A stretch of DNA of 62,378 nucleotides from Planktothrix serta PCC 8927 (GTDB lineage: Bacteria > Cyanobacteriota > Cyanobacteriia > Cyanobacteriales > Microcoleaceae), in the NCBI RefSeq assembly GCF_900010725.2, contig NZ_LR734876.1, positions 62,319 to 124,696 of the forward strand. The letters are read 5' to 3'. A program made the translations under genes and the position numbers. The notes under the pieces are model-generated. The model saw only the letters and a list, made by a program, of their open reading frames with translations, had not been told where the DNA came from and made no database searches. This document shows, piece by piece, positions 1 to 62,378 of the stretch. The first letter of the stretch is position 1. Every line of letters begins with the position of its first letter.

Positions 1-144
1 TCCCCCTTGATTAAGGCCCAGGGCTGTTTCATTCTCGGATCTAAAAAGCGATCGCTGCTCAGAAGAAAGAAAGCGGGTTTAGGGAGATAATTACTGATCA
101 TTAAAGCTCGTCTCGGAACCCGCCCCTACAACCGATAACAACAA
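1..144. other. Window edge, no gene
   Basis: AT-rich, with a HIP1 site (GCGATCGC at 48) and an AACCCGCCCCTAC half-site of the GTAGGGGCG family near 118. No ORF. Confidence 0.6.
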
Positions 145-1602
145 TTAAACTAACGCTCTTAATAAAGCTTGTAATTTCAACTGAATTTCAGCGAGTTCTT
201 TTTCCGGTTCTGACCCAGCAACAATTCCGGCTCCAGCATAGAGTCTAGCACGATTTCCATCTAATAAAGCCGAACGAATTCCCACAACAAACTCTCCATT
301 TCCTTGATGATCAATCCAACCAATGGGAGCCGCATAAAGGGAACGATCAAAGGTTTCATAATGATGAATTTGTTGTTGAGCAATATCCCTAGGAGTTCCC
401 GCCACAGCCGGAGTTGGGTGCAATTGTGCTAAGATTTCCAACAGATGAATATTCGCAGAAACTTGACATTGAATTGGAGTCCATAGGTGTTGAATATTGG
501 TAAGTTGTCTTAACCGAGGTAAACTTGTTAAATTAGGAGTTAACCCTAAACTTAATAACCGTTCAACAATAAAATCTACCACCACTTGATGTTCGCGCAG
601 ATTTTTTTCACTGTTCAGTAATTCTTGACCTAAATTAATATCTTCCAGGGGAGTTTTGCCGCGAGGTGCTGAACCCGCTAGTGCATCGGTGATTAACTCC
701 TGATTTTTTAGACTAATTAACCGTTCTGGACTGGCTCCAATAAATTGTTGACCCTTACCATTTGCGGTTGAAAAGATATAACAATCTGGATATAGAAATC
801 GTAAATTATTTAAAGAATTAATCAGATTAAATGGCTTTTTAGAAACCACATCAATCGGTTGAGAGAGGACTAATTTCTTTAAAGATTTAGCTTGAATTAA
901 ATCTAAAGCCGAATGAACAGACTGTTTAAACTGTAAATAGGGTTTGGGATCAGTTTCTACTTGTTTTGTTAATAATAAACTAGGTATTTCACAAGCAACC
1001 GAAAGAATCGAGGTTTTTTCTAAGGCATTAATTTGTTGACTTTTATACCAAACATCACTCAAAATATTTTCAATTTTAGAGTTTTTCTTTAAAACAATAT
1101 TAACAATTAAAATGCAGCGATTCTTTTTTCTAATTACTTGCCATTTGGGTAAAAATATGGTAGTCGGCGGAAAATGAACCGCCTCTTGATGAAGCGATAA
1201 ATTAGAATTAAAATGTTGATCAAAAAAGGTAAAACTACAACAAAAATAAGGTTTAGGTAAATTACTATTTTTGGAACCAATAATAACGGTTTTATCTAAA
1301 CAAGATTGAATAAAGTTTTGCGCTTCCAAAAATCTATCCTTTCCGGTCGTCGTAAATTTAAGAGCCGTATCAACCGCCACAAAGGACTCCTCAAGTTGAG
1401 GTTTCTCAAAATAAAAATGAATTAAATTCGGATGATAAAACTCCTGTAAAACTGCTAAAGGATCAATCCATTGAATTTCATGAGCAATACTCAGAATTTT
1501 AGTCTGATAGTCTTGTAATCCATGATGCTGAAACTCTAACAAAAAGCGATGCAGTTCTTGGCGATCTTGCAATAACGGGGTTGCAGAAGGAAAAACTGGC
1601 AT
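145..1602 (-). CDS. menF: Isochorismate synthase
   Basis: Converts chorismate to isochorismate, the entry step to phylloquinone (vitamin K1), the photosystem I quinone. The C-terminal half is a chorismate-binding domain: GASPERL near residue 290, ALAGSAPRG, the SEKNLREHQVVVDFI stretch, HPTPAVAGTPR, and a final block with YAGAGIVAGSEPEKEL. The N-terminal third is poorly conserved, as is usual in the family; length (about 485-490 aa) is normal. The frame opens at 1617 (MFVFYMPVF), but the internal ATG at 1602 (MPVFPSA) is the likelier start. It is divergent from menA across a 655-bp gap, so the two phylloquinone genes may share a control region. Function is confident; the exact start is less so. 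Confidence 0.93.
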   Translation of the reverse strand: MPVFPSATPLLQDRQELHRFLLEFQHHGLQDYQTKILSIAHEIQWIDPLAVLQEFYHPNLIHFYFEKPQLEESFVAVDTALKFTTTGKDRFLEAQNFIQSCLDKTVIIGSKNSNLPKPYFCCSFTFFDQHFNSNLSLHQEAVHFPPTTIFLPKWQVIRKKNRCILIVNIVLKKNSKIENILSDVWYKSQQINALEKTSILSVACEIPSLLLTKQVETDPKPYLQFKQSVHSALDLIQAKSLKKLVLSQPIDVVSKKPFNLINSLNNLRFLYPDCYIFSTANGKGQQFIGASPERLISLKNQELITDALAGSAPRGKTPLEDINLGQELLNSEKNLREHQVVVDFIVERLLSLGLTPNLTSLPRLRQLTNIQHLWTPIQCQVSANIHLLEILAQLHPTPAVAGTPRDIAQQQIHHYETFDRSLYAAPIGWIDHQGNGEFVVGIRSALLDGNRARLYAGAGIVAGSEPEKELAEIQLKLQALLRALV

Positions 1603-1781
1603 ATAAAAAACGAACAAGAAAAGGTTAGAACAGGGAAAAGTATTACCGAAAAATCGTTAACTTCTGTTATCGTAATATAACTTAACGACTTTCCCAGCGA
1701 TTTACCCTTTATTCATAATCTCTCTTGTAAAAATCTTCCCTTCAGTCTGTAAAAAAAGTTTATATATAGCAGGGGTCGGGT

Positions 1782-1817
1782 GTTGACCGTTGGCGGTTGA
1801 CCGTTGACCGTTGACCG
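1782..1817. repeat. Heptamer tandem repeat (TTGACCG type)
   Basis: The unit TTGACCG repeats with a 7-bp period, with one variant unit (TTGGCGG). It belongs to the class of short tandemly repeated repetitive (STRR) sequences known from filamentous cyanobacteria. A looser relative (TTGACTG/TTGGCTG) lies at about 9252-9284, upstream of the kinase gene. Confidence 0.7.
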
Positions 1818-1818
1818 G

Positions 1819-2037
1819 TAGGGGTGGGGTTCCCCCCAAAGTCCGTCAACTTAAGCCGAAAACCCGTGATTACAGCCGAGATTAGATCCCCCTAAATCCC
1901 CCTTAAAAAGGGGGACTTGGATCTCCTCTTGTTAAGAGGGGGGATCATTGACTGGGAATCAGATAGCGCGTGAATTCGGGTTTGAGCGCCTACTTCTAGC
2001 CTTAAGTTGACACGCTTTGGGTTCCCCCGCCCCTACA
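1819..2037. mobile_element. MITE-like element with terminal inverted repeats, copy 1
   Basis: About 219 bp with no ORF. The left end (GTAGGGGTGGGGTT, then AAAGTCCGTCAACTTAAG at 1838-1855) is the inverse of the right end (CTTAAGTTGACACGCTTT at 2001-2018, then GGGTTCCCCCGCCCCTAC). The interior has a CCCCCTTAAAAAGGGGG hairpin and a sequence ending in GAATTCGGGTTTGAG. A copy in reverse orientation lies at 54251-54432 and a partial one at 62262. Non-autonomous element status is inferred from the ends and recurrence; no transposase is present. Confidence 0.6.
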
Positions 2038-2257
2038 AGTATTGACCGACAACCTCTTGTCCCGATGGTGTGGAGTTCTCTACCGTGATCAGTTATTCTT
2101 ATGGGACAATAAGCCAGTCAGACCTGGGGGACAAAGAATCATAATTAGGCCGTCTAGCACCTTTCATTCGAGGGAAGTTAGAAGGCAAAATTCTAGGGGT
2201 TTGATGGGTTAAAAATGTGTTGAATTATAGGATGTCATCGTTTTAAATCTTCTTGCT

Positions 2258-3157
2258 ATGACCACAGAATTGATTACAGCATCAAAAAATAAATTATGGT
2301 TAGCGGCAATTAAGCCTCCGATGTATAGTGTGGCAATTATGCCGATTTGGGTGGGTACTGCTGTTGCTGTATTTGAAACTTCTACAATCAATTGGAAGAT
2401 TTTTAGTACCTTCATGACCGCCGCTATTTTAATTTTAGCTTGGGAAAACCTTCTGAATGATGTATTTGACTCAGAAACTGGAATTGACAAAAACAAACAT
2501 CATTCTTTAGTCAATTTAACCGGAAATAAATTATTTGTTTTGGCAATAGGCAATGGTTGTTTAGCCTTAGCCATTTTAGGTTTATTAGCAATTTGTTGGT
2601 GGCAAAATGATTTAACGGTTTTAGGGTTAATTCTCCTTTGTTGTGGGTTGGGCTATTTATATCAAGGGCCTCCTTTTCGTTTAGGTTATCAAGGATTAGG
2701 AGAATTTTTATGTTTCTTTGCCTTTGGGCCGTTGGGGGTTTCTGCCGCCTATTATAGTCAAACTCAAAGCTGGTCGTGGGTTTGTTTACTCACATCAATT
2801 ATTGTGGCAATTCCAATCACCTTAGTTCTATTTTGTTCCCATTTTCATCAAGTGGAAGATGATATTTTAGCGGGTAAAAAGTCCCCAATTGTTCGCTTAG
2901 GAACCGAACGGGGTGCAAAACTTTTACCTGGGGTTTGTGGGAGTATTTTTGTGCTCACGGGTGGATTTGTACTCTTAGGAATTTTACCCATTTGGACGTT
3001 ACTCAGCTTTGTTGCTATTCCCTCGGCTATTAAACTCTGTCGTCATGTCAGCCAATATCATAACCAACCCAACTTAGTCAGCAATTGCAAATTTATTGCG
3101 ATTTCTCTACAATTTTGGAGTAGCTTATTATTAGGAGTGGGGTTGATTTTGCATTAA
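2258..3157 (+). CDS. menA: 1,4-dihydroxy-2-naphthoate phytyltransferase
   Basis: UbiA-family membrane prenyltransferase that attaches the phytyl chain to 1,4-dihydroxy-2-naphthoate in phylloquinone synthesis. At 299 aa it has the family's usual length and about eight or nine hydrophobic segments. The first Asp-rich motif is visible as NDVFDSETGIDKNKHH near residue 67, and a second diphosphate-binding region is VEDDILAGKKSP near residue 207. It starts at an ATG 640 bp from menF, divergently. The neighbours menF and menE support the assignment over other UbiA enzymes. Confidence 0.94.
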   Translation: MTTELITASKNKLWLAAIKPPMYSVAIMPIWVGTAVAVFETSTINWKIFSTFMTAAILILAWENLLNDVFDSETGIDKNKHHSLVNLTGNKLFVLAIGNGCLALAILGLLAICWWQNDLTVLGLILLCCGLGYLYQGPPFRLGYQGLGEFLCFFAFGPLGVSAAYYSQTQSWSWVCLLTSIIVAIPITLVLFCSHFHQVEDDILAGKKSPIVRLGTERGAKLLPGVCGSIFVLTGGFVLLGILPIWTLLSFVAIPSAIKLCRHVSQYHNQPNLVSNCKFIAISLQFWSSLLLGVGLILH

Positions 3158-3185
3158 ATGAACCACCCTTTATAATTTATTGTTT

Positions 3186-3204
3186 GGGTGGGCAAAGCCC
3201 ACCC
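3186..3204 (+). terminator. Hairpin after menA
   Basis: GGGTGGGC-AAA-GCCCACCC is an 8-bp perfect stem with a 3-nt loop, 29 bp after the menA stop. No T-run follows on the + strand, so a terminator or transcript-stabilising role is inferred. Confidence 0.5.
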
Positions 3205-3270
3205 CAAAAAATTCCAGGTTATATAGCACTACACATTACAGTGAGGACACTTCTAAATCCAGCAAACTCA

Positions 3271-3321
3271 TTCCCTGTTCCCTGTTCCCTGTTCCCTGTT
3301 CCCTGTTCCCTGTTCCCTGTT
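3271..3321. repeat. Heptamer tandem repeat (TTCCCTG / CAGGGAA type)
   Basis: About seven head-to-tail copies of TTCCCTG sit between menA and the DoxX-like gene, ending 16 bp before the ATG at 3337. The same heptamer, in one or the other orientation, recurs at 6896, 13835, 56015, 59758 and 61752. Confidence 0.85.
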
Positions 3322-3336
3322 ATCAATAGAGGTTAA

Positions 3337-3756
3337 ATGATGATGCAATTTATTCCGTTAATAGGACGGACATTTTTAGCAACAATTTTCATCCACGCTG
3401 CGGTTAATAAAATCTTTGATTTTGCTAATACTCAAACCCTGATGGCAGAAAAAGGATTACCGTTTGCGGCTGTATTATTAGTAGGAACCATTATTGTTCA
3501 AATTTTAGGAGGATTATCTTTAGTTGTTGGTTATCAAACTCGTTGGGGGGCTTGGCTTTTAATTCTATTCTTAATTCCGACAACTTTAGTGTTTCATAAT
3601 TTTTGGGATGCACCTTCAGAAAAAATTGATTTCTTCAAAAATTTATCCATTATGGGCGGGTTACTGATGATTACCTATTTTGGTGCTGGGCCAGTGAGTG
3701 TTGATGAACATATTACCATGAGTAATACTGATTTTACTGATCCTGATAATCCCTAA
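3337..3756 (+). CDS. DoxX family membrane protein
   Basis: A 139-aa protein with four hydrophobic segments and the DoxX layout: an N-terminal GRTFLATIFIHAAVNKIFDF segment, a central GGLSLVVGYQTRWGAWLL, and FHNFWD near residue 88. DoxX-like proteins are inner-membrane proteins, some linked to quinone or redox functions; the substrate here is unknown. It follows menA on the same strand and its last 23 bp overlap the 3' end of convergent menE, so it sits inside the phylloquinone block. A role in quinone metabolism is only suggested by position. The ATG at 3337 gives MMMQF; one of the next two ATGs could also be used. Confidence 0.75.
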   Translation: MMMQFIPLIGRTFLATIFIHAAVNKIFDFANTQTLMAEKGLPFAAVLLVGTIIVQILGGLSLVVGYQTRWGAWLLILFLIPTTLVFHNFWDAPSEKIDFFKNLSIMGGLLMITYFGAGPVSVDEHITMSNTDFTDPDNP

Positions 3757-5107
3757 CCCATTCTTGAATCAGTTTTTGATTTAATTTTCCCTGGGAATTG
3801 CGAGGTAATTGTTCTAAAGAAATCCATAATTTAGGATGTTTGAATTTAGATAATTTTCCGATAATTGCCTGTTTTAAATCCACCAGATTAACCTGTTTAA
3901 AGCCAGAAACATACACCGCAACCACGATTTCACCCCAGTATTGATCCGGTTTTCCAATCACACAAATATCTTCAACTAAACCCGTAGAACGAATCACCAT
4001 TTCTACTTCGGAAGGAAATACATTTTCTCCCCCAGTAATAATTTTATTACTCTGTCTCCCCACTAATGTTAAATATCCCTGTTTATCCCAATAGCCTAAA
4101 TCATCCGGTATAAAACAATTAATTCGCAATTGAGGGTCAAAATTCTCCTGATAATATCCTAACATTAAAGCATCTGATTCAATTTTAATTAGTCCCGGTT
4201 GATTAAGTTTTAATTCTTCTTGATTTTCATCATAAATTTTAATTTGAGCATGGGGTAAAACCTTTCCAGAGCTATTATTCCCTGATAAAAAATCCGAAGG
4301 TTTTAAGGTGACAATTTGGGAGGCGGTTTCTGTCATTCCATAGGTTAAGGCGAGAGGAATTTGATGGAAACGACTTTGTTCTAATAAGTCTAACCAAGGC
4401 GGTGCTCCTCCTAATAATATTCCCTGAAATTGAGATAACCAATCAATTAAGGAGGGATGTTGTAATAAACGCTGGAGTTGGGTCGGAACTAAGGAGATAA
4501 AATAATCAGTAGGATTAAAATTAATCCAGTCTTCTGCTTCTACAGTTTTAAAGGATGTAATAATTAATTGTCCATCTGTTAAAAGCGATCGCATCCACTG
4601 CATTAATCCACTAACATGATAAAGCGGTAAAGTACAAAAAGAATCAATAGTAGAAGTTTGAAAATACTCTTGAACACCTCGAACTGAAGCCGTTAAGGTT
4701 TCCCAAGTATGAACAGCAAACTTAATGTTTCCTGACGTTCCTCCGGTGGGAATCATAATCAAATTTTGGAGAATTTCATGATTATTATTGCAGGGGTTTT
4801 GATAATCTGAGATTTGACCTTGAGATATTAATAAATTAGGTTGAACTAATTGATAAACTTGCATCCATTCTTGTTCTCCCCAATGGGGATTACATAAAAA
4901 TACCGGACATTTTGCTGTCACCGCAGCCACAAAAGCCGATAAAAATAAAATAGGATCAGATTCAGATAGTAAAATTTTGGGATAATTTTTATTTGAATTA
5001 ATCCATTGATTAAGATCGTTTAATTGAGTTTTACAAATATCTACGAAAGATTCTTTGTTGTTTAAAAAAATCAGATTTTTTTTGTTAATTTCATCGATTA
5101 AATTCAT
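3734..5107 (-). CDS. menE: o-Succinylbenzoate-CoA ligase
   Basis: ANL-superfamily (AMP-forming) ligase that activates o-succinylbenzoate with CoA in the phylloquinone pathway. Motifs in order: the phosphate-binding loop IPTGGTSGNIKFAVHTW near residue 130; YGMTETASQ near 255; DLGYWDKQGYLTLVGRQSNKIITGGENVFPSEVE spans the A7-A8 hinge region (residues about 338-370); and the C-terminal lysine in RNSQGKLNQ. At 457 aa it is the length of bacterial MenE. Convergent with the DoxX-like gene (23-bp overlap). Its product feeds MenB, which lies outside this window. Confidence 0.93.
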   Translation of the reverse strand: MNLIDEINKKNLIFLNNKESFVDICKTQLNDLNQWINSNKNYPKILLSESDPILFLSAFVAAVTAKCPVFLCNPHWGEQEWMQVYQLVQPNLLISQGQISDYQNPCNNNHEILQNLIMIPTGGTSGNIKFAVHTWETLTASVRGVQEYFQTSTIDSFCTLPLYHVSGLMQWMRSLLTDGQLIITSFKTVEAEDWINFNPTDYFISLVPTQLQRLLQHPSLIDWLSQFQGILLGGAPPWLDLLEQSRFHQIPLALTYGMTETASQIVTLKPSDFLSGNNSSGKVLPHAQIKIYDENQEELKLNQPGLIKIESDALMLGYYQENFDPQLRINCFIPDDLGYWDKQGYLTLVGRQSNKIITGGENVFPSEVEMVIRSTGLVEDICVIGKPDQYWGEIVVAVYVSGFKQVNLVDLKQAIIGKLSKFKHPKLWISLEQLPRNSQGKLNQKLIQEWVRDYQDQ

Positions 5108-5233
5108 ATTAAATATTTTCCTAAATCTCCCCTTAAGTAAGCCTTAAGCGTGAGTTTATGGCATCGCCTTAACCCGGATAACTTTGAATATTAAAAAGTA
5201 TCACCCTAAGTACATGAAAATCCCAAATTTTTA

Positions 5234-6094
5234 CTAACGCTTACAAACAGGCTCTTTTTTATAATCAGGAGTCACATCACTATAAAAGGTGCGAATTCCT
5301 CTATTTTTAGAAACAAAAACATTAGTAAACGTTTTTCCATTATCCGTTATTCTGAGCAAACAAGCATTAGTTTGAGGGTGATTAACGGAGTTATTTTTAA
5401 AAGCTTTAGTAGCAATAGTTAATATTTCTTCCGCATTCAAAGTATAGGCATATCCCTTAAAAGGAGATTGGACTAATTGATTGCGTACTTTCATCACAAC
5501 TCCCATAGAATAAACCGCACCCGGAAGAACTTCCGCCCGATAATCAGAATTCGGTAAACGTCCGGCTAATTTTTTATTTTGTAAGTCTAAATAACGTCCG
5601 ACATAGTGTAATCCTCCGATTTCTTGATAATCCAGTTCTCCACAGAAAACGTGATCAAATCCCTTGACAACAAACCAAGCATTAGTAAAATCATCCAGGA
5701 ATTCTTGATTAGAAGTTCGCCCAGAAATAATAAAGCCTCCGACATTCTGTTTAATATTAGCGAATACACCCGGAAACTGTTTGATCATCATTTTAAACTC
5801 AGTCGGACTAACTACATTTCCTGGTAAACCACAAATTTTATTAACCGCTTGATCAAATTCATTTAAACGGGGAGGAACTGGGGTTAAATCTTGTTGACCT
5901 CCGACCGCTACAGAAACCGGATTATTAACGGTATCAAAAAAAGGTAAAAATTCCGATTTAGGGGAATAACTGGCAATAGCAGCATTCGGGAAAAGATTAA
6001 GAAATAGTAATAGAGTTAATCCCGTGAATCTGCCCATCCAATTTAATAGTTTAGTTCCCAGATGACTCGGTGTTTTGATGAAAAATTTAGCCAT
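5234..6094 (-). CDS. Secreted EndoU-type nuclease domain protein
   Basis: A 286-aa protein with an N-terminal hydrophobic stretch (about residues 22-40) ending NAAIAS, consistent with a signal peptide. The C-terminal half matches the bacterial EndoU fold: HVFCGEL (His148) and GGLHYVGRY (His163) look like the two catalytic histidines, followed by a basic KTFTNVF strand and RTFYSD. EndoU enzymes are metal-stimulated or metal-independent endoribonucleases; bacterial members include contact-dependent toxins and stand-alone cyanobacterial proteins. The third catalytic residue is uncertain. A good ribosome site (AGGAG, 6 bp upstream) supports the ATG at 6094. Its target is unknown. Confidence 0.7.
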   Translation of the reverse strand: MAKFFIKTPSHLGTKLLNWMGRFTGLTLLLFLNLFPNAAIASYSPKSEFLPFFDTVNNPVSVAVGGQQDLTPVPPRLNEFDQAVNKICGLPGNVVSPTEFKMMIKQFPGVFANIKQNVGGFIISGRTSNQEFLDDFTNAWFVVKGFDHVFCGELDYQEIGGLHYVGRYLDLQNKKLAGRLPNSDYRAEVLPGAVYSMGVVMKVRNQLVQSPFKGYAYTLNAEEILTIATKAFKNNSVNHPQTNACLLRITDNGKTFTNVFVSKNRGIRTFYSDVTPDYKKEPVCKR

Positions 6095-6253
6095 ATTCTC
6101 CTAGGGTTGTTCGGTTAAAGTAATATCACTAAAAGTACCGTTAAATCCGATTGGATTTTATTAATTTTTATAATATTTTTCCGCTTCATATTGTGATTTT
6201 TTAAAGATTCCAGTAAAGTGTAGAAAAATATTGTGATCTGGAGATCTGAGTTA

Positions 6254-6856
6254 ATGTTAGTCCCCAATCGAGAGCAACACCGTCCTTCCGAGGAAGAGAT
6301 TGAACAAATGTGGCAGGAATTAGAAGTTGTATCTATTCCCTTAAAAGACCCTGCTGTTGATGAACTCTTAAAACAGTTACGAAAAACACATCAAAATGGA
6401 GGTGCAGAATTTGCTCGGTTTCAACTTTCTCCTCATCCCGTCTTAGAGTGGTTTGGTTCACGAGATTTACTGAATGAAATTAATTTTTTTGAACAATTTG
6501 TTACCTTACCCTCGGTGATGGATGGTTTATCAGCTTTAGAAATTGAAACCCCCTTAGCAACGTCCTTAGATTTAACCGACGATACGAGCGCCTTCACCCT
6601 GGATGGAGAATTAGGAGAAATTTTAGTATTTGGGGGTGCGTATGAAGAATTTCAAGGGACAGCGAAACAAGCCAAGGATTTAGGGATGAAATTCTGTGAG
6701 GCCCTGTTTCAGAGTCGTTATGATGAAATTCAGATGTATATTTCTCAAGAACCTTGGACAGAGTGGTTTGCTGATGTGGCTTGGGATGTAACTTGGTTCG
6801 GAGTTGATAAGCGAAACTCTCAAATTTGGGTATTATGTATTACCGATACGGATTAG
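6254..6856 (+). CDS. Conserved acidic protein of unknown function
   Basis: About 200 aa, strongly acidic, with no signal peptide or membrane segment. Notable stretches are SEEEIEQMWQELEVV near the start, LDGELGEILVFGGAYEEFQG in the middle and WTEWFADVAWDVTWFGVD near the end (Trp-rich). The frame opens upstream at 6233, but the ATG at 6254 has GGAG about 11 bp before it and is preferred. I do not recognise the family. It is divergent from the EndoU gene (160 bp apart); an inhibitor role for that nuclease can be imagined from charge and position but is not shown. Confidence 0.75.
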   Translation: MLVPNREQHRPSEEEIEQMWQELEVVSIPLKDPAVDELLKQLRKTHQNGGAEFARFQLSPHPVLEWFGSRDLLNEINFFEQFVTLPSVMDGLSALEIETPLATSLDLTDDTSAFTLDGELGEILVFGGAYEEFQGTAKQAKDLGMKFCEALFQSRYDEIQMYISQEPWTEWFADVAWDVTWFGVDKRNSQIWVLCITDTD

Positions 6857-6895
6857 TTAGAGAGAGTTCCTGGCCAATTTTATCCTTTTGTAGGA

Positions 6896-6922
6896 GGGAA
6901 CAGGGAACAGGGAACAGGGAAC
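6896..6922. repeat. Heptamer tandem repeat (GGGAACA)
   Basis: About four GGGAACA units beginning 40 bp after the acidic-protein stop, before the candidate structured RNA. Confidence 0.75.
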
Positions 6923-7249
6923 ATCGCAGGAAAAGAGTTCTCTGGGCGCGGTTTTAGCATCAGTCTATGTCCTAACACCCCCGGCGCGACTGCTATACCC
7001 TAAAAAAATTGGTTACAACTCTCCAAAAATAGGCTACAACAGAAGCAACAACAAGAAAGATGATCTGTACCGGATTAGCAGTATTATTGTTGAGCTACAC
7101 CTGAAATTTCACAGCGTTCCCCTTGTATTCAAAACGTAAGTAGCATCGGCGGATCTCCTGAGAGTTGCTGTAAATTTAATCTGTCCATATAGGGATTACA
7201 GTCAATGCTTTTCCCAATTATGATAGGCTCCAGAGTCAGATTAGAGCAA

Positions 7250-7520
7250 TTTTTCCCGATCTGGAATTAGGGCTGCAATGTCAATTTTCTAGGGAAAAAA
7301 TTTTCCTATCCAGTGACCCTGACGTTGTAATCCTGAATTCAGTTCAAGGGAATTTTGAGGATTTCAGTCCTCTGAGGCGGGAGCACCCATTGGATCTAAG
7401 GGTCAATCCGATCCCTTAATCCTGCTGCTGAAGGCACTCAGACGAATACAAGCAGGAACCCTTCCTCCTTCGTTACTGGAATCAACCCCTGGATTTTGCA
7501 AAAAAAGATTCCATTTTTCC
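7250..7520 (+). ncRNA. Candidate structured RNA or long 5' leader
   Basis: The segment folds on paper into several consecutive stems: GCAATGTCA pairs fully (with wobbles) with TGACGTTGT about 40 bp later; GAGGA-TTTCAG-TCCTC; TAAGGG...CCCTTA; and CCTGCT...AGCAGG. It ends with TGGAATC...GATTCCA followed by TTTTT near 7520, like an intrinsic terminator. It lies upstream of the DUF4327 gene on the + strand. I cannot assign it to 6S, RNase P, tmRNA or SRP RNA; none of their signature sequences is present. Strand and ends are inferred. Confidence 0.35.
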
Positions 7521-7642
7521 CAGCTTATGCTATATTGAAAAATGAGGAAGTTGCTTTTAACGGCATCGACCATCTACGCAAAGGCAAACGTTCAGGCGGG
7601 AAAGCGTTAACACTTTAGAATTAGAACAACTTAAGAGGTATT

Positions 7643-7867
7643 ATGAGCCAAAAGGTTATACACCCGATGGATAAGTTTCAACGTCAGGTGCATTCCCTGG
7701 TCAAGTCTGACATTATCAAACCTTCCGAGAGTCTGTGGAAAATTGCCCTTCTCTATGGCGATGAATGGAAATTTTGGAAGCAGGAATTGTTAGAGTTTGG
7801 TTTCTCCATGCAAGATCCCATCAGCGAGTTATTAGCCGTTGAAGCCTGGGATGAAGACGAAGAGTAG
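7643..7867 (+). CDS. DUF4327 family protein
   Basis: A 74-aa soluble protein with the features of this cyanobacterial family: the MDKFQRQVHSLVKSDII start, SLWKIALLYGDEWKFWKQEL and FSMQDPISELLAVEAWDED. Function unknown. AAGAGG about 6 bp before the ATG supports the start. The gene follows a long structured leader (7250-7520), so control at the RNA level is possible. Confidence 0.8.
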   Translation: MSQKVIHPMDKFQRQVHSLVKSDIIKPSESLWKIALLYGDEWKFWKQELLEFGFSMQDPISELLAVEAWDEDEE

Positions 7868-8030
7868 AAGCCTATTTCTCAAACCCTTCCTGATGTCAGT
7901 CGGTCTGCACTCAATCTCGAATTTACCCTGTAATTAAATTAAATCTGCTGTTTCAAGTTTTGTATTTCTTTCTATAAGCTTTTAGTCCATTGCCCTTTCC
8001 CCTTCCTTTGCGTAATTGTTCCTCATGATT

Positions 8031-9242
8031 TCATGAATTTAGGCAATGGGCTAAAGCTTGAGATAGATCTGAAGCCGTTTGATACCGATCTTTGGGTCGA
8101 TATTCTGTGGCTTGTTCAATAACTTTTCGCAGTTGCGGTGTAATCGTGGGAACGTTATCGAGTTCAAAACCATAACTATTCCCCCGTTTGCCATAAAATT
8201 TTAAGGGTGTTTCGGCGGTCAGTAAAAAAATTAACGTTGTACCGATCGCATATAAGTCCGACTGGATCATCGGTTGTCCCCGATCCTGTTCAGGAGCGCT
8301 GTATCCTTCTGCACCAATTCGGGTTCCCGGAGGGGTTCCAATTTCTTTCACGGCTCCAAAGTCCAAAACCACAATGCGGTGATCTCGTCGTCGCAAGAGT
8401 AAATTGGCAGGTTTGATATCTCGGTGGATAATGGGCGGATCGAGTGAGTGAATATAGTCCAATACCTCACAGGTTTGCATCATCCACTGAATGGCTTGTT
8501 GGGGAATCACTGGCCCCCGTTGATGGATGTACTGTTCGAGATCCGTTCCATGGATCATTTCCATCACTAAATATTTTTTACCCTCTTCCACGAAAAAGTC
8601 GTAAAACTTGGGAATACCCGGATGGTTTAAGGCTTTTAGGGTACGGGCTTCTCGTTCAAATAATTCTTGCGCTTTGGCAATTTGTGCCATATCCGCGTTC
8701 ATTTCTTTGAGAACGACGACAACAGGCACGGCAGATTTGGCGGTGGTGGAGTCCCACGCCAAAGTTGTTGTTCCCATCCCTCCTCGTCCGATGGTTCTCA
8801 ACACTTGATATTGTCGTACCGTGCGTTCTACCTGAATTGGAAACCCACAATGGATACAAAATAGATTTCCCCCCGTGTTGCCCTCATGGTTACAAGCAGG
8901 GGCGTTAGCTGGAATCACAATCACGCTGGCTTGGAGTTTAACTTGTAATAGAGGGCCACCTTTGGCCAATTCAATTAAAGCTCCATCTCCCACTAATCCC
9001 TGAGTCGTGAGAATACCATTAATAAAAGTACCATTGGTTCCCTTACTCACGATTAACCAAGGAGAACTCTGGGTTTCGTCTGAGGGATGATGTAACTCCA
9101 GATGATACCGGGAGACTAAGGGATCAACAATGACAACCTGATTATCTGCTGCTCGTCCAATGCGGATAATTGCTTCCTGTGCAAATGTCCACTGTCTCAG
9201 GGGCGTTTTTTGTTGGGGATCTAACAACGTTAGGGTTAGCAT
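8031..9242 (-). CDS. FHA domain-containing Ser/Thr protein kinase
   Basis: A 403-aa kinase with an N-terminal FHA phosphothreonine-binding domain (RIGRAADNQV...SRYHLEL...GTNGTFING, residues 27-80), a short Cys segment (CNHEGN...FCIHCG, 117-132) that resembles a partial zinc ribbon, and a full Hanks-type kinase domain: GRGGMG (152-157), Lys179, Glu197, HRDIKPAN (273-280), DFG (294-296) and APEQ. All catalytic residues are present and there is no membrane segment, so it is cytosolic. The PP2C gene lies 71 bp upstream on the same strand; the two probably form an operon and act on the same substrates. Confidence 0.92.
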   Translation of the reverse strand: MLTLTLLDPQQKTPLRQWTFAQEAIIRIGRAADNQVVIVDPLVSRYHLELHHPSDETQSSPWLIVSKGTNGTFINGILTTQGLVGDGALIELAKGGPLLQVKLQASVIVIPANAPACNHEGNTGGNLFCIHCGFPIQVERTVRQYQVLRTIGRGGMGTTTLAWDSTTAKSAVPVVVVLKEMNADMAQIAKAQELFEREARTLKALNHPGIPKFYDFFVEEGKKYLVMEMIHGTDLEQYIHQRGPVIPQQAIQWMMQTCEVLDYIHSLDPPIIHRDIKPANLLLRRRDHRIVVLDFGAVKEIGTPPGTRIGAEGYSAPEQDRGQPMIQSDLYAIGTTLIFLLTAETPLKFYGKRGNSYGFELDNVPTITPQLRKVIEQATEYRPKDRYQTASDLSQALAHCLNS

Positions 9243-9313
9243 TGATTATGGTTAGCGGTTGACTGTTGGCTGTTGACTATTGGCTGTATTCTTCCCCGAC
9301 ACCCGACACCCAC

Positions 9314-11374
9314 CTACACCCAAGCTCGAACCACAACAGCCGTAATATTATCGTGACCATTATATTGATTACCCAAAGCAATTAAATCGTCTACTCCTGT
9401 GGCTAAATCGGTTTCAGGATTTAATAAAGGGTCAAGCTGAGTTTCACGGAATCTTTCGAGGACATCATGATCGGTTAAACCATCGGAGGCTAATATTAAA
9501 ACTGTATCTTCCTCGATTTCCAAAAATTGAATATCGGGGTGAACAAACTGTTGTTCTCTAGGGCCTAATGCTTGTGTTAACTGATAGGCATCGGGGCGAG
9601 AATAGGCGAGAGCGGGATCAATTCCCCGTTGAATTTCTCGTTGTCCAACTTCATGATCAACGGTAATTTGTTGTAACCCTTGTTTGCGGGTTAAACGATA
9701 TAATCGACTATCACCAACATGGGCAACGGCGACTTGATGATTAACCACTAGCGCCATCACTAATGTAGTTCCCATGCGGCCACTCCCGGAACGTACCCCT
9801 TGTTGATTTTCAGTATAAATCGCTGCGTTGGCTTGTAAAATGGCATCTTGTAAAGTTTCCTCCGTCGGAAGTGCTTGTAAACCTTGATTTTGGAAATAGT
9901 TCTTCAGGGTATCAACGGCCATTTGACTCGCCACTTCTCCTCCGGCGTGTCCTCCCATGCCATCACAAAGAATATATAAACCCCGTGCTGACAATATCTG
10001 TCCCCTGGGGGTTTCTTGAATCTTGATGTGGGTTTCCATGCCAAAACAGTCTTCATTATGATCGCGTTGACGTCCAACATCCGTGCGTCCAATGGCTTCT
10101 AAATGTCTGAGTTGTTGAACTGGAATCACCGTTGGAGCCTGATTTAAAGAGGGTTTGGGGAGTTCCTGACAGTCTGCTTGTAGAGGAGTCGAGGTAGAGG
10201 GAAAATTAATTTCATCTAAAACGACCATTAAATCGGTTCGGAGTTGTTCAACGGTTTGAGTTTTTCCTTCAATTAAATCCCGTAATACTTCTGTTAAGGA
10301 ACCGACCAAAGTTCGTTGAGATTGTTGAAATAACTCCTGCCACATTCGCCCTAAATCTGATAAATTCAGGGGATCATCAAGCTTTTCAAAATACAGTTGT
10401 TGTAAACATAACTGTTGAGAATTTTGAGAAAAGACTCGTAAATTTGAGATTTCTAGTAAACTTTGACGACAGCCCCAAGGTTCTAACAATACCCACAATT
10501 CAACTAAATCCCCTAACCAATAAACAATTTGTTGGGGTGTAGTTTTTCTGTTACTCCACAGGTCAGATAATAGGGGAAAATCAGCAAAATTTTCTAATAG
10601 AATCACACTATAAGATGGATTTTCCCAAGCATCTTGTAACCGAGGGAAATAGTTCGGCTTTTGAGAGGTTAAGGAAAAATAGGGTTGAGCCGCCGCAATA
10701 ATAAACGTCTCTACCTCTGGATTTGAGGGGGTAGAAGTTTGGTCTTGTAAAGCTTTTAACGGGGAAACCTGCAACGGTTGAGTATCTAAAACCTTAACAG
10801 TGAGAGTTTCACCCGCTTTTAGGGGGGGGAGAGGGTCTAAAAGTTGATAACGTTCCTGGGGGTCTAAATAAGCCTCACTGGGCTGTTCCAGGGGTTCAAT
10901 ACCGGGGGGGTCGGGGGGTAGCTCTTGGGGGGGTTCCAGGGCATCCTTAGCCGGAATGGTGATGGATTCGAGGTCTGTTGGGGAGAAAATTTCTTCTCCG
11001 GGTTGATCTGGGGATGGGGTTGAATCTGGCTCCTGAGCGTCTGGAAGGGAGGCGGGGGGTTCGGTATCAATCCGATCTAAAACCGATTCGGCGGTAGGGT
11101 CAGAGGCTGTGTTAGCCCCCTCTAAATGGTCATTATTTAAGGACTCGGCGGCGGGTTCAGGTTGAGAAGTAGCTAAAGACGAAGGGAGAACCACCGCTAG
11201 ATAAACCGTTCCGGTTAATGTCCCGCAGTTTTGACATTGAAGCGTATCCAAGGGAACCGTTGTTCCACATTCAGGACAAGGTTTCTGGGTGAGAGAAGTA
11301 CCACAGCGTTGACAAAACTTGTTGAGATTGGGGTTTTCAAATTGACACTGGGGACAAACAACCATAGTTACCAA
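9314..11374 (-). CDS. PP2C-family protein phosphatase with N-terminal zinc ribbons
   Basis: 686 aa. The N-terminus carries paired zinc ribbons (CPQCQF...FCQRCG, then CPECG...CQNCG, residues about 7-55), followed by an acidic Pro-rich linker (60-200). A middle region (about 230-400) has kinase-like spacing but no catalytic residues. The C-terminal PP2C domain begins near residue 430: GRQRDHNEDCFG, LCDGMGGHAGGEVA, GRMGTTLV, AHVGDSRLYR, ASDGLTD and GHDNITAVVV supply the metal-binding aspartates. PP2C enzymes remove phosphate from Ser/Thr. It sits immediately before the FHA kinase gene and probably opposes it. The downstream methionine (MVVCPQC) is an alternative start. Confidence 0.92.
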   Translation of the reverse strand: MVTMVVCPQCQFENPNLNKFCQRCGTSLTQKPCPECGTTVPLDTLQCQNCGTLTGTVYLAVVLPSSLATSQPEPAAESLNNDHLEGANTASDPTAESVLDRIDTEPPASLPDAQEPDSTPSPDQPGEEIFSPTDLESITIPAKDALEPPQELPPDPPGIEPLEQPSEAYLDPQERYQLLDPLPPLKAGETLTVKVLDTQPLQVSPLKALQDQTSTPSNPEVETFIIAAAQPYFSLTSQKPNYFPRLQDAWENPSYSVILLENFADFPLLSDLWSNRKTTPQQIVYWLGDLVELWVLLEPWGCRQSLLEISNLRVFSQNSQQLCLQQLYFEKLDDPLNLSDLGRMWQELFQQSQRTLVGSLTEVLRDLIEGKTQTVEQLRTDLMVVLDEINFPSTSTPLQADCQELPKPSLNQAPTVIPVQQLRHLEAIGRTDVGRQRDHNEDCFGMETHIKIQETPRGQILSARGLYILCDGMGGHAGGEVASQMAVDTLKNYFQNQGLQALPTEETLQDAILQANAAIYTENQQGVRSGSGRMGTTLVMALVVNHQVAVAHVGDSRLYRLTRKQGLQQITVDHEVGQREIQRGIDPALAYSRPDAYQLTQALGPREQQFVHPDIQFLEIEEDTVLILASDGLTDHDVLERFRETQLDPLLNPETDLATGVDDLIALGNQYNGHDNITAVVVRAWV

Positions 11375-11445
11375 AAAAATGGGTTTAAAGCCACGTCTTT
11401 GTAGGAGGGCTTTTTATTTATAGTTAAGTCTATAATAGCATCAAT

Positions 11446-13830
11446 TCACTGAAATCCTTCATTTCTAATGGTTTGAACAGCGATTGATTCCAGAGTCGAT
11501 AGAGGAATATGACAAAAATATTGGCGGCGAAACTGTTCTTCTTGAACGGTAGCTAAGAAGGTTGGGATTAATTCAGCCAGGGTTGGGGAAGAATTTAAAG
11601 TTTGTGAATTTTGCCAGGTGATATAAAAGGCATGATCTCGATATTCTATCTTAAATCCTAATAATTTTAAGCTTTCAAAACCAATTTTTAGGGGGATTTC
11701 TCCTAAATTTAATTGAGTTCGGAGTTGTTGACGAGTAACGGGTTGATGGGTACGACTGAGATATTTAGCAATTCCGATCAGTTGTTCCCAAATTTTTTGA
11801 GGAGGTAATAATTCGGGTATCGTATAAGCGATCGCTAAGGGTCGTTTTTGAATATAAGCACGTCGAAACCAAGCTTGTAAATCTTCCCAGCAAGTCGGAC
11901 AGTCTTTGAGAATTAATGAATTTTCACTTATTCCAGAATCAGATAAAATTTCATCAAGGTTTTGATTTCGATAATCTAAAATTGGGTGATCAGCAAGATT
12001 AATTGACGATAGAGGAGCGTGATCTTGAGCAGAACGTAACTCTAATAAGCGAATCTCATATTGTTTTTTAAAAGTATTAAAATCCAGTTCCACAATAATA
12101 TCCCATCGTCCATCGGGTAAGTCATCTTTATAATGTCCCCACCAAACCCCCGAAAATCCCGTTGAGGTGGACTTGTCCCAGAGTTCAAAAGTAGTTTTAA
12201 TATATTGAACTTTTCGCCCTCTTAAATCTTGTTCTAAAGAATGCCAAGGATTAACAAACCAACAATTTTGAATTAATATTTTAGGAACCGGATTTCCCAT
12301 TCCACAGGGTTCTAAGAGTTTTAACTCTTGAAATAAATCAAATCCTAATTCTGAAACGGTACAAACTAAATCAATTTCAATATTTCGTTGACCCACTTCC
12401 TCTAAACTCGATTCTAATTGTTCTCGCATTTGGCGATTAATCGCATCAATAAATATCGGAAGATTTTTGATCGGTAAACTTAACCCGGCTGCTAAGGGAT
12501 GACCCCCAAATTGATGTAAAAGATGGGATTGACTTTTGACTAATTCATAGAGATCAATTTGATTAACAGATCGAGCCGAACCTCTAGCTAATTTAACTTC
12601 TAAATCTTGCTGATTTTGATCCTCATAACTGCCTAAATCAAGGGTTCCTTCTGTACTTAATAAAATCGTCGGTCGGCAGTATATTTGAGCCACTTGACCG
12701 GCCACTAAACCTAAAACGCCTCCCGGCCATTGAGCATCGGATAATACAATTACCTGGGTTGTGGATAGGTCAATTTTTCTTAATTTTGCCGTGACATCAC
12801 GGGTAACATCCTGTTGTAATGCTTTGCGGCGAGTATTGGCTAATTCGGTTTCTAAGGCTAATTGTTGACAGCGTTTTTGATCTCGGCTCGTTAGCAATTC
12901 AACACAGAATTTAGCATCCCCATAAATGCGACTCACAGCGTTAATTCTGGGGCCAAGACCAAAGGAAATATCCGTTGGGCGATCGCCTGTTCGTTTACAT
13001 AAATCTAACAGTTTAGCGACCCCTGGACGGGTAGGTTTATGCAATTGTTGTTGTAATTTTTCGATTCCAACTTGAGCTAAATATCGACAATCTCCTTTGA
13101 GTTGAACTAAATCGGCAATTAAACCAATCGCAACTAAATCTAATAAATCTTCTAAGGGACGTTGGGGAATATGGGGTAAGGTTTCATATAAAGCTTCAAT
13201 TAATTTATAAGCAACCGCAACTCCTGATAAATGATATAAAGGATGATCTGGGGATAAATAACGGGGATTAATAATCGCAATAACCGGAGGTCTTTCTTCA
13301 AGTAAAGTATGATGATCGGTAACAATAATATCAATGCCTAATTGGTTAGCATATTCAATTTCTTTTAAGTTTGTACTTCCAGTATCACAAGTAACAATTA
13401 ACTGACATCCCTGGTGATATAATTGATCAATTCCGGCACAATTTAACCCATGAGATTCCGTTAATCTGTTGGGGATATAATAAGATAATTGCTGATTTTC
13501 TCGATTAAAAAATTGTCCTAATCCATCCCATAATACAGAAGTTGCCGTAATGCCATCGGCATCAAAATCCCCCCAAATTATGACAATTTCTTGACGATTT
13601 CGGGCTAAAATTAATCGATCTATTGCCCTTTCGATCTCAATGCCAAATTCAAAAGGACTCGCAGGTTGATAGCATTGAGGATTTAAAAACCCGATTAATT
13701 GTTCAGGGGTTTTTATTCCTCTATTTAATAATAATTGAGCAATATATTTTCCTGAAATTTGAGGTGCATACTCTTGAATGATAGGAATCATCCACTCAGG
13801 AATATCTAAATTGGGTTGAATTTGCCACAT
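11446..13830 (-). CDS. recJ: Single-stranded-DNA-specific exonuclease RecJ
   Basis: 5'-3' single-strand exonuclease of the DHH phosphoesterase family, used in recombination and mismatch repair. The N-terminal DHH domain shows WGDFDADGIT (residues 87-95) and VTDHH (170-174); the DHHA1/OB part includes GGHPLAAG and CGMGNPVP. At 794 aa it is longer than the roughly 580 aa of E. coli RecJ: after about residue 580 there is an extra C-terminal region (CPTCWEDLQAWFRRAY...) found in many cyanobacterial versions. The gene is followed on the same strand 60 bp upstream by the RecB-like nuclease, so two DNA-processing enzymes are paired. A heptamer array sits just before its start. Confidence 0.93.
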   Translation of the reverse strand: MWQIQPNLDIPEWMIPIIQEYAPQISGKYIAQLLLNRGIKTPEQLIGFLNPQCYQPASPFEFGIEIERAIDRLILARNRQEIVIIWGDFDADGITATSVLWDGLGQFFNRENQQLSYYIPNRLTESHGLNCAGIDQLYHQGCQLIVTCDTGSTNLKEIEYANQLGIDIIVTDHHTLLEERPPVIAIINPRYLSPDHPLYHLSGVAVAYKLIEALYETLPHIPQRPLEDLLDLVAIGLIADLVQLKGDCRYLAQVGIEKLQQQLHKPTRPGVAKLLDLCKRTGDRPTDISFGLGPRINAVSRIYGDAKFCVELLTSRDQKRCQQLALETELANTRRKALQQDVTRDVTAKLRKIDLSTTQVIVLSDAQWPGGVLGLVAGQVAQIYCRPTILLSTEGTLDLGSYEDQNQQDLEVKLARGSARSVNQIDLYELVKSQSHLLHQFGGHPLAAGLSLPIKNLPIFIDAINRQMREQLESSLEEVGQRNIEIDLVCTVSELGFDLFQELKLLEPCGMGNPVPKILIQNCWFVNPWHSLEQDLRGRKVQYIKTTFELWDKSTSTGFSGVWWGHYKDDLPDGRWDIIVELDFNTFKKQYEIRLLELRSAQDHAPLSSINLADHPILDYRNQNLDEILSDSGISENSLILKDCPTCWEDLQAWFRRAYIQKRPLAIAYTIPELLPPQKIWEQLIGIAKYLSRTHQPVTRQQLRTQLNLGEIPLKIGFESLKLLGFKIEYRDHAFYITWQNSQTLNSSPTLAELIPTFLATVQEEQFRRQYFCHIPLSTLESIAVQTIRNEGFQ

Positions 13831-13834
13831 ATAG

Positions 13835-13877
13835 CAGGGAACAGGGAACAGGGAACAGGGAACAGGGAACAGGGAAA
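13835..13877. repeat. Heptamer tandem repeat (CAGGGAA type)
   Basis: Six tandem copies of CAGGGAA fill the gap between the RecB-like nuclease stop and the recJ start, so the repeat forms most of the recJ leader. Confidence 0.85.
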
Positions 13878-13890
13878 AAAGATTATTCCC

Positions 13891-14700
13891 TTAAATTGTA
13901 ACCTCTTGAATTTGATCAATATTATATAAATTTATAGCCTCTAAGGGTTGAGAAAGAGATAATTCTTCAGGAACTCGTTGACAACGGATGGCAAATTGAC
14001 AGGATTTACAACATCCTTGATTAATATCAACTTGGGGAAAAGGTTCACCTTGTTGATAACAATCTAAATTCTGATGAAATTGATCAACAAGTTGGGTTAA
14101 ATCCTCGTGATTTTTTTGATGTTGTTGTTTATTATAGGGAAAATATAAAGATTGAGGAGGTTTTTTCTGAGGAGACTTGACAAACCAATAGGTCATCGAA
14201 ACTTGTTCGGGTAAATATTGACTGGTTTCGACTAAAGTATAAAGATATAAACGAGTTTGCCAACTTTGTTCTAAAATTTGGTGATTTTGAGGTCGAGGAT
14301 AGGTTTTCCAATCAAAAATTTGCGCCTGTTGTTCCTCGGCTTTAATTAAATCATAAATAACAACTAATAAATCATCCTTAAAATTTAAACTACGATAATG
14401 TTCTGCTTCTCGAAAAAGGCAGGTTGAATTTTCAGAATCTACACTAAAAATATCCGATGCAACGGTTAAAAATTCAGTATAACAACGTTGTAATTCGGCA
14501 TCTTCGGTAAGTAAGGGCTCTACAGGTAATCCTAACTCATGTTGCTGCATCAATAGGTGAAATTGACTTCCCCAAGCGATACGTTCTTCATCCTCTGGAG
14601 AAATGGGTGAAACCAATTGATCTAAATAGGTATATTGAAATTTTCGGGGACACAGAGACAACAAATTTAAGTGTTGTTGAGACAGTCTAAATCGAGTCAT
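13891..14700 (-). CDS. PD-(D/E)XK (RecB/Cas4-like) nuclease with Fe-S cysteines
   Basis: 269 aa. The nuclease core shows the RecB-type layout: an N-terminal LSLCPRKFQYTYL helix (Cys17), GSQFHLLMQQHE, then IFDWKTYPRP with the Asp-x-Lys pair, and QTRLYLYTLVE as the Q-x3-Y motif. The C-terminal cluster (QGCCKSCQFAIRCQRVP) together with Cys17 makes a plausible 4Fe-4S site, as in AddB and Cas4. No helicase or cas genes are nearby, so it is a stand-alone repair-type nuclease that probably works with RecJ, 60 bp downstream. Confidence 0.8.
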   Translation of the reverse strand: MTRFRLSQQHLNLLSLCPRKFQYTYLDQLVSPISPEDEERIAWGSQFHLLMQQHELGLPVEPLLTEDAELQRCYTEFLTVASDIFSVDSENSTCLFREAEHYRSLNFKDDLLVVIYDLIKAEEQQAQIFDWKTYPRPQNHQILEQSWQTRLYLYTLVETSQYLPEQVSMTYWFVKSPQKKPPQSLYFPYNKQQHQKNHEDLTQLVDQFHQNLDCYQQGEPFPQVDINQGCCKSCQFAIRCQRVPEELSLSQPLEAINLYNIDQIQEVTI

Positions 14701-14736
14701 GGCGATTTGATCAACAAACAGGTCTACTTTGAATTA

Positions 14737-14925
14737 TCACCTGAAAAGGGTGAAAACGGTTGCGATGATTCCTCCTAAAATTAGACTTATGTTAAGTAAT
14801 ATGATTGGCGAATATTTCCTGAATAACGTTTCAAATTTAATCGGTTTTTCCTTAGAGATGTTCAATCCATTCAGCTTGTTTAGATAATTTCGCTTGTTGT
14901 TGTCCTTTGAAGCGATCGCTTCCAT
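14737..14925 (-). CDS. Possible small single-span membrane protein
   Basis: A 62-codon frame overlapping the 3' end of the glycosyltransferase gene in another frame. The C-terminal part, YSPIILLNISLILGGIIATVF, is one clear transmembrane helix after a basic stretch. The overlapping N-terminal portion looks unlike protein, so translation may begin at an internal TTG near 14870. No family is recognised; the claim rests only on the helix and position. Confidence 0.3.
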   Translation of the reverse strand: MEAIASKDNNKRNYLNKLNGLNISKEKPIKFETLFRKYSPIILLNISLILGGIIATVFTLFR

Positions 14926-15778
14926 TTAATAACGAAATTGGGGTACTGACTAAATCCACGATTTCCGCTTTTCCCATCAACAGTTTTATGCTACCGAGAG
15001 GTAATTCTTTGAAAATCCAACGTCCTAAACGATAAACATAATCAGAAGGGGTTAATTCTTGCATTAAATTAATCCCATGAAGTTCATGCAAATAACGATT
15101 AGATTCCCCATAACGTCGCCATTGACTTTGTAAGGCTTTGAAGGTAGACCGATGACGGTGTTTAACCGTTGCTTGGGGTGCAAATTCTAATTGATAATCG
15201 CTTTGTTGTTGAATGCGCCAACAGATATCCGCATCCCCCCCAGTTGTTAAATAGGGACGAAATAAACCCACCTGTTCAAAAATAAGGCGACGAATTGCTA
15301 AATTAGCGGTTTGACCGTAGGGTAAAAAAGCATTATTTAAAGTATGTTTTTGAGATAAAGTCTCTTGTTTATCGGCATACTTTTCTAATAAATTTTGACT
15401 GGGTAAGGCTATAATTTCACCTGCAACTAAACCGATATTTTTATTAGAAAAGGGTTTAATTAATTCCTCTAACCATTGGGATTCTGGTCTACAATCCATA
15501 TCTGTAAAAACAATAATTTCACCCATTGCGGCTCGAATTCCTGCATTACGAGCAGCATAAGAACTTTGAATCTTATTTTCTGATAGTGATCGAATATTAA
15601 TTGAAGAACCAGCCGCTAACTCCTGTACCATCGCCACAGAATTATCCTGACTATTATTATCCACTAATAAATATTCTACTTGATCTACCGGATAGGTTTG
15701 TAAGCGCAAACATTGAATTAAATCCGGTAAATCTATCTCACCATTATAAACGGGGATAACAACAGAAAGGTTAGTCAT
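14852..15778 (-). CDS. Family 2 glycosyltransferase
   Basis: 308 aa, GT-A fold: LSVVIPVYNGE at the N-terminus, LLVDNNSQDNS near residue 38, and FTDMDCRPE near 92 as the metal-binding D-x-D. A later GGDADICWRIQQ matches the acceptor/catalytic ED region. No transmembrane segment is obvious, so it is a cytosolic or peripheral transferase. It follows mraY on the same strand with a 41-bp gap, which suggests an envelope polysaccharide role; the sugar donor cannot be read from sequence. Confidence 0.85.
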   Translation of the reverse strand: MTNLSVVIPVYNGEIDLPDLIQCLRLQTYPVDQVEYLLVDNNSQDNSVAMVQELAAGSSINIRSLSENKIQSSYAARNAGIRAAMGEIIVFTDMDCRPESQWLEELIKPFSNKNIGLVAGEIIALPSQNLLEKYADKQETLSQKHTLNNAFLPYGQTANLAIRRLIFEQVGLFRPYLTTGGDADICWRIQQQSDYQLEFAPQATVKHRHRSTFKALQSQWRRYGESNRYLHELHGINLMQELTPSDYVYRLGRWIFKELPLGSIKLLMGKAEIVDLVSTPISLLNGSDRFKGQQQAKLSKQAEWIEHL

Positions 15779-15819
15779 GATCAGGGTGGGTGTAGGGAAA
15801 GAGGAATATTTGGGGTTAT

Positions 15820-16926
15820 CTAGGTTGATGAATAGCCGAGGATAAGACTGATTAATACTAAAATAGCATTAATCACATAAAAACTACCCACAACTTGGGT
15901 TTCTTGCCATCCTGATAATTCTAAATGGTGATGCAACGGAGCCATTTTTAACAGACGTTTTCCCACTCCTTCGGAGTTTTTTGTAGCTTTATAATAGCTA
16001 ACTTGAGCAATTACAGATAGGGTTTCAACCAAGAAAATTCCACTGATAATTAATAACACCCACAAACTATTGGTTAATAAGGCTACTGTTGCAAAAGCTC
16101 CTCCTAATGCTAAAGCTCCCGTATCTCCCATAAACACTTTTGCTGGGTTACGGTTATGGGTGACAAACCCTAAACAACTGCCACTCATACAAGCACAAAA
16201 GGTGGTTAATTCCGGTGCGGTGGGGGCTAAATAAGCACCTAAACCCAAAAATGCGATCGCGCCTAACCCTGCCATTAAACCATCAACACCATCAGTTAAA
16301 TTGGTAGCGTTACTCTCAGCAACTTGCACAAATATTGCTAATGGCCAGAATAATAATCCGAGGGGAATTGCTAATCCTAATGGTAAAGCAACGGTTGTTA
16401 TAGTTGCCGATTGAGTGGCGAGTAACCAAAAACAAAATAGCGTCGCAAAACCAACTTGCAACGCCAATTTCATTTTAGGAGAAATCCCTTTATTGGATTT
16501 ACGTCTTAAAATCTGCCAGTCATCCAACCAACCAATAAATCCATAAGCCAAAGTTAAGGCAGAAACCGCAATTATATTCGGATTAAATTGAGTTAAAATT
16601 AAGGCGATCGCAACTCCAACCGGAATAAAAAAGACGCCTCCCATCGTTGGAGTTCCGGCTTTTTGTAAATGCGCTTGGGGGCCATCTTCTCGAATAAATT
16701 GTCCGGCTTTAATTCGGACTAACATCGGAATTACCCAATGTCCCAACGCAGAAACCGCAACCGTACAAACAAACCAAGGCAAAAACAATGACCCTTGAAT
16801 TTGGAATAAATGGTCATTCACCCCATCTAAACTAAAGGCGAACACACTCAACCCTAAACTCAGGAATAACAACAATGTTTGTCCCGATAAATTGAATGAT
16901 TTAGCCGAAGAAAATTTGCTATCCAC
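15820..16926 (-). CDS. mraY: Phospho-MurNAc-pentapeptide transferase
   Basis: Membrane enzyme that moves phospho-MurNAc-pentapeptide to undecaprenyl phosphate, forming lipid I in peptidoglycan synthesis. At 368 aa it has about ten membrane segments and family motifs: KAGTPTMGGVFF near residue 90, FIGWLDDW, ATNLTDGVDGLMAG with the catalytic aspartate, GDTGALALGG, and the cytoplasmic RLLKMAPLHHHLELSGW loop. It starts at an ATG at 16926 and probably leads the glycosyltransferase. Confidence 0.96.
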   Translation of the reverse strand: MDSKFSSAKSFNLSGQTLLLFLSLGLSVFAFSLDGVNDHLFQIQGSLFLPWFVCTVAVSALGHWVIPMLVRIKAGQFIREDGPQAHLQKAGTPTMGGVFFIPVGVAIALILTQFNPNIIAVSALTLAYGFIGWLDDWQILRRKSNKGISPKMKLALQVGFATLFCFWLLATQSATITTVALPLGLAIPLGLLFWPLAIFVQVAESNATNLTDGVDGLMAGLGAIAFLGLGAYLAPTAPELTTFCACMSGSCLGFVTHNRNPAKVFMGDTGALALGGAFATVALLTNSLWVLLIISGIFLVETLSVIAQVSYYKATKNSEGVGKRLLKMAPLHHHLELSGWQETQVVGSFYVINAILVLISLILGYSST

Positions 16927-17020
16927 AGAAAAAATTTAATCCTCAACACCACAATTTCAAAAGACTGAAAATAGGACAAAGGGTTTCAGTCACACCATGA
17001 CAATTCCCCCGTCTGTCTTT

Positions 17021-17266
17021 CTAGCCTTCTAATAAATCCTCAGCATCATCATCATCATCATCATCATAAACGGAGTCATCAACGGACATGAGTTCCGAGA
17101 TTTCCTCCTCCTCATCCAAGTAGTCAGTGACTTCACCACTGGGGGTATCCCGCGCGATCAGACGTCCCGTTGATTCTAACCAAGCCAAAAGTGAAATTTC
17201 TTGCTTAGAAGGAATCACGTCAGCAGGTTCATGGACAGGGATTTCGCGTAACGATGGATTGAGCAT
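17021..17266 (-). CDS. DUF3134 family acidic protein
   Basis: An 81-aa cyanobacterial protein of unknown function. The N-terminal LNPSLREIPVHEPADVIP and SLLAWLESTGRLIARD stretches fit DUF3134; the C-terminus is extremely acidic, with a run of seven aspartates encoded by a GAT/TCA-type trinucleotide tract (17042-17066) that is likely to vary in length. Soluble. Confidence 0.75.
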   Translation of the reverse strand: MLNPSLREIPVHEPADVIPSKQEISLLAWLESTGRLIARDTPSGEVTDYLDEEEEISELMSVDDSVYDDDDDDDAEDLLEG

Positions 17267-17418
17267 TTTTAGTTTCAGGTGTCAAATAGAAGTGCGTTAG
17301 ACTTAATGTAATTTTACACAATTATTGATTATGGACGGTATCATAATTTTTAAATCTATTTTGAGTTTTATAGATTTAAAAAAACTAACAAATAATTAAT
17401 TAACTATAAGTTAAAATT

Positions 17419-18012
17419 ATGATTAATCAAAAAAAAGCCACCCTCTTAGAAATGATTGCGGGTAAAAATCGAGGGTTACTCGCCACTGAAACCGATAAAG
17501 CGGCGATTTTATCAGCTATTACTCAACTGGAGGACTTCAACCCCAACCCTCGACCCCTAGAAGTACCTCAACTGTTAGAGGGAAATTGGCGACTCTTGTA
17601 TACCAGTAGCGATGAATTATTAGGAATTGGTCGGTTTCCGTTGTTAAAATTAGGGCAAATTTATCAATGTATTCGGGTTGCGGATCAGAAGGTTTATAAT
17701 ATTGCGGAAGTTCAAAGTTTACCCTTATTAGAAGGATTAGTTAGTGTCGCGGCAGAATTTGAACCGGTTTCAGATAAACGAGTCAATGTTAAATTTAATC
17801 GGTTTATTATCGGTTCTCAACGCTTCATTGGCTATCAATCTCCTAATCCTTTTATTACGGATATTGAAAGCGGTAAAAAATTTATTGCGATTGATTTTAA
17901 TTTAAAAGCTCGTGAGCAACAAGGCTGGTTAGATATTACCTATTTAGATGAAGATTTAAGAATCGGACGGGGAAATGTTGGGAGTGTGTTTGTATTAACA
18001 AAAGTTGTTTAA
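17419..18012 (+). CDS. PAP/fibrillin family protein
   Basis: A 197-aa plastid-lipid-associated protein. The family signature is clear: LEGNWRLLYTSSDELLGIGRFPLLKLGQIYQ (residues about 52-83), a lipocalin-like beta-barrel, and a C-terminal DITYLDEDLRIGRGNVGSVFVL. These proteins bind lipids at thylakoids and plastoglobules and are linked to photoprotection. The ATG lies in an AT-rich leader with no clear ribosome site. Convergent with the AvaI-type endonuclease gene, 25 bp apart. Confidence 0.9.
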   Translation: MINQKKATLLEMIAGKNRGLLATETDKAAILSAITQLEDFNPNPRPLEVPQLLEGNWRLLYTSSDELLGIGRFPLLKLGQIYQCIRVADQKVYNIAEVQSLPLLEGLVSVAAEFEPVSDKRVNVKFNRFIIGSQRFIGYQSPNPFITDIESGKKFIAIDFNLKAREQQGWLDITYLDEDLRIGRGNVGSVFVLTKVV

Positions 18013-18037
18013 TTTCCAGGTTTATTAAGTTTTTAAC

Positions 18038-18994
18038 CTAAAGATGGCAGATCCACCGACAGATAGATGCCATTTGTTGATCATTTGTTAGATTTGCTGT
18101 ATTTTCTAAAACTCCGGTTTCAAGTTGATGCCAAATTTCTCTAGCCATATTTTTTTCAATGGCTGCACCAATAAAAAAAGTATGGGGTTTAAGTTCTATT
18201 TTTGAAAATGCAATTACAATACGTTGTAATGCGGTTCGTGCTGTTTTCCAATGTTCATCTGCACCTGCGGGATCAATTCCTCCTTTCAGTTCTCCTAATG
18301 CAATATAAGTGGCGGGTATTTGTTCTTTTTGAGTCAGTTCTTCTGGAGTACAATTTAATAAACATAAATCTATATTATTACCCACTAAAGTAACTTTTCG
18401 ATTAAAAATTAAAGTACGATGTTCAAGTTCATGTTGCCAACTTAGACCTTTTAAATATAACTCAATATCAGAATCATCTTCTAGCATTTGCACCCATTGA
18501 TTAGTTGCAGAATGTAGCCATCGATAAGATTTTCCTGAAATTCTTAATATAGAAATTAGGGTGCGAATCAGCTTTCGTTGTGCTAAGATTCCACCCGCAT
18601 TCCGCATTGATCCTCCTAATGTATCTCCTCGTGTTAATAAAAATCTAAAAACCAACTCTTCTACAAAATTTGACCCCGCAGGTTCTAAAAAGTTTTTGAT
18701 TAATCCTTGTATGGCATCTATTTTATCTTGAATTTCTAAGTATTTTATAGCTTTATCAGATAACCCTGCTGCTGTGATTAAAGCAGGTTGTATATCTGTA
18801 ATTTCTAAAAGATCAGTAGGATTTTTAGCTTGAGATGCAAATAGCTTGAGGGTTCTTGCTTGTTCAATAAAGGGGGTTGCTCTCCGATTTTTTTCTAATG
18901 CTAAAGCCACAAAACCAGAGCGAGTTGCTTGATAATCTGTAATTAGATCCTCACTGCTTGTTAAATGTTGAAGATAGGGTTTGTTTGGTGTCAT
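18038..18994 (-). CDS. Type II restriction endonuclease, AvaI/BsoBI family
   Basis: 318 aa, closely matching the AvaI/BsoBI family, whose members cut C^YCGRG. Conserved stretches include [48 protein letters not shown] and [18 protein letters not shown]. Catalytic residues are visible: the Asp in NNIDLCL, Glu and Lys in GELKGG, and a His 13 residues after that Glu (DEHW), the same spacing as Glu240-His253 of BsoBI. The frame opens at 19021, but the ATG at 18994 overlaps the methyltransferase stop by 4 bp (ATGA) and aligns with AvaI, so it is preferred. CYCGRG specificity is inferred from family resemblance. Confidence 0.92.
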
Positions 18995-20490
18995 TTGGCT
19001 TTTCTCCAAATATAAATACACTTTCTTAAAGCTTCTCGTCCGTGCAGTCCCATTTGCTGGCTACTGTTTCCTTTACCATTGGGTAATACTAAAATATTTT
19101 CAACAGAAAATCCGAGATCTTCTGCAATTTTTGAGAGAATTAAATCCACAGAAATACTAATTCCTGCATAACGAACATTATCATTAACCATAATTAGATA
19201 GGTGTCAGGTTTCATGACTCTACCACACTCTTGAATCACACAAGCCATTTCATAAAAATAACCTCTGATCATTCTAGTAATTCCATTATTATTTAATAAC
19301 CCTTGTGCTTTTTGTTCCTCTAAGTAATTTAAAATAGATTGTAATAGATCTTGATTATCTGTAACATTAATTGCTGTTTTCCAGTCAGGATTGATTTTTA
19401 ATAAATCTTTAGCTTTATTTTCAACAGTACAACTTAACATCTGTTGTCGAAGTTGCACGAGTTCTTTTTCAGGCACACCCAGTAATGCCAATTCTAACGC
19501 ATAGGTTCGAGTATAGTCATAACGATTACAATAAGGAGGAGAAGTAATCACCGCATCATAGATATTTTCAGGGAAGCTAGGGAGAATATCTAAACATGAA
19601 CCGTTATAGAGTTTAAGATTTCCTTTATTTGAATTCCTAGAAAACAGTTCCAATTGTTGACTTGTTGGCTGAATATCTTGGATAATTTCATCTAGTTTAT
19701 TAATAATAGCTTTTTCAAAGTTAAGGATTTCTCCTTTATTAAAATGAGTTTTACCTTGTTGATGGTTTGACCGATAATCCCATCGTAAATATTGACCATC
19801 TTTGCGAGTATAACTGACTTCTTCTAATACACATAATAAGGCAAAACGTAATAGGCTTTTTACCTGTTCATTTTCTTGAAGTAAAGCACCTCTATATTTT
19901 TCAATAGATGCTTTTGTTTCTTCAGGATAAGCACCTTTTGTAATTCTCAATTCGAGCAAAGGATCTAACTCTTTTGTTTTTAGCCAAGGTTTTTGATCTT
20001 TCCAGTATTGAATTCTGGTTAAATCTTCTAAACTTAAATCATAATCAATTATTTTTCTAGTATTAATAATTTCTTGACCAATGGGAAGTAACTCGATCCC
20101 TTCGGCGTTAATTCCCTGAGAATTAGCAGCACATAAAGTTGTTCCACTTCCGGCAAAGGGATCTAAAATATTACCCTGATTAATATTGTACTTTTTGAGC
20201 AAATATTCAACTAGAGAGGCTGAGAAGGCTTCTTTATATTTAAAGCAACGATAAAGAGCTTTAGTTTTATTGGCTTGAAAACTAACTAAGGTTCGATTTA
20301 GTTCTGACTTTAAAAATAACTGTTCTGAGAAATATTGTTTAAGTTGATTATCTAAACCTGTAATTTTATCGAGGCTAGAGGGTTGTGAGTCTATACAATT
20401 TTGAGAAGGTTGTTCTAGGAACACAGGTTTATTAGTCACGGGATAAGTATCAAGATTAATAATAATATCATAAAATAGAGCGATCGCCAA
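18991..20490 (-). CDS. DNA methyltransferase of the AvaI-type R-M system (probably N4-cytosine)
   Basis: Up to 499 aa. Motif I ([10 protein letters not shown], about residue 110) precedes motif IV ([15 protein letters not shown], about 320); SPPY is typical of N4-cytosine enzymes. It sits upstream of and overlaps the AvaI-type endonuclease gene, so it should protect CYCGRG sites. The 5' end is uncertain: the frame opens with a TTG at 20490, inside a HIP1 site, and a GTG at 20439 is a good alternative. No controller gene is present in this system. Confidence 0.88.
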
Positions 20491-20577
20491 ACCTAAATAA
20501 TAGTTAAGCTGGCAAGTTTTGGGAACTCAAGTTTATAATGAATAGATATCACTTAACTTTTAATCCCCTACCCCACA

Positions 20578-21279
20578 ATGATATTAAAATACAATCCTGG
20601 TCTTTGTTTACCTTCTGCGGAAGATTTACCCGACTCTGATGATACGCCTGTGGATAACGAACTGCAAGATTTAATCCCTGGACTGCTGAAAATCCTCCTC
20701 GCTTCTATTTGGTCTGAACGTATGGACTGGTTTTTTGGGGTTGATATGGGAATCTATTATGATCCTGAACAACCTGCTATTGTTCCCGATGGGTTTTTAA
20801 GTGTGGGAGTTCCTCGAATTATTGATGAAGATTTACGCTTGAGTTATGTCCTTTGGGAAGAACACGAAGTCCCTATTCTCATTATTGAGGTGGTGTCTCA
20901 CAAACGCCGAGGAGAATATACGAAAAAGAAACTATTTTATGCAGAAATGGGGGCATTATATTATGTGGTTTATAATCCTTTACGGAAACGAAAACCACCT
21001 TTAGAAGTTTATAAACTCGAAAATGGTACATACCAATTGCAAGCAGGTGAACGAGTTTGGTTAACGGAATTGCAATTAGGAATTGGTCGAGAACGGGGAA
21101 CCCATTTAGGAATTACCAGAGATTGGTTATATTGGTATAATCAACAGGGAAACCGTTATTTAACTGCCGAAGAACGTCTGCAACAATCTCAACATCAAAC
21201 CAGTTTAGCCGAACAAAGAATACAACAACTGGAAGAACAGTTACGACGTTTAGGGATTAACCCCAATCAACTCAATTAA
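20578..21279 (+). CDS. Uma2 family (DUF820) endonuclease-like protein
   Basis: 233 aa. The Uma2 core is a PD-(D/E)XK-type fold expanded in cyanobacteria: VPDGFLSVGVPR (Asp), PILIIEVVSHKRRGEYTKKKLFYAEMGALYYVVYNP with the E-x-[VS] and Lys residues. The C-terminus (from about 205) is a Gln/Glu-rich coiled coil (RLQQSQHQTSLAEQRIQQLE). No cellular substrate is known for these proteins. It is divergent from the AvaI-type methyltransferase gene. Confidence 0.85.
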   Translation: MILKYNPGLCLPSAEDLPDSDDTPVDNELQDLIPGLLKILLASIWSERMDWFFGVDMGIYYDPEQPAIVPDGFLSVGVPRIIDEDLRLSYVLWEEHEVPILIIEVVSHKRRGEYTKKKLFYAEMGALYYVVYNPLRKRKPPLEVYKLENGTYQLQAGERVWLTELQLGIGRERGTHLGITRDWLYWYNQQGNRYLTAEERLQQSQHQTSLAEQRIQQLEEQLRRLGINPNQLN

Positions 21280-21322
21280 TATTAATTTGGGGAATTATTA
21301 CCAATAAAATTAATTTCCTAAC

Positions 21323-21350
21323 GTAGAGACGTTGCATACAACGTCTCTAC
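21323..21350 (+). terminator. Perfect 12-bp hairpin between Uma2 and purB
   Basis: GTAGAGACGTTG-CATA-CAACGTCTCTAC is a perfect 12-bp stem, followed by AATAATTT. It lies 43 bp after the Uma2 stop and is a plausible terminator. The same palindrome type is dispersed in many cyanobacterial genomes, so it may be a repeat used as a terminator. Confidence 0.55.
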
Positions 21351-21548
21351 AATAATTTGAAAACTTTTTTAAGGGTTGCGATCGCTGATCTCCATCAAAA
21401 GTTAAACTAGGATAGTTGTGCTAAATGGGATGTTAGTGACGTCGCTCGGATACCGCAGAGGGAAAATTGAGCTAAAAGTGTCTCAGAGTCTACTGTTTAC
21501 CGATTAACGTCTCTTTTAACATCAAAGCAATCAAATCTAAACTGCAAT

Positions 21549-22844
21549 ATGATAGAACGGTATACTTTGCCCGAAATGGGCAATTTGTGGACAGAGACTT
21601 ACAAGCTGCAAACTTGGTTACAAGTAGAAATTGCCGTCTGTGAGGCGCAAGCAGAGTTAGGATATATTCCATCGGAAGCCGTTGAAGAAATTAAGGCTAA
21701 GGCAAATTTTGATATCAAGCGGGTGCTGGAAATTGAGGCAGAAGTCCGCCATGACATGATTGCCTTTTTAACCAATGTTAACGAATATGTTGGGGATGCC
21801 GGACGCTACATTCATTTAGGCTTAACCAGTTCTGATGTGTTGGATACGGCCTTAGCGCTGCAATTAGTGGCCAGTGTGGATGTGTTGTTAGAACGCACGG
21901 AAGCCTTAAGTCAGGCCATTCGTTACCAAGCGCAACAACATCGAAATACCGTGATGATCGGCCGTTCTCATGGTATCCACGCTGAACCTATCACCTTTGG
22001 CTTTAAATTAGCCGGATGGTTGGCGGAAGTTTGTCGCAACCGAGAACGTTTGGTGCGTTTGCGTCAAACCGTGGCGGTGGGTAAAATTTCTGGGGCCGTG
22101 GGAACTTATGCTAACGTTGATCCGAGGGTAGAAGCGATCGCTTGTCGCAATTTAGGACTCGAACCCGATACCGCTTCAACCCAAGTTATTTCGCGTGATA
22201 TTCATGCGGAATATGTGCAAACTTTAGCGTTATTAGCCGCTAGTATTGAACGGTTTGCGGTCGAAATTCGTAACCTCCAACGCACGGATGTTTTAGAAGT
22301 AGAAGAATTTTTTGCTAAAGGTCAAAAAGGGTCTTCTGCAATGCCCCATAAACGCAACCCCATTCGCAGTGAACGCTTAACCGGAATGGCGCGAATTATT
22401 CGGGGAAATGCCGTTGCTGCCTTAGAAAATGTTGCCCTTTGGCATGAACGGGATATTTCCCATAGTTGCGTTGAACGGATGATATTACCCGACTCCTCAA
22501 CAGTAGCTCATTTCATGTTAGTTGAACTCACGGATTTAGTCAAGAATCTGTTAGTTTATCCCGAAAATATGCAGCGCAATATGAACCTTTATGGAGGTGT
22601 TGTATTTAGTCAGCGTGTGTTATTAACCTTAGTTGAAAAAGGAATTAGCCGCGAAGAAGCCTACAGAATTGTACAATCTTGCGCCCACACAGCTTGGAAT
22701 AAAATCGATGGCGATTTTCAAGCTTTAATTAGGGAAAATGATCAAGTCAAAGCTAAATTATCCCCTGAAGAAATAGACACTTGTTTTGATCCTAAACAGC
22801 ACTTGAAAAACCTTGATCAAATCTATCAACGGTTAGACATATAA
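21549..22844 (+). CDS. purB: Adenylosuccinate lyase
   Basis: Purine biosynthesis enzyme that releases fumarate from SAICAR and from adenylosuccinate. At 431 aa it has the standard length for this type of the fumarase/aspartase superfamily. The signature loop GSSAMPHKRNPIRSE (residues about 259-273) holds the catalytic serine; other conserved parts are HLGLTSSDVLDTALALQL and IGRSHGIHAEPITFG with the catalytic histidine. Start ATG at 21549. purD lies 4 kb downstream, but not in the same operon. Confidence 0.96.
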   Translation: MIERYTLPEMGNLWTETYKLQTWLQVEIAVCEAQAELGYIPSEAVEEIKAKANFDIKRVLEIEAEVRHDMIAFLTNVNEYVGDAGRYIHLGLTSSDVLDTALALQLVASVDVLLERTEALSQAIRYQAQQHRNTVMIGRSHGIHAEPITFGFKLAGWLAEVCRNRERLVRLRQTVAVGKISGAVGTYANVDPRVEAIACRNLGLEPDTASTQVISRDIHAEYVQTLALLAASIERFAVEIRNLQRTDVLEVEEFFAKGQKGSSAMPHKRNPIRSERLTGMARIIRGNAVAALENVALWHERDISHSCVERMILPDSSTVAHFMLVELTDLVKNLLVYPENMQRNMNLYGGVVFSQRVLLTLVEKGISREEAYRIVQSCAHTAWNKIDGDFQALIRENDQVKAKLSPEEIDTCFDPKQHLKNLDQIYQRLDI

Positions 22845-22847
22845 AAA

Positions 22848-22918
22848 GAAACCGGGTTTTTGATCCTAACTTGCGGAATAAAATTAATCTATTTCCTTCA
22901 GAAACCCGGTTTCTAACT
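22848..22918. repeat. Inverted repeat of the GAAACCGGGTTTCT family after purB
   Basis: AGAAACCGGGTTTTTG just after the purB stop and CAGAAACCCGGTTTCTAAC 50 bp later are inverted copies of one short repeat. The pair can form a hairpin of about 12 bp and may end purB transcription. The same family is found inside menC at 25363-25396. Confidence 0.65.
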
Positions 22919-22945
22919 ATTTACATCACCCTGATTTTTAACCCT

Positions 22946-23656
22946 ATGTTTTTTAAACAAATGATGCGATTATTCTTGTTTTTATTCCTGATTTTGGGTA
23001 TCAACTCTAACCCTGTTAATGCTCAAAATTTAACCTCTCCTGTTGCTGCTCCTTCTGCTTCCCCGCCTCCCCTCGTGGTTCAAGATTATAATCAAGTTCC
23101 AGAAGCGGAAAAATTAGTAGATATTAGAAGCGTTAATCTGAATATTCGTCTCGATATTCGCTACGCCACAACCAACAATTTTTTAAACAAAAAAATCTAT
23201 GCTGTTCCTCGTTGTTTGTTACGTTATGATGTTGCCCAACGCTTATCAAGAGTACAACAAGATTTAGAACAAATGGGGTTAGGATTAAAAGTTTATGACT
23301 GTTATCGTCCCCTGTCTGTGACTCGGCAAATGTGGGAAATTTTACCCGATAGTCGTTATGTGGCAAACCCCGCTAGAGGGTCTCGCCATAACCGAGGGGC
23401 GGCAGTTGATTTAACCTTAGTTGATTTACGCACAGGCGCTGAGTTAGAAATGCCAACAGACTTTGATGATTTTACCGACAAAGCCGCTAGAGATTACCCC
23501 GGAAATTCCCCTCAAGTTCGTCGTAATAGTGACTTACTTGCTGTTAAAATGAAACAACAAGGATTTATTTCCTTAATTACAGAATGGTGGCATTTTGATG
23601 CCCCAGGATGGGATCAATACGGCCTTTTAGATATTCCCTTAGAAAATATTCGTTAA
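22946..23656 (+). CDS. VanX-like D-alanyl-D-alanine dipeptidase (M15D), secreted
   Basis: About 236 aa from the ATG at 22946; the frame is open upstream to 22871, but that part runs through a repeat hairpin. The N-terminus (MMRLFLFLFLILGINSNPVNAQ) is a signal peptide. The zinc site matches the M15 family: SRHNRGAAVDLTLVD gives H-x6-D and EWWHFD gives Glu-x2-His. These enzymes hydrolyse D-Ala-D-Ala or related peptides in the periplasm; here a peptidoglycan recycling or turnover role is likelier than glycopeptide resistance, because no VanH/VanA genes are near. Confidence 0.88.
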   Translation: MFFKQMMRLFLFLFLILGINSNPVNAQNLTSPVAAPSASPPPLVVQDYNQVPEAEKLVDIRSVNLNIRLDIRYATTNNFLNKKIYAVPRCLLRYDVAQRLSRVQQDLEQMGLGLKVYDCYRPLSVTRQMWEILPDSRYVANPARGSRHNRGAAVDLTLVDLRTGAELEMPTDFDDFTDKAARDYPGNSPQVRRNSDLLAVKMKQQGFISLITEWWHFDAPGWDQYGLLDIPLENIR

Positions 23657-23691
23657 CATCCATTAAGGATGAATATCTCTAACAAACGTAG

Positions 23692-23710
23692 GGGCGAGGT
23701 TTTCTCGCCC
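23692..23710 (+). terminator. Hairpin after the dipeptidase gene
   Basis: GGGCGAG-GTTTT-CTCGCCC, a 7-bp perfect stem 35 bp after the stop. It belongs to the GTAGGGGCG palindrome family seen elsewhere in the window. Confidence 0.45.
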
Positions 23711-23864
23711 AAATCACAACCTAATAACGAAATACTAAGTTTAAGTAAGTTTTTTAAACAAATTCTTGCAAGTTATTTCAACTCCTCCCAACTTTTAAAA
23801 AAATTAGTATAATTATAAGTAAAGCTACTTAAAAGTTGCTAAACCTGAATTGAGCTAAAACACA

Positions 23865-24053
23865 ATGCAGTATTATTTCACAGCATTTATCGTTATTTTC
23901 TTTATCGCCTGTTACGGTTACAGCTATTTTATTGTTAAACTGGCTAAACAAAAAGGAGAAGAATTTTTGTTTTTTGGAATGTTATTAGGGTTATTTGGAT
24001 TTATGGCCTTCTGTGCCGCCTGTATTCCCTTTTTACATTGGCTACTCGATTAA
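23865..24053 (+). CDS. Small two-span membrane protein
   Basis: 62 aa, with hydrophobic helices at about residues 3-25 and 34-58 joined by a short basic hinge (KLAKQKGEE). No family recognised. It lies 28 bp before menH on the same strand and could be cotranscribed with it; a coupling to the phylloquinone pathway is only positional. Confidence 0.6.
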   Translation: MQYYFTAFIVIFFIACYGYSYFIVKLAKQKGEEFLFFGMLLGLFGFMAFCAACIPFLHWLLD

Positions 24054-24081
24054 CAACTTTATCGAATTTTATTGAAATCCT

Positions 24082-24891
24082 ATGCCGTTTTTAAGGTTAA
24101 AAAATTACCAATTTTATTATACCCTAAACGGCAATATAAATCAACCTTTAATTTTATTTTTACATGGATTTCTGGGAAATAGCCAAGATTTTAATACCCG
24201 AATTTCCCCCCTTTTCCCCCAGTTTTGCTGTTTAACTATTGACCTCCCTGGACATGGACAAACCCAAGTATTAGGAGAAGATAGTTATTATACAATGTCA
24301 GAAACAGCAACCGCGTTAATAGAAGTCTTAGACTCTCTGAAGATTTCCCCATGTTATTTAATGGGATATTCAATGGGGGGAAGATTAGGACTATATTTAA
24401 CCCTACATTTTCCCCAATATTTTAAAAAAGTAATATTAGAATCCACCTCCCCAGGACTCAAAACCGAGTCAGAGCGGTTACAACGGTTGATTTCAGATAC
24501 TCAAAAAGCCGAACAACTAAAAACCCTAGATTTCCCTACTTTTTTAGAACAGTGGTATCATCAACCCCTGTTTCAAACCTTAAAAAATCATCCTGAATTT
24601 CAACAAATTTTTGCTCATCGGTTAAAGAATAATCCCCTGGAATTATCAAAATCCCTCCGTTATTTAGGAACCGGAAATCAACCCTCCCTCTGGGAAAAGT
24701 TATCACCAAATCAAATTCCTTTATTGCTGTTAGTCGGGGAATTTGATCATAAATTTAAACAGATTAATCAAGAAATCAAGACATTATGTTCCGTTTCCCA
24801 GTTGCAAATTATCCCCCATTGTGGTCATAATATTTTAATCGAAAATCCTCAAGCGTGGATCAATGTAATTATTAAATTTTTATCTCAATGA
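24082..24891 (+). CDS. menH: 2-succinyl-6-hydroxy-2,4-cyclohexadiene-1-carboxylate synthase
   Basis: Alpha/beta-hydrolase of the phylloquinone pathway; eliminates pyruvate from the MenD product. At 269 aa the motifs are the oxyanion [13 protein letters not shown] near residue 30, the nucleophile elbow MGYSMGGRLGLY (Ser near 95), GEFDHKF (Asp) and CGHNILIENP (His), a full triad. The ATG at 24082 leads directly into menC (4-bp ATGA overlap), which fixes the function. Confidence 0.92.
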   Translation: MPFLRLKNYQFYYTLNGNINQPLILFLHGFLGNSQDFNTRISPLFPQFCCLTIDLPGHGQTQVLGEDSYYTMSETATALIEVLDSLKISPCYLMGYSMGGRLGLYLTLHFPQYFKKVILESTSPGLKTESERLQRLISDTQKAEQLKTLDFPTFLEQWYHQPLFQTLKNHPEFQQIFAHRLKNNPLELSKSLRYLGTGNQPSLWEKLSPNQIPLLLLVGEFDHKFKQINQEIKTLCSVSQLQIIPHCGHNILIENPQAWINVIIKFLSQ

Positions 24892-25859
24892 ACTATCAAT
24901 TTCAATTTGAACCCTATCAACGTGCGTTTAAAACTCCGCTTAAAACGGCTCACGGAATTTGGAAAACACGAACCGGAATTATTTTAAATTTAACCGATGA
25001 AAAGGGTTATATTGGCTGGGGAGAAATTGCTCCTTTAAGTTGGTTTGGGTCAGAAACCTTAGAAGATGCGATCGCATTTTGTCAACAACTTCCGAGTTTT
25101 ATTTCAATAGAAACTATTTTCACTATTCCCGATAATTTACCCGCTTGTCAATTTGGGTTTGAATCTGCATTTAATCAGTTAAACCCTAACCCCTCAGTTG
25201 ATTTATCTCAACTTCACTATAGCGGGTTATTACCCACTGGAAAAACGGTATTAACGGCTTGGAAAACTTTATTTCAGCAAGGATATCACACTTTAAAATG
25301 GAAAATTGGCGTTGATGATATTACAGAAGAAATCAATATTTTTCAACAGTTAATTAACCAAGAAACTCGGTTTCTTCAAGAAACTGGGTTTTTGTCTCCT
25401 TCTCAAAAAATCTATTTCAGGTTAGATGCGAATGGCGGGTTAACTTTTGAACAAGCGCAACGCTGGTTAGAAATCTGTGATTTAATTAATATTAATCAAG
25501 AGTTAATTGAAATTGAATTTTTAGAACAACCTCTATCTATCTCTAAATTTGATTTAATGTTAGAATTATGCGATCGCTATTCTACTCCTCTCGCCTTAGA
25601 TGAATCCGTTGCTAATTTACAACAATTAAACTCTTGTTATCAGCAAGGATGGTCAGATATTTTTGTAATTAAACCTGCTATTTTTGGTTCTCCTAAAAAA
25701 CTTAAGAATTTTTGTCAAAATAATCAAATTGATTCTGTTTTTTCCTCTGTTTTTGAAACTGATATCGGTCAACAATCTGCTTTAAAACTTGCTTCTGAAC
25801 TGTTATTATATGATCGTGCGGTTGGCTTTGGAATTAATCATTGGTTTATAGAATATTAA
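24888..25859 (+). CDS. menC: o-Succinylbenzoate synthase
   Basis: Enolase-superfamily dehydratase that makes o-succinylbenzoate. At 323 aa it shows KWKIGVDD (first catalytic Lys), YFRLDANGGLTFEQAQ (metal Asp), IEFLEQPL (Glu), ALDESVANLQQL (Asp/Glu) and FVIKPAIFGSP (second Lys). The start overlaps the menH stop by 4 bp, so the two are translationally coupled. Codons between the first Lys block and the RLDANGG strand encode QETRFLQETGFLSPSQK, a translated copy of the dispersed GAAACCGGGTTTCT repeat, in frame; this stretch is not part of the usual enzyme core. Confidence 0.92.
   Translation: MNYQFQFEPYQRAFKTPLKTAHGIWKTRTGIILNLTDEKGYIGWGEIAPLSWFGSETLEDAIAFCQQLPSFISIETIFTIPDNLPACQFGFESAFNQLNPNPSVDLSQLHYSGLLPTGKTVLTAWKTLFQQGYHTLKWKIGVDDITEEINIFQQLINQETRFLQETGFLSPSQKIYFRLDANGGLTFEQAQRWLEICDLININQELIEIEFLEQPLSISKFDLMLELCDRYSTPLALDESVANLQQLNSCYQQGWSDIFVIKPAIFGSPKKLKNFCQNNQIDSVFSSVFETDIGQQSALKLASELLLYDRAVGFGINHWFIEY
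25363..25396. repeat. In-frame copy of the GAAACCGGGTTTCT repeat inside menC
   Basis: AAGAAACTCGGTTTCTT followed at once by CAAGAAACTGGGTTTTTG: two tandem units of the repeat that borders purB. They are read as ETRFLQETGFL in menC without breaking the frame. Confidence 0.6.
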
Positions 25860-25935
25860 GGAACCACAAAGACACGAAGACACGAAGGAAGGGAGAAAAA
25901 TCTAAAGATTTATAGGAGAGAAACGAATTCTATTA

Positions 25936-26454
25936 TTATTGATAAATTTGTAGTTGTTGTCTTAATTCATCCAGACAAGAATCAGAGGTTTCTAATTGTT
26001 CGAGTGACGTTTCTAATGGTTCGGGTTCGTCAGGACAAAATTGTAATTCCATCTCAATTTCAGATTTTGGGTAAGATGGAGATTTTGGATCATAAGTAAA
26101 GTTTTTATAGTCTTCAGGAAAAAGATTAACTGTGCTTTTTATAATTAATTTACCACTAATCCAACCTTTACCAGAACTTAAACTCAATAATTTACATTCA
26201 ACAGACTCACTAACATTACTCCAAGAACTTTGTGTTAATTGTAGCTTTACTTTATTATCAATTATATAATTATAATTATTAAGAGTATTAAATAAGATCT
26301 TAAACCTTGGGTCTGATGAAAAACTCCGGTCATTATAAATTTTGTCTTTCAAAGAATCCATCACAAATTCTTTAAACCTAGCAACAGTAAAAGTATCTTT
26401 ATCAATCAATAAAAGATCGTCATCACAAGTTAAAGGATAAAAATTATCAGTCAT
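25936..26454 (-). CDS. KGK domain-containing protein
   Basis: About 172 aa from the ATG at 26454 (MTDNFYPL); the frame opens at 26475. Contains the KGK-family core: a DTFTVARFKEFV helix, LLSLSSGKGWISGKLIIK and EMELQFCPDEPEP, then an acidic Leu/Glu-rich tail ending in LDELRQQLQIY. This family is mostly cyanobacterial and has no known function. No signal peptide. It lies alone between menC (convergent) and purD (divergent). Confidence 0.75.
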   Translation of the reverse strand: MTDNFYPLTCDDDLLLIDKDTFTVARFKEFVMDSLKDKIYNDRSFSSDPRFKILFNTLNNYNYIIDNKVKLQLTQSSWSNVSESVECKLLSLSSGKGWISGKLIIKSTVNLFPEDYKNFTYDPKSPSYPKSEIEMELQFCPDEPEPLETSLEQLETSDSCLDELRQQLQIYQ

Positions 26455-26552
26455 GGGACTTAATCTCAAAAGCAAATGTGTTCTAAGATTATACTAAATT
26501 ATAGATAGCAAATTTCAATCTGTTGTAGAAATTGCTTGAAATTCAATTCATC

Positions 26553-26580
26553 GTAGGGGCGAGGCGCGCCTCGCCCCTAC
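26553..26580. repeat. 28-bp perfect palindrome (GTAGGGGCGAGGCG type)
   Basis: GTAGGGGCGAGGCG is followed by its exact reverse complement, with no loop. It sits in the gap between the KGK gene and purD (128 bp before the purD start), and could be a cruciform-forming repeat. Related half-sites occur at 23689, 27987 and 62262. Confidence 0.75.
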
Positions 26581-26707
26581 ACAGTCATGTAGATATTTTT
26601 TCAGGTTATCTTTTTAGGTTAAAATATAGCAATCCTCAATCGGATGTAAAAACAACCGCCACAATTGTACAATCAAAAACTGCTAATCAATTTGAGAAGA
26701 AAAAACC

Positions 26708-27973
26708 GTGAAAATTCTAATTGTTGGAAATGGGGGACGGGAACACGCCATCGCTTGGACATTGCTCCAGTCACCCAAGGTTGAAAAAGTATTTTGTACC
26801 CCTGGGAATGGAGGGACGGCTACCCTCAAAGGCTGTGAAAATTATCCGATTTCCGTTGAAGATTTTGAAGGGATTAAAAATTTAGTGGAAACTCAGGGAA
26901 TATCCTTAGTTGTCGTGGGGCCAGAATTACCCCTCGCTTTGGGAATTACCGACTATTTACAACAACACAATATTAAAGTATTCGGCCCTAACCAAGCCGG
27001 AGCGCAACTCGAAGCCAGTAAAGCTTGGTCAAAAGCTTTCATGGAAGACGCCGGAATTCCGACTGCTAAAGCGGCTGTCTTTACCGATGCTGACACTGCT
27101 AAAGCCTATATTCAAACCGTCCCTATTGTGGTTAAAGCCGATGGGTTAGCCGCCGGAAAGGGTGTCACCGTTGCGACGACCGTTGAAATGGCCTATGAAG
27201 CCATTGATACGATTTTCGCCGGAGAATTTGGCCAGGATAACCTGCGGGTTGTGGTGGAGGACTTTTTAAGCGGACAGGAAGCATCTGTACTCGCCCTCAC
27301 AGACGGCCTAACCATTCGCCCCTTAGTTCCCGCCCAAGACCATAAACAAGCCGGAGAAGGGGATACTGGCCCCAATACGGGGGGCATGGGTGCTTATGCT
27401 CCCACTCCCATTGTTCCTCCTGAACTCCTGTCCCGTGTGCAACAGCAGGTCTTAGAACCTACTTTAGCCACCCTGCGTCAACGGGGAATTAACTATTGCG
27501 GGGTGGTGTATGCGGGGTTAATGATTTCCCCAGAAGGTGAAATTCAGGTTTTGGAATTTAACTGTCGGTTTGGCGACCCGGAAACCCAAGCGGTGCTGGC
27601 GTTATTAGAAACTCCCTTAGAGGAAGTTCTACTCGCCTGTTGTGAACAACGTTTAGAACAAATTTCTCTGACCTGGAAATCTGGGGTTTCCGTTTGTGTG
27701 GTTTTAGCTTCTGGGGGTTATCCAGGTTCTTATCAAAAAGGCAAGGTCATCACCGGAATACAAGAGGCTGAAGCATCTGGGGCCATTGTCTTCCATGCGG
27801 GAACCAAACTCCAAGACGGCCAAATTCTCACCGATGGCGGACGAGTTTTAGGGGTTACGGCTATTGGGTCTAGCTTCAAAGATGCCATCACCCAAACCTA
27901 CAAAGCCGTTGACTGTATTAACTTTGAAGGACTCTATTACCGTCGGGATATTGGGTTTAGGGTTGACCATTAA
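26708..27973 (+). CDS. purD: Phosphoribosylamine-glycine ligase (GAR synthetase)
   Basis: ATP-grasp enzyme joining glycine to phosphoribosylamine in purine synthesis. At 421 aa it begins with a GTG and reads MKILIVGNGGREHAIAW, the family hallmark. Further motifs are VVKADGLAAGKGV (residues about 142-154, nucleotide binding), DHKQAGEGDTGPNTGGMGAY and EFNCRFGDPETQAVL, the metal-binding strand. Standalone, with a 244-bp AT-rich leader on one side and a repeat-filled gap on the other. Confidence 0.97.
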   Translation: MKILIVGNGGREHAIAWTLLQSPKVEKVFCTPGNGGTATLKGCENYPISVEDFEGIKNLVETQGISLVVVGPELPLALGITDYLQQHNIKVFGPNQAGAQLEASKAWSKAFMEDAGIPTAKAAVFTDADTAKAYIQTVPIVVKADGLAAGKGVTVATTVEMAYEAIDTIFAGEFGQDNLRVVVEDFLSGQEASVLALTDGLTIRPLVPAQDHKQAGEGDTGPNTGGMGAYAPTPIVPPELLSRVQQQVLEPTLATLRQRGINYCGVVYAGLMISPEGEIQVLEFNCRFGDPETQAVLALLETPLEEVLLACCEQRLEQISLTWKSGVSVCVVLASGGYPGSYQKGKVITGIQEAEASGAIVFHAGTKLQDGQILTDGGRVLGVTAIGSSFKDAITQTYKAVDCINFEGLYYRRDIGFRVDH

Positions 27974-28291
27974 CAGTTATCAGTTGTAGGGGCGGGGTTA
28001 CCCCGCCCGTACTCAGTTATCAGTTAAGAAGTAGACAGTTGATTCACTTACAAAGCTAGAGTCTGTAGCGACCGGATTTAACTGGCTTTCAGGAGATAGC
28101 CAGACATTAGGCGGATTTATACGTCGCCCCGACCCACTGATAACTGATGACTGATGACTGATGACTGATTACCGATAACGCCTGTTAAGATATATAGTTA
28201 ACAAAACTTAATTTTATAGTGGGGCAAGATTCTGCCTGTTAACAGGCGAATATGTCAAATCGACAAATCAGGAACCATTACTGTATCGTCG
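27974..28291. other. purD-nblS gap with heptamer repeats
   Basis: 318 bp. It has the purD hairpin, loose CAGTTATC units, and an ACTGATG array (28136-28170), then about 120 bp of leader before nblS. No gene is visible on either strand. Confidence 0.65.
27990..28008 (+). terminator. Hairpin after purD
   Basis: GGGCGGGG-TTA-CCCCGCCC, an 8-bp GC stem 16 bp after the purD stop. No T-run follows. It may act as a terminator and belongs to the GTAGGGGCG repeat family. Confidence 0.5.
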
Positions 28292-30550
28292 ATGAACCCA
28301 GATTTGCCCCTTAACCCTCAACCCCGAAATCGTCCTGAAATGCTGAGAGTCCTCAAAAAAATCGGTGACATTATTGGTAGATGGTGGTCAGAGTTTACCC
28401 TGCAAACTCGGTTAATGGCGGGAGCAACTCTGGTGGTTTCCTTATTGATGAGTAGTTTAACTTTTTGGGCGGTTAATACCATTCAAGAAGATGCTCGTCT
28501 CAATGATACTCGTTACGGTCGAGATTTAGGGTTACTTTTAGCCGCCAATGTTGCCCCTTTAATTGCTGAAGAAAAACGGGATGAAGTCGCGCGATTTTCT
28601 CGTCAATTTTACACCAGTACCTCTAGTGTCCGTTATATGTTGTATGCGGATCAAGAGGGGGAAATTTATCTCGGTTTACCCTTTTCTGACTCGGCGGTGC
28701 AAAATTCTTTAACTTTGCGTCGGCGGATGCAATTACCGGATAATTTTTTAGCCAGTGTAGAGACGGGAAATTTTGCTGATTTACCGATGGTAAGACAGCA
28801 TTTAACACCGGGCGGAGAAGTGACGGATGTTTTTGTTCCGATGATGCACAATGGCAATTATTTAGGAATTTTAGCGATTGGAATTAATCCTAATCCTACC
28901 GTTGTTGTCTCCTCAAATTTAACCCGTGATGTGACATTAGCGGTGTTTGTTTCGATTTGGGTGATGGTGATTTTAGGGGCGGTTTTTAATGCCTTAACCA
29001 TTACTCAACCGATTAAAGAATTAGTCCAAGGCGTTAAAAATATTACGGCGGGAAATTTTAATCAACGGGTGGATTTACCCTTTGGAGGAGAATTAGGAGA
29101 ATTAATTTATAGCTTTAATGAAATGGCGGAACGCCTAGAAAGTTTTGAAGAACAAAATTTTGAAGAACTAACAGCCGAAAAAGCAAAGTTAGAAACCTTA
29201 GTTTCAACGATTGCTGATGGGGCAGTTTTAATTGATGCCGAACTGAATTTAATGTTAGTGAATCCTACCGCCCGCCGTCTATTTGGCTGGGAAGGGACAA
29301 CGGTGATTGGTAATAATGTTCTCAACTTTTTACCCCTATTGGTAGCCGAAGAATTATCACAACCTTTACAAAAAATTGCGAGTGGAACATTGGAGGGGGG
29401 CGAGTTTCGTTGTTCTTTGGGAGAACCGACAAATCGAACATTACGGATTTTAGTAACAACGGTTTTATTACATAAATCTCCGGGTTCAGAACCTTTGTGT
29501 CATAGTTGTACTCATGATACGGATAATAGTTGTGAATTATCGGAACGTCCTAACGTTCAAGAATGTACGTTATATGACTATGAACTGATGGCAACCCATA
29601 CCGAAGAAGGGAATTATCGGGAAAGTTTAAAAGGGATTGCGATGACGATTCAGGATATTACGCGGGAAGTGGAGTTAAATGATGCTAAAAGTCAATTTAT
29701 TAGTAACGTTTCCCATGAATTAAGAACGCCTTTATTTAATATTAAATCTTTTATTGAAACTTTGCATGATTATGGCGAAGATTTAACGGAAGAAGAACGC
29801 ATGGAATTTTTAGCAACGGCGAATCATGAGACGGATCGTTTAACTCGTTTAGTTAATGATGTGTTAGATTTGTCTCGGTTAGAATCTTGCCGGATCTATC
29901 ATTTTGAAGGCGTTGATATGGCGCAAGTTGTGGAACAAACCTTGAGAACCTATCAACTGAATGCTAAGGATAAAGGGATTGAACTCAGTCGAGAAATAGA
30001 ACCCGATTTACCTGGGGTTTTAGGACATTATGATTTATTGTTGCAAGTGGTAACGAATTTAGTCGGAAATTCTCTAAAATTTACTCCTTCAGGAGGACGA
30101 GTCATTATTCGGGTTTATTTGTTAGAAGACAATGATCTCAAGATTAATCAAGAAGTTGAAGAAATCGAAAAAGGGGGCTGGATTATTTCGCCGCCACCGC
30201 CTCGTCCCATTGATTTACATTTAGTTAAAAATCAACCCAAAACTCGTTATATTCGCACTGAAGTTTCGGATACAGGAACGGGAATTGCGCCGGAAGATCA
30301 AGATGCTGTGTTTACTCGGTTTTTCCGGGTAGAAAATCGAGTTCATACTTTAGAAGGAACCGGATTAGGGTTGTCTATTGTTAAAAATATTATTGAAAAA
30401 CATCGCAGTCAAGTCCATTTAATTAGTGAGTTGGGCGTGGGAACAACTTTCTGGTTCGATTTAGCTGTGTGTCAGGAAGAAACACAATCTCTTGCTTTCA
30501 GCAATGATATTTTTATCGGAGAACCTTCGATTTCCATTTCTAAAATATAG
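28292..30550 (+). CDS. nblS: NblS/Hik33 (DspA)-type membrane histidine kinase
   Basis: The high-light and nutrient-stress sensor kinase of cyanobacteria, related to plastid Ycf26. At 752 aa the order is: short cytosolic N-tail; membrane helix (about 41-64); periplasmic loop with NDTRYGRDLGLLLAANVAPLIA; second helix (about 210-235); HAMP (PIKELVQGVKNITAGNFNQRV); coiled coil; PAS domain (about 300-460); HisKA (FISNVSHELRTPL, His near 475); and HATPase with NLVGNSLKFTPSGG, DTGTGIAPEDQ and GTGLGLSIV. It partners with RpaB/SrrA-type regulators. An unusual Cys cluster (CHSC...C...C, residues about 403-425) sits inside the PAS region. The start may be the ATG at 28292 or the M at codon 17. Confidence 0.9.
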   Translation: MNPDLPLNPQPRNRPEMLRVLKKIGDIIGRWWSEFTLQTRLMAGATLVVSLLMSSLTFWAVNTIQEDARLNDTRYGRDLGLLLAANVAPLIAEEKRDEVARFSRQFYTSTSSVRYMLYADQEGEIYLGLPFSDSAVQNSLTLRRRMQLPDNFLASVETGNFADLPMVRQHLTPGGEVTDVFVPMMHNGNYLGILAIGINPNPTVVVSSNLTRDVTLAVFVSIWVMVILGAVFNALTITQPIKELVQGVKNITAGNFNQRVDLPFGGELGELIYSFNEMAERLESFEEQNFEELTAEKAKLETLVSTIADGAVLIDAELNLMLVNPTARRLFGWEGTTVIGNNVLNFLPLLVAEELSQPLQKIASGTLEGGEFRCSLGEPTNRTLRILVTTVLLHKSPGSEPLCHSCTHDTDNSCELSERPNVQECTLYDYELMATHTEEGNYRESLKGIAMTIQDITREVELNDAKSQFISNVSHELRTPLFNIKSFIETLHDYGEDLTEEERMEFLATANHETDRLTRLVNDVLDLSRLESCRIYHFEGVDMAQVVEQTLRTYQLNAKDKGIELSREIEPDLPGVLGHYDLLLQVVTNLVGNSLKFTPSGGRVIIRVYLLEDNDLKINQEVEEIEKGGWIISPPPPRPIDLHLVKNQPKTRYIRTEVSDTGTGIAPEDQDAVFTRFFRVENRVHTLEGTGLGLSIVKNIIEKHRSQVHLISELGVGTTFWFDLAVCQEETQSLAFSNDIFIGEPSISISKI

Positions 30551-30602
30551 TAAGAAGAAAAAACTTTTTTTTCTTAAATGTTAAATTAAAATATTAGTTA
30601 AA

Positions 30603-32285
30603 ATGCGTTTTTTGAAATCTAAATATCAGGTAATTTTCCTGATTATTTTAATGATTCTCAGTCTGAGTTTAATCACTGTACCAAAAGCTGGAGGACAAGT
30701 TCCACCCGTTAATTCTTTAAACAATTTTTTAACTCCTGATCAAGATTCCGCAATTGTTCAAGCAACCGTGAGATTAGACGGTCAGGAATTATTTCAAATT
30801 ACCGCACCTCGTGTGAGTGATGATGAAAATGGAAATCCTGCTATTAATCGCCGCATCAGAAAAATAGAAAATAGACTTTTATTTATTGTTAATAGTAATT
30901 TGGATGTCAATACTTTACAAGTTTTTTATCAAATTAAAAATAATTTACCTGTAATTTATGCCTCTTGGAAAGAGCGAGAAAGACCCTATGAAATTATGAG
31001 TGTTACGTCATTAGATGCCGAAATTGATGGGGTTGATCCTGAAAGTCAGGCAACGGAATTAATTCCAATTATTAAAGAAGGAATTTTACAAGCGAAATCA
31101 GAACGTCATTCTGACTTTTTAAAACAAAAATTTGCCATGGCTTTTTCTCTGCTATTGGGAATTTCCATAGCAATAGCTTTAGTTTCCTATCGGCAAAAAC
31201 AATTAAAGAAAAAATGGGAAATTCTCTCAGAAAATATTCCATCCCATCCTTTAAATGATGATAAACCCAAACCGATTACCGATGTTAATTCGGAGCAATC
31301 AAATCAAGAATTTATTGAGATCAAGAAGCAAATTAATTGGAATACATTTCAACGCCAAGCTTTGCAAATCTTAAAAATTATCATCGTTTACACGGCTTTT
31401 TTTATTATTTTAGGCTTGTTTCCTCAAACTCGCTATTATCAATTAATCTTAAGAACAATTAATATTTTATTAATTATCACAATTTTTATCTATTTTTCTA
31501 ATCGCTTAACCCTTCTGTTTATTGATCGGTTTATGACCGCCTTAGAAGATTCGTCTTTTTTTATTGTTAATCCTGATGTTTCTCGTCGCAGTTCTTTACG
31601 AGCTTACACCTTAGCTCAAACTTTAAAAAGTATTGCTATTGTGGTTTGGTTGATCATTTGGATTATTACAATTTTGGCGGTTTTAAAGGTCAATTCTGCC
31701 AGTATTTTAGCCGCAGGGGGGTTAATTAGTTTGGCTTTATCAATTATGTTCAATGATTTAATTAAAGATATTCTTACTGGGGTATTTATTCTAATTGATG
31801 ACCAATTTGCAGTGGGAGATGTGATTACCATTGGTCAACTCTCAGGTAAAGTGGAGAATATGAATTTAAGAATTACTCAACTGCGAAATACAAACGGGAA
31901 TTTAATTACTGTCCCTAACCGAATTATTACCAGCGTTGAAAATCTTTCTAATGGTTGGTCACAGGTAGATTTAACTCTAAATGTGGATTATTATACCGAT
32001 GTTGATCAAGCGATTCAAGTCGTTAATGAAGTGGCTCAAACGATGAATCAAGACCCCGACTGGAGTTTCTATATTTTAGAACCGCCAACTGTATTGGGAG
32101 TCGATGAACTTAATCATACCGGAATCGGAATTCGGATTTTTATTAAAACTCAACCTCTACAACAATGGCCGGTCGCACGAGAATATCGACGCCGTTTAAA
32201 AATTGCCTTTGATCAAAATAATATTTCCATTGGTATTCCCCAGCAAAACATTCAATTCACAAATTCTCACCGAATCAATCAATAA
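30603..32285 (+). CDS. MscS family mechanosensitive channel
   Basis: 560 aa. An N-terminal signal or first helix (LIILMILSLSLI) precedes a periplasmic domain (about residues 30-175) rich in charged sequence, then several membrane helices. The MscS core is GGLISLALSIMFNDLIKDILTGVFILIDDQFAVGDVI (residues about 374-411), followed by the beta domain (NGNLITVPNRIITSVENLSNGW). It releases solutes at low osmolarity. The large extra N-terminal domain is not in small MscS and may be regulatory. The gene starts 52 bp after nblS and could be in the same operon. Confidence 0.88.
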   Translation: MRFLKSKYQVIFLIILMILSLSLITVPKAGGQVPPVNSLNNFLTPDQDSAIVQATVRLDGQELFQITAPRVSDDENGNPAINRRIRKIENRLLFIVNSNLDVNTLQVFYQIKNNLPVIYASWKERERPYEIMSVTSLDAEIDGVDPESQATELIPIIKEGILQAKSERHSDFLKQKFAMAFSLLLGISIAIALVSYRQKQLKKKWEILSENIPSHPLNDDKPKPITDVNSEQSNQEFIEIKKQINWNTFQRQALQILKIIIVYTAFFIILGLFPQTRYYQLILRTINILLIITIFIYFSNRLTLLFIDRFMTALEDSSFFIVNPDVSRRSSLRAYTLAQTLKSIAIVVWLIIWIITILAVLKVNSASILAAGGLISLALSIMFNDLIKDILTGVFILIDDQFAVGDVITIGQLSGKVENMNLRITQLRNTNGNLITVPNRIITSVENLSNGWSQVDLTLNVDYYTDVDQAIQVVNEVAQTMNQDPDWSFYILEPPTVLGVDELNHTGIGIRIFIKTQPLQQWPVAREYRRRLKIAFDQNNISIGIPQQNIQFTNSHRINQ

Positions 32286-32515
32286 AAGGCTGTAAATAAA
32301 ACTTGCGATCGCTAAACTATGATATGATTCACTCGCTTTGTTGATTCTGTCCCAGTGGGACAAATCAGCGTTTTTCAGACGGTGTGAGGATTCGAGCTTC
32401 CGACTGTTCGCCAACAACTGACGACAGCGAAGACAATCCCGATTTGGTGTGGCTGTGGGAGTGTAAAACCTTGACCCAGGTTCAATTATTAATTCAGGTT
32501 CTTAGCGTGTCACGA

Positions 32516-34435
32516 ATGGGAAAAACTCTATTTTTGCGTTGGTTACTACCCAGTTTAACGAGCTTTTTTATCCTGACCTCTCCCGCCCAAGCAGCAAGAC
32601 TGCAATCTTGGCAATTTGAAACGGCTCAAAACCGCTTGACCTTTACAACAGATAGCGGAGTACAACCGAAAGCTCAACTCCTGTCCAATCCCACCCGCTT
32701 AGTGATTGACTTACCCGGAACCAGTTTAGGCGGTGTTACCCGTCAACAGGCCGTTGGGGGAGCGATTCGGGAAATTCGAGTCGGTCAGGTGGATAACCAA
32801 ACCGCCCGGATTGTGGTGGAATTGGCTAATGGTTATACCCTCGATCCTCAAGGGGTACAATTTCGGGGGATTTCTCCCAGTCAGTGGACGGTACAACTGC
32901 CTTCCCCTCAAGCGATTGGCACACCTAACCCTGTAGCACGGCCTAATCCTGTACCACGGCCCAATCCTGTCGCTACCACACCTCGCCCTCCCGTCCCCTC
33001 CCAGTCTCCAATTCCCCAACAGACGGTTAATCGTTCTATTCCCAATCAAGCTCAAACGACCTTGGCACAGGTGGAAGTTCGAGAGGGGGGCATTGTGCTA
33101 CACACCACAGGCAGAATGCCCAATATTGAATTTAAACAAAGTCAAGATCGCAGTTGGATGACCTTAGACATCCTCGGTGCAACCTTAGCCACTCGTTCAA
33201 GCACTGCGGGAAAACAGGTGAATCGAGATGGAGTCAGTATTACTCAAGTTACTCAACTCTCCAGCACCCCCCCAGTGGTTCGGGTAACGATGAGTACCCC
33301 GAAGCGAAATCAAAATTGGCAAGCCAGAGCCGCGGCCGGAGGCGTGGCGGTTTGGCCCCAAGGAGGGACACCTCCGGCGGTTCAACTGTCGGCCGGGTTT
33401 GCTACGGTTAAATCCGTTGAAATCCGTAACCAACAGCTTCTCATCCAAGCGGATCAACCCCTGAACTATAGTAGTGGTTGGGATGCGGAAACCCAGTCTT
33501 ATAGTATTACGTTTTTCTCGGCGGGCTTGGCTGAGGGCGTATCCCTACCCCAACGACAGGTAGGAAGTCCGATTATTTGGACGAGGTTACGTCGGGAAGA
33601 CCCAGAAACCTTTACCCTATTAATTAAGCCTGCAACTCGGATTGAAGTCGGACAAATTAGCCAAAGTAGTCCTCAACAATTGGCTTTACCTTTTGTCGGA
33701 GAGGGATTAGGCGTTACTCCTTCAGGGCGTACCCCCGTGGCGACGGTTCCGACTCCCAATCCTAGACCCCTTCCTCCCAGAACGAATACCAATCCATCAC
33801 CCTTTCCGCCTCGTTCTAATCTCCCGCGAACTAATACAAATCCGTTACCGTTTCCACCGCGTTCAGCGACTCCACCCTCAAACAATCCCCTTCCCAATAG
33901 TCGGGTGGTGGTGATTATTGATCCTGGACATGGCGGAAGTGATGCGGGTGCTGTGGGGGTGGGAGGACTCCGAGAAAAAGATGTAGTGTTGTCGATTTCT
34001 CAACAGGTGGCTCAGATTTTGCAACAAAATGGAGTACAAGCGGTGATGACTCGTTTGGATGATCGCACCGTTGAGTTAGAACCGCGTGTGGATATGGCGA
34101 ATCGCATGAATGCGACGTTGTTTGTCAGTATTCACGCGAATGCAGCGACCAATGCGGCGGCGAGTGGGATTGAAACGTTTTACTATAGCAGTGGTTCTCG
34201 TCTGGCTCAATATATTCAAAATAATATTATGAGCAGTTTTTCAAACCTGCCTAATCGAGGGGTTAAACAAGCGCGTTTTTATGTACTACGAAATACTTCT
34301 ATGCCTTCGGTGTTAGTGGAAACGGGGTTCGTGAGTAATAATTATGATGCTTATATGTTAGCTGATCCAGCCCAAAGGAGTCGCATGGCTCAAGCGATCG
34401 CCCAAGGGATTCTTCAATATTTGCGAGGTAACTAA
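32516..34435 (+). CDS. N-acetylmuramoyl-L-alanine amidase with AMIN domains
   Basis: About 639 aa from the ATG at 32516. The frame extends upstream to a GTG at 32384, but the M at 32516 starts a good signal peptide (MGKTLFLRWLLPSLTSFFIL...PAQA). Two AMIN-type beta domains (about 30-130 and 190-330) are joined by Pro-rich linkers, followed by an Amidase_3 domain with IDPGHGGSDAG, REKDVVL, SIHANA and VLVETGFVS that give the zinc ligands and catalytic Glu. The enzyme cuts peptides off glycan strands, probably for daughter-cell separation and septal junctions, and acts in the periplasm. Confidence 0.93.
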   Translation: MGKTLFLRWLLPSLTSFFILTSPAQAARLQSWQFETAQNRLTFTTDSGVQPKAQLLSNPTRLVIDLPGTSLGGVTRQQAVGGAIREIRVGQVDNQTARIVVELANGYTLDPQGVQFRGISPSQWTVQLPSPQAIGTPNPVARPNPVPRPNPVATTPRPPVPSQSPIPQQTVNRSIPNQAQTTLAQVEVREGGIVLHTTGRMPNIEFKQSQDRSWMTLDILGATLATRSSTAGKQVNRDGVSITQVTQLSSTPPVVRVTMSTPKRNQNWQARAAAGGVAVWPQGGTPPAVQLSAGFATVKSVEIRNQQLLIQADQPLNYSSGWDAETQSYSITFFSAGLAEGVSLPQRQVGSPIIWTRLRREDPETFTLLIKPATRIEVGQISQSSPQQLALPFVGEGLGVTPSGRTPVATVPTPNPRPLPPRTNTNPSPFPPRSNLPRTNTNPLPFPPRSATPPSNNPLPNSRVVVIIDPGHGGSDAGAVGVGGLREKDVVLSISQQVAQILQQNGVQAVMTRLDDRTVELEPRVDMANRMNATLFVSIHANAATNAAASGIETFYYSSGSRLAQYIQNNIMSSFSNLPNRGVKQARFYVLRNTSMPSVLVETGFVSNNYDAYMLADPAQRSRMAQAIAQGILQYLRGN

Positions 34436-34472
34436 CCGATATAAAAGTAATAAGTACGAAAAAACCGAATTT

Positions 34473-35651
34473 CTACTTAGACGAACGAACTAATAAAAAA
34501 CTTGCAATTCCAATCCCTAAAAATGTCGGCAACCAAGCCGCGAAGAAGGGGGTAAGAATTTCTTTTTGACCGAATGCTCCGGTGATAAACGAGAGTAAAT
34601 AATATCCGAAAATAACGATAACGCTAATCCCAAAACTGGTGGCTCGGCTGGTACTTTGGGGTCTACTTCCTAATGCAATACCCAATAAAGCAAAGACAAC
34701 ACAGGAGAAAGGGAGAGCATATTTTTGTTGAATTCTAACTTTAGTTTTAATAACTTTTTGTTGATCACCACTCAATTTCATTAATTTTAAATAATCTTGA
34801 GCTTGAGCAATATTCATCTCATCAAAATCTCGTTTTCGGGATGCTAAATCCAGGGGAGTTCGGGAGAGTTGAATCTGTTTATGATCAAACCGAACAATAT
34901 TACGATAGGAACCATCGGGATTAACAATATAAATCGTACCATTAAAAAAATCCCAGGTTTTTTGGGCAAAATTCCAATTGGCATATTTGGAAGAAATAAT
35001 TTGAGTTAATTCCGGTTGGGAACGATCTAAAATCGTCACTTCCAACATTTGACCCCGATCAAATCTTTCGGCATAAAATAACCGCACTAAGCGACTAAAT
35101 TTTTTATCGGTTCCTTCTATTTTGATTTTCTCATATTCGGGATAAAAAATATTATCTTCCTGAAGGGGAAGGTTGCCTTCATTTAACGCTTGTTCATAGG
35201 TGACAGAGGCTTTATAATTAGCCGCCGGAACAATCACTTCATTAAAAGCAAAAGTTAAACCCGTGATTAATAAACTAAAAATCAATGTAGGAATTACCAA
35301 GCGATATAAACTAATTCCACAACTTTTCAGGGCAATTAATTCACTATCACTGGATAAACGACCATAAACCATTAACGTACTTAAAATCATCGCCATTGGA
35401 AATGCCAAAACGATAAATTCAGGCATTCTTAATAGAAAAATTTCCACCGCGATCGCCACTGCTAAACCCGATTCTGCCACTTGTCGAACTAAGTCAAAAA
35501 CCGTTCCAACTGTTAAGGCAACCGAACTAAATAATCCCACTCCAAACACAAAGGGAGGAATTAATTCTTGGATTAAATATCGATCCAAAATCGAAATAGA
35601 GGGCGGGATAAATTTCCCAGAACTGAAGGGCTTAGGAAGAGTGATTTTCAT
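34473..35651 (-). CDS. LptF/LptG-type (YjgP/YjgQ) permease
   Basis: 392-aa permease with the two-part membrane layout of LptF/G: helices near residues 25-130, a large beta-jellyroll periplasmic region (about 130-300) and C-terminal helices. Motifs include PIPP-like LIPPFVFGVGLFSSV near the start and GIALGSRPQS before the last helices. It is the membrane partner of the LptB gene directly upstream (4-bp overlap) for lipopolysaccharide export. Only one permease is present here, as in many cyanobacteria. Confidence 0.9.
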   Translation of the reverse strand: MKITLPKPFSSGKFIPPSISILDRYLIQELIPPFVFGVGLFSSVALTVGTVFDLVRQVAESGLAVAIAVEIFLLRMPEFIVLAFPMAMILSTLMVYGRLSSDSELIALKSCGISLYRLVIPTLIFSLLITGLTFAFNEVIVPAANYKASVTYEQALNEGNLPLQEDNIFYPEYEKIKIEGTDKKFSRLVRLFYAERFDRGQMLEVTILDRSQPELTQIISSKYANWNFAQKTWDFFNGTIYIVNPDGSYRNIVRFDHKQIQLSRTPLDLASRKRDFDEMNIAQAQDYLKLMKLSGDQQKVIKTKVRIQQKYALPFSCVVFALLGIALGSRPQSTSRATSFGISVIVIFGYYLLSFITGAFGQKEILTPFFAAWLPTFLGIGIASFLLVRSSK

Positions 35652-36376
35652 AGTTGAAAACTGTCGCCAAGGTAATACTGCCGCACTAGAGGATTATTGT
35701 AGAGTTCTTCGGCGGTTCCTGATGCAAAAATTTGTCCATCTCGCATTATATAAGCTCGATCTGTAATCGCTAAGGTTTCTCGGACGTTATGATCCGTAAT
35801 CAAAATTCCTAAATTGCGAGTGCGTAACTGAGCTACAATTTCTTGAATTTCAGAAACCGCAATCGGGTCAACTCCAGCAAAAGGTTCATCTAAGAGTAAA
35901 AACTGAGGCAATTCTAACCCCGCCGCTAAAGCACGGGCTAATTCTGTCCGTCGTCGTTCTCCCCCAGAAACTTGATAGCCTAAAGTTGAGGCAACTTTTT
36001 CTAAACGAAACTCCCGCAACAGGGTATGGAGACGTTTTTGCCACAAATACCGAGGAACACGGGTTTGTTGCAACACCAATAAAATATTATCCCTGACACT
36101 GAGATGGCGGAAAATACTCGCCTCTTGAGCTAAATAACCAATGCCTAACCGAGCACGTTGATGAATGGGTAAATGGGTAATATCCAGTTCATTGAGATAA
36201 ACATTCCCTTGAGTCGGTTTTTCTAACCCCGTTGCGATATAGAATGTTGTGGTTTTACCAGCACCATTAGGCCCTAATAATCCCACAATTTCCCCTTGAG
36301 AAACAGAGAGATTAACTCGACTGACAACGGTGCGTTTCCGGTAGGATTTGTGAATATTCTCCAGCACTATTTTCAT
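35648..36376 (-). CDS. lptB: Lipopolysaccharide export ABC transporter ATPase
   Basis: 242 aa, a single ABC ATPase. Walker A GLLGPNGAGKTTTFY (residues about 32-46), signature VSGGERRRTELARALA, Walker B FLLLDEPFAGVDP and switch DHNVRETL. The DEPFAGVDP and GRGGLYL-like contexts fit LptB. It drives LPS extraction from the inner membrane with the LptF/G permease whose start overlaps its stop; the LptA-like gene lies 22 bp upstream, forming a three-gene operon. Confidence 0.93.
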   Translation of the reverse strand: MKIVLENIHKSYRKRTVVSRVNLSVSQGEIVGLLGPNGAGKTTTFYIATGLEKPTQGNVYLNELDITHLPIHQRARLGIGYLAQEASIFRHLSVRDNILLVLQQTRVPRYLWQKRLHTLLREFRLEKVASTLGYQVSGGERRRTELARALAAGLELPQFLLLDEPFAGVDPIAVSEIQEIVAQLRTRNLGILITDHNVRETLAITDRAYIMRDGQIFASGTAEELYNNPLVRQYYLGDSFQL

Positions 36377-36398
36377 AACGGAATTTGTCAGAAATCAT

Positions 36399-36944
36399 TT
36401 AAGGAGTACGCGGTGCTGAAGGTGAACTTAACGGGGTTTTGAAGGCAGGTTTAGGATTAAAAGGTTCAACCGTAGCATTTTTAGGACTGGCACTTTCATC
36501 GGGGACTAAATACATCGATTCTACCTGTCCGCCTCCTTGAGGTAAAGCAATAAATCGTCCTTCATCAATCAAATAGGTGACGGTTTCCCCTCGAATTGTG
36601 TTGCCTTCCTGCAAAACAAACACATTCCCACTCAGGACAATGCGGCGTTCTCGACTAAAATATTGGGCTTGGGCAGCAGTTGCTTGAATACTGCGGGCGG
36701 GATAGTTAATCTGGACGTTACCCCGTGCGGTAACAATTCCCGTTTGAGCATCCGCTTCTTGAATATCAGACCGAACGGTCATCGCCCGTCCCACAGCGTT
36801 CTTAGCTGGGGGTGCATTTTGGGCATAGCTAGGGGAGGAACTCACCATGCTATCTGTAACAAAACTACTGATTAGAGCAAAGGGTAACAGAAGTGTGAAC
36901 CCCAAGGGGAGAGTGATTGAATTTAACAGTTTGGCAATCAGCAT
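36399..36944 (-). CDS. LptA-like (OstA family) periplasmic protein
   Basis: A 181-aa protein with an N-terminal signal (LLPFALISSFVTDSM...SYAQNAPP), then an OstA beta-jellyroll: VRSDIQEADAQTGIVTARGNVQINYPARSIQATAAQAQYFSRERRIVLSGNVFVLQEGNTIRGE. The pattern of short G-NV repeats matches LptA, which bridges LPS across the periplasm. Pro-rich C-terminus. It leads the lptB-lptF/G operon; AAGG before the ATG at 36944 is a fair ribosome site. Confidence 0.85.
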   Translation of the reverse strand: MLIAKLLNSITLPLGFTLLLPFALISSFVTDSMVSSSPSYAQNAPPAKNAVGRAMTVRSDIQEADAQTGIVTARGNVQINYPARSIQATAAQAQYFSRERRIVLSGNVFVLQEGNTIRGETVTYLIDEGRFIALPQGGGQVESMYLVPDESASPKNATVEPFNPKPAFKTPLSSPSAPRTP

Positions 36945-37047
36945 TATGACCTTGGAAACTCTAAAACGGTGACTGGGTGATGCAATTGAGCCAGGAACGC
37001 TGAAATTGACATCTCATAAGCCTGTGTGCCTATTGTACTCGATTGTT

Positions 37048-37179
37048 GACGGTTGGCTGTTAGGATGCCTGCGCTACGCTTACAAACCCTACAGGCTGTC
37101 ACCCTGAGCTTGCGACGGTTGGCTGTTAGGATGCCTGCGTTACGCTTACAAACCCTATAGGCTGTCATCCTGAGCTTGC
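37048..37179. repeat. Two tandem 66-bp repeats
   Basis: Period 66 bp: copies at 37048-37113 and 37114-37179 differ at about four positions. Each contains GTTGGCTGTTAGGATGCCTG and ends CCTGAGCTTGCG, part of the CCTGAGCTTGCGAAGGATC motif common to many bacterial genomes. A 74-codon frame across them is an artefact of the repeat. Confidence 0.75.
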
Positions 37180-37206
37180 GAAGGATCTCCTGGCTTCCCT
37201 GTCCCC

Positions 37207-37983
37207 CTACTGAATATTCACTTTAGGAACAGTTTTATCCTCAGCTTGAAAATAAGGTTGTTCTTGAAAATTGAACAGAGAACTGATCAAAATATTAGGA
37301 AAAGTTTGTAGGGATTGATTATAACGTTGGACGGCTTGGTTATAACGCTGGCGTTCTGTGGCGATGCGATTTTCAGTTCCGGCGAGTTCATATTGAAGAT
37401 TACTAAAAGTTTGGGAAGATTGCAATTGGGGGTTAGTGGTTGCATATTGATTCAATTGTTGAATAACCGTACTAATTTGAGTGCTGGCTGCTATTTTTTC
37501 GGGGATAGAATTGGCTTGTAAATAAGATTCCCTCGATTGAATTAGCAGTTGAATGATTTCTTTTTCCTGTTTAGCTTGGGCGTTGGTAACAGCAACTAAA
37601 TTGGGAATTAAATCGGCCCGACGCTGCATTTGGTTTTCCACTTGCGCCCAAGATGCGTTAACATTTTGTTTATGGCTGGCAATCGAATTATAAATTAAAA
37701 TACTCCAGAATATTAAAAATCCGGCTACGGCGATCGCAATTCGAGTAAAAACTTTCTGTTGTTTTTTAGATTCCAGACCTTTCTGTTCTTCTATTTGATG
37801 TTTTTCTCGAACTTCTTGAATTGCTTTTTCAATGAATTCCGGTGGAATTGAAACTTCTTTTCCCGCTTGTTGTAACGTTTCTAAAGAATAACTATTATTA
37901 GCTTCAGAATACATTCGAGATGCAACTTCTAAGACTTCAGATGCAATCTCTTCAGGGATTTTAGAGTTTTCGGGATTGTTCAT
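37207..37983 (-). CDS. LemA family protein
   Basis: 258 aa. An N-terminal cytosolic portion (1-85) is a Glu/Lys-rich helix region with a scaffold-like AIQEVREKHQIEEQ stretch; a single membrane helix (about 88-108) follows, then the LemA four-helix domain with NVNASWAQVENQMQRRADLIPNLV, the family signature, and PNILISSLFNF. LemA proteins expose the helical bundle outside the membrane; no enzymatic role is known. The long N-terminal part before the helix is longer than in most LemA proteins. Confidence 0.85.
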   Translation of the reverse strand: MNNPENSKIPEEIASEVLEVASRMYSEANNSYSLETLQQAGKEVSIPPEFIEKAIQEVREKHQIEEQKGLESKKQQKVFTRIAIAVAGFLIFWSILIYNSIASHKQNVNASWAQVENQMQRRADLIPNLVAVTNAQAKQEKEIIQLLIQSRESYLQANSIPEKIAASTQISTVIQQLNQYATTNPQLQSSQTFSNLQYELAGTENRIATERQRYNQAVQRYNQSLQTFPNILISSLFNFQEQPYFQAEDKTVPKVNIQ

Positions 37984-38208
37984 GAAAGTTCCTCCCCATC
38001 AATTTTAGAATTTAAACCCCTAAAATGGGATATTTTTATAGGAATTAAAAAGTGTTAATCTCCTTTAAAAAGGCTTTTTTAAAAGGGTAATAAGTATTAA
38101 TTCCTCTGGACAGACCTGAATAGGGATCAGGTGTAGGTTTCCACACATCCTACAAATCACCTATGATTTGATTAAAGTAGATTAGCCGGAACGTTTAGGA
38201 CGTAGACA

Positions 38209-41007
38209 ATGGTATCTCCCGCATCCTCATCAATGTCTTCTGATTCGACCTTAGACCCCATCAAAACTTGGCACACCTTCGCTGCTGACAAAGTTCTCAA
38301 GGTACTCGATACAGACAGTGAAACGGGGTTAACCCCACAGCAGGTGACTCAACGACAGGAACAGTATGGTCTCAATGAATTAAAAGAAAGCGCAGGTCGC
38401 AGTCCCTTGGAGATTTTATGGGATCAGTTCACGAATATTATGCTCGTGATGTTGATTGCTGTCGCTATTGTATCTGCCTTTATTGATTTCCGAAAGGGTA
38501 GTTTTCCCAAGGATGCGGTTGCAATTTTTGCGATTGTGATTTTGAATGGGATGTTGGGCTATTTCCAAGAAAGCCGTGCAGAACAAGCCTTAGCTGCCCT
38601 TAAACGGATGTCTTCGCCGAGAGTCCGGGTGGTGCGAGACGGTAAAATGCTAGAACTCGCAGCCAAAGAACTGGTTCCAGGGGATATCATGTTTCTCGAA
38701 GCTGGGGTGCAAATTCCGGCCGATGGTCGTTTAATTGAAGCTCAGAATTTGCAAGTCCGCGAAGCCGCTTTAACGGGAGAAGCCGAAGGGGTGATCAAAA
38801 AACCCAATGTAGAACTACCCGAAGATGCGACTTTAGGCGATCGCCTTAATATGGTATTCATGGGGACGGAAGTTGTCCAGGGAAGGGGACAAGTGATTGT
38901 CACCAATACCGGAATGACAACGGAACTCGGACGCATTGCCGAAATGATCCAGGGGGTAGAAACTGAACCCACTCCCCTACAACAACGGATGACTCAGTTA
39001 GGGAATGTCTTGGTCAGTGGGTCTTTAGCCTTAGTCGCCTTGGTGGTCATCGGGGGTGTCATTAGAACCGGGAATTTTAGTAGTTTAGAAGATTTATTAG
39101 AAGTATCCCTGAGTATGGCGGTGGCCGTTGTTCCCGAAGGTTTACCGGCGGTGGTAACAGTTACTTTAGCCATTGGAACCCAACGCATGGTACGGCGTCA
39201 TGCGTTAATTCGTAAACTTCCGGCGGTGGAAACCTTGGGTTCTGTCACAACTATTTGTTCAGATAAAACCGGAACTCTGACTCAAAATAAAATGGTTGTG
39301 CAATCGGTTTATACCTTAAATGAAGTGTTTCAAGTCACCGGAGAAGGATATGATCCGGTTGGGGAATTACGATTGATCACCTCTGACGAAAATAGCACCC
39401 TCTCTCCTGCTTCTGAAGTTTTACAACCCATTTTAAATGCCTGTGTTTTATGTAATGATGCTCAACTGCAACAAGATAAAAATCAATGGATTATTTTAGG
39501 AGATCCCACAGAAGGAGCGTTATTATCTTTAGCGGGAAAAGTCGGTTTATTTAGAGAAACTCAAAATCAACAAAACCCTCGTGTTGCTGAAATCCCTTTC
39601 TCTTCAGAACGCAAGCGCATGAGTGTGATTTGTGAATCTGATGCAGAATTTGCGATGTTTACGAAAGGATCACCGGAGTTAATTTTAGCTGAATGTGATT
39701 CTGTTCTCGTGGGTGATAAAATCATTTCTTTAACTGAAGCTGACCGTCAACGAATTCTTGACCAAAATAATGAAATGGCCGGAAAAGGATTACGAGTTTT
39801 AGGATTTTCCTCTCGATCTTTAACAAGATTACCTGAAGAAGGCAATGAAGAAACCGCCGAACAGGAATTAGTTTGGTTAGGATTAGTGGGAATGTTAGAT
39901 GCGCCGCGTCCTGAAGTTCGAGAAGCAGTTAAACGTTGTCGAGAAGCGGGAATTCGTCCGGTAATGATTACTGGAGATCATCAATTAACCGCGAAAGTAA
40001 TTGCTCAAGATTTAGGGATTGCCACATCAGATGCTCTGAGTTTAACAGGTCAAGAATTACAGAAACTTTCTCAAACGGAATTAGAACAACAAGTTGAACA
40101 GGTGAGTGTTTACGCTAGGGTTTCTCCTGAACATAAACTTCGCATTGTTCAAGCGTTACAAAAGAATGGTGAATTTGTCGCCATGACGGGGGATGGTGTT
40201 AATGATGCTCCCGCTTTAAAACAGGCAGATATTGGCATTGCGATGGGAATTACCGGAACCGATGTTAGTAAAGAAGCCAGTGATATGATTTTATTAGATG
40301 ATAACTTTGCCACCATTGTTGCTGCTACAGAAGAAGGACGAGTTGTTTATAGTAATATTCGCCGTTTTGTTAAATATATTCTCGGTAGTAATATTGGGGA
40401 AGTGTTAGTAATTGCGTCTTCTCCTCTTTTAGGCGGGGGTGTGCCGTTAACCCCTTTACAAATTTTATGGATGAACCTCGTTACTGATGGTTTACCTGCT
40501 TTAGCCTTAGCCATGGAACCTGCTGAACCTGCGGTGATGCAACGTCCTCCCTATAATCCCCGTGAAAGTATTTTTGCACGCGGATTAGGGTTATATATGA
40601 TTAGAATTGGAATTGTTTTCTCAATTTTAACAATTATTTTGATGATTTGGGCTTATAACCATGCTCAAAGCGATGGTAATCCCGAACGTTGGAAAACAAT
40701 GGTGTTTACAACTTTATGTTTAGCCCAAATGGGTCATGCAATAGCAGTACGTTCCGATACTCAATTGACGATACAAATGAATCCCGCTACTAATCTTTAT
40801 CTCTGGGCTGCTGTTGGCTTAACCACAATTCTTCAGTTACTCTTGATTTATGTTCCGCCCTTACAAAGTTTCTTTGGAACTCACTTTTTAAATTTTACTG
40901 AATTATCAATCTGTCTGGGTTTTAGTGCCTTAATGTTTATCTGGATTGAAATGGAAAAACTGGTTTATAAATGGTTTTCTCGTCGTCGTCAAAATTCGGG
41001 TTTATAA
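38209..41007 (+). CDS. P2-type cation-transporting ATPase, probably Ca2+
   Basis: 932 aa, with ten predicted helices. Motifs in order: TGEAEGV actuator loop; [17 protein letters not shown] in M4 (PEGLP is the SERCA-like ion site); phosphorylation site [19 protein letters not shown] nucleotide site; [22 protein letters not shown]; and [13 protein letters not shown] in M6, supporting Ca2+ rather than K+ or heavy metals. ATG at 38209; the neighbouring 225-bp gap holds its control region. Ca2+ specificity is inferred from helices M4 and M6. Confidence 0.9.
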
Positions 41008-41333
41008 AGGATTAATCTTGATTTAACCCCCTAGATAAGGACTAGAAACCTTTTCTTTTGGGCTTACTGACATTGACGTTTGACAGGGTTAGTGGTAGCG
41101 TTGCACTCAATAACTCACACATGACCCCCTATTGTTCACCAAGGGCATTCGTTGCTAATTGGGTTTTGTCCCTTAACCCAATAATCAGTTATCAGTGATC
41201 AGTTACCAGTTATCAGTGCAGGAAACAACTGTTAGACAATGTTCCTAACTCTTAACTCTTAACTCTTAACTGATCACTGATCACTGATGACTGATAACTG
41301 ACTTGACTGATAACTGATCACTGATAACTGATT
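41008..41333. repeat. Gap with ACTGATA-type heptamer repeats
   Basis: After about 170 bp without visible structure, a run of CAGTTATC/ACTGATA-type 7-bp units covers 41181-41333, interrupted by three TTAACTC units near 41250. It reaches the nucleoside transporter start codon, so the promoter of that gene lies within or before the array. No gene is seen. Confidence 0.7.
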
Positions 41334-42839
41334 ATGAGTTACCTAAATTTAATTTCATTTTTGGGAATTTTTGGCATTTGCTTTATTGCTTGGTTATTTT
41401 CAGAAAATAAACGAGTTATTCCTTGGCGAACAATGGGTTTAGGGATTGGCTTACAGTTGTTTTTAGCCTTTCTTGTATTCCTGTTTCCTCCCACTAGAAC
41501 CGCTTTAGAATGGTTTAGTAGTCTTCTCGATAGTTTATTTTATGCTGCTGATACAGGGGCTAGATTTGTCTTTGGAAAAAATATTGTTCCCCTTCCAGGA
41601 CAAACGCCAGATATCAATTTAGGCTATATTTTTGCATTTAGAGCCTTACCAACGGTAATCTTTTTCTCTGGCTTAATGGCACTGTTATATAACTTAGGTG
41701 TAATTCAAGTTGTTACGAATGTTTTTGCCAAGTTATTCTATAAAACGATGCGCTTAAGTGGGGCAGAAGCTTTAAGCGGTGCAGCCAATATCTTTGTCGG
41801 AATTGAAGCCGCCATTGTGGTCAAGCCCTACTTAGAAAAGATGACCCGTTCCGAACTGTGTGCTATTCTAACCTGTTGTTTTGGGACGGCTGCTTCATCA
41901 ACTCTCGCCATTTATGTCAGTTTCTTAAAACCTGTTTTTCCGAATATTTTAGGGCATTTAGTTTCGGCTTCTATTATGGCAATTCCTGCCTGTTTTGTGG
42001 TTTCTAAAATATTAGTTCCTGAAACCGACAAACCCCTAACATTAGGGAAACTGCCAGAAGAAAGAAAAGAAGAGAATTTAGTTACCCATGAAGGTGAAAA
42101 CCCCCCATTAGAAACTGTTGGCGGTGAACTCATGGAACGAGTTAGCCCCCTAGATTCTGCGATTATTGGAGCCTTAGATGGGGTAAAAATGTCCGTTGCT
42201 ATTGCTGCGGTTTTAATCTTAATTTTGGGATTAGTTTCTTTAGTCAATCAATTTTCAGCGTGGTTAGGTCTGTTACCGAGTCCAGTGGGAGATGTTTTTC
42301 AAGTCCTGACTTTAGCGAATATTTTGGGATTTATTTTTTATCCTTTAACCATTTTAACAGGAGTTTCCTTTGATGACTCTTGGGCAGCTTCAGTAATTAT
42401 TGGTCGTCGCTTATTAGAAACAGCAATTCCCCCCTATCAAGCCTTAGCAGAAGCCGCCAAAGAAGGATTAATTACCCCTAGAACCGTGTTAATTGTTAGT
42501 TATGCTTTATCCGGTTTTGCTCATGTTGCTTCAGTGGGGATTTTTGTGGGCGGAATGGTCGGTTTAGTTCCCTCGCGCCGGAAAGATATTTCCGAATTAG
42601 GTTGGAAAGCCTTATTCGCCGGAACATTAGCCACGATGATGATTGCTTGTTTAGCGGGATTCTACGATAATGGAAACCCCAGTATTATGGGCGATCCGGC
42701 TGCAACTCCGGCCGTTAGCACTCCCGCAGCCCCCAATACAACCGTTTCACCCGTCCCTACCGTCGCCCCTACCGTTAGTCCCTCTCCTAAAGCTTTTCCT
42801 TCTCCAAAATCGACAACTTCACCCTCCCCTAAATCTTAA
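41334..42839 (+). CDS. Concentrative nucleoside transporter (CNT/NupC family)
   Basis: 501 aa with about ten helices. Signature regions: AANIFVGIEAAIVVKPYL (residues about 149-168), where the Glu coordinates substrate and sodium or proton; FGTAASSTLAIYV; and SYALSGFAHVASVGI. The C-terminal 50 residues (PAATPAVSTPAAPNT...) are Pro/Ser/Thr-rich, low-complexity and extracytoplasmic or linker-like, not part of the transporter core. Moves nucleosides with H+ or Na+; the ion is not decided by sequence here. Confidence 0.9.
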   Translation: MSYLNLISFLGIFGICFIAWLFSENKRVIPWRTMGLGIGLQLFLAFLVFLFPPTRTALEWFSSLLDSLFYAADTGARFVFGKNIVPLPGQTPDINLGYIFAFRALPTVIFFSGLMALLYNLGVIQVVTNVFAKLFYKTMRLSGAEALSGAANIFVGIEAAIVVKPYLEKMTRSELCAILTCCFGTAASSTLAIYVSFLKPVFPNILGHLVSASIMAIPACFVVSKILVPETDKPLTLGKLPEERKEENLVTHEGENPPLETVGGELMERVSPLDSAIIGALDGVKMSVAIAAVLILILGLVSLVNQFSAWLGLLPSPVGDVFQVLTLANILGFIFYPLTILTGVSFDDSWAASVIIGRRLLETAIPPYQALAEAAKEGLITPRTVLIVSYALSGFAHVASVGIFVGGMVGLVPSRRKDISELGWKALFAGTLATMMIACLAGFYDNGNPSIMGDPAATPAVSTPAAPNTTVSPVPTVAPTVSPSPKAFPSPKSTTSPSPKS

Positions 42840-42952
42840 AGCAGAGCAGGGCAGGGCTGTGTGATTTTACAAAATTGGGGACTCAATTTGACTCCCCAAT
42901 TTTCTCGAATCAGGCGAAAAAACTGAATCATTCTAACTGAATTATCAAAAAT

Positions 42953-43552
42953 ATGGTTCAAGTCTCTATTGATGTGTTAATTAAGGCGGCGATTTCTGGA
43001 GAAGTTGTAGTGAGTTTTCCGACGGATACTGTACCCGCTTTAGCCGCCCGTCCTGATCAAGCTGAATTAATTTTTCAGGCGAAACAACGCCGTCAGGATA
43101 AACCGTTAATATTAATGGGAGCAACACCGGAAGCTTTATGGCCTTATGTTAACGGAACGGTTGAGGAATTATTGATTTGGCAAACAATTGCTCAACAATA
43201 TTGGCCGGGTGCGTTAACCTTAGTGTTACCCGCTTCTGAAAAAGTTTCCCCGGCGATCAACCCGACTGATCCCTCTACGATTGGGTTACGGGTTCCTAAT
43301 TGTGCGATCGCTCAATCCATTTTAGCCCGCACTGGCCCCCTGGCAACCACCAGTGCTAATTTATCAGGACAACCCCCCCTATTAACAACGGCTGAAATTA
43401 ATACTCAATTTCCCGATATATTAACCTTGTTTTCCTCAGAATTTGAGGCAACAATCACCCCATCGACTATCCCTTCAACGGTGGCGAAATGGCAAAGCAA
43501 TGGTGAATGGAAAATCTTGCGACAGGGAGCTTCAGTAATCAGTAATCAGTAA
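42953..43552 (+). CDS. tsaC: L-threonylcarbamoyladenylate synthase
   Basis: 199 aa of the Sua5/YciO/YrdC family. Makes TC-AMP for the t6A37 modification of tRNAs that read ANN codons. Conserved blocks: SFPTDTVPALAAR (residues about 22-34), KQRRQDKPLIL, QYWPGALTLVLP and TIGLRVPN. TsaC, not the longer Sua5 form, because there is no C-terminal Sua5 domain. It begins 113 bp after the CNT transporter. Its last codons run into a CAGTAATCAGTAATCAG repeat. Confidence 0.9.
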   Translation: MVQVSIDVLIKAAISGEVVVSFPTDTVPALAARPDQAELIFQAKQRRQDKPLILMGATPEALWPYVNGTVEELLIWQTIAQQYWPGALTLVLPASEKVSPAINPTDPSTIGLRVPNCAIAQSILARTGPLATTSANLSGQPPLLTTAEINTQFPDILTLFSSEFEATITPSTIPSTVAKWQSNGEWKILRQGASVISNQ

Positions 43553-43650
43553 AGAAAAGAAGTAATAAATAAATACTAATCTGTTGATTAACTCCGAGCT
43601 TCTAAACTTTCTAAACTGTTTACTGTTGACCAATAACTGATCAACTCTTA

Positions 43651-43684
43651 CACTGATAACTGATTACTGATTACTGATAACTGA
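43651..43684. repeat. ACTGATA/ATTACTG heptamer repeat
   Basis: Tandem CACTGATAACTGATTACTG units, 7-bp period, directly before the histidine kinase ATG at 43686. A shorter copy lies at the tsaC 3' end (43530-43555). Confidence 0.75.
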
Positions 43685-43685
43685 A

Positions 43686-44603
43686 ATGGGTTGGAGCGAA
43701 TTTCTATATTTAGGTTTTGGGTTGGGGTTAGGGATCGCCCTAAATCAGCTATGGCCGGGGAAAGGAACAAAATCGCCCGAACCCGTTGCCATCGATGACT
43801 CTCCCCAAAATATCACTGATCAACAACAGGTGCAAACCCTGTCTTATCAATTAAAACAAACTCAACTCGCCTATCAGATGGCATCGGAAATGAGTTTATT
43901 TAAAGCGGGGTTTTTGGCGCGGACGTCCCATGAGTTGCGATCGCCTCTCAATAGTATGATTGGCTCATTGCAACTGATTATCTCGGATCTGTGCGAAAGT
44001 CCAGAGGAGGAGCGAGAATTTATCCAACACGCTCACGCTTCAGCCTTGAAAATGGTGGGATTATTGGATCAAGTAATTTTTGTGGCTAAAACTGAATATG
44101 GTACAGACACAATGGATATTCATGCCATTCAGTTAGTAAAAGTCATGGATGAGGTAGAAGATTTAACCTGTATTCAGGCGGCAAATCGCAGTATTCGATT
44201 AAAAATTGAACCCCCTGATGATAATATTTATGTTCTGGCAGATTTACCCCGACTGCGACAAGTTTTAGTTAGTTTAGTGGATACAGCAATTGCTCAAATG
44301 ACTGAGGGAAGCGTGAATGTTTCTGCACATTCTTCCCCAGAGACAGGATTTGTTCACATTTGGGTTGATGATCAGCGTCCGATCAGTGCTTGGAGTGAGT
44401 CTTGGGATTTATTAAAATCAACCTTAGAAAAGGATCAAACTCCTCCAGATCAAGCCACATTATCCCCAGGAATGCGACTATTGATGAATCAAACTTTATT
44501 GAGTTTAATGAATGGACGTTTAGAGGTTTTAGCTATTCCTTCTGAGGGTGAAGATTCTAATTTTAATCGGACTCAATGTTCGATCCCTTTAGCCAAACCC
44601 TAA
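43686..44603 (+). CDS. Histidine kinase-like protein with degenerate ATPase domain
   Basis: 305 aa. An N-terminal membrane helix (residues about 3-20), a spacer with coiled-coil propensity, and an intact HisKA helix (ARTSHELRSPLNSMIGSL, His82). The ATPase part (about residues 175-300) is decayed: the N-box is QVLVSLVDTAIAQM instead of N-x3-N, and the G1 box is WVDDQRP rather than DxGxG. The C-terminal MLLMNQ and FNRTQCSIP strands remain. It may dimerise or receive phosphate from another kinase without binding ATP itself. Confidence 0.78.
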   Translation: MGWSEFLYLGFGLGLGIALNQLWPGKGTKSPEPVAIDDSPQNITDQQQVQTLSYQLKQTQLAYQMASEMSLFKAGFLARTSHELRSPLNSMIGSLQLIISDLCESPEEEREFIQHAHASALKMVGLLDQVIFVAKTEYGTDTMDIHAIQLVKVMDEVEDLTCIQAANRSIRLKIEPPDDNIYVLADLPRLRQVLVSLVDTAIAQMTEGSVNVSAHSSPETGFVHIWVDDQRPISAWSESWDLLKSTLEKDQTPPDQATLSPGMRLLMNQTLLSLMNGRLEVLAIPSEGEDSNFNRTQCSIPLAKP

Positions 44604-44613
44604 CTCACATAAA

Positions 44614-45939
44614 CTATTCATCCTCCTGAGAAAATTCCATAATATTTTCTAACCATCCTGACTCATGAAGACGGGCTAAACTTTGTTCTTTAATTAAAGT
44701 TTCTGTTTCTGGTGAGATATCAAAAATTCTTTTAATTTTGGCATCGGGTTGATTTTCTAAGCGATAAGTTAAAGAGGTATTTTGTAAAGTCTCATAACTT
44801 AATAATCTTAGCAGTTGCGAGGAATGGGTTGTGACAATAATTTGCAAGTTAGTTTGTTTAACACGAGTTTCAATTAATTCTATGAGAAGATGTAAACGGG
44901 TGGGATGAAGACCGTTATCTAATTCTTCCAAAAAATAACAACTAAAATTAGGTAAATCATCAGATTCATTAAATAACGCTGCAATGATAGCTAAAAATCT
45001 TAAAGTTCCATCGGATGCACTAATAATTGGGATTTTTTGACCATTCGCTTCTATTAATACCAGTAAGATTTTACCCGTTATATCTGTAACAAATTCTAAA
45101 TCCGTCGCATCCATTGGGGTTAATGCTTTTAACCATTCTAATACACCGATTTTAAGGTTTTGATCTTGACAAATTCCTTGTAATACTGAAGATAAGTTTT
45201 CTCCGCGATCGCCTAAAATATTTTGACCCGGGTTAGAGGGTCTTCGCATCGCATCAGGAAATAAATCTAAGAATTGTAAATGACTTAATTCGTCTAAAAC
45301 TTCATTAATATAAAAATCTATATCGTGAGAAATACTTTTATTTATTTCATTTTCACTAAAGATGTTATTTATTAAGTCACTATCAATCAGTAGGGGTTTA
45401 TCGGCTTTTGTTGGAAATTCTATGATTTTCTTAGTTTCTGAATCCTCATATATCTGAAGTAACATTTTTCCAGAATTATTAGGTAAATTCTCAATTTTAA
45501 GTTTAAGAGATTTTTGATAATATAAACTTTCCTCTACAAGCTTTGGCAATTTACCATTAATTCCTGGATTAACCTCTATGCGATAGATTAATTCATATTT
45601 ATCTTGAGTTTTAACAATCAAATTTCCTGCTTCATCACATTCAAATTCTTCAGGAAAATATAAAGTTACTTCTATAGCAAAAGTTGGAAAATTTTGAAAA
45701 GTAATATTCTGTTTTCCTCCTCTTATACCTTCCCATTCTAAAAAACCTCCTTGTCCCCACTTTTCCCCTAATATTTCAGCTAAATTATAACCTCGACTAA
45801 TTCCATGTAAAAAACGTAAAGCGTCACCAATATTACTTTTACCTGTGGCATTAGTCCCCACTAAAATTGTAAAATTACCCAAAGTTAATTCAGCTTCTTT
45901 AAAATTTTTAAATCGTTCTAAACGTATTTTTTTTAGCAT
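44614..45939 (-). CDS. AAA family ATPase (ABC/SMC-type, AAA_21-like)
   Basis: 441 aa. Walker A LVGTNATGKSNIGDAL (GTNATGKS, residues 28-35), Walker B CYFLEELDNGLHP, and an H-switch TTHSSQLL. ATPases of this kind, with a long inserted middle and no TOPRIM, occur in restriction and phage-defence loci (OLD/RloC-like), and some are general repair proteins. No nuclease partner gene is adjacent. It lies at the left edge of the accessory block, next to the GTPase gene. Confidence 0.75.
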   Translation of the reverse strand: MLKKIRLERFKNFKEAELTLGNFTILVGTNATGKSNIGDALRFLHGISRGYNLAEILGEKWGQGGFLEWEGIRGGKQNITFQNFPTFAIEVTLYFPEEFECDEAGNLIVKTQDKYELIYRIEVNPGINGKLPKLVEESLYYQKSLKLKIENLPNNSGKMLLQIYEDSETKKIIEFPTKADKPLLIDSDLINNIFSENEINKSISHDIDFYINEVLDELSHLQFLDLFPDAMRRPSNPGQNILGDRGENLSSVLQGICQDQNLKIGVLEWLKALTPMDATDLEFVTDITGKILLVLIEANGQKIPIISASDGTLRFLAIIAALFNESDDLPNFSCYFLEELDNGLHPTRLHLLIELIETRVKQTNLQIIVTTHSSQLLRLLSYETLQNTSLTYRLENQPDAKIKRIFDISPETETLIKEQSLARLHESGWLENIMEFSQEDE

Positions 45940-46015
45940 TGTGATTATTGAACGCTTAACTGAAAGAACTTTACACTATCATTATTTTTATGATAGTGTA
46001 AATTAATTCCTACTT

Positions 46016-47248
46016 TTATTTTTCAGGAATTTCTTGATCAATAAAAATTTTAATTGCTAGATCTCCTATCGCCTTAGTTGCCACAGCATTAATTGTTACG
46101 GAAATTATACTACCAAAGCCAGGTATAAGTTTAGCAACTTCTCCACTCAGTGTAGTTAATCCCCAATTAGCACCTAAACCTGCGCCTGCTGTTGCAATAA
46201 AATCTGCTACTGTTTCTGGTGAAAGATCACGTCCACTTAAGTATCCAATAAAAGTTACCATCATTGTTTGAATAGCTCCAATAATTGGGAACGAACTTCC
46301 AGGAATCGGATTCGCACTAATCACCCCAGACAAAACAGAACAAGTATCAACTACACTAATAGCTTGCTTACGTTGAAAGTCTTTGATTTTTGATGTTTTT
46401 AAAATCGAGACAGTTGTTTCTTTGGGAAGACATTTAAGCATCTCTTTAACTAATTCTTCAATATTCCATCTTCCATCCGACTCTGGATCTATTTCCGCAC
46501 CTTCTCCTTCATAATACTCCGCATAAGTAACAGTAGGAACAACATTTATACTATCAATAGATCTCTCAAAGTAAGCTTTGTAATTTTTGTACAAAACTAG
46601 ATGATTCCTTAGAGATGTCTCGGAGGGTCGCGTCAGATCAAGTTTAGCCTGATTATCCAGTTTCTCCCACCTTGGGCCATAGACTAACTGATCACAATGG
46701 GTCAACACACCAATTAAAGGAATTTTGCGAGAATATTTTTTATAAATTACTTGATATACTTCATCAAGAGCTTGTAAATCTTCTTTAACTCCTACATTAA
46801 CATCGCTGGCTTTACAAAGAAAGAGAATTAAATCAGGAGAATATTGATTCACAGCATTCAAAATACTGTTAAGAGGAGTTTTTGCTGAATCTTTCTCAAA
46901 AGGATCTTTATCTTCTTGAAGACCTCTTGTATCTAAAATATGAAGAATTTCACTACCATCATACTGATTATAGTAAGTTTTCCATTGAGCCTGTCCAGTT
47001 TGAGGCTCAATCATACTTACCTCAGCTACTTTTCTTCCACAAATAGCATTAATTAGAGATGATTTACCGGACTTACAACGACCAACAACCATGATACGAG
47101 GAGGACGCATTTCTAGGATCAAATCAAGAACTTCATCTAAATATTTGTTGATGTCCTGTTTACCAGGAAACCAATCAGGAATAGAGGAAACTAACTTTTT
47201 CAGTGCTGTAACCGAGGGTTCAATTGGATGATTTTTAACTTCAGACAT
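46016..47248 (-). CDS. Dynamin/Era-like GTPase with C-terminal DUF697-like membrane domain
   Basis: 410 aa. G1 VVGRCKSGKSS (residues 54-64), G3 ILDTRG, and G4 THCD identify a GTPase; there is an unusual K-S-G in place of the usual G-x-G before the lysine. The C-terminal third (about 305-405) is mostly hydrophobic and Gly/Ala-rich (IPGFGSIISVTINAVATKAIGD), as in DUF697/YcjF-like membrane GTPases. Function unknown; similar proteins appear in stress or defence contexts. Same strand as the AAA ATPase 76 bp further on. Confidence 0.75.
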   Translation of the reverse strand: MSEVKNHPIEPSVTALKKLVSSIPDWFPGKQDINKYLDEVLDLILEMRPPRIMVVGRCKSGKSSLINAICGRKVAEVSMIEPQTGQAQWKTYYNQYDGSEILHILDTRGLQEDKDPFEKDSAKTPLNSILNAVNQYSPDLILFLCKASDVNVGVKEDLQALDEVYQVIYKKYSRKIPLIGVLTHCDQLVYGPRWEKLDNQAKLDLTRPSETSLRNHLVLYKNYKAYFERSIDSINVVPTVTYAEYYEGEGAEIDPESDGRWNIEELVKEMLKCLPKETTVSILKTSKIKDFQRKQAISVVDTCSVLSGVISANPIPGSSFPIIGAIQTMMVTFIGYLSGRDLSPETVADFIATAGAGLGANWGLTTLSGEVAKLIPGFGSIISVTINAVATKAIGDLAIKIFIDQEIPEK

Positions 47249-47325
47249 ACAGTAACTAATTTAAGATGATATTAATTTTAACCGCTAAAATCAAGAAATA
47301 AGTCTATAAAACCTTAACCTAACCC

Positions 47326-47562
47326 ATGACCCTAACACCCTCAGTAGAATTTTTAGATGAATTTGACATTGTTGTGGTCGGTGCTGGACATTCTGGCTGT
47401 GAGGCGGCGCTGGCTGCGGCCCGGTTGGGATGTCGTACCCTGCTCTTAACCCTCAACCTCGATAAAATCGCTTGGCAACCCTGTAACCCGGCTGTTGGAG
47501 GCCCTGCCAAGTCCCAACTCGTCCATGAAATTGATGCTTTGGGCGGGGAAATTGGCAAAGCA
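47326..47562 (+). pseudogene. Truncated duplicate of the mnmG 5' end, copy A
   Basis: Bases 47326-47559 match the first 78 codons of the intact mnmG at 50760 with 14 substitutions, counted by eye (94% identity), starting exactly at the ATG. After the GGCAAA block the sequences part abruptly; here two more codons and a stop (GCATGA) follow. The copy differs from the intact gene at codon 36 (Cys rather than Ser) and other sites, so it is not a recent exact duplication. The copy's own protein (79 aa) lacks most of the FAD domain and is unlikely to work. Confidence 0.9.
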
Positions 47563-47620
47563 TGACAACAGTTGTTGACAAAATTTTATAATTATACTAC
47601 AATTAGTCCATATACTTCAG

Positions 47621-47737
47621 AGGTACCCCGAACTGCACGGGGGGGCATGGTACAGTTGAAATGCTGTGCGCCTCGGTATCTATCAGGTACCCCGAACTGC
47701 ACGGGGGGGCATGGTACAGTTGAAATGCTGTGCGCCT
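47621..47737. repeat. Two identical 53-nt direct repeats 11 bp apart
   Basis: Copies at 47621-47673 and 47685-47737 (period 64) are identical by eye. Each begins AGGTACCCCG and ends TGCGCCT. The unit is self-complementary in several ways: CCCCG-AACTGCA-CGGGG, ACAG-TTGAAATG-CTGT, GCAC...GTGC, and AGG...CCT at the ends. Possible RNA-encoding repeats; no match to CRISPR, because there are only two copies and an 11-bp spacer. Such tandem hairpins are seen in type III antitoxin RNAs, but the adjacent gene faces the wrong way. Confidence 0.8.
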
Positions 47738-47784
47738 GTTGAGCTTAAAAACAACTGTTGATCGTAGACATCAACATGATTTTA

Positions 47785-47813
47785 AGAACCGCGATTAAAT
47801 CAATCGCGGTTCT
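47785..47813 (-). terminator. 12-bp perfect hairpin after the DUF3800 gene
   Basis: AGAACCGCGATT-AAATC-AATCGCGGTTCT ends 5 bp from the DUF3800 stop on the minus strand. Strong stem, AT-rich flanks; reads as a terminator for that gene or for the 53-nt repeats on the other strand. Confidence 0.6.
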
Positions 47814-47818
47814 GAATT

Positions 47819-48595
47819 TTAAGATGACTTGTCATGTAAATCGTCTTCAAAATTGATGGGAGAATCAGGAATTTGAAGGAGATAAATTTTGGATTTTAAT
47901 AAATCAAAAGCTTCCTGCAACTTCTGAGAAGCAATTTCCTTCTTTTCGTTGACTCGACGAGCCAACAAATATGCTACATAATCAGCAAGCTGTAAACCTG
48001 TATAAAACTCTGAGAAGCCAAACCAGGGCTTTTCTATAAAACAAGGAGTTTCTTCTTGTAATTCTATCCAATCTTCATAGACTTTCACCAGTCTTCCATC
48101 TTGGACAGAATTATGAGAACTTGAACGAGAATCCATCAACAAAATCCCTATTTGATTTGATGTTTTGAGAAAATAGTTTAAGATATCTAGCATTTTTTTA
48201 AAAGACAATTGATATAAATCAGCATCATTTTCAATATAACGTTCAACGTCTTTATTAATTTGTTTTTGTTTGTCTATAATTAATTTTTTATTGATTACAA
48301 TAGCAAAGATAGAAGACTGAGATTGACTTAAATTTTGAGCAAGTTGTAGAAAAACTTTGAATCTATATTCTTGATTAACGTTTTTAAATTTGCCCTTTCC
48401 CTGCCAAATATCATGTCCCTTAAGTTCCCAGTCTGTCAGCTTACCTCCAGATAACCAACTCTGTTTTAGTGAATGTAGTTCTCGCTCCATTTCTGGCACA
48501 CAGTATGCAGGAACAGCAAGACTAACTAGAAAAAAGAAATTAGTTTCTTGATCCTTCCAGCCAGTTCCACCCTCATCAATGTAAAATAATATCAT
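47819..48595 (-). CDS. DUF3800 domain protein
   Basis: 258 aa. The family signatures are MILFYIDEGGTG at the N-terminus, FAIVINKK, GILLMDSRSSS (Asp) near residue 154 and GLQLADYVAYLLARR near residue 210. The conserved acidic residues suggest a metal-dependent hydrolase fold, but no activity is proven for the family, which often lies near mobile or defence genes. It is the only gene between mnmG copies A and B and is transcribed against them. Confidence 0.78.
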   Translation of the reverse strand: MILFYIDEGGTGWKDQETNFFFLVSLAVPAYCVPEMERELHSLKQSWLSGGKLTDWELKGHDIWQGKGKFKNVNQEYRFKVFLQLAQNLSQSQSSIFAIVINKKLIIDKQKQINKDVERYIENDADLYQLSFKKMLDILNYFLKTSNQIGILLMDSRSSSHNSVQDGRLVKVYEDWIELQEETPCFIEKPWFGFSEFYTGLQLADYVAYLLARRVNEKKEIASQKLQEAFDLLKSKIYLLQIPDSPINFEDDLHDKSS

Positions 48596-48692
48596 TCCAC
48601 TGTTTATACTTAACTGGGCTAATAAATTTTATCATTGGTTAATATAATCGCTACAATTAAACAGTAGATTAAGCCATATTTGTGTACAATTT

Positions 48693-48846
48693 ATGACCCT
48701 AACATCCTCAGTAGAATTTTTAGATGAATTTGACATTGTTGTGGTCGGCGCCGGACATTCGGGCTGTGAAGCGGCGCTGGCGACAGCACGCTTAGGATGT
48801 CGTACCCTGCTCTTGGAGGCCCTGTCGTCCATGAAGTCGATGCTTT
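48693..48846 (+). pseudogene. Decayed duplicate of the mnmG 5' end, copy B
   Basis: Starts at the ATG at 48693 and follows mnmG for about 72 codons, with two internal deletions of 49 and 12 bp relative to the intact gene (215 bp reduced to 154). Homology stops after ATGCTTT at 48846. Both deletions leave it frame-broken and non-functional. The upstream sequence is unlike that of either other copy. Confidence 0.9.
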
Positions 48847-48912
48847 AACCACGGCTGGATCAATCGTGTTTTTTAGTTTGATAGAATAGTATTGATCATT
48901 AATAAAATCATC

Positions 48913-49791
48913 ATGCAGCAACTTTATCTTCAATTTAAAAGTCCTAATCAATTTCCTTATCAAAACTATATGTTTAATCAGATGAAACAAGAACCTTGCT
49001 TCATCTCAAAACAGGGCGTTCTTTTTGAAGAAGATTGTCTACCACTTTTAAAACAGATCAATAACAGTGTAGCTGATGTTGTTTTTGCTGATCCTCCCTT
49101 TAATTTAGGGAAAAAATATGGCAAAAAGCATGATGATAGCCTCGAAGATAGTGAATATCTAAACTGGTGTTATACTTGGCTGGATGAATGTTGCCGGATT
49201 CTTAAAGACGGGGGCAGTTTATTTATTTACAATTTACCTAAATGGAATATGTTGTTAGGCTCTTATTTAATGAATAAGGGTTTAACTTTTAGACATTGGA
49301 TTACTATTAGTCAAAAATCGAGTTTACCGATTCCAGGGCGATTATATCCTAGCCATTATAGTCTTTTATATTATACAAAAGGCAAGCCAAACGTATTCCG
49401 TAAAATTAGAACTCCCATAGAAACTTGCCGTCATTGTGGGGGTGAAATTAAAGATTATGGCGGTCATCGTCATGCCATGAACCCATTAGGAGTCAATTTA
49501 ACCGATGTTTGGACAGACATTCCTCCTGTCCGTCATTGGAAATTTAAAAGTAAAAAACGGACAACTAATCAACTCTCAACCAAGATTTTAGATCGGGTCA
49601 TTGAAATGTCAAGTTTACCCGGAGATTTAATCATTGATCCCTTTGGTGGAAGTGGAACAACCTATGCCGTTTGTGAAGCGACAGGTCGCCATTGGATCGG
49701 AATGGAAATCCAAAATTGTGATGTGATTATTGAACGGTTAACCGAAGAAAATCTACATTATCATAAAAATAATGATTATGTTGAGGGTTAG
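48913..49791 (+). CDS. Type II DNA methyltransferase (DPPF, beta-class) of the BamHI-like R-M system
   Basis: About 292 aa. Motif IV FADPPFNLGKKYG near residue 61 comes before motif I VIDPFGGSGTT near 245, the beta-class order. It also contains a zinc-like CRHCGGE and LTDVWTDIPPVRHWKFKSKKRTTNQLS. DPPF occurs in N6-adenine enzymes such as HinfI type, but N4-cytosine cannot be excluded. The frame opens with TTG at 48892; ATG at 48913 is likelier and ATG at 48970 is also possible. It converges on and overlaps the endonuclease stop by 4 bp. Confidence 0.88.
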   Translation: MQQLYLQFKSPNQFPYQNYMFNQMKQEPCFISKQGVLFEEDCLPLLKQINNSVADVVFADPPFNLGKKYGKKHDDSLEDSEYLNWCYTWLDECCRILKDGGSLFIYNLPKWNMLLGSYLMNKGLTFRHWITISQKSSLPIPGRLYPSHYSLLYYTKGKPNVFRKIRTPIETCRHCGGEIKDYGGHRHAMNPLGVNLTDVWTDIPPVRHWKFKSKKRTTNQLSTKILDRVIEMSSLPGDLIIDPFGGSGTTYAVCEATGRHWIGMEIQNCDVIIERLTEENLHYHKNNDYVEG

Positions 49792-50387
49792 TTATTAGCA
49801 CGTCCATCTGTTCCTTTAGGAATTCTAGGAACATCAAAACTGATTTCATCTTGTTCAATTCCTAAAATAACTAAAACCCCAGGATAGGATGCAATACTAT
49901 TTAACCAAAAGTTAAAATATGGTTCTAATTCTTCATAATTCCCAATTCTATCAGTTAAATACTTAGCTAAATTTCGGCAGGGAACAATCAAAAATCCAGC
50001 GATAATGAGTTGCTGCTGAATTGCAAATGCCATTTTATTCAAAGAACGATGGCTTGAGGAAACATTTCCAGTTTCCCACTCAGCAACAGCGATTTTACCC
50101 TCACTTGTCAAAACTGCGTCAACTTTTCCCAAACCAATGATTATGGCTAACTCTGTTAACCAACCTTGATCTTTTAAATCCTTTATAAAATTATCTTTAA
50201 TAGGTTTGACACCATTTCCTTGTCCTCTTTTTTTTCCACTTTCAGGATAAACTGAAAAAGTTCCAGTTCCTACGGGCCAGTCCACTTGTTGAATAGCATT
50301 TTCAACTTGCTTTTTCGCTTGGATATAAATGGGATTAGTTAAGGTTTCTAATGAATGGGATAAAATTCTAATCTTCGGAATCTTCAT
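49788..50387 (-). CDS. Restriction endonuclease, BamHI family
   Basis: 199 aa. The resemblance to BamHI is strong from memory: EWETGNVSSSHRSLNKM corresponds to EFETGNISSAHRSMNKL, NLAKYLTDRIGNYEELEPYF to the BamHI stretch around residues 160-180, and VPRIPKGTDG to VPLIPKGSDG. Catalytic residues are KVDAV (Asp90) and AEWETGN (Glu103, Glu105), the counterparts of BamHI Asp94, Glu111 and Glu113. This predicts cleavage of GGATCC, but related enzymes can differ, so that is inference. The length is nearer the short BamHI isoschizomers. Start ATG at 50387 overlaps the controller gene by 20 bp. Confidence 0.88.
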   Translation of the reverse strand: MKIPKIRILSHSLETLTNPIYIQAKKQVENAIQQVDWPVGTGTFSVYPESGKKRGQGNGVKPIKDNFIKDLKDQGWLTELAIIIGLGKVDAVLTSEGKIAVAEWETGNVSSSHRSLNKMAFAIQQQLIIAGFLIVPCRNLAKYLTDRIGNYEELEPYFNFWLNSIASYPGVLVILGIEQDEISFDVPRIPKGTDGRANN

Positions 50388-50622
50388 AAAGTTCTAAAGT
50401 TTTTAACTGAACTTCAATCTCTTGAATAAACTGGGATGCTGGAATATCTAAAGCTTCAGCAAGTCGAAACAAAACATTCAGAGTCGGTGATTTTACTCCT
50501 CTTTCTAAAAGACTAATATAAGTTCGATGTAAACCCGCCTCAAAAGCCAGTTCTTCCTGACTTAAATTCAAAAATTCTCGCCTTTGCTTTAATACTTTTC
50601 CAAAGACTTTTGCTAAAGTCAC
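50368..50622 (-). CDS. Controller (C) protein, XRE-type HTH, of the BamHI-like R-M system
   Basis: 84 aa starting at a GTG. A compact HTH: KQRREFLNLSQEELAFEAG-LHRTYISLLERGVKSPTLNVLFRLAEALDIP, the typical C-protein form. Such proteins delay endonuclease synthesis after entry into a new host. It precedes and overlaps the endonuclease gene by 20 bp (C-R order). A C-box-like direct repeat (50681-50706) lies upstream. Confidence 0.88.
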   Translation of the reverse strand: MTLAKVFGKVLKQRREFLNLSQEELAFEAGLHRTYISLLERGVKSPTLNVLFRLAEALDIPASQFIQEIEVQLKTLELYEDSED

Positions 50623-50680
50623 GCTTTGCTAAATAACTAGACAAAAATCATCCTAAGACGTTATGAACTATAAATCTTCA

Positions 50681-50706
50681 GACTATAGTATGCAGACTAC
50701 GAGACT
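50681..50706 (-). promoter_or_regulatory. C-box-like operator for the C gene
   Basis: GACTATAGTATGCAGACT then ACGAGACT: two GACT...AGT-type half-sites 14 bp apart, close to the consensus of controller protein operators (GACT...AGTC repeated about 15 bp apart). On the minus strand it contains TATAGT, which could serve as a -10. It is 59 bp upstream of the C gene GTG. Match is by eye. Confidence 0.5.
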
Positions 50707-50759
50707 GTTTCAAAGAATCGCTAAGATTAAAGAAAATATATTGCTATCCAATAGAAACG

Positions 50760-52676
50760 ATGACCCTAACATCCTCAGTAGAATTTTTAGATGAATTTGA
50801 CATTGTTGTGGTCGGTGCTGGACATTCAGGCTGTGAAGCGGCACTGGCTTCCGCACGCTTGGGAAGCCGTACCCTGCTCTTAACCCTCAACCTCGATAAA
50901 ATCGCTTGGCAACCCTGCAACCCGGCTGTTGGAGGCCCTGCTAAGTCCCAACTCGTCCATGAAATCGATGCTTTGGGTGGGGAAATTGGCAAAATGGCCG
51001 ACCGTACCTATTTGCAAAAACGGGTGCTGAATATTTCTCGCGGCCCTGCGGTGTGGGCTTTACGCGCTCAAACCGATAAACGGGAATACGCCGCCGTGAT
51101 GAAAAATATTATTGAAAATCAGGATAATTTGACCGTGCGAGAAGGGATGGTGACGGATTTAATTTTAGGTAAAAATCAAGAAATTATTGGGGTTGAAACT
51201 TATTTTGGAGTTGCTTTTAAATGTCAAGCCGTTATTTTAACAACGGGTACATTTTTAGGTGGTATTATTTGGGTTGGTAATAAATCAATGGTTGCGGGAC
51301 GAGCGGGAGAATTTGCGGCTATTGGGTTAACAGAAACTCTCAACCGTTTAGGGTTTGAAACCGGACGATTAAAAACCGGAACTCCGGCGCGAGTTGATAA
51401 ACGTTCTGTAGATTATTCTAAATTAGAACCCCAACCGGGAGATACAGAAGTTCGCTGGTTTAGTTTCGACCCAGAAGTACAAATTGAACGGGAACAAATG
51501 TGTTGTCATTTGACTCGAACCACTGCTAAAACTCACCAAATTATTCGAGAAAATTTGCATTTATCTCCGGTTTATGGCGGTTGGGTAGATTCAAAAGGCC
51601 CCCGTTATTGTCCGAGTATTGAAGATAAAATTGTTCGGTTTGCGGATAAGGAAAGTCATCAGATTTTTATTGAACCGGAAGGTCGAGATATTCCTGAGTT
51701 GTATATTCAAGGATTTTCAACGGGTTTCCCTGAAACTTTGCAATTGCAAATGTTAAGAAGTCTTCCGGGGTTAGAAAATTGTGCAATGTTGCGTCCAGCT
51801 TATGCGGTGGAATACGATTATTTACCCGCAACTCAATGTTATCCAACGTTGATGACGAAGAAAATTGAGGGGTTATTTTGTGCCGGACAAATTAATGGCA
51901 CAACGGGCTATGAAGAAGCAGCAGCCCAAGGTTTTGTGGCGGGAATTAATGCGGTGAGATTTGTCAAACATCAAGAGATGATTGTATTTTCGCGGGAACA
52001 AAGTTATGTCGGAACGTTAATTGATGATTTGTGTACAAAAGATTTACGAGAACCTTATCGAATGTTAACGAGTCGCTCGGAATATCGGTTATTATTACGG
52101 TCTGATAATGCGGATGAACGGTTAACGCCCTTGGGTCGAGAAATTGGGTTAATTGATCACCGTCGTTGGGAGTTATTTCAACGGAAGCAAGAGAATATTC
52201 TGGCAGAAAAAGAACGGTTATACTCAACTCGAATTAAGGAAAATGATCAAGTAGGAATTTCTATTTTTAATGACACCCAACAAAAGATTAAAGGGTCAAT
52301 TACCTTAGCAGATTTGTTGCGCCGTCCGGGGTTCCATTACGTTGATTTAGAAAAGTATAATTTAGGCAATCTTAATCTTAATCAAGTGGAAAAAGAAGGA
52401 GCAGAAATCGAGATTAAATATTCAGGATATCTGCAACGCCAACAAAACCAAATTGACCAAGTTAGTCGCCAATCTAACCGAGCTTTACCTGAAGATTTAG
52501 ATTACATGAAAATTGAAACCTTGTCGATGGAGGCGCGAGAAAAGTTAATGAAAGTTAAACCGTTAACCGTTGGTCAAGCGTCGAGAATTGGAGGGGTTAA
52601 CCCGGCTGATATTAATGCGTTGTTGATTTATTTAGAAGTGCGAAATCGTCAACAAGCGGTGAGTCTAAATTCCTAA
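50760..52676 (+). CDS. mnmG: tRNA uridine-5-carboxymethylaminomethyl modification enzyme MnmG (GidA)
   Basis: FAD protein that with MnmE modifies U34 of several tRNAs. At 638 aa the family features are the dinucleotide motif [16 protein letters not shown] (residues 15-29), [51 protein letters not shown], and the C-terminal helical domain with [11 protein letters not shown]. The N-terminal 78 codons are duplicated twice upstream. Its ATG at 50760 is preceded by sequence of the BamHI-like insert, not by the sequence preceding copy A, so its promoter has changed. Confidence 0.97.
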
Positions 52677-52706
52677 TGTTATATAATAAATCGCACTCAC
52701 CAACAG

Positions 52707-53603
52707 TCAATCTCTGTGAAAGTTACTATCACTCCGAGATTGGTTTTTCATATATTCTTTAATCACAGGTTCAAGACTCCAGCAAGATTCTTTACTGTTC
52801 TTGACCTGTTGAATTAAACCCCGTTTTTTCAAAGATTGTATAGCCCTTAAAAAATCGGTATCAGATGAAAATTCTGTAGGTTTACTCAAAATATTGACTG
52901 TTTTATCTTGGTTCGCTAACCACAACATCAGAAGTTGTTCAGATTCGGATAACCGTTGATCATGTTGTTTAATCAAAGGTTCTAAATCTCCTAAAAATGT
53001 AGTTTTATAGGATAAAAATTGCTCAACACTACCATTAAATAAATCTTTGATCGTAGAAGCAATGATATTTAACCACAGGGGGTTACCACTATAACGTTGA
53101 ATCAGTTCTGGCCATTTGTGTTGGTCTGTGAGTTTTCTGTCCGCTAAAAGTTGTGTTGCGGCTTGACCTAAACCTTGAAGTTGTAGCGTTTTACAATAGC
53201 GGTTTTCGGTTTCTAAGTTGGCGATTTCGATGGGTTGTTCCCAACTGAGGAGGAGCAGACAACTATTATGGGGAGATCTGCCAATTTCAGTTAACAGTTT
53301 ACCATAGTCTTGATATTCTGGGAGATAATTTCCGACGAATTGACGGGGGGTTAAGGTGTCTTGGAAATCGTCGAGGATAATTAAGCAACGGTGCGATCGC
53401 AAATCATCTAGGATGGAATGGCGGGAGTGTAAATAGTTGATAATTGATGGATTTTCGGTCGGTGGAGTTGGGGAGAAAAACTCGATGAGGTTAGTTTTGA
53501 GGGCGTTGAGGGTCGGGAATTTGCGATGAGTTCGCCACAGGATGCAATCAAAGTTATCTCCGATTTGTTCTACCAGTTGTCTCGCTAGGGTTGTTTTACC
53601 CAT
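52707..53603 (-). pseudogene. Beheaded NB-ARC (STAND-type) ATPase fragment
   Basis: 298 aa from an ATG that is the Met of the P-loop (GMGKTTLA). In intact NB-ARC proteins this loop is preceded by at least 30-200 residues; here codons for SATGLSG can be read just upstream in the same frame, then the sequence becomes the 3' part of a PIN gene. Walker B-like CLIILDDFQD, GLGQAA and a winged-helix-like LSESEQLLMLWLAN end follow. The N-terminal signalling domain has been lost by deletion. Whether the fragment is expressed is doubtful. Confidence 0.75.
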
Positions 53604-53857
53604 ACCCGATAATCCGGTTGCTGAATTACTGTCACATTAGGATGGTTATAGAGACTTTCAATTAACTCAATCGCAGCCTGACGAAAAAACGCGCCCCTTT
53701 TAGAAAAATCATTCAAAACTTCTGCTAAAACCATTTCACTGGTAAAAATATAAAGCGAATCCATCTGCTTAGATATATCTCGTGCTTTCTGATGTAATTC
53801 GTCTTTAGGATTTAGCAAAGCAACCCAATAACCCGTATCCGCAAAAACTCGTCTCAT
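53585..53857 (-). pseudogene. C-terminally truncated PIN domain toxin
   Basis: 90 aa. RRVFADTGYWVALLNPKDELHQKA gives the first acidic residue of a VapC-like PIN domain, and FTSEMVLAEVLNDFSKRG the second. The sequence matches the family up to NVTVIQQ, then turns into PDYRVWVKQP, which is the NB-ARC gene read in another frame. The last third with further catalytic aspartates is missing, so the toxin is probably inactive. The partner antitoxin gene is intact 5 bp upstream. Confidence 0.75.
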
Positions 53858-53862
53858 TCTCC

Positions 53863-54132
53863 CTAACCTTGATAAAGGTCAAAGTTTTTTGACAAATCAC
53901 TTGGCACTTTTTCCCATTCAGATTCAGGAATATTGGCTCCAATTTGGATAGCAATTTCCCAGATCGGTTTAACAGTGGGATCATACTGAATATCTGCTGC
54001 TTTGTCTCTATCATTAATGGTTTCAGAGACTTGTCGGAGTTGTACCATAATTTGTCCTAATAACCATAACTTATCTTCTACAGATAATTGATGAATAAAG
54101 TTTTCTAGTTCTAGTAATTGATTGGAAACCAT
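53863..54132 (-). CDS. Antitoxin-like protein upstream of the PIN gene
   Basis: 89 aa. LELENFIHQLSVEDKLWLLGQIMVQLRQ is a helical N-terminus common in cyanobacterial antitoxins paired with PIN toxins. ATG at 54132; stop 5 bp before the PIN start. With the toxin broken it may now be a free regulator or a relic. Confidence 0.65.
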   Translation of the reverse strand: MVSNQLLELENFIHQLSVEDKLWLLGQIMVQLRQVSETINDRDKAADIQYDPTVKPIWEIAIQIGANIPESEWEKVPSDLSKNFDLYQG

Positions 54133-54924
54133 GTTAACTGTTAACCCATTAAATATCTAGTATGATAACCTATTGATTTTCCAAAAGTGCGATCGCCTTC
54201 GGGTGGGCGTAGTCCATCGCATTTCAGCCGGAGTAAAATTAATTCAGATTAAAGTCCGTCAACAATCGCGCTAAAAGTAAGCACTCAAACCCGAATTCTT
54301 TTGCTCTGATCTCAAGTCAATGATCCCCCCTAACCCCCCTTAAAAAGCAGGGACAGGAGATCAAAGTCCCCCTTTTCAAGGGGGATTTAGGGGGATCTGA
54401 TCAAAGCTGTAATCAGGGGTTTTCAGCTTAACAAAACTATAAAACTATCGTTGAGATCGGGATCTAAGGTTTGATGAATTATTACGGAATATTAAAGAGT
54501 GTCAAATTTAGTAAATTAGGGTTGGCAACCCAGAAACTTATGTTATGTTAATAGTCATAGGACACAAATCAACAACACACCAACGTTGATAACAACCCCC
54601 GGATTAAAAGCTTGTGTCCGTCGTGCTTTAATCCAATTGCAACGCCGTCAGTGGCAATGTGAACTACCAAAAAAGTTGACGTTGTAGAGGGTCTAAGACT
54701 CGCTTGAGGCTGTAAAACAATAATGATTTAGTTAGCTTCGGGGTCAATGTCATAAAAAAGGTCTGTATCGACTTTGCTAGTACAATACTCCTGATTGGAA
54801 TTGTTGCAATATCTTGTCCACGTTAGCTGAGTATCTTGATTTTTCTATCTAACTTACCTGAAATCTGCTTGAGTCAACTTAGTTTACATTCTAACGCTAA
54901 GGTCTGGTCATTCTGTACCAGACC
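54133..54924. other. Gap of 792 bp with MITE-like copy and hairpins
   Basis: It includes a HIP1 site near 54190, MITE-like copy 2 (54251-54432), and a bulged 10-bp stem GGATTAAA...TTTAATCC at 54601-54634. A frame without an ATG reads CVRRALIQLQRRQWQC over 54614-54690; I cannot place it. The last part has a hairpin at the metallopeptidase stop. Confidence 0.6.
54251..54432. mobile_element. MITE-like element, copy 2 (inverted relative to copy 1)
   Basis: From AAAGTCCGTCAAC to TTTTCAGCTTAAC. Its reverse complement follows copy 1 (1838-2018) block by block: AAAACCC-TGATTACAG, the CCCCCTAAATCCCCCTT hairpin, GATCATTGACT and GAATTCGGGTTTGAG, at roughly three-quarters identity. The outer GTAGGGG ends are missing. 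Confidence 0.6.
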
Positions 54925-54926
54925 TT
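54899..54926 (-). terminator. 10-bp hairpin at the metallopeptidase stop
   Basis: AAGGTCTGGT-CATTCTGT-ACCAGACCTT, a perfect 10-bp stem, overlaps the stop codon (54925-54927) of the gene on the minus strand. No T-run is seen; a terminator or decay barrier is inferred. Confidence 0.55.
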
Positions 54927-55671
54927 AAGTGTTTGGAGCGATTAATATAGACCATCCTAAACGAGTGGGTTGTTGATAAATTCGTTTTAAAGTATTAATA
55001 TCTCTAACGGAAATTGGCGGGGGTTCTCGAACTTGGGAAAAATACATCACGTCTGTTTGTTCGGGACTATGACCCCAAATTCCTAACGCATGACCAAATT
55101 CATGAAGGGCGGCGGCTTCAATATATTGTCCGGTTTGGGTCGGACTTAACCAAATTGTGAAGCGATGGGATAAATAGGGAAACCCTTCAGGGGTATTTTT
55201 AACAGAAATTTGATAACGGGTTTCTGCGGAACTCGCCCGTTTTTTCTGGGGGTCTAGGGGAGGATTTTTTCTAATAATTTTAATATCAGCATTTTGGGGT
55301 TGTTCAACTAAATTTAAGGGTAAATAATTATCCCATTTTAAAATAGCAGATGAAACGGTTTCTTTCCAGCTAGAAAGAGAATCAGGATTTTCAATATAAA
55401 CTTTAATCGGAAATTTTGAAAAAACTAAATAACCAAAGTTAGCGGGTTCAATTTGATCGAAATAATCACCTTTATTCGTTAAATCTTGCCAATTTGCTAA
55501 ACTTTCGGGTAAAGGATGAGGTTTAAACGGAATTTTATCGTCAGTCGCAATAGTTGAAACTTGGCTAATTAAAATGATCAGAACTATTATTATAGCAGTC
55601 GCCATTCCGCCTAGGGCATAGATTCCCAATTTCGCTCGAATGACACGCTGATATTTTGTCCTAATAGCCAT
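54925..55671 (-). CDS. Zinc metallopeptidase (M10-like), membrane-anchored
   Basis: 248 aa. One N-terminal helix (about residues 17-38) anchors or exports the protein. The zinc site is HEFGHALGIWGHS (H-E-x2-H-x6-H) with a following Met-turn at DVMYFSQ, as in matrixin-type peptidases. No prodomain switch is recognisable. It probably acts in the periplasm or on the surface; substrate unknown. Stand-alone with a hairpin at its stop. Confidence 0.85.
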   Translation of the reverse strand: MAIRTKYQRVIRAKLGIYALGGMATAIIIVLIILISQVSTIATDDKIPFKPHPLPESLANWQDLTNKGDYFDQIEPANFGYLVFSKFPIKVYIENPDSLSSWKETVSSAILKWDNYLPLNLVEQPQNADIKIIRKNPPLDPQKKRASSAETRYQISVKNTPEGFPYLSHRFTIWLSPTQTGQYIEAAALHEFGHALGIWGHSPEQTDVMYFSQVREPPPISVRDINTLKRIYQQPTRLGWSILIAPNT

Positions 55672-55713
55672 GTCCGTTGCTATAACATTAGTTTAATTGA
55701 CTATGAAGTCTTC

Positions 55714-55755
55714 ACTGATAACTGATAACTGATAACTGATAACTGATAACTGATT
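55714..55755. repeat. ACTGATA heptamer array
   Basis: Six tandem ACTGATA units, 7-bp period, between secG and the metallopeptidase gene, reaching the secG stop. Confidence 0.85.
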
Positions 55756-55981
55756 ATTTGATCCAACCTGCACTTAAAATAACAGTCATTCCCATAAAAA
55801 TAATTGCTAACATCCAAGTAATTCGATTTAAGGTTGTTTCAGCACTTTTAGCGCTAGTAAAGAGTTGAGCTTGTCCACCAATACCGCCAATTCCATCCCC
55901 TTTAGGACTGTGGAGTAAGACTAAAATAATAATCCCCACAGCCGATAAAGACCAAATTGCTTGTAATACTTGAGTAATCAT
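55754..55981 (-). CDS. secG: Preprotein translocase subunit SecG
   Basis: 75 aa with two membrane helices. The connecting loop HSPKGDGIGGIGGQAQLFTS, with its KGDG...GG pattern, and ATTLNRITW-like second part fit SecG of the Sec translocon. The gene is followed upstream by gpmI on the same strand, 75 bp away; this secG-gpmI pairing is usual in cyanobacteria. Confidence 0.93.
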   Translation of the reverse strand: MITQVLQAIWSLSAVGIIILVLLHSPKGDGIGGIGGQAQLFTSAKSAETTLNRITWMLAIIFMGMTVILSAGWIK

Positions 55982-56056
55982 GGTAAAAAGTTGATAATTT
56001 GAACGAATTCCTATTTCCTGTTCCCTGTTCCCTACTATATTTTTTAGGGAAATAAG

Positions 56057-57655
56057 TTACAGTCGCATCCGCACCGGACTCCGATTTTCTCGAACATCAT
56101 AAGCGGCGGATTCAATCATAGAACGACCTGTCATTTCTGGCGGTTGCGGAATCCCCAAAATTTGCAAAATCGTGGGGGCGATATCCGCTAAACAGCCATC
56201 TGTGCGTAAGGGAACATCAGTTCCGTGACCTGGAATTTTGCGTTTTTCCCCTTCTATTAGGATAAAGGGAACGGGGTTCGTTGTGTGGGCTGTCCAAGGA
56301 TTTCCTTCCGCGTCGGACATATATTCAGCGTTACCATGATCAGCAATAATAATCGCCGTTCCTCCCGCTTGACTAATACTTTCTAACAATAACCCCAAAT
56401 TGTGATCAACGGTTTCAATCGCTTTCACCGCAGCATCTATCATCCCCGTATGTCCGACCATATCAGGATTGGCGTAATTAATTACAATCAGCGAGTAAAT
56501 TCCCTTTTCAATTCCTTCAATCGCCACATCCGTGACTTCAGCCGCCGACATTTCCGGCTGTAAATCATAAGTTGCGACCGAAGGACTAGGAATTAATTCT
56601 CGGTCTTCCCCAGGAAAGGGGTCTTCTAAACCGCCATTAAAAAAATAGGTGACGTGAGCATATTTTTCCGTTTCCGCCGTCCGCAATTGTTTTAACCCCT
56701 GTTCAGCGATCACTTGTCCGAGAATATTGTTAAGATTTTGAGGTTCAAAGGCGACTAAAACGGGAAAATGGGGGTCATATTGGGTAAAAGTTGCAAAGCT
56801 TAAGGGATGAATATAGGAACGTTCAAACCCGGAAAAATTGGCATCTACAAACGCCTGAGTTAACTCTCTAGCCCGGTCAGGACGGAAATTAAAGAAAATC
56901 ACCCCATCTTCGGCTTCCACCGCTCCAGGCGCAATTCGAGAAGGAAGCACAAACTCATCGTTAATGCCTTCGGTGTAGGACAATAACATGACATCAGCAG
57001 CCGATAATCCATTACCTTCGCCATCGGTAGTCATGACATCATAAGCTTGTTTAACCCGATCCCAGCGTTTATCTCGATCCATTGCATAGTAACGGCCACT
57101 AATAGTTACAATCCGACCGATCCCAATCGCATCAATTTGGTCTTGAAGCTGCTTAATATATTTAATCCCATCTTTAGGATTAGTGTCTCGACCATCCATG
57201 ATGGCATGAATACAAACATCTCTAATATTTTTAGCTTTTGCTAGATTTAAAAGTCCGATTAAATGGTCTAAATGGGAGTGAACCCCACCATCGGAACATA
57301 AACCCATTAAGTGTAATTTGCTATTTTTCTCTAAAACCTGTTGACAAACTTGTAACAGTGCGGGGTTATTTTGAATGGTGCCATCTTCGACCGCATCGGA
57401 AATCCTCACTAACTCTTGAGGAACAATGCGTCCCGCACCAATATTCAAATGACCGACTTCTGAATTTCCCATCTGACCTTCGGGTAAACCCACCGCTTTC
57501 CCGGAGGTGCGAATTAAGGTTCGCGGATAAGCTGTCCATAGACTATCCATTACAGGAGTGTTTGCAACGGCTATGGCATTTCCGTCGGTTTGTTCACGAT
57601 AACCCCATCCGTCTAAAATGATCAGTACAACGGGAGATACAGACTTTGGTGCCAT
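56057..57655 (-). CDS. gpmI: 2,3-bisphosphoglycerate-independent phosphoglycerate mutase
   Basis: Glycolytic enzyme exchanging 3- and 2-phosphoglycerate with two Mn2+. At 532 aa: LIILDGWGYRE, GNSEVGHLNIGAGR with the catalytic Ser (near residue 64), GGVHSHLDHL, MDGRDTNPKDG, GRYYAMDRDKRWDR, NYANPDMVGHTG and IADHGNAEYM. ATG at 57655. Upstream of secG on the same strand. Confidence 0.97.
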   Translation of the reverse strand: MAPKSVSPVVLIILDGWGYREQTDGNAIAVANTPVMDSLWTAYPRTLIRTSGKAVGLPEGQMGNSEVGHLNIGAGRIVPQELVRISDAVEDGTIQNNPALLQVCQQVLEKNSKLHLMGLCSDGGVHSHLDHLIGLLNLAKAKNIRDVCIHAIMDGRDTNPKDGIKYIKQLQDQIDAIGIGRIVTISGRYYAMDRDKRWDRVKQAYDVMTTDGEGNGLSAADVMLLSYTEGINDEFVLPSRIAPGAVEAEDGVIFFNFRPDRARELTQAFVDANFSGFERSYIHPLSFATFTQYDPHFPVLVAFEPQNLNNILGQVIAEQGLKQLRTAETEKYAHVTYFFNGGLEDPFPGEDRELIPSPSVATYDLQPEMSAAEVTDVAIEGIEKGIYSLIVINYANPDMVGHTGMIDAAVKAIETVDHNLGLLLESISQAGGTAIIIADHGNAEYMSDAEGNPWTAHTTNPVPFILIEGEKRKIPGHGTDVPLRTDGCLADIAPTILQILGIPQPPEMTGRSMIESAAYDVRENRSPVRMRL

Positions 57656-57803
57656 GCCAAGTTACCTTTTCGTTTGTTGTGGTGATTGCCGACTCGATCA
57701 TACCATCGTGAGTCAATACCTCACCAGTGAGTAGTTTCTGTTGTGCCTTGGGATGAAGATTGGGTATCCTTAAATTGTATCAACTGTATTTTGGGGACTG
57801 GCA

Positions 57804-58937
57804 ATGCGTCAACTTTGGTTTCTGCTCTCCATCGGTATTTTCACAGTTGGGCTGGGAGGATGTGGTTCGACACCCGAAGAAACAGCCACTACACCCAGTC
57901 CAACAACTTCTCCAGCGGCTTCCCCTGGAGCTTCGGCTTCACCTAAACCGAATGCAACCCCTAGTCCGGGTCAAATAGCCCCGTTTAAAGATCCTTTAGT
58001 CCAAGAACAATCAAACGTCGCTGCGGGTGCGGGTTTAATTCAATCGACTAATCCAGAAGAACGCTTAAATTTATTGGGAAAACGTCCGGCGGGAACTCCC
58101 GTAGCACCCGCTACCACAGTAGCCCCCCCTGCGTCGAATGTTGATCCGTTTGCAGTCTTGCCTCCATCAATTGTACAAACCACTCCTGACATCGGAGAAG
58201 CGCCGGAAGTACCAGAACAAACTACTCGTGCTGTACCAGATCTGCCCAAATTACCCGTTGCTGAACCTCCGCTTCGCTGGAGAACTGCCAGTGTGAGCAT
58301 TCCTTCACCTCAAACCCGTAGCCCTAATACGGGATTTAAGCCAACAGTAAATCAGGGTAGAGGTGCGACAGCAAATCCCAGAACAACACCAACATCGCCC
58401 AGTGGTGTGACTCGTAATCCCTCTAACCCCTTGTCTCCTAGCCCAAGAGCAACAGCACCGAAACCTCGAACCGTTAGCCCTCGAAGAACCGTACCCACGT
58501 TACCGAGTTTACCCATTGCCCAAGTCCCTGATTTACCTGCAATTCCGAATACAGAAGCACCCCCGTCTTGGCGTGATCCCAATCCACCGCCACCGCCACC
58601 TCCTGCACCTGTTGCTGTTCAACCCTTGGTGCCGCCACCTCCATCCACAGACTTAGCTCAGGCTATGGAAGTCACGGGGGTATTGCAAGTGGGAAATCAA
58701 ACTAAAGTTATTCTCAAAGCTCCCGCAGAACCCACCAGTCGTTATGTGAACGTGGGACAGCGTGTGTCTAATGGTGAAGTTCTCGTCAAGCGAGTTAAGT
58801 TTGATACTGGGGGTGAACCCCTGGTGATTTTTGAGCAAAATGGCGTTGAAATTGCTAAATCTGTGGGTGCAATTAATCCACCTGCCGATCAACAAATCAA
58901 TAATATTAGTATGCGAACCTCCCGTCCAAGCAGTTAG
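57804..58937 (+). CDS. Proline-rich lipoprotein of unknown function
   Basis: 377 aa. An N-terminal lipoprotein signal ends LGGC (Cys20). Residues 21-285 are Pro/Ser/Thr/Ala-rich and low-complexity, with Pro runs (NPPPPPPPAP). The C-terminal 85 residues form a compact domain, EVTGVLQVGNQTKVILKAP...VNVGQRVSNGEVLVKRV, resembling PilP-type pilus or SH3-like folds by pattern only. It probably anchors in the outer or inner membrane and reaches through peptidoglycan. Divergent from gpmI. Confidence 0.75.
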   Translation: MRQLWFLLSIGIFTVGLGGCGSTPEETATTPSPTTSPAASPGASASPKPNATPSPGQIAPFKDPLVQEQSNVAAGAGLIQSTNPEERLNLLGKRPAGTPVAPATTVAPPASNVDPFAVLPPSIVQTTPDIGEAPEVPEQTTRAVPDLPKLPVAEPPLRWRTASVSIPSPQTRSPNTGFKPTVNQGRGATANPRTTPTSPSGVTRNPSNPLSPSPRATAPKPRTVSPRRTVPTLPSLPIAQVPDLPAIPNTEAPPSWRDPNPPPPPPPAPVAVQPLVPPPPSTDLAQAMEVTGVLQVGNQTKVILKAPAEPTSRYVNVGQRVSNGEVLVKRVKFDTGGEPLVIFEQNGVEIAKSVGAINPPADQQINNISMRTSRPSS

Positions 58938-58954
58938 TCCTGTTTAACAGGACT
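58936..58954 (+). terminator. Hairpin after the lipoprotein gene
   Basis: AGTCCTGT-TTA-ACAGGACT overlaps the stop codon; 8-bp stem. No T-run is present. Confidence 0.5.
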
Positions 58955-59012
58955 CACGGAAAGGGGTGTAATCTTTAGTAATTTCTATAATTTTCTCATG
59001 GTAGGAGTAACC

Positions 59013-59741
59013 ATGTTGTGTTCGATGCCAAAACTGGGTTTTTTGACGCTAATTTTATCGAGTTTAGCGGTTGTTATTGGGATTAATGATCCTCTTCCTG
59101 CTTTTTCACAGCAAGCAGAAGGTAAGCGTCCTCCTGTTTGTGAAGGACAGTTACCCACCGGAAGCGTGAAGTGTAATTATGAGGGAGGAGATAACTATAA
59201 AGGGGATTTTGTCAACGGCAAACCGGATGGGCAAGGGATTTATGTTTATGCCAACCGCGATCGCTATGAAGGACAATTTCGTAATGGTTTACCCAATGGA
59301 CAAGGGGTATTCATTTTTGCTGATGATGCCCGTGTCGTTGGGGTATTTAAGGATGGCAACATCAGTCAAGGAACGGTAATTTTTGCTAATGGCGATCGCT
59401 ATATTGGCACGTTTAAACTGGTGCGAGAAGTTGGGAGTGGAAAGGTCAGTAGTCAACCCAATGGTCGGGGACAATTTATTTATGTGAATGGCGATCGCTA
59501 TGAAGGAGAATTCTTTGCCGGATCTCCCTTTGGTCAAGGAGTATTTACCCGAACCAATGGCACTCGCTGTCAAGGACAGTTTTTTAATCAAGAACTTGAT
59601 GGTAAAGGCACCTGTACCTTTGCAAATGGCACTCGTTATGAAGGAGAATTTCGAGGTGGCGTTCCTCATGGCCAAGGAACAATTGTTGATGCCAAAGGCA
59701 AGCGTTATCCAGGGTCTTTCCGCGATGGTAAAAAAGTATAG
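59013..59741 (+). CDS. MORN repeat protein, secreted
   Basis: About 242 aa from the ATG at 59013, which has AGGAG 5 bp upstream; the frame also has an ATG at 58998. Signal peptide up to LPAFSQ. Then seven or eight MORN units: YKGDFVNGKPDGQGIY, YEGQFRNGLPNGQGVF, VVGVFKDGNISQG, YIGTFK, YEGEFFAGSPFGQGVF, CQGQFFNQELDGKG, YEGEFRGGVPHGQG and YPGSFRDGKK. MORN repeats act as binding or structural scaffolds. Several units contain a HIP1 site (GCGATCGC) in the coding sequence. Confidence 0.85.
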   Translation: MLCSMPKLGFLTLILSSLAVVIGINDPLPAFSQQAEGKRPPVCEGQLPTGSVKCNYEGGDNYKGDFVNGKPDGQGIYVYANRDRYEGQFRNGLPNGQGVFIFADDARVVGVFKDGNISQGTVIFANGDRYIGTFKLVREVGSGKVSSQPNGRGQFIYVNGDRYEGEFFAGSPFGQGVFTRTNGTRCQGQFFNQELDGKGTCTFANGTRYEGEFRGGVPHGQGTIVDAKGKRYPGSFRDGKKV

Positions 59742-59757
59742 ACAAAATCTCAAAAAG

Positions 59758-59823
59758 CAGGGAACAGGGAACAGGGAACAGGGAACAGGGAATTACGAAT
59801 TACGAATTACGAATTACGAATAC
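59758..59823. repeat. Two adjoining heptamer arrays (CAGGGAA and ATTACGA)
   Basis: Five CAGGGAA units pass directly into four or five ATTACGA units, both 7-bp period, in the MORN-DUF6391 gap. Confidence 0.85.
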
Positions 59824-59861
59824 CGTATTTCCGCGACTGCTATACACCGGGAGATTTGCTG

Positions 59862-60473
59862 ATGAACGCTTTTTCCAGTTCAACGGGTCAGTCTATTTTT
59901 GATTTTGTACCTGATCCCACCCAGGATCGGGAACTGTTGCAACAGTTAAGTTTTGTGCCAGGAGTTGCAGAACTCTTGACAATTCGTCAAGTTCATGCTT
60001 TAGAACACGCAACGGTTTGGGTGCTGAGTGAAGGGGCGAATACCCCTAACCAACGGGCCGAAACGGAATTATTCGGGGGAATGTCAACGGAACAGGGTTT
60101 TTACCTGTATGGAAAAGTAGAGACAGGACGGTTACGGCAAGCCGTTGAGCAGGGGTTAAGACGTCTAACCCTAGGAGAATGGGATTTAGCCGTTCATCCG
60201 CGCTGTGGGACGAATTTCTCGGTGAATTTACTCTTAACCAGTGGACTCGCATTCGGGATCAGTTCCCTGCTTCCCAAAAACCTGATAGAACAATTGTTCG
60301 GTTTGGGATTAGCAACGGTCTTGGCCAATCAATTGGCCCCCGATTTGGGAAGTATAGCCCAACGTTATCTCACAACGGCGATTCCCTTTAATTTGCGGGT
60401 GGTAGAAATATCCCAAACCCAAGACTTTTGGGGACGTTCAGCCCATTTTGTTCGAGTGCAATGGGTAAGTTAG
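59862..60473 (+). CDS. DUF6391-like membrane protein
   Basis: 203 aa from the ATG at 59862; the frame opens at a TTG at 59856. IRQVHALEHATVWVL near residue 42, GGMSTEQGFYLYGKV, HPRCGTNFSVNLLLTSGLAFG and a hydrophobic stretch (about 125-155). This fits a cyanobacterial/plastid-type family of unknown function; the HALEHA and HPRCGTN motifs suggest a metal or substrate site. The family name is from memory. Confidence 0.6.
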   Translation: MNAFSSSTGQSIFDFVPDPTQDRELLQQLSFVPGVAELLTIRQVHALEHATVWVLSEGANTPNQRAETELFGGMSTEQGFYLYGKVETGRLRQAVEQGLRRLTLGEWDLAVHPRCGTNFSVNLLLTSGLAFGISSLLPKNLIEQLFGLGLATVLANQLAPDLGSIAQRYLTTAIPFNLRVVEISQTQDFWGRSAHFVRVQWVS

Positions 60474-60579
60474 CAATAAAACTTAAAGACTTGAGTGAAC
60501 TGAGACAGCCGATCCAGTAGTACCCTGAACATTAAACGTCTTTGTCCGTTCTTTTCATTAAAAAGGGGAAGATAAACCA

Positions 60580-60894
60580 ATGGTTCAACGTGGTTCTAAA
60601 GTTCGTATCCTACGCAAAGAGTCTTACTGGTATCAAGAAGTGGGTACAGTGGCTTCTGTAGACTCCAGTGGTATCAAATACCCGGTGATTGTTCGCTTTG
60701 ACAAGGTGAACTATTCAACCATCAACACTAACAACTTTGCGATGTCTGAAGTCGTGGAAGTTGCAGGCTCCAGCAAAGGTGGCACGAAAGGGAAAAGTGG
60801 CCCTCAAACTTCCGTAGAAGCGAAAGATCGCACAGTTCCTGGTGGTAGTCCCACTCGTATCGGTGATCCGAACCAAGGAACCGAAGGAAATTAG
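60580..60894 (+). CDS. psaE: Photosystem I subunit IV PsaE, with C-terminal extension
   Basis: 104 aa. Residues 1-65 are the SH3-like PsaE core: [27 protein letters not shown] and [21 protein letters not shown]. PsaE docks ferredoxin and supports cyclic electron flow on the stromal side of PSI. The family is usually about 65-75 aa; the extra roughly 35 residues ([11 protein letters not shown]...[10 protein letters not shown]) are Gly/Ser/Lys-rich and look unfolded. AAGGGGAAG before the ATG is a good ribosome site. mutM follows 3 bp after the stop. Confidence 0.95.
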
Positions 60895-60897
60895 TCG

Positions 60898-61788
60898 GTG
60901 CCGGAACTACCGGAAGTTGAAACCGTTCGGCAAGGTCTAAATCAAGTGACCTTGACAAGAGCGTTTATGGGGGGTGAGGTGTTGTTAAAACGCACTCTCG
61001 CCTACCCGTTTTCTGTTGATGAATTTTTGCAGAATTTAACCGGAATTGCGATCGCTCATTGGCATCGCCGAGGTAAATATTTATTAGCAGAATTAGTTAA
61101 ATTAGACTCTAATTCAACCCCTGGAGGCTGGTTAGGGGTTCATTTACGGATGACGGGTCAATTATTATGGGTTAACCCTCAAGAACCCTTACAAAAACAC
61201 ACTCGCATTCGATTATTTTTTGCTGAAAATCGAGAATTGAGATTTGTTGATCAACGCACCTTTGGTCAAATCTGGTGGGTTCGGCCGGATCAAGAGATTT
61301 CTAATATTATTACCGGATTAAACAATTTAGGGCCAGAACCTTTTGCTCCAGAATTTTCCGTTGAATATTTACAAGCCCAATTTAAAAAACGTCAACGCCC
61401 CATAAAATCAGCCCTTTTGGATCAAAAATTAGTGGCTGGAGTCGGGAATATTTATGCAGATGAAGCGTTATTTTTAAGCGGAATAGCCCCAACAACTCCT
61501 TGCACTACTTTAACCCGTGAACAACTCGAACGCTTACAGCACCAGATTATTCAAGTATTAGAAAAAAGTATTCAAAAAGGCGGGACAACGATTCGCAACT
61601 TCCTCAATGTTCAAGGAGTAAATGGTAATTATGGGGGTAGCGCTTGGGTTTACAACCGGACTGGAGAACCCTGTCGCGTTTGTGGAACTCCCATTGAACG
61701 TTTAAAACTTGCCGGACGGTCTGCTCATTTTTGTCCTCAATGTCAGGGGGGAGGGAACAGGGAACAGGGAACAGGGAACAGGGAATAG
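60898..61788 (+). CDS. mutM: Formamidopyrimidine-DNA glycosylase
   Basis: Base-excision repair enzyme removing 8-oxoguanine and formamidopyrimidines. Starts at a GTG read as MPELPEVETVRQGL, with the catalytic Pro-Glu. Other features are GVGNIYADEALFLSGI and the C-terminal zinc finger CRVCGTPIERLKLAGRSAHFCPQC. The native end should follow that finger; instead 14 extra codons come from a CAGGGAACAGGG heptamer array and the array supplies the TAG stop. The start is 3 bp after psaE, so the two are cotranscribed. Confidence 0.96.
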   Translation: MPELPEVETVRQGLNQVTLTRAFMGGEVLLKRTLAYPFSVDEFLQNLTGIAIAHWHRRGKYLLAELVKLDSNSTPGGWLGVHLRMTGQLLWVNPQEPLQKHTRIRLFFAENRELRFVDQRTFGQIWWVRPDQEISNIITGLNNLGPEPFAPEFSVEYLQAQFKKRQRPIKSALLDQKLVAGVGNIYADEALFLSGIAPTTPCTTLTREQLERLQHQIIQVLEKSIQKGGTTIRNFLNVQGVNGNYGGSAWVYNRTGEPCRVCGTPIERLKLAGRSAHFCPQCQGGGNREQGTGNRE

Positions 61789-61890
61789 GGAATAGGGAAT
61801 AGGGAATAGGGAATAGGAAATGGGCAATAGGAAATGGGCAATAGGAAATGGGCAATAGGCAATAGGCAATAGGGAATGGGCAATAGGGGG
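61752..61890. repeat. Long heptamer array (GGGAACA to GGGAATA to GGGCAATAGGAAAT)
   Basis: About 140 bp. Four GGGAACA units (within the mutM 3' end) pass into five GGGAATA units and then a 14-bp double unit (AATAGGAAATGGGC). The pattern shows stepwise change of the unit along the array. Confidence 0.85.
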
Positions 61891-61966
61891 AAAGAATATA
61901 GAAAATTAACCTAATAAACCTTTAAAATTTGGGAAAGATTCTATCACTATTTTAAGTTAACGAGCT

Positions 61967-62179
61967 ATGGCAATTAAAAAAGGTGACTTTGTTCACGCGG
62001 TTCGGGAAAAGTTAGAAAACAGCTTAGAGGCAAAAGCCAGTGATAGCCGATTTTCCCCTTATCTTTTTGAAACCAAAGGGGAAATTATGGAACTGCGAGG
62101 GGACTATGCTTTAGTTAAATTTGGACAAGTCCCCACACCGAATATCTGGTTACGACTAGACCAACTAGAAGCAGCTTAA
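61967..62179 (+). CDS. ndhO: NAD(P)H dehydrogenase-like complex subunit O
   Basis: 70 aa: [37 protein letters not shown] then [22 protein letters not shown], the NdhO hallmark. A peripheral subunit of the cyanobacterial NDH-1 complex at the thylakoid, with a regulatory role in cyclic flow. ATG at 61967; the upstream 180 bp is the heptamer array and an AT-rich leader. Confidence 0.95.
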
Positions 62180-62261
62180 TAGCTGGCATAATCTATTAAG
62201 CGGTCTATCCCTCTTTTGTCACTTGACTTGATTTTCCCCCTCCCAATAACCCGATGTCTTT

Positions 62262-62338
62262 GTAGGGGCGAGGCGCGCCCAAAGTCCGTCAACTTAACGC
62301 CAAAAGCCCGGAAATAAATTTCGGGCGTAGGGGCGGGT
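62262..62338. repeat. Partial MITE-like end (GTAGGGGCG...AAAGTCCGTCAACTTAA)
   Basis: GTAGGGGCGAGGCGCGCCC then AAAGTCCGTCAACTTAA as in copy 1 (1838-1855), followed by a short hairpin interior (GCCCGGAAATAAATTTCGGGC) and GTAGGGGCGGGTT. Shorter than the full element; it could be a deletion derivative. Confidence 0.5.
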
Positions 62339-62378
62339 TCAGTGGGGTTGCGGTTAATCAGAAAAGATCTTGTTGAAC

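Follow-up and report, generated by a model that had tools for sequence, protein, structure and literature searches.

How do small defence genes that carry no transposase travel between species? The locus described here bears on this question. In the window, by which we mean the whole 62,378-nt stretch of Planktothrix serta PCC 8927 DNA that was analysed, the 5' end of the housekeeping gene mnmG occurs three times, with different genes between the copies. The reading that we consider probable is that recombination between species, anchored in mnmG with homology at one junction and an illegitimate join at the other, swaps defence cassettes and strands mnmG 5' ends. Such relics of mnmG alleles would mark exchanges and make their order, donors and breakpoints traceable, and they suggest a general search for housekeeping genes whose 5' ends have been left stranded next to defence genes.

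Organization of the locus

The following features were assigned in the window.

44614..45939, minus strand: AAA ATPase gene, PADLOC PDC-M07A-like
45940..46006, plus strand: 3'-terminal remnant of the cargo methyltransferase gene, fused to the AAA start codon
46016..47248, minus strand: MMR_HSR1-type GTPase gene
47262..47325, plus strand: mnmG leader, ~64 nt
47326..47559, plus strand: mnmG 5' relic c1, 78 codons, frame continuing to a stop at 47565
47575..47603, plus strand: predicted sigma-70-like promoter, TTGACA-17-TACAAT, 11/12, consensus match only
47615..47673, plus strand: structured RNA repeat 1, model R1 match, core 47621-47673
47679..47747, plus strand: structured RNA repeat 2, model R1 match, core 47685-47737
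47771..47827, strand not given: inverted repeat between the RNA and the DUF3800 3' end
47819..48595, minus strand: DUF3800 gene, convergent with the RNA
48693..48846, plus strand: mnmG 5' relic c2, with 49- and 12-nt deletions
48913..49791, plus strand: N6_N4 DNA methyltransferase gene of the restriction-modification (R-M) cassette, N6_N4_Mtase 6.6e-44
49788..50387, minus strand: BamHI-family restriction endonuclease gene, BamHI PF02923 5.4e-41
50368..50622, minus strand: HTH control-protein gene of the R-M cassette
50760..52676, plus strand: intact mnmG

Profile matches and a repeat search confirmed that a DUF3800 gene with a twin repeat and a full BamHI-like R-M system lie between mnmG copies, and c2 and intact mnmG form direct repeats that bracket the R-M cassette. 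The methyltransferase remnant, found by the same repeat search, sits between the AAA and GTPase genes, so that the scarred region begins ~1.4 kb further left than the first-pass annotation had it. The AAA cassette is also present upstream of mnmG in the congeners G002, G006 and G009, where homology ends at the AAA ATG, and the same GTPase gene lies directly upstream of intact mnmG in congener G001. While the ~64-nt mnmG leader is wholly or largely kept before mnmG or a relic in G001-G004, G006 and G009, it is missing before the intact mnmG of the window and of G008. In both it is replaced by the R-M control region.

Divergence of the mnmG 5' copies

A column count gave exactly the 14 substitutions in 234 nt previously counted by eye between the copy at 47326 and intact mnmG, and the deletions noted in the copy at 48693 proved to be of 49 nt (gene positions 123-171) and 12 nt. 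By repeat search, 47321-47559 and 50755-50993 are 93% identical over 239 nt, and 48693-48814 resembles both other copies (91-92% over 122 nt). A DNA search of the whole assembly (155 contigs) found mnmG 5' sequence at three places only, all in this locus; the repeat is therefore not due to chance.

Compared with the intact gene of the same genome, substitutions at codon positions 1/2/3 number 3/0/11 in c1 and 3/0/9 in c2, and the same count gave 2/0/3 for the relic of G006 and 3/0/10 for that of G009. Most variants (13/14 in c1, 8/12 in c2) are common to another of the 13 rows compared, and the seven private relic states comprise six at third positions and one at the alignment edge. Judging by these patterns, the window copies differ as functional alleles do. 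Relic c1 belongs with the GTPase allele to its left. This reverses the unit that had been described, an mnmG 5' copy followed by cargo: relics go with the cargo on their left, and the unit is cargo followed by an mnmG 5' end. Allele matching is neutral for c1 (seven informative sites as in its own gene, seven as in G001), and both an imported and a resident source would be compatible with it; it is likewise neutral for c2 with respect to G006 and G001. Import is therefore best shown in G009 and not in the window.

The relics break off at different points (234, 158 and about 215 nt), and the left junctions vary as well (by eye, at about -66, -55, -22 and 0 relative to the ATG). This variability speaks against a site-specific element that would use the mnmG 5' end as its attachment site and bring a new 5' end with it, and whose integrase would act in trans or have been lost. 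Such an element would account for the new 5' end gained each time by the working mnmG and for an R-M region that reaches the ATG exactly, in the window and in G008. The visual impression that transposases and integrases are lacking was borne out by Pfam scans: neither kind of family matched among the 8 window proteins scanned, nor did integrase families match in the 28 relatives' proteins. We judge this explanation very improbable.

Comparison with congeners

Upstream of mnmG, the arrangements in this genome and in the 8 congeners with mnmG differ and are built from shared modules; G002 and G006, for instance, have in common an AAA cassette adjoining mnmG. In a module survey of 10 genus genomes including our own, each scored for 30 candidate stretches, long matches of the AAA, methyltransferase, GTPase and R-C modules were located at mnmG with few exceptions, namely an AAA piece on contig C259 of G005 (an assembly 73% complete, in which no mnmG was found), a GTPase-like stretch (69%) in G001 and small pieces (27-102 nt).

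G009 was compared with G001, which has the otherwise syntenic site without the AAA block. The left flanks are 97.7% identical over 3825 nt and the right sides about 94%, and the additional block of G009 matches the G006 region from AAA to the mnmG 5' end at 95.5% over 1832 nt. At 8/8 informative sites the G009 relic agrees with the mnmG of G006 and not with its own (p 0.008). The relic most likely arrived together with the AAA cassette. Relic c2 and the G009 relic lack the same 49 nt and run into the methyltransferase at the same junction; they differ at 10/102 nt in the 5' part and at 21/982 nt afterwards (p 0.0003, with the cut at 102 picked post hoc).

In a PHI-like test on mnmG, 0/500 shuffles reached the observed local compatibility, as expected with recombination. 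This signal would be consistent with a homologous junction somewhere in mnmG, and the AAA/methyltransferase join, at which no microhomology was seen by eye, with a junction lacking homology; the same lack of microhomology also counts against the reading that we favour.

These comparisons bear on the long target duplication that the locus had first been said to fit. That explanation has the R-M system, and likewise the DUF3800 unit, entering on its own, with about 100-250 bp of mnmG duplicated at each entry. Direct mnmG 5' copies do bracket each cargo, c1 alone is compatible with such an event, and R-M systems have been described as making long duplications of variable length, around 100 bp in order of magnitude (PMC3874152, PMC3031569); like the insertions described there, ours has an R-M system between direct repeats of ~100-250 bp and no transposase. 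Duplicated targets, however, begin identical and then decay, whereas the repeats here are diverged alleles that differ as selected ones do, with no second-position change and with variants found in other rows, so that long target duplication is not supported. Also against it, the relic of G009 goes with the donor of its cassette, the R-M/mnmG junction of the window recurs in G008, which has a single mnmG match, long cargo-module matches in congeners lie almost only at mnmG, and cargo without R-M genes (AAA, DUF3800) gives the same pattern. An empty site was seen for the AAA block, in G001, and none at strain level for the R-M cassette of the window. We consider this explanation improbable.

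A model for cassette exchange

In the mnmG-anchored recombination that we favour, incoming DNA from a related species would carry cargo and an mnmG 5' end, with or without more of mnmG, and might enter by a route such as natural transformation. On the homologous side it would undergo RecA-type pairing with the resident locus, at the mnmG body, at the left flank common to both or at a cassette that both carry, for instance the methyltransferase; on the illegitimate side it would join within roughly the first 50-80 mnmG codons or at a cassette edge. Where both sides are homologous, a clean cassette replacement would result, and G001 and G008 look so. Where one side is illegitimate, the new cassette would come to lie beside the old one, with a truncated mnmG 5' end, resident or incoming, stranded between them. 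In the simplest history, the window would have three layers: an AAA cassette together with the methyltransferase-GTPase-mnmG allele to which it is joined (relic c1), a DUF3800-RNA allele (relic c2), and the R-M cassette now fused to working mnmG. The relics could later serve as extra homology arms for the exchange of whatever cassette lies to their left, and defence genes may be selected for.

Related processes have been described elsewhere. In Vibrio cholerae, T6SS effector-immunity modules are inserted successively, with homology on one side and an illegitimate join on the other, and leave remnants in an ordered array (PMC5361080). Our locus would resemble them in its serial cassette insertions by one-sided homology, with old pieces pushed back. 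In V. cholerae, it is a conserved region upstream of the module that serves as anchor, and immunity genes persist as orphans (PMC5361080), whereas here the anchor is the housekeeping gene mnmG, the relic is its 5' end and the cargo is mostly of defence type. Homology-facilitated illegitimate recombination likewise has one homologous and one illegitimate end and replaces variable segments (PMC3240628, PMC2884548); the accounts given there are of experiments in naturally competent species, while here the process would be read from a series of scars that arose naturally in cyanobacteria. In Pseudomonas aeruginosa, core defence hot spots hold variable defence genes between conserved core genes, and it is proposed that these genes are transferred laterally by transduction and by homologous recombination in the flanking DNA (PMC10250203). 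As described, they are larger (cDHS1, median 26 kb), often contain mobile elements and lie near tRNA/tmRNA genes (PMC10250203), in contrast to the ~1-5 kb cassettes at a protein-gene start seen here, where scars record exchanges.

DUF3800 gene and tandem RNA

The DUF3800 protein matches PF12686 at 2e-14 (55 bits against a gathering cut-off of 21), and its residues D7, E8, D155 and D205 are invariant in 6 aligned homologues. The twin repeat found beside its gene, 53 nt long, identical and 64 nt from start to start, is a tandem structured RNA. The predicted promoter begins 15 nt past the end of c1, and a terminator scan called none at the inverted repeat at 47771..47827. Double-change cells in the RNA alignment exceeded those of 500/500 shuffles; the number of pairs with such changes (2), however, was reached by 53/500 shuffles and the pair-type number by 218/500.

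This RNA adjoins 8/8 strong DUF3800 homologues found in 388 genomes. The homologues span families f1, f14, f33 and f8, and all eight lie upstream of mnmG within ~3.3 kb, seven adjoining it and one ~3.2 kb off. A genome-wide RNA search with strict filters gave matches in 4/386 genomes, three of them (G000, G019, G115) mnmG-linked and the fourth (G578) weak, with no mnmG in the 10 kb examined; further matches came from loci picked for mnmG or DUF3800. Among loci chosen for mnmG, five have the RNA near mnmG and no DUF3800 gene in the stretch examined.

Structured RNAs beside DUF3800 genes are known as RF02969 (DUF3800-I) and RF02968 (DUF3800-IX) (PMC11701678). As these are described there, ours differs in being tandem, convergent with the DUF3800 gene and close to mnmG, and the Rfam DUF3800 families matched neither in the window at 44000-54000 (E up to 5) nor in L154-L161, where the 8 homologues lie (E up to 1). 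A DUF3800 gene is tied to a structured RNA without an Rfam match, a link that is directly testable. CRISPR-like and tRNA readings of the twin repeat were set aside. In type III toxin-antitoxin systems, the RNA repeats lie upstream of the toxin gene and are co-directional with it. That assignment was rejected, since the repeats of the window, like those of the 8 homologue loci, lie downstream of the DUF3800 gene and convergent with it. Relatives of the DUF3800 protein were found neither in viral contigs nor in plasmids, the RNA core pattern was absent from viral contigs, and a sequence search of the PDB gave no structural relatives up to E 1.

We tentatively suggest that the DUF3800 gene and its tandem three-way-junction RNA could form an undescribed RNA-protein defence module, toxin-antidote-like in kind, that passes between cyanobacterial families solely as an mnmG-linked allele; the RNA might persist as an orphan antidote, and relics would record swaps and re-enable them. 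A different explanation is functional: the DUF3800-RNA pair, and perhaps other cargo, would be kept near mnmG to work with tRNA modification by MnmG, relics being by-products. The upstream position of all strong homologues and the mnmG-linked RNAs lacking a DUF3800 gene agree with this, but very different cargo occupies the same site, so that a shared dock fits better, and we know of no biochemical link of DUF3800-RNA to MnmG. We regard functional linkage as unlikely.

Restriction-modification cassette

By sequence, the closest solved relative of the endonuclease is OkrAI (3odh, 7.9e-42), followed by BamHI (1bam, 5.6e-22), and the resemblance to both extends over the whole chain. BamHI recognizes GGATCC and OkrAI TGATCA. 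In 162 kb, GGATCC was observed 0 times against 18.8 expected, a site equally rare in congeners without the endonuclease, where other sites are rare too; TGATCA was observed 99 times against 84.5 expected. Carriage by a mobile element was considered and rejected: no plasmid matched the 8-kb locus in near mode, and relatives of the R-M genes on plasmids or phages all fall below 60% identity (for the BamHI-like endonuclease 4 plasmid records and no phage, for the methyltransferase 230 phage records).

The mnmG start in other genera

The proposal that the mnmG start is a hot spot held up well beyond this strain: upstream modules differ among 9 genus genomes, 28/47 other genomes of the family have labelled restriction, toxin-antitoxin, DUF3800 or similar genes at most 5 kb upstream of mnmG, and mnmG relics are also present in two other families. 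Other genera have different cargo within the same flanks, and assembly G060 has two fillings between the same flanks. Cargo types at the site include R-M, toxin-antitoxin, AriA/AriB-like and HipA-like systems; the names psbB, nrdR and PARIS are those we take to apply from sequence or family labels. In Anabaena CRKS33, a cytosine methylase lies between mnmG and, further upstream, the Mrr pair known from Dolichospermum NIES-80, and no relic was found. The DNA before mnmG looks like a docking site for small defence cassettes swapped between species.

The first-pass annotation held that homology reaching well upstream of the ATG would point to ordinary segmental duplication. Such homology exists in part: c1 has its 64-nt leader in common with congeners, and in G006 relic and intact gene have 203 nt before the ATG in common. 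The Dolichospermum relic is frameshifted, 93% identical to its own gene and preceded by a leader of about 150 nt, and with that of G006 could fit ordinary duplication. A local duplication of the mnmG region with subsequent decay would also agree with the other direct repeats near the locus in relatives (of 41 in 132 loci picked around mnmG, 7, in 5 loci, are mnmG copies and 34 are other repeats) and with the decayed state of the Dolichospermum relic. As a general explanation we find it highly unlikely, for the genus relics lack second-position changes and show nucleotide states found in the genes of other species, and the genes between the copies are different ones, not duplicates.

More than one match was found in 9/388 genomes for mnmG and in 7/388 for the control gene aspS, whose extras were counted without inspection; as the two are similar, no genome-wide enrichment of mnmG is claimed. 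Across 70 named loci, a biased sample with queries picked upstream, 14 upstream matches in 573 kb compare with 4 downstream in 386 kb, and those in L059 and L073 include genomes from which the queries themselves came. In G024, one transposase pair of IS type was observed upstream.

Truncated mnmG copies and cargo in the window

A repeat search of the window placed three mnmG 5' sequences where the first-pass annotation had reported them, and a search of the whole assembly gave no further match. The features used below are as follows.

45940-46006: terminal codons of the R-M methyltransferase, an extra scar left of c1 that abuts the AAA gene start codon
47326-47559: c1, truncated mnmG 5' copy, with 14 substitutions in 234 nt relative to the intact gene
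47615-47747: twin repeat
48693-48846: c2, truncated mnmG 5' copy with deletions of 49 and 12 nt
50623-50759: short intergenic region common to the R-M control gene and intact mnmG
50760-52676 (+): intact mnmG
52707-53603: frame with an NB-ARC domain match, directly downstream of mnmG and convergent with it

The substitutions in c1 and the deletions in c2 are those given in that annotation, and its cargo genes were recovered too, namely DUF3800 and a full BamHI-like R-M set (N6_N4 methyltransferase, BamHI-family endonuclease and HTH control protein). OkrAI is the nearest solved structure to the endonuclease. In 162 kb of the genome GGATCC occurs 0 times against 18.8 expected; it is nearly absent from the fetched congener stretches too, endonuclease present or not, and CTGCAG, GTCGAC and GCATGC are likewise almost absent from these stretches and the window. 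Because intact mnmG shares region 50623-50759 with the control gene, it may now rely on the R-M control region for its expression. Repeated GACT motifs there resemble a control-protein operator.

Alternative cassettes in the genus

Nine other Planktothrix genomes were searched and mnmG loci were obtained from eight, none coming from G005 (73% complete).

Genes upstream of mnmG in congeners
G001: methyltransferase-GTPase
G002: 196-aa gene and AAA
G003, G007: unrelated genes
G004: methyltransferase fragment and other genes
G006: 158-nt mnmG relic, then 196-aa gene and AAA
G008: methyltransferase-BamHI-control gene; second mnmG match absent
G009: AAA, mnmG relic with the 49-nt deletion of c2, methyltransferase, GTPase remnant

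The G001 and G008 segments occupy the same borders as alternative fillings. By eye, a leader of ~64 nt stands whole or nearly so before mnmG or the relic in G001-G004, G006, G009 and c1; only its last ~22 nt are left in G007, and in G008 and before the intact gene of the window the R-M control region extends to the ATG in its place. Long module matches in the genus sit at mnmG; the exceptions, with 30 candidate stretches scored per genome, are short pieces of 27-102 nt, one piece of AAA on a contig of G005 and, in G001, a GTPase-like stretch at 69%.

The first-pass annotation had taken the unit to be an mnmG 5' end followed by cargo. The order is reversed, since the left neighbour of each relic sits directly upstream of mnmG elsewhere: c1 runs leftward into the GTPase as does mnmG in G001 (92.1% over 1623 nt), the G009 relic into AAA, and c2 into DUF3800. 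No clear similarity was found between the DUF3800-c2 spacer of the window and the spacers of other genera.

Allele content of the relics

Differences from the intact gene of the same genome at codon positions 1/2/3 are 3/0/11 for c1, 3/0/9 for c2, 2/0/3 for the G006 relic and 3/0/10 for the G009 relic. This pattern is not expected for identical copies in decay, so the relics seem to have diverged while functional rather than being born identical. Among 13 aligned rows, c1 has one private state, c2 four and the G006 and G009 relics one each; six of the seven are at third positions and the seventh is at the alignment edge.

G009 is the clearest case of a relic imported with its cassette. Its locus shares synteny with that of G001 (97.7% over 3825 nt on the left flank, ~94% on the right), apart from a GTPase deletion and one extra block. 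That block matches the AAA-leader-mnmG 5' segment of G006 at 95.5% identity over 1832 nt. At all 8 informative sites, where the G009 gene and G006 differ, the relic has the G006 state (p 0.008), so this relic entered along with the AAA cassette.

The cargo had been proposed to have inserted at the mnmG start with long target duplication, as for some R-M systems (PMC3874152, PMC3031569). The geometry is alike, but the allele evidence does not fit: the relics seem to differ as working alleles do, and that of G009 follows its donor, so this proposal was not sustained. A relative lacking the block was found for G009 only, G001 being syntenic without it. The window locus is best explained by serial mnmG-anchored cassette exchange. 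It resembles in its working the sequential displacement described for T6SS modules, where homology-facilitated illegitimate recombination was proposed (PMC5361080, PMC2884548).

Because allele matching is neutral for c1 (7 sites like its own gene, 7 like G001) and c2 (5 versus 5 against G006, 4 versus 4 against G001), these two relics may be of imported or of resident origin. The 49-nt deletion and the methyltransferase join are common to c2 and the G009 relic. Their 5' parts show 10 differences in 102 nt, against only 21 in 982 nt over the remainder as far as the end of the methyltransferase (p 0.0003, with the cut at 102 nt picked after the sites were seen). Such 5'-biased divergence would be expected if the relic had been a homology arm, with DUF3800 the left cassette in the window and AAA in G009; a relic may thus later act as an arm while the cassette to its left is exchanged. 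By a PHI-like test mnmG recombines between species, the observed value being reached in 0 of 500 shuffles.

The mnmG start beyond the genus

The suggestion that the mnmG start is a hot spot was upheld: of the 47 genomes of the family that lie outside the genus, 28 show at least one labelled cargo cluster in the 5 kb upstream of mnmG and 19 lack these labels, which are those of the cluster representatives.

Labelled cargo, number of the 47 family genomes
Methyltransferase/Mrr: 12
HTH antitoxin-like (representative scoring below the Pfam cut-off): 11
Gp49 toxin-like: 8
DUF3800: 5
HipA-like: 5
HIRAN: 5
AriA-like: 3
AriB-like: 3

The far flank is the same gene, c0, in 21 of 53 stretches, with varying filling before it; a psbB-like gene lies additionally in the far flank in 16. 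In locus L202 a 171-nt piece of the HTH antitoxin-like gene (3053-3223 and 5759-5926) recurs on either side of a methyltransferase/Mrr gene adjoining mnmG, a similar scar that derives from cargo.

In 9 of 388 genomes of the order the first 78 MnmG residues match more than once at E 1e-8. Five of the nine have an upstream relic that shares contig and strand with mnmG; three of these belong to the genus and two lie outside it. In G132 (family f4) the relic is 95% identical over 201 nt, with Uma2, DUF5615/DUF433 and SMI1-like genes between, and in Dolichospermum planctonicum NIES-80 (G351) PD-(D/E)XK and Mrr genes lie between. The same pair stands upstream in Anabaena CRKS33, where a cytosine methylase and a 219-aa gene separate it from mnmG; no mnmG relic was found in that locus. 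Beside the Dolichospermum relic, a 341-aa frame (L073:6517-7542) with a Pfam match only to the first RNA polymerase Rpb1 domain may be the 5' part of rpoC1 left stranded.

In G060, G063, G071 and G250 the second match is on another contig, one match lying near a contig end each time. Two contigs with the mnmG start and differing upstream sequence were seen in G060 (L188, L156; two fillings with shared flanks) and G071 (L191, L192), probably co-assembled strains with alternative alleles. Since the control gene aspS has more than one match in 7 of 388 genomes, no general excess for mnmG is claimed; within the genus the counts are 3 of 9 for mnmG versus 0 of 9 for aspS. Core defence hot spots between conserved genes are already known (PMC10250203). 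Among the papers listed by a literature search on mnmG, integration hotspots and cyanobacteria, judged by title and abstract opening, none described the mnmG site.

A DUF3800-RNA module

Besides that of the window, eight strong DUF3800 homologues (41-57% identity; in three the match contains an in-frame stop) occur among the 388 genomes, spread over families f1, f14, f33 and f8. Seven are directly upstream of mnmG and the eighth ~3.2 kb upstream, all divergent from it; five of six weaker homologues (at most 36% identity, E 8e-8 or worse) do not share a contig with mnmG. The twin repeat of the window represents a tandem structured RNA; it has a promoter-like site, and 2-4 copies, convergent with DUF3800, accompany all eight strong homologues, one of the two in L154 being degenerate. 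By eye, a TTGACA/TATACT-like promoter precedes the repeats in the window and most loci and is unclear in L161.

In a three-way-junction structure 98.8% of cells are paired (21 of 22 full repeats), versus at most 58% for versions slid by 1-3 columns. Two pairs change on both sides and three vary on one. Double-change cells exceed all 500 shuffles and the number of such pairs is reached by 53 of 500; the high conservation of the repeats keeps covariation support modest. No Rfam DUF3800-RNA family matched in the nine loci (window and eight homologues).

Across the phylum the RNA model matches in 4 of 386 genomes, and also at five mnmG-flanking loci (G020, G021, G040, G042, G115) with no DUF3800 detectable within the stretch examined. 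Having been selected for mnmG, these loci offer no independent test of linkage, except for G115, matched in the phylum-wide search too.

RNA copies upstream of mnmG without detectable DUF3800
L228:5773-5904
L203:1110-1178
L236:3175-3243
L237:3799-3867
L240:5636-5704

An RNase H fold has been predicted for DUF3800 (PMC10910872), and D7, E8, D155 and D205 are kept in six homologues, which makes a nuclease with an RNA partner plausible. The orphan RNAs would fit an antidote, and the RNA-DUF3800 module is possibly new.
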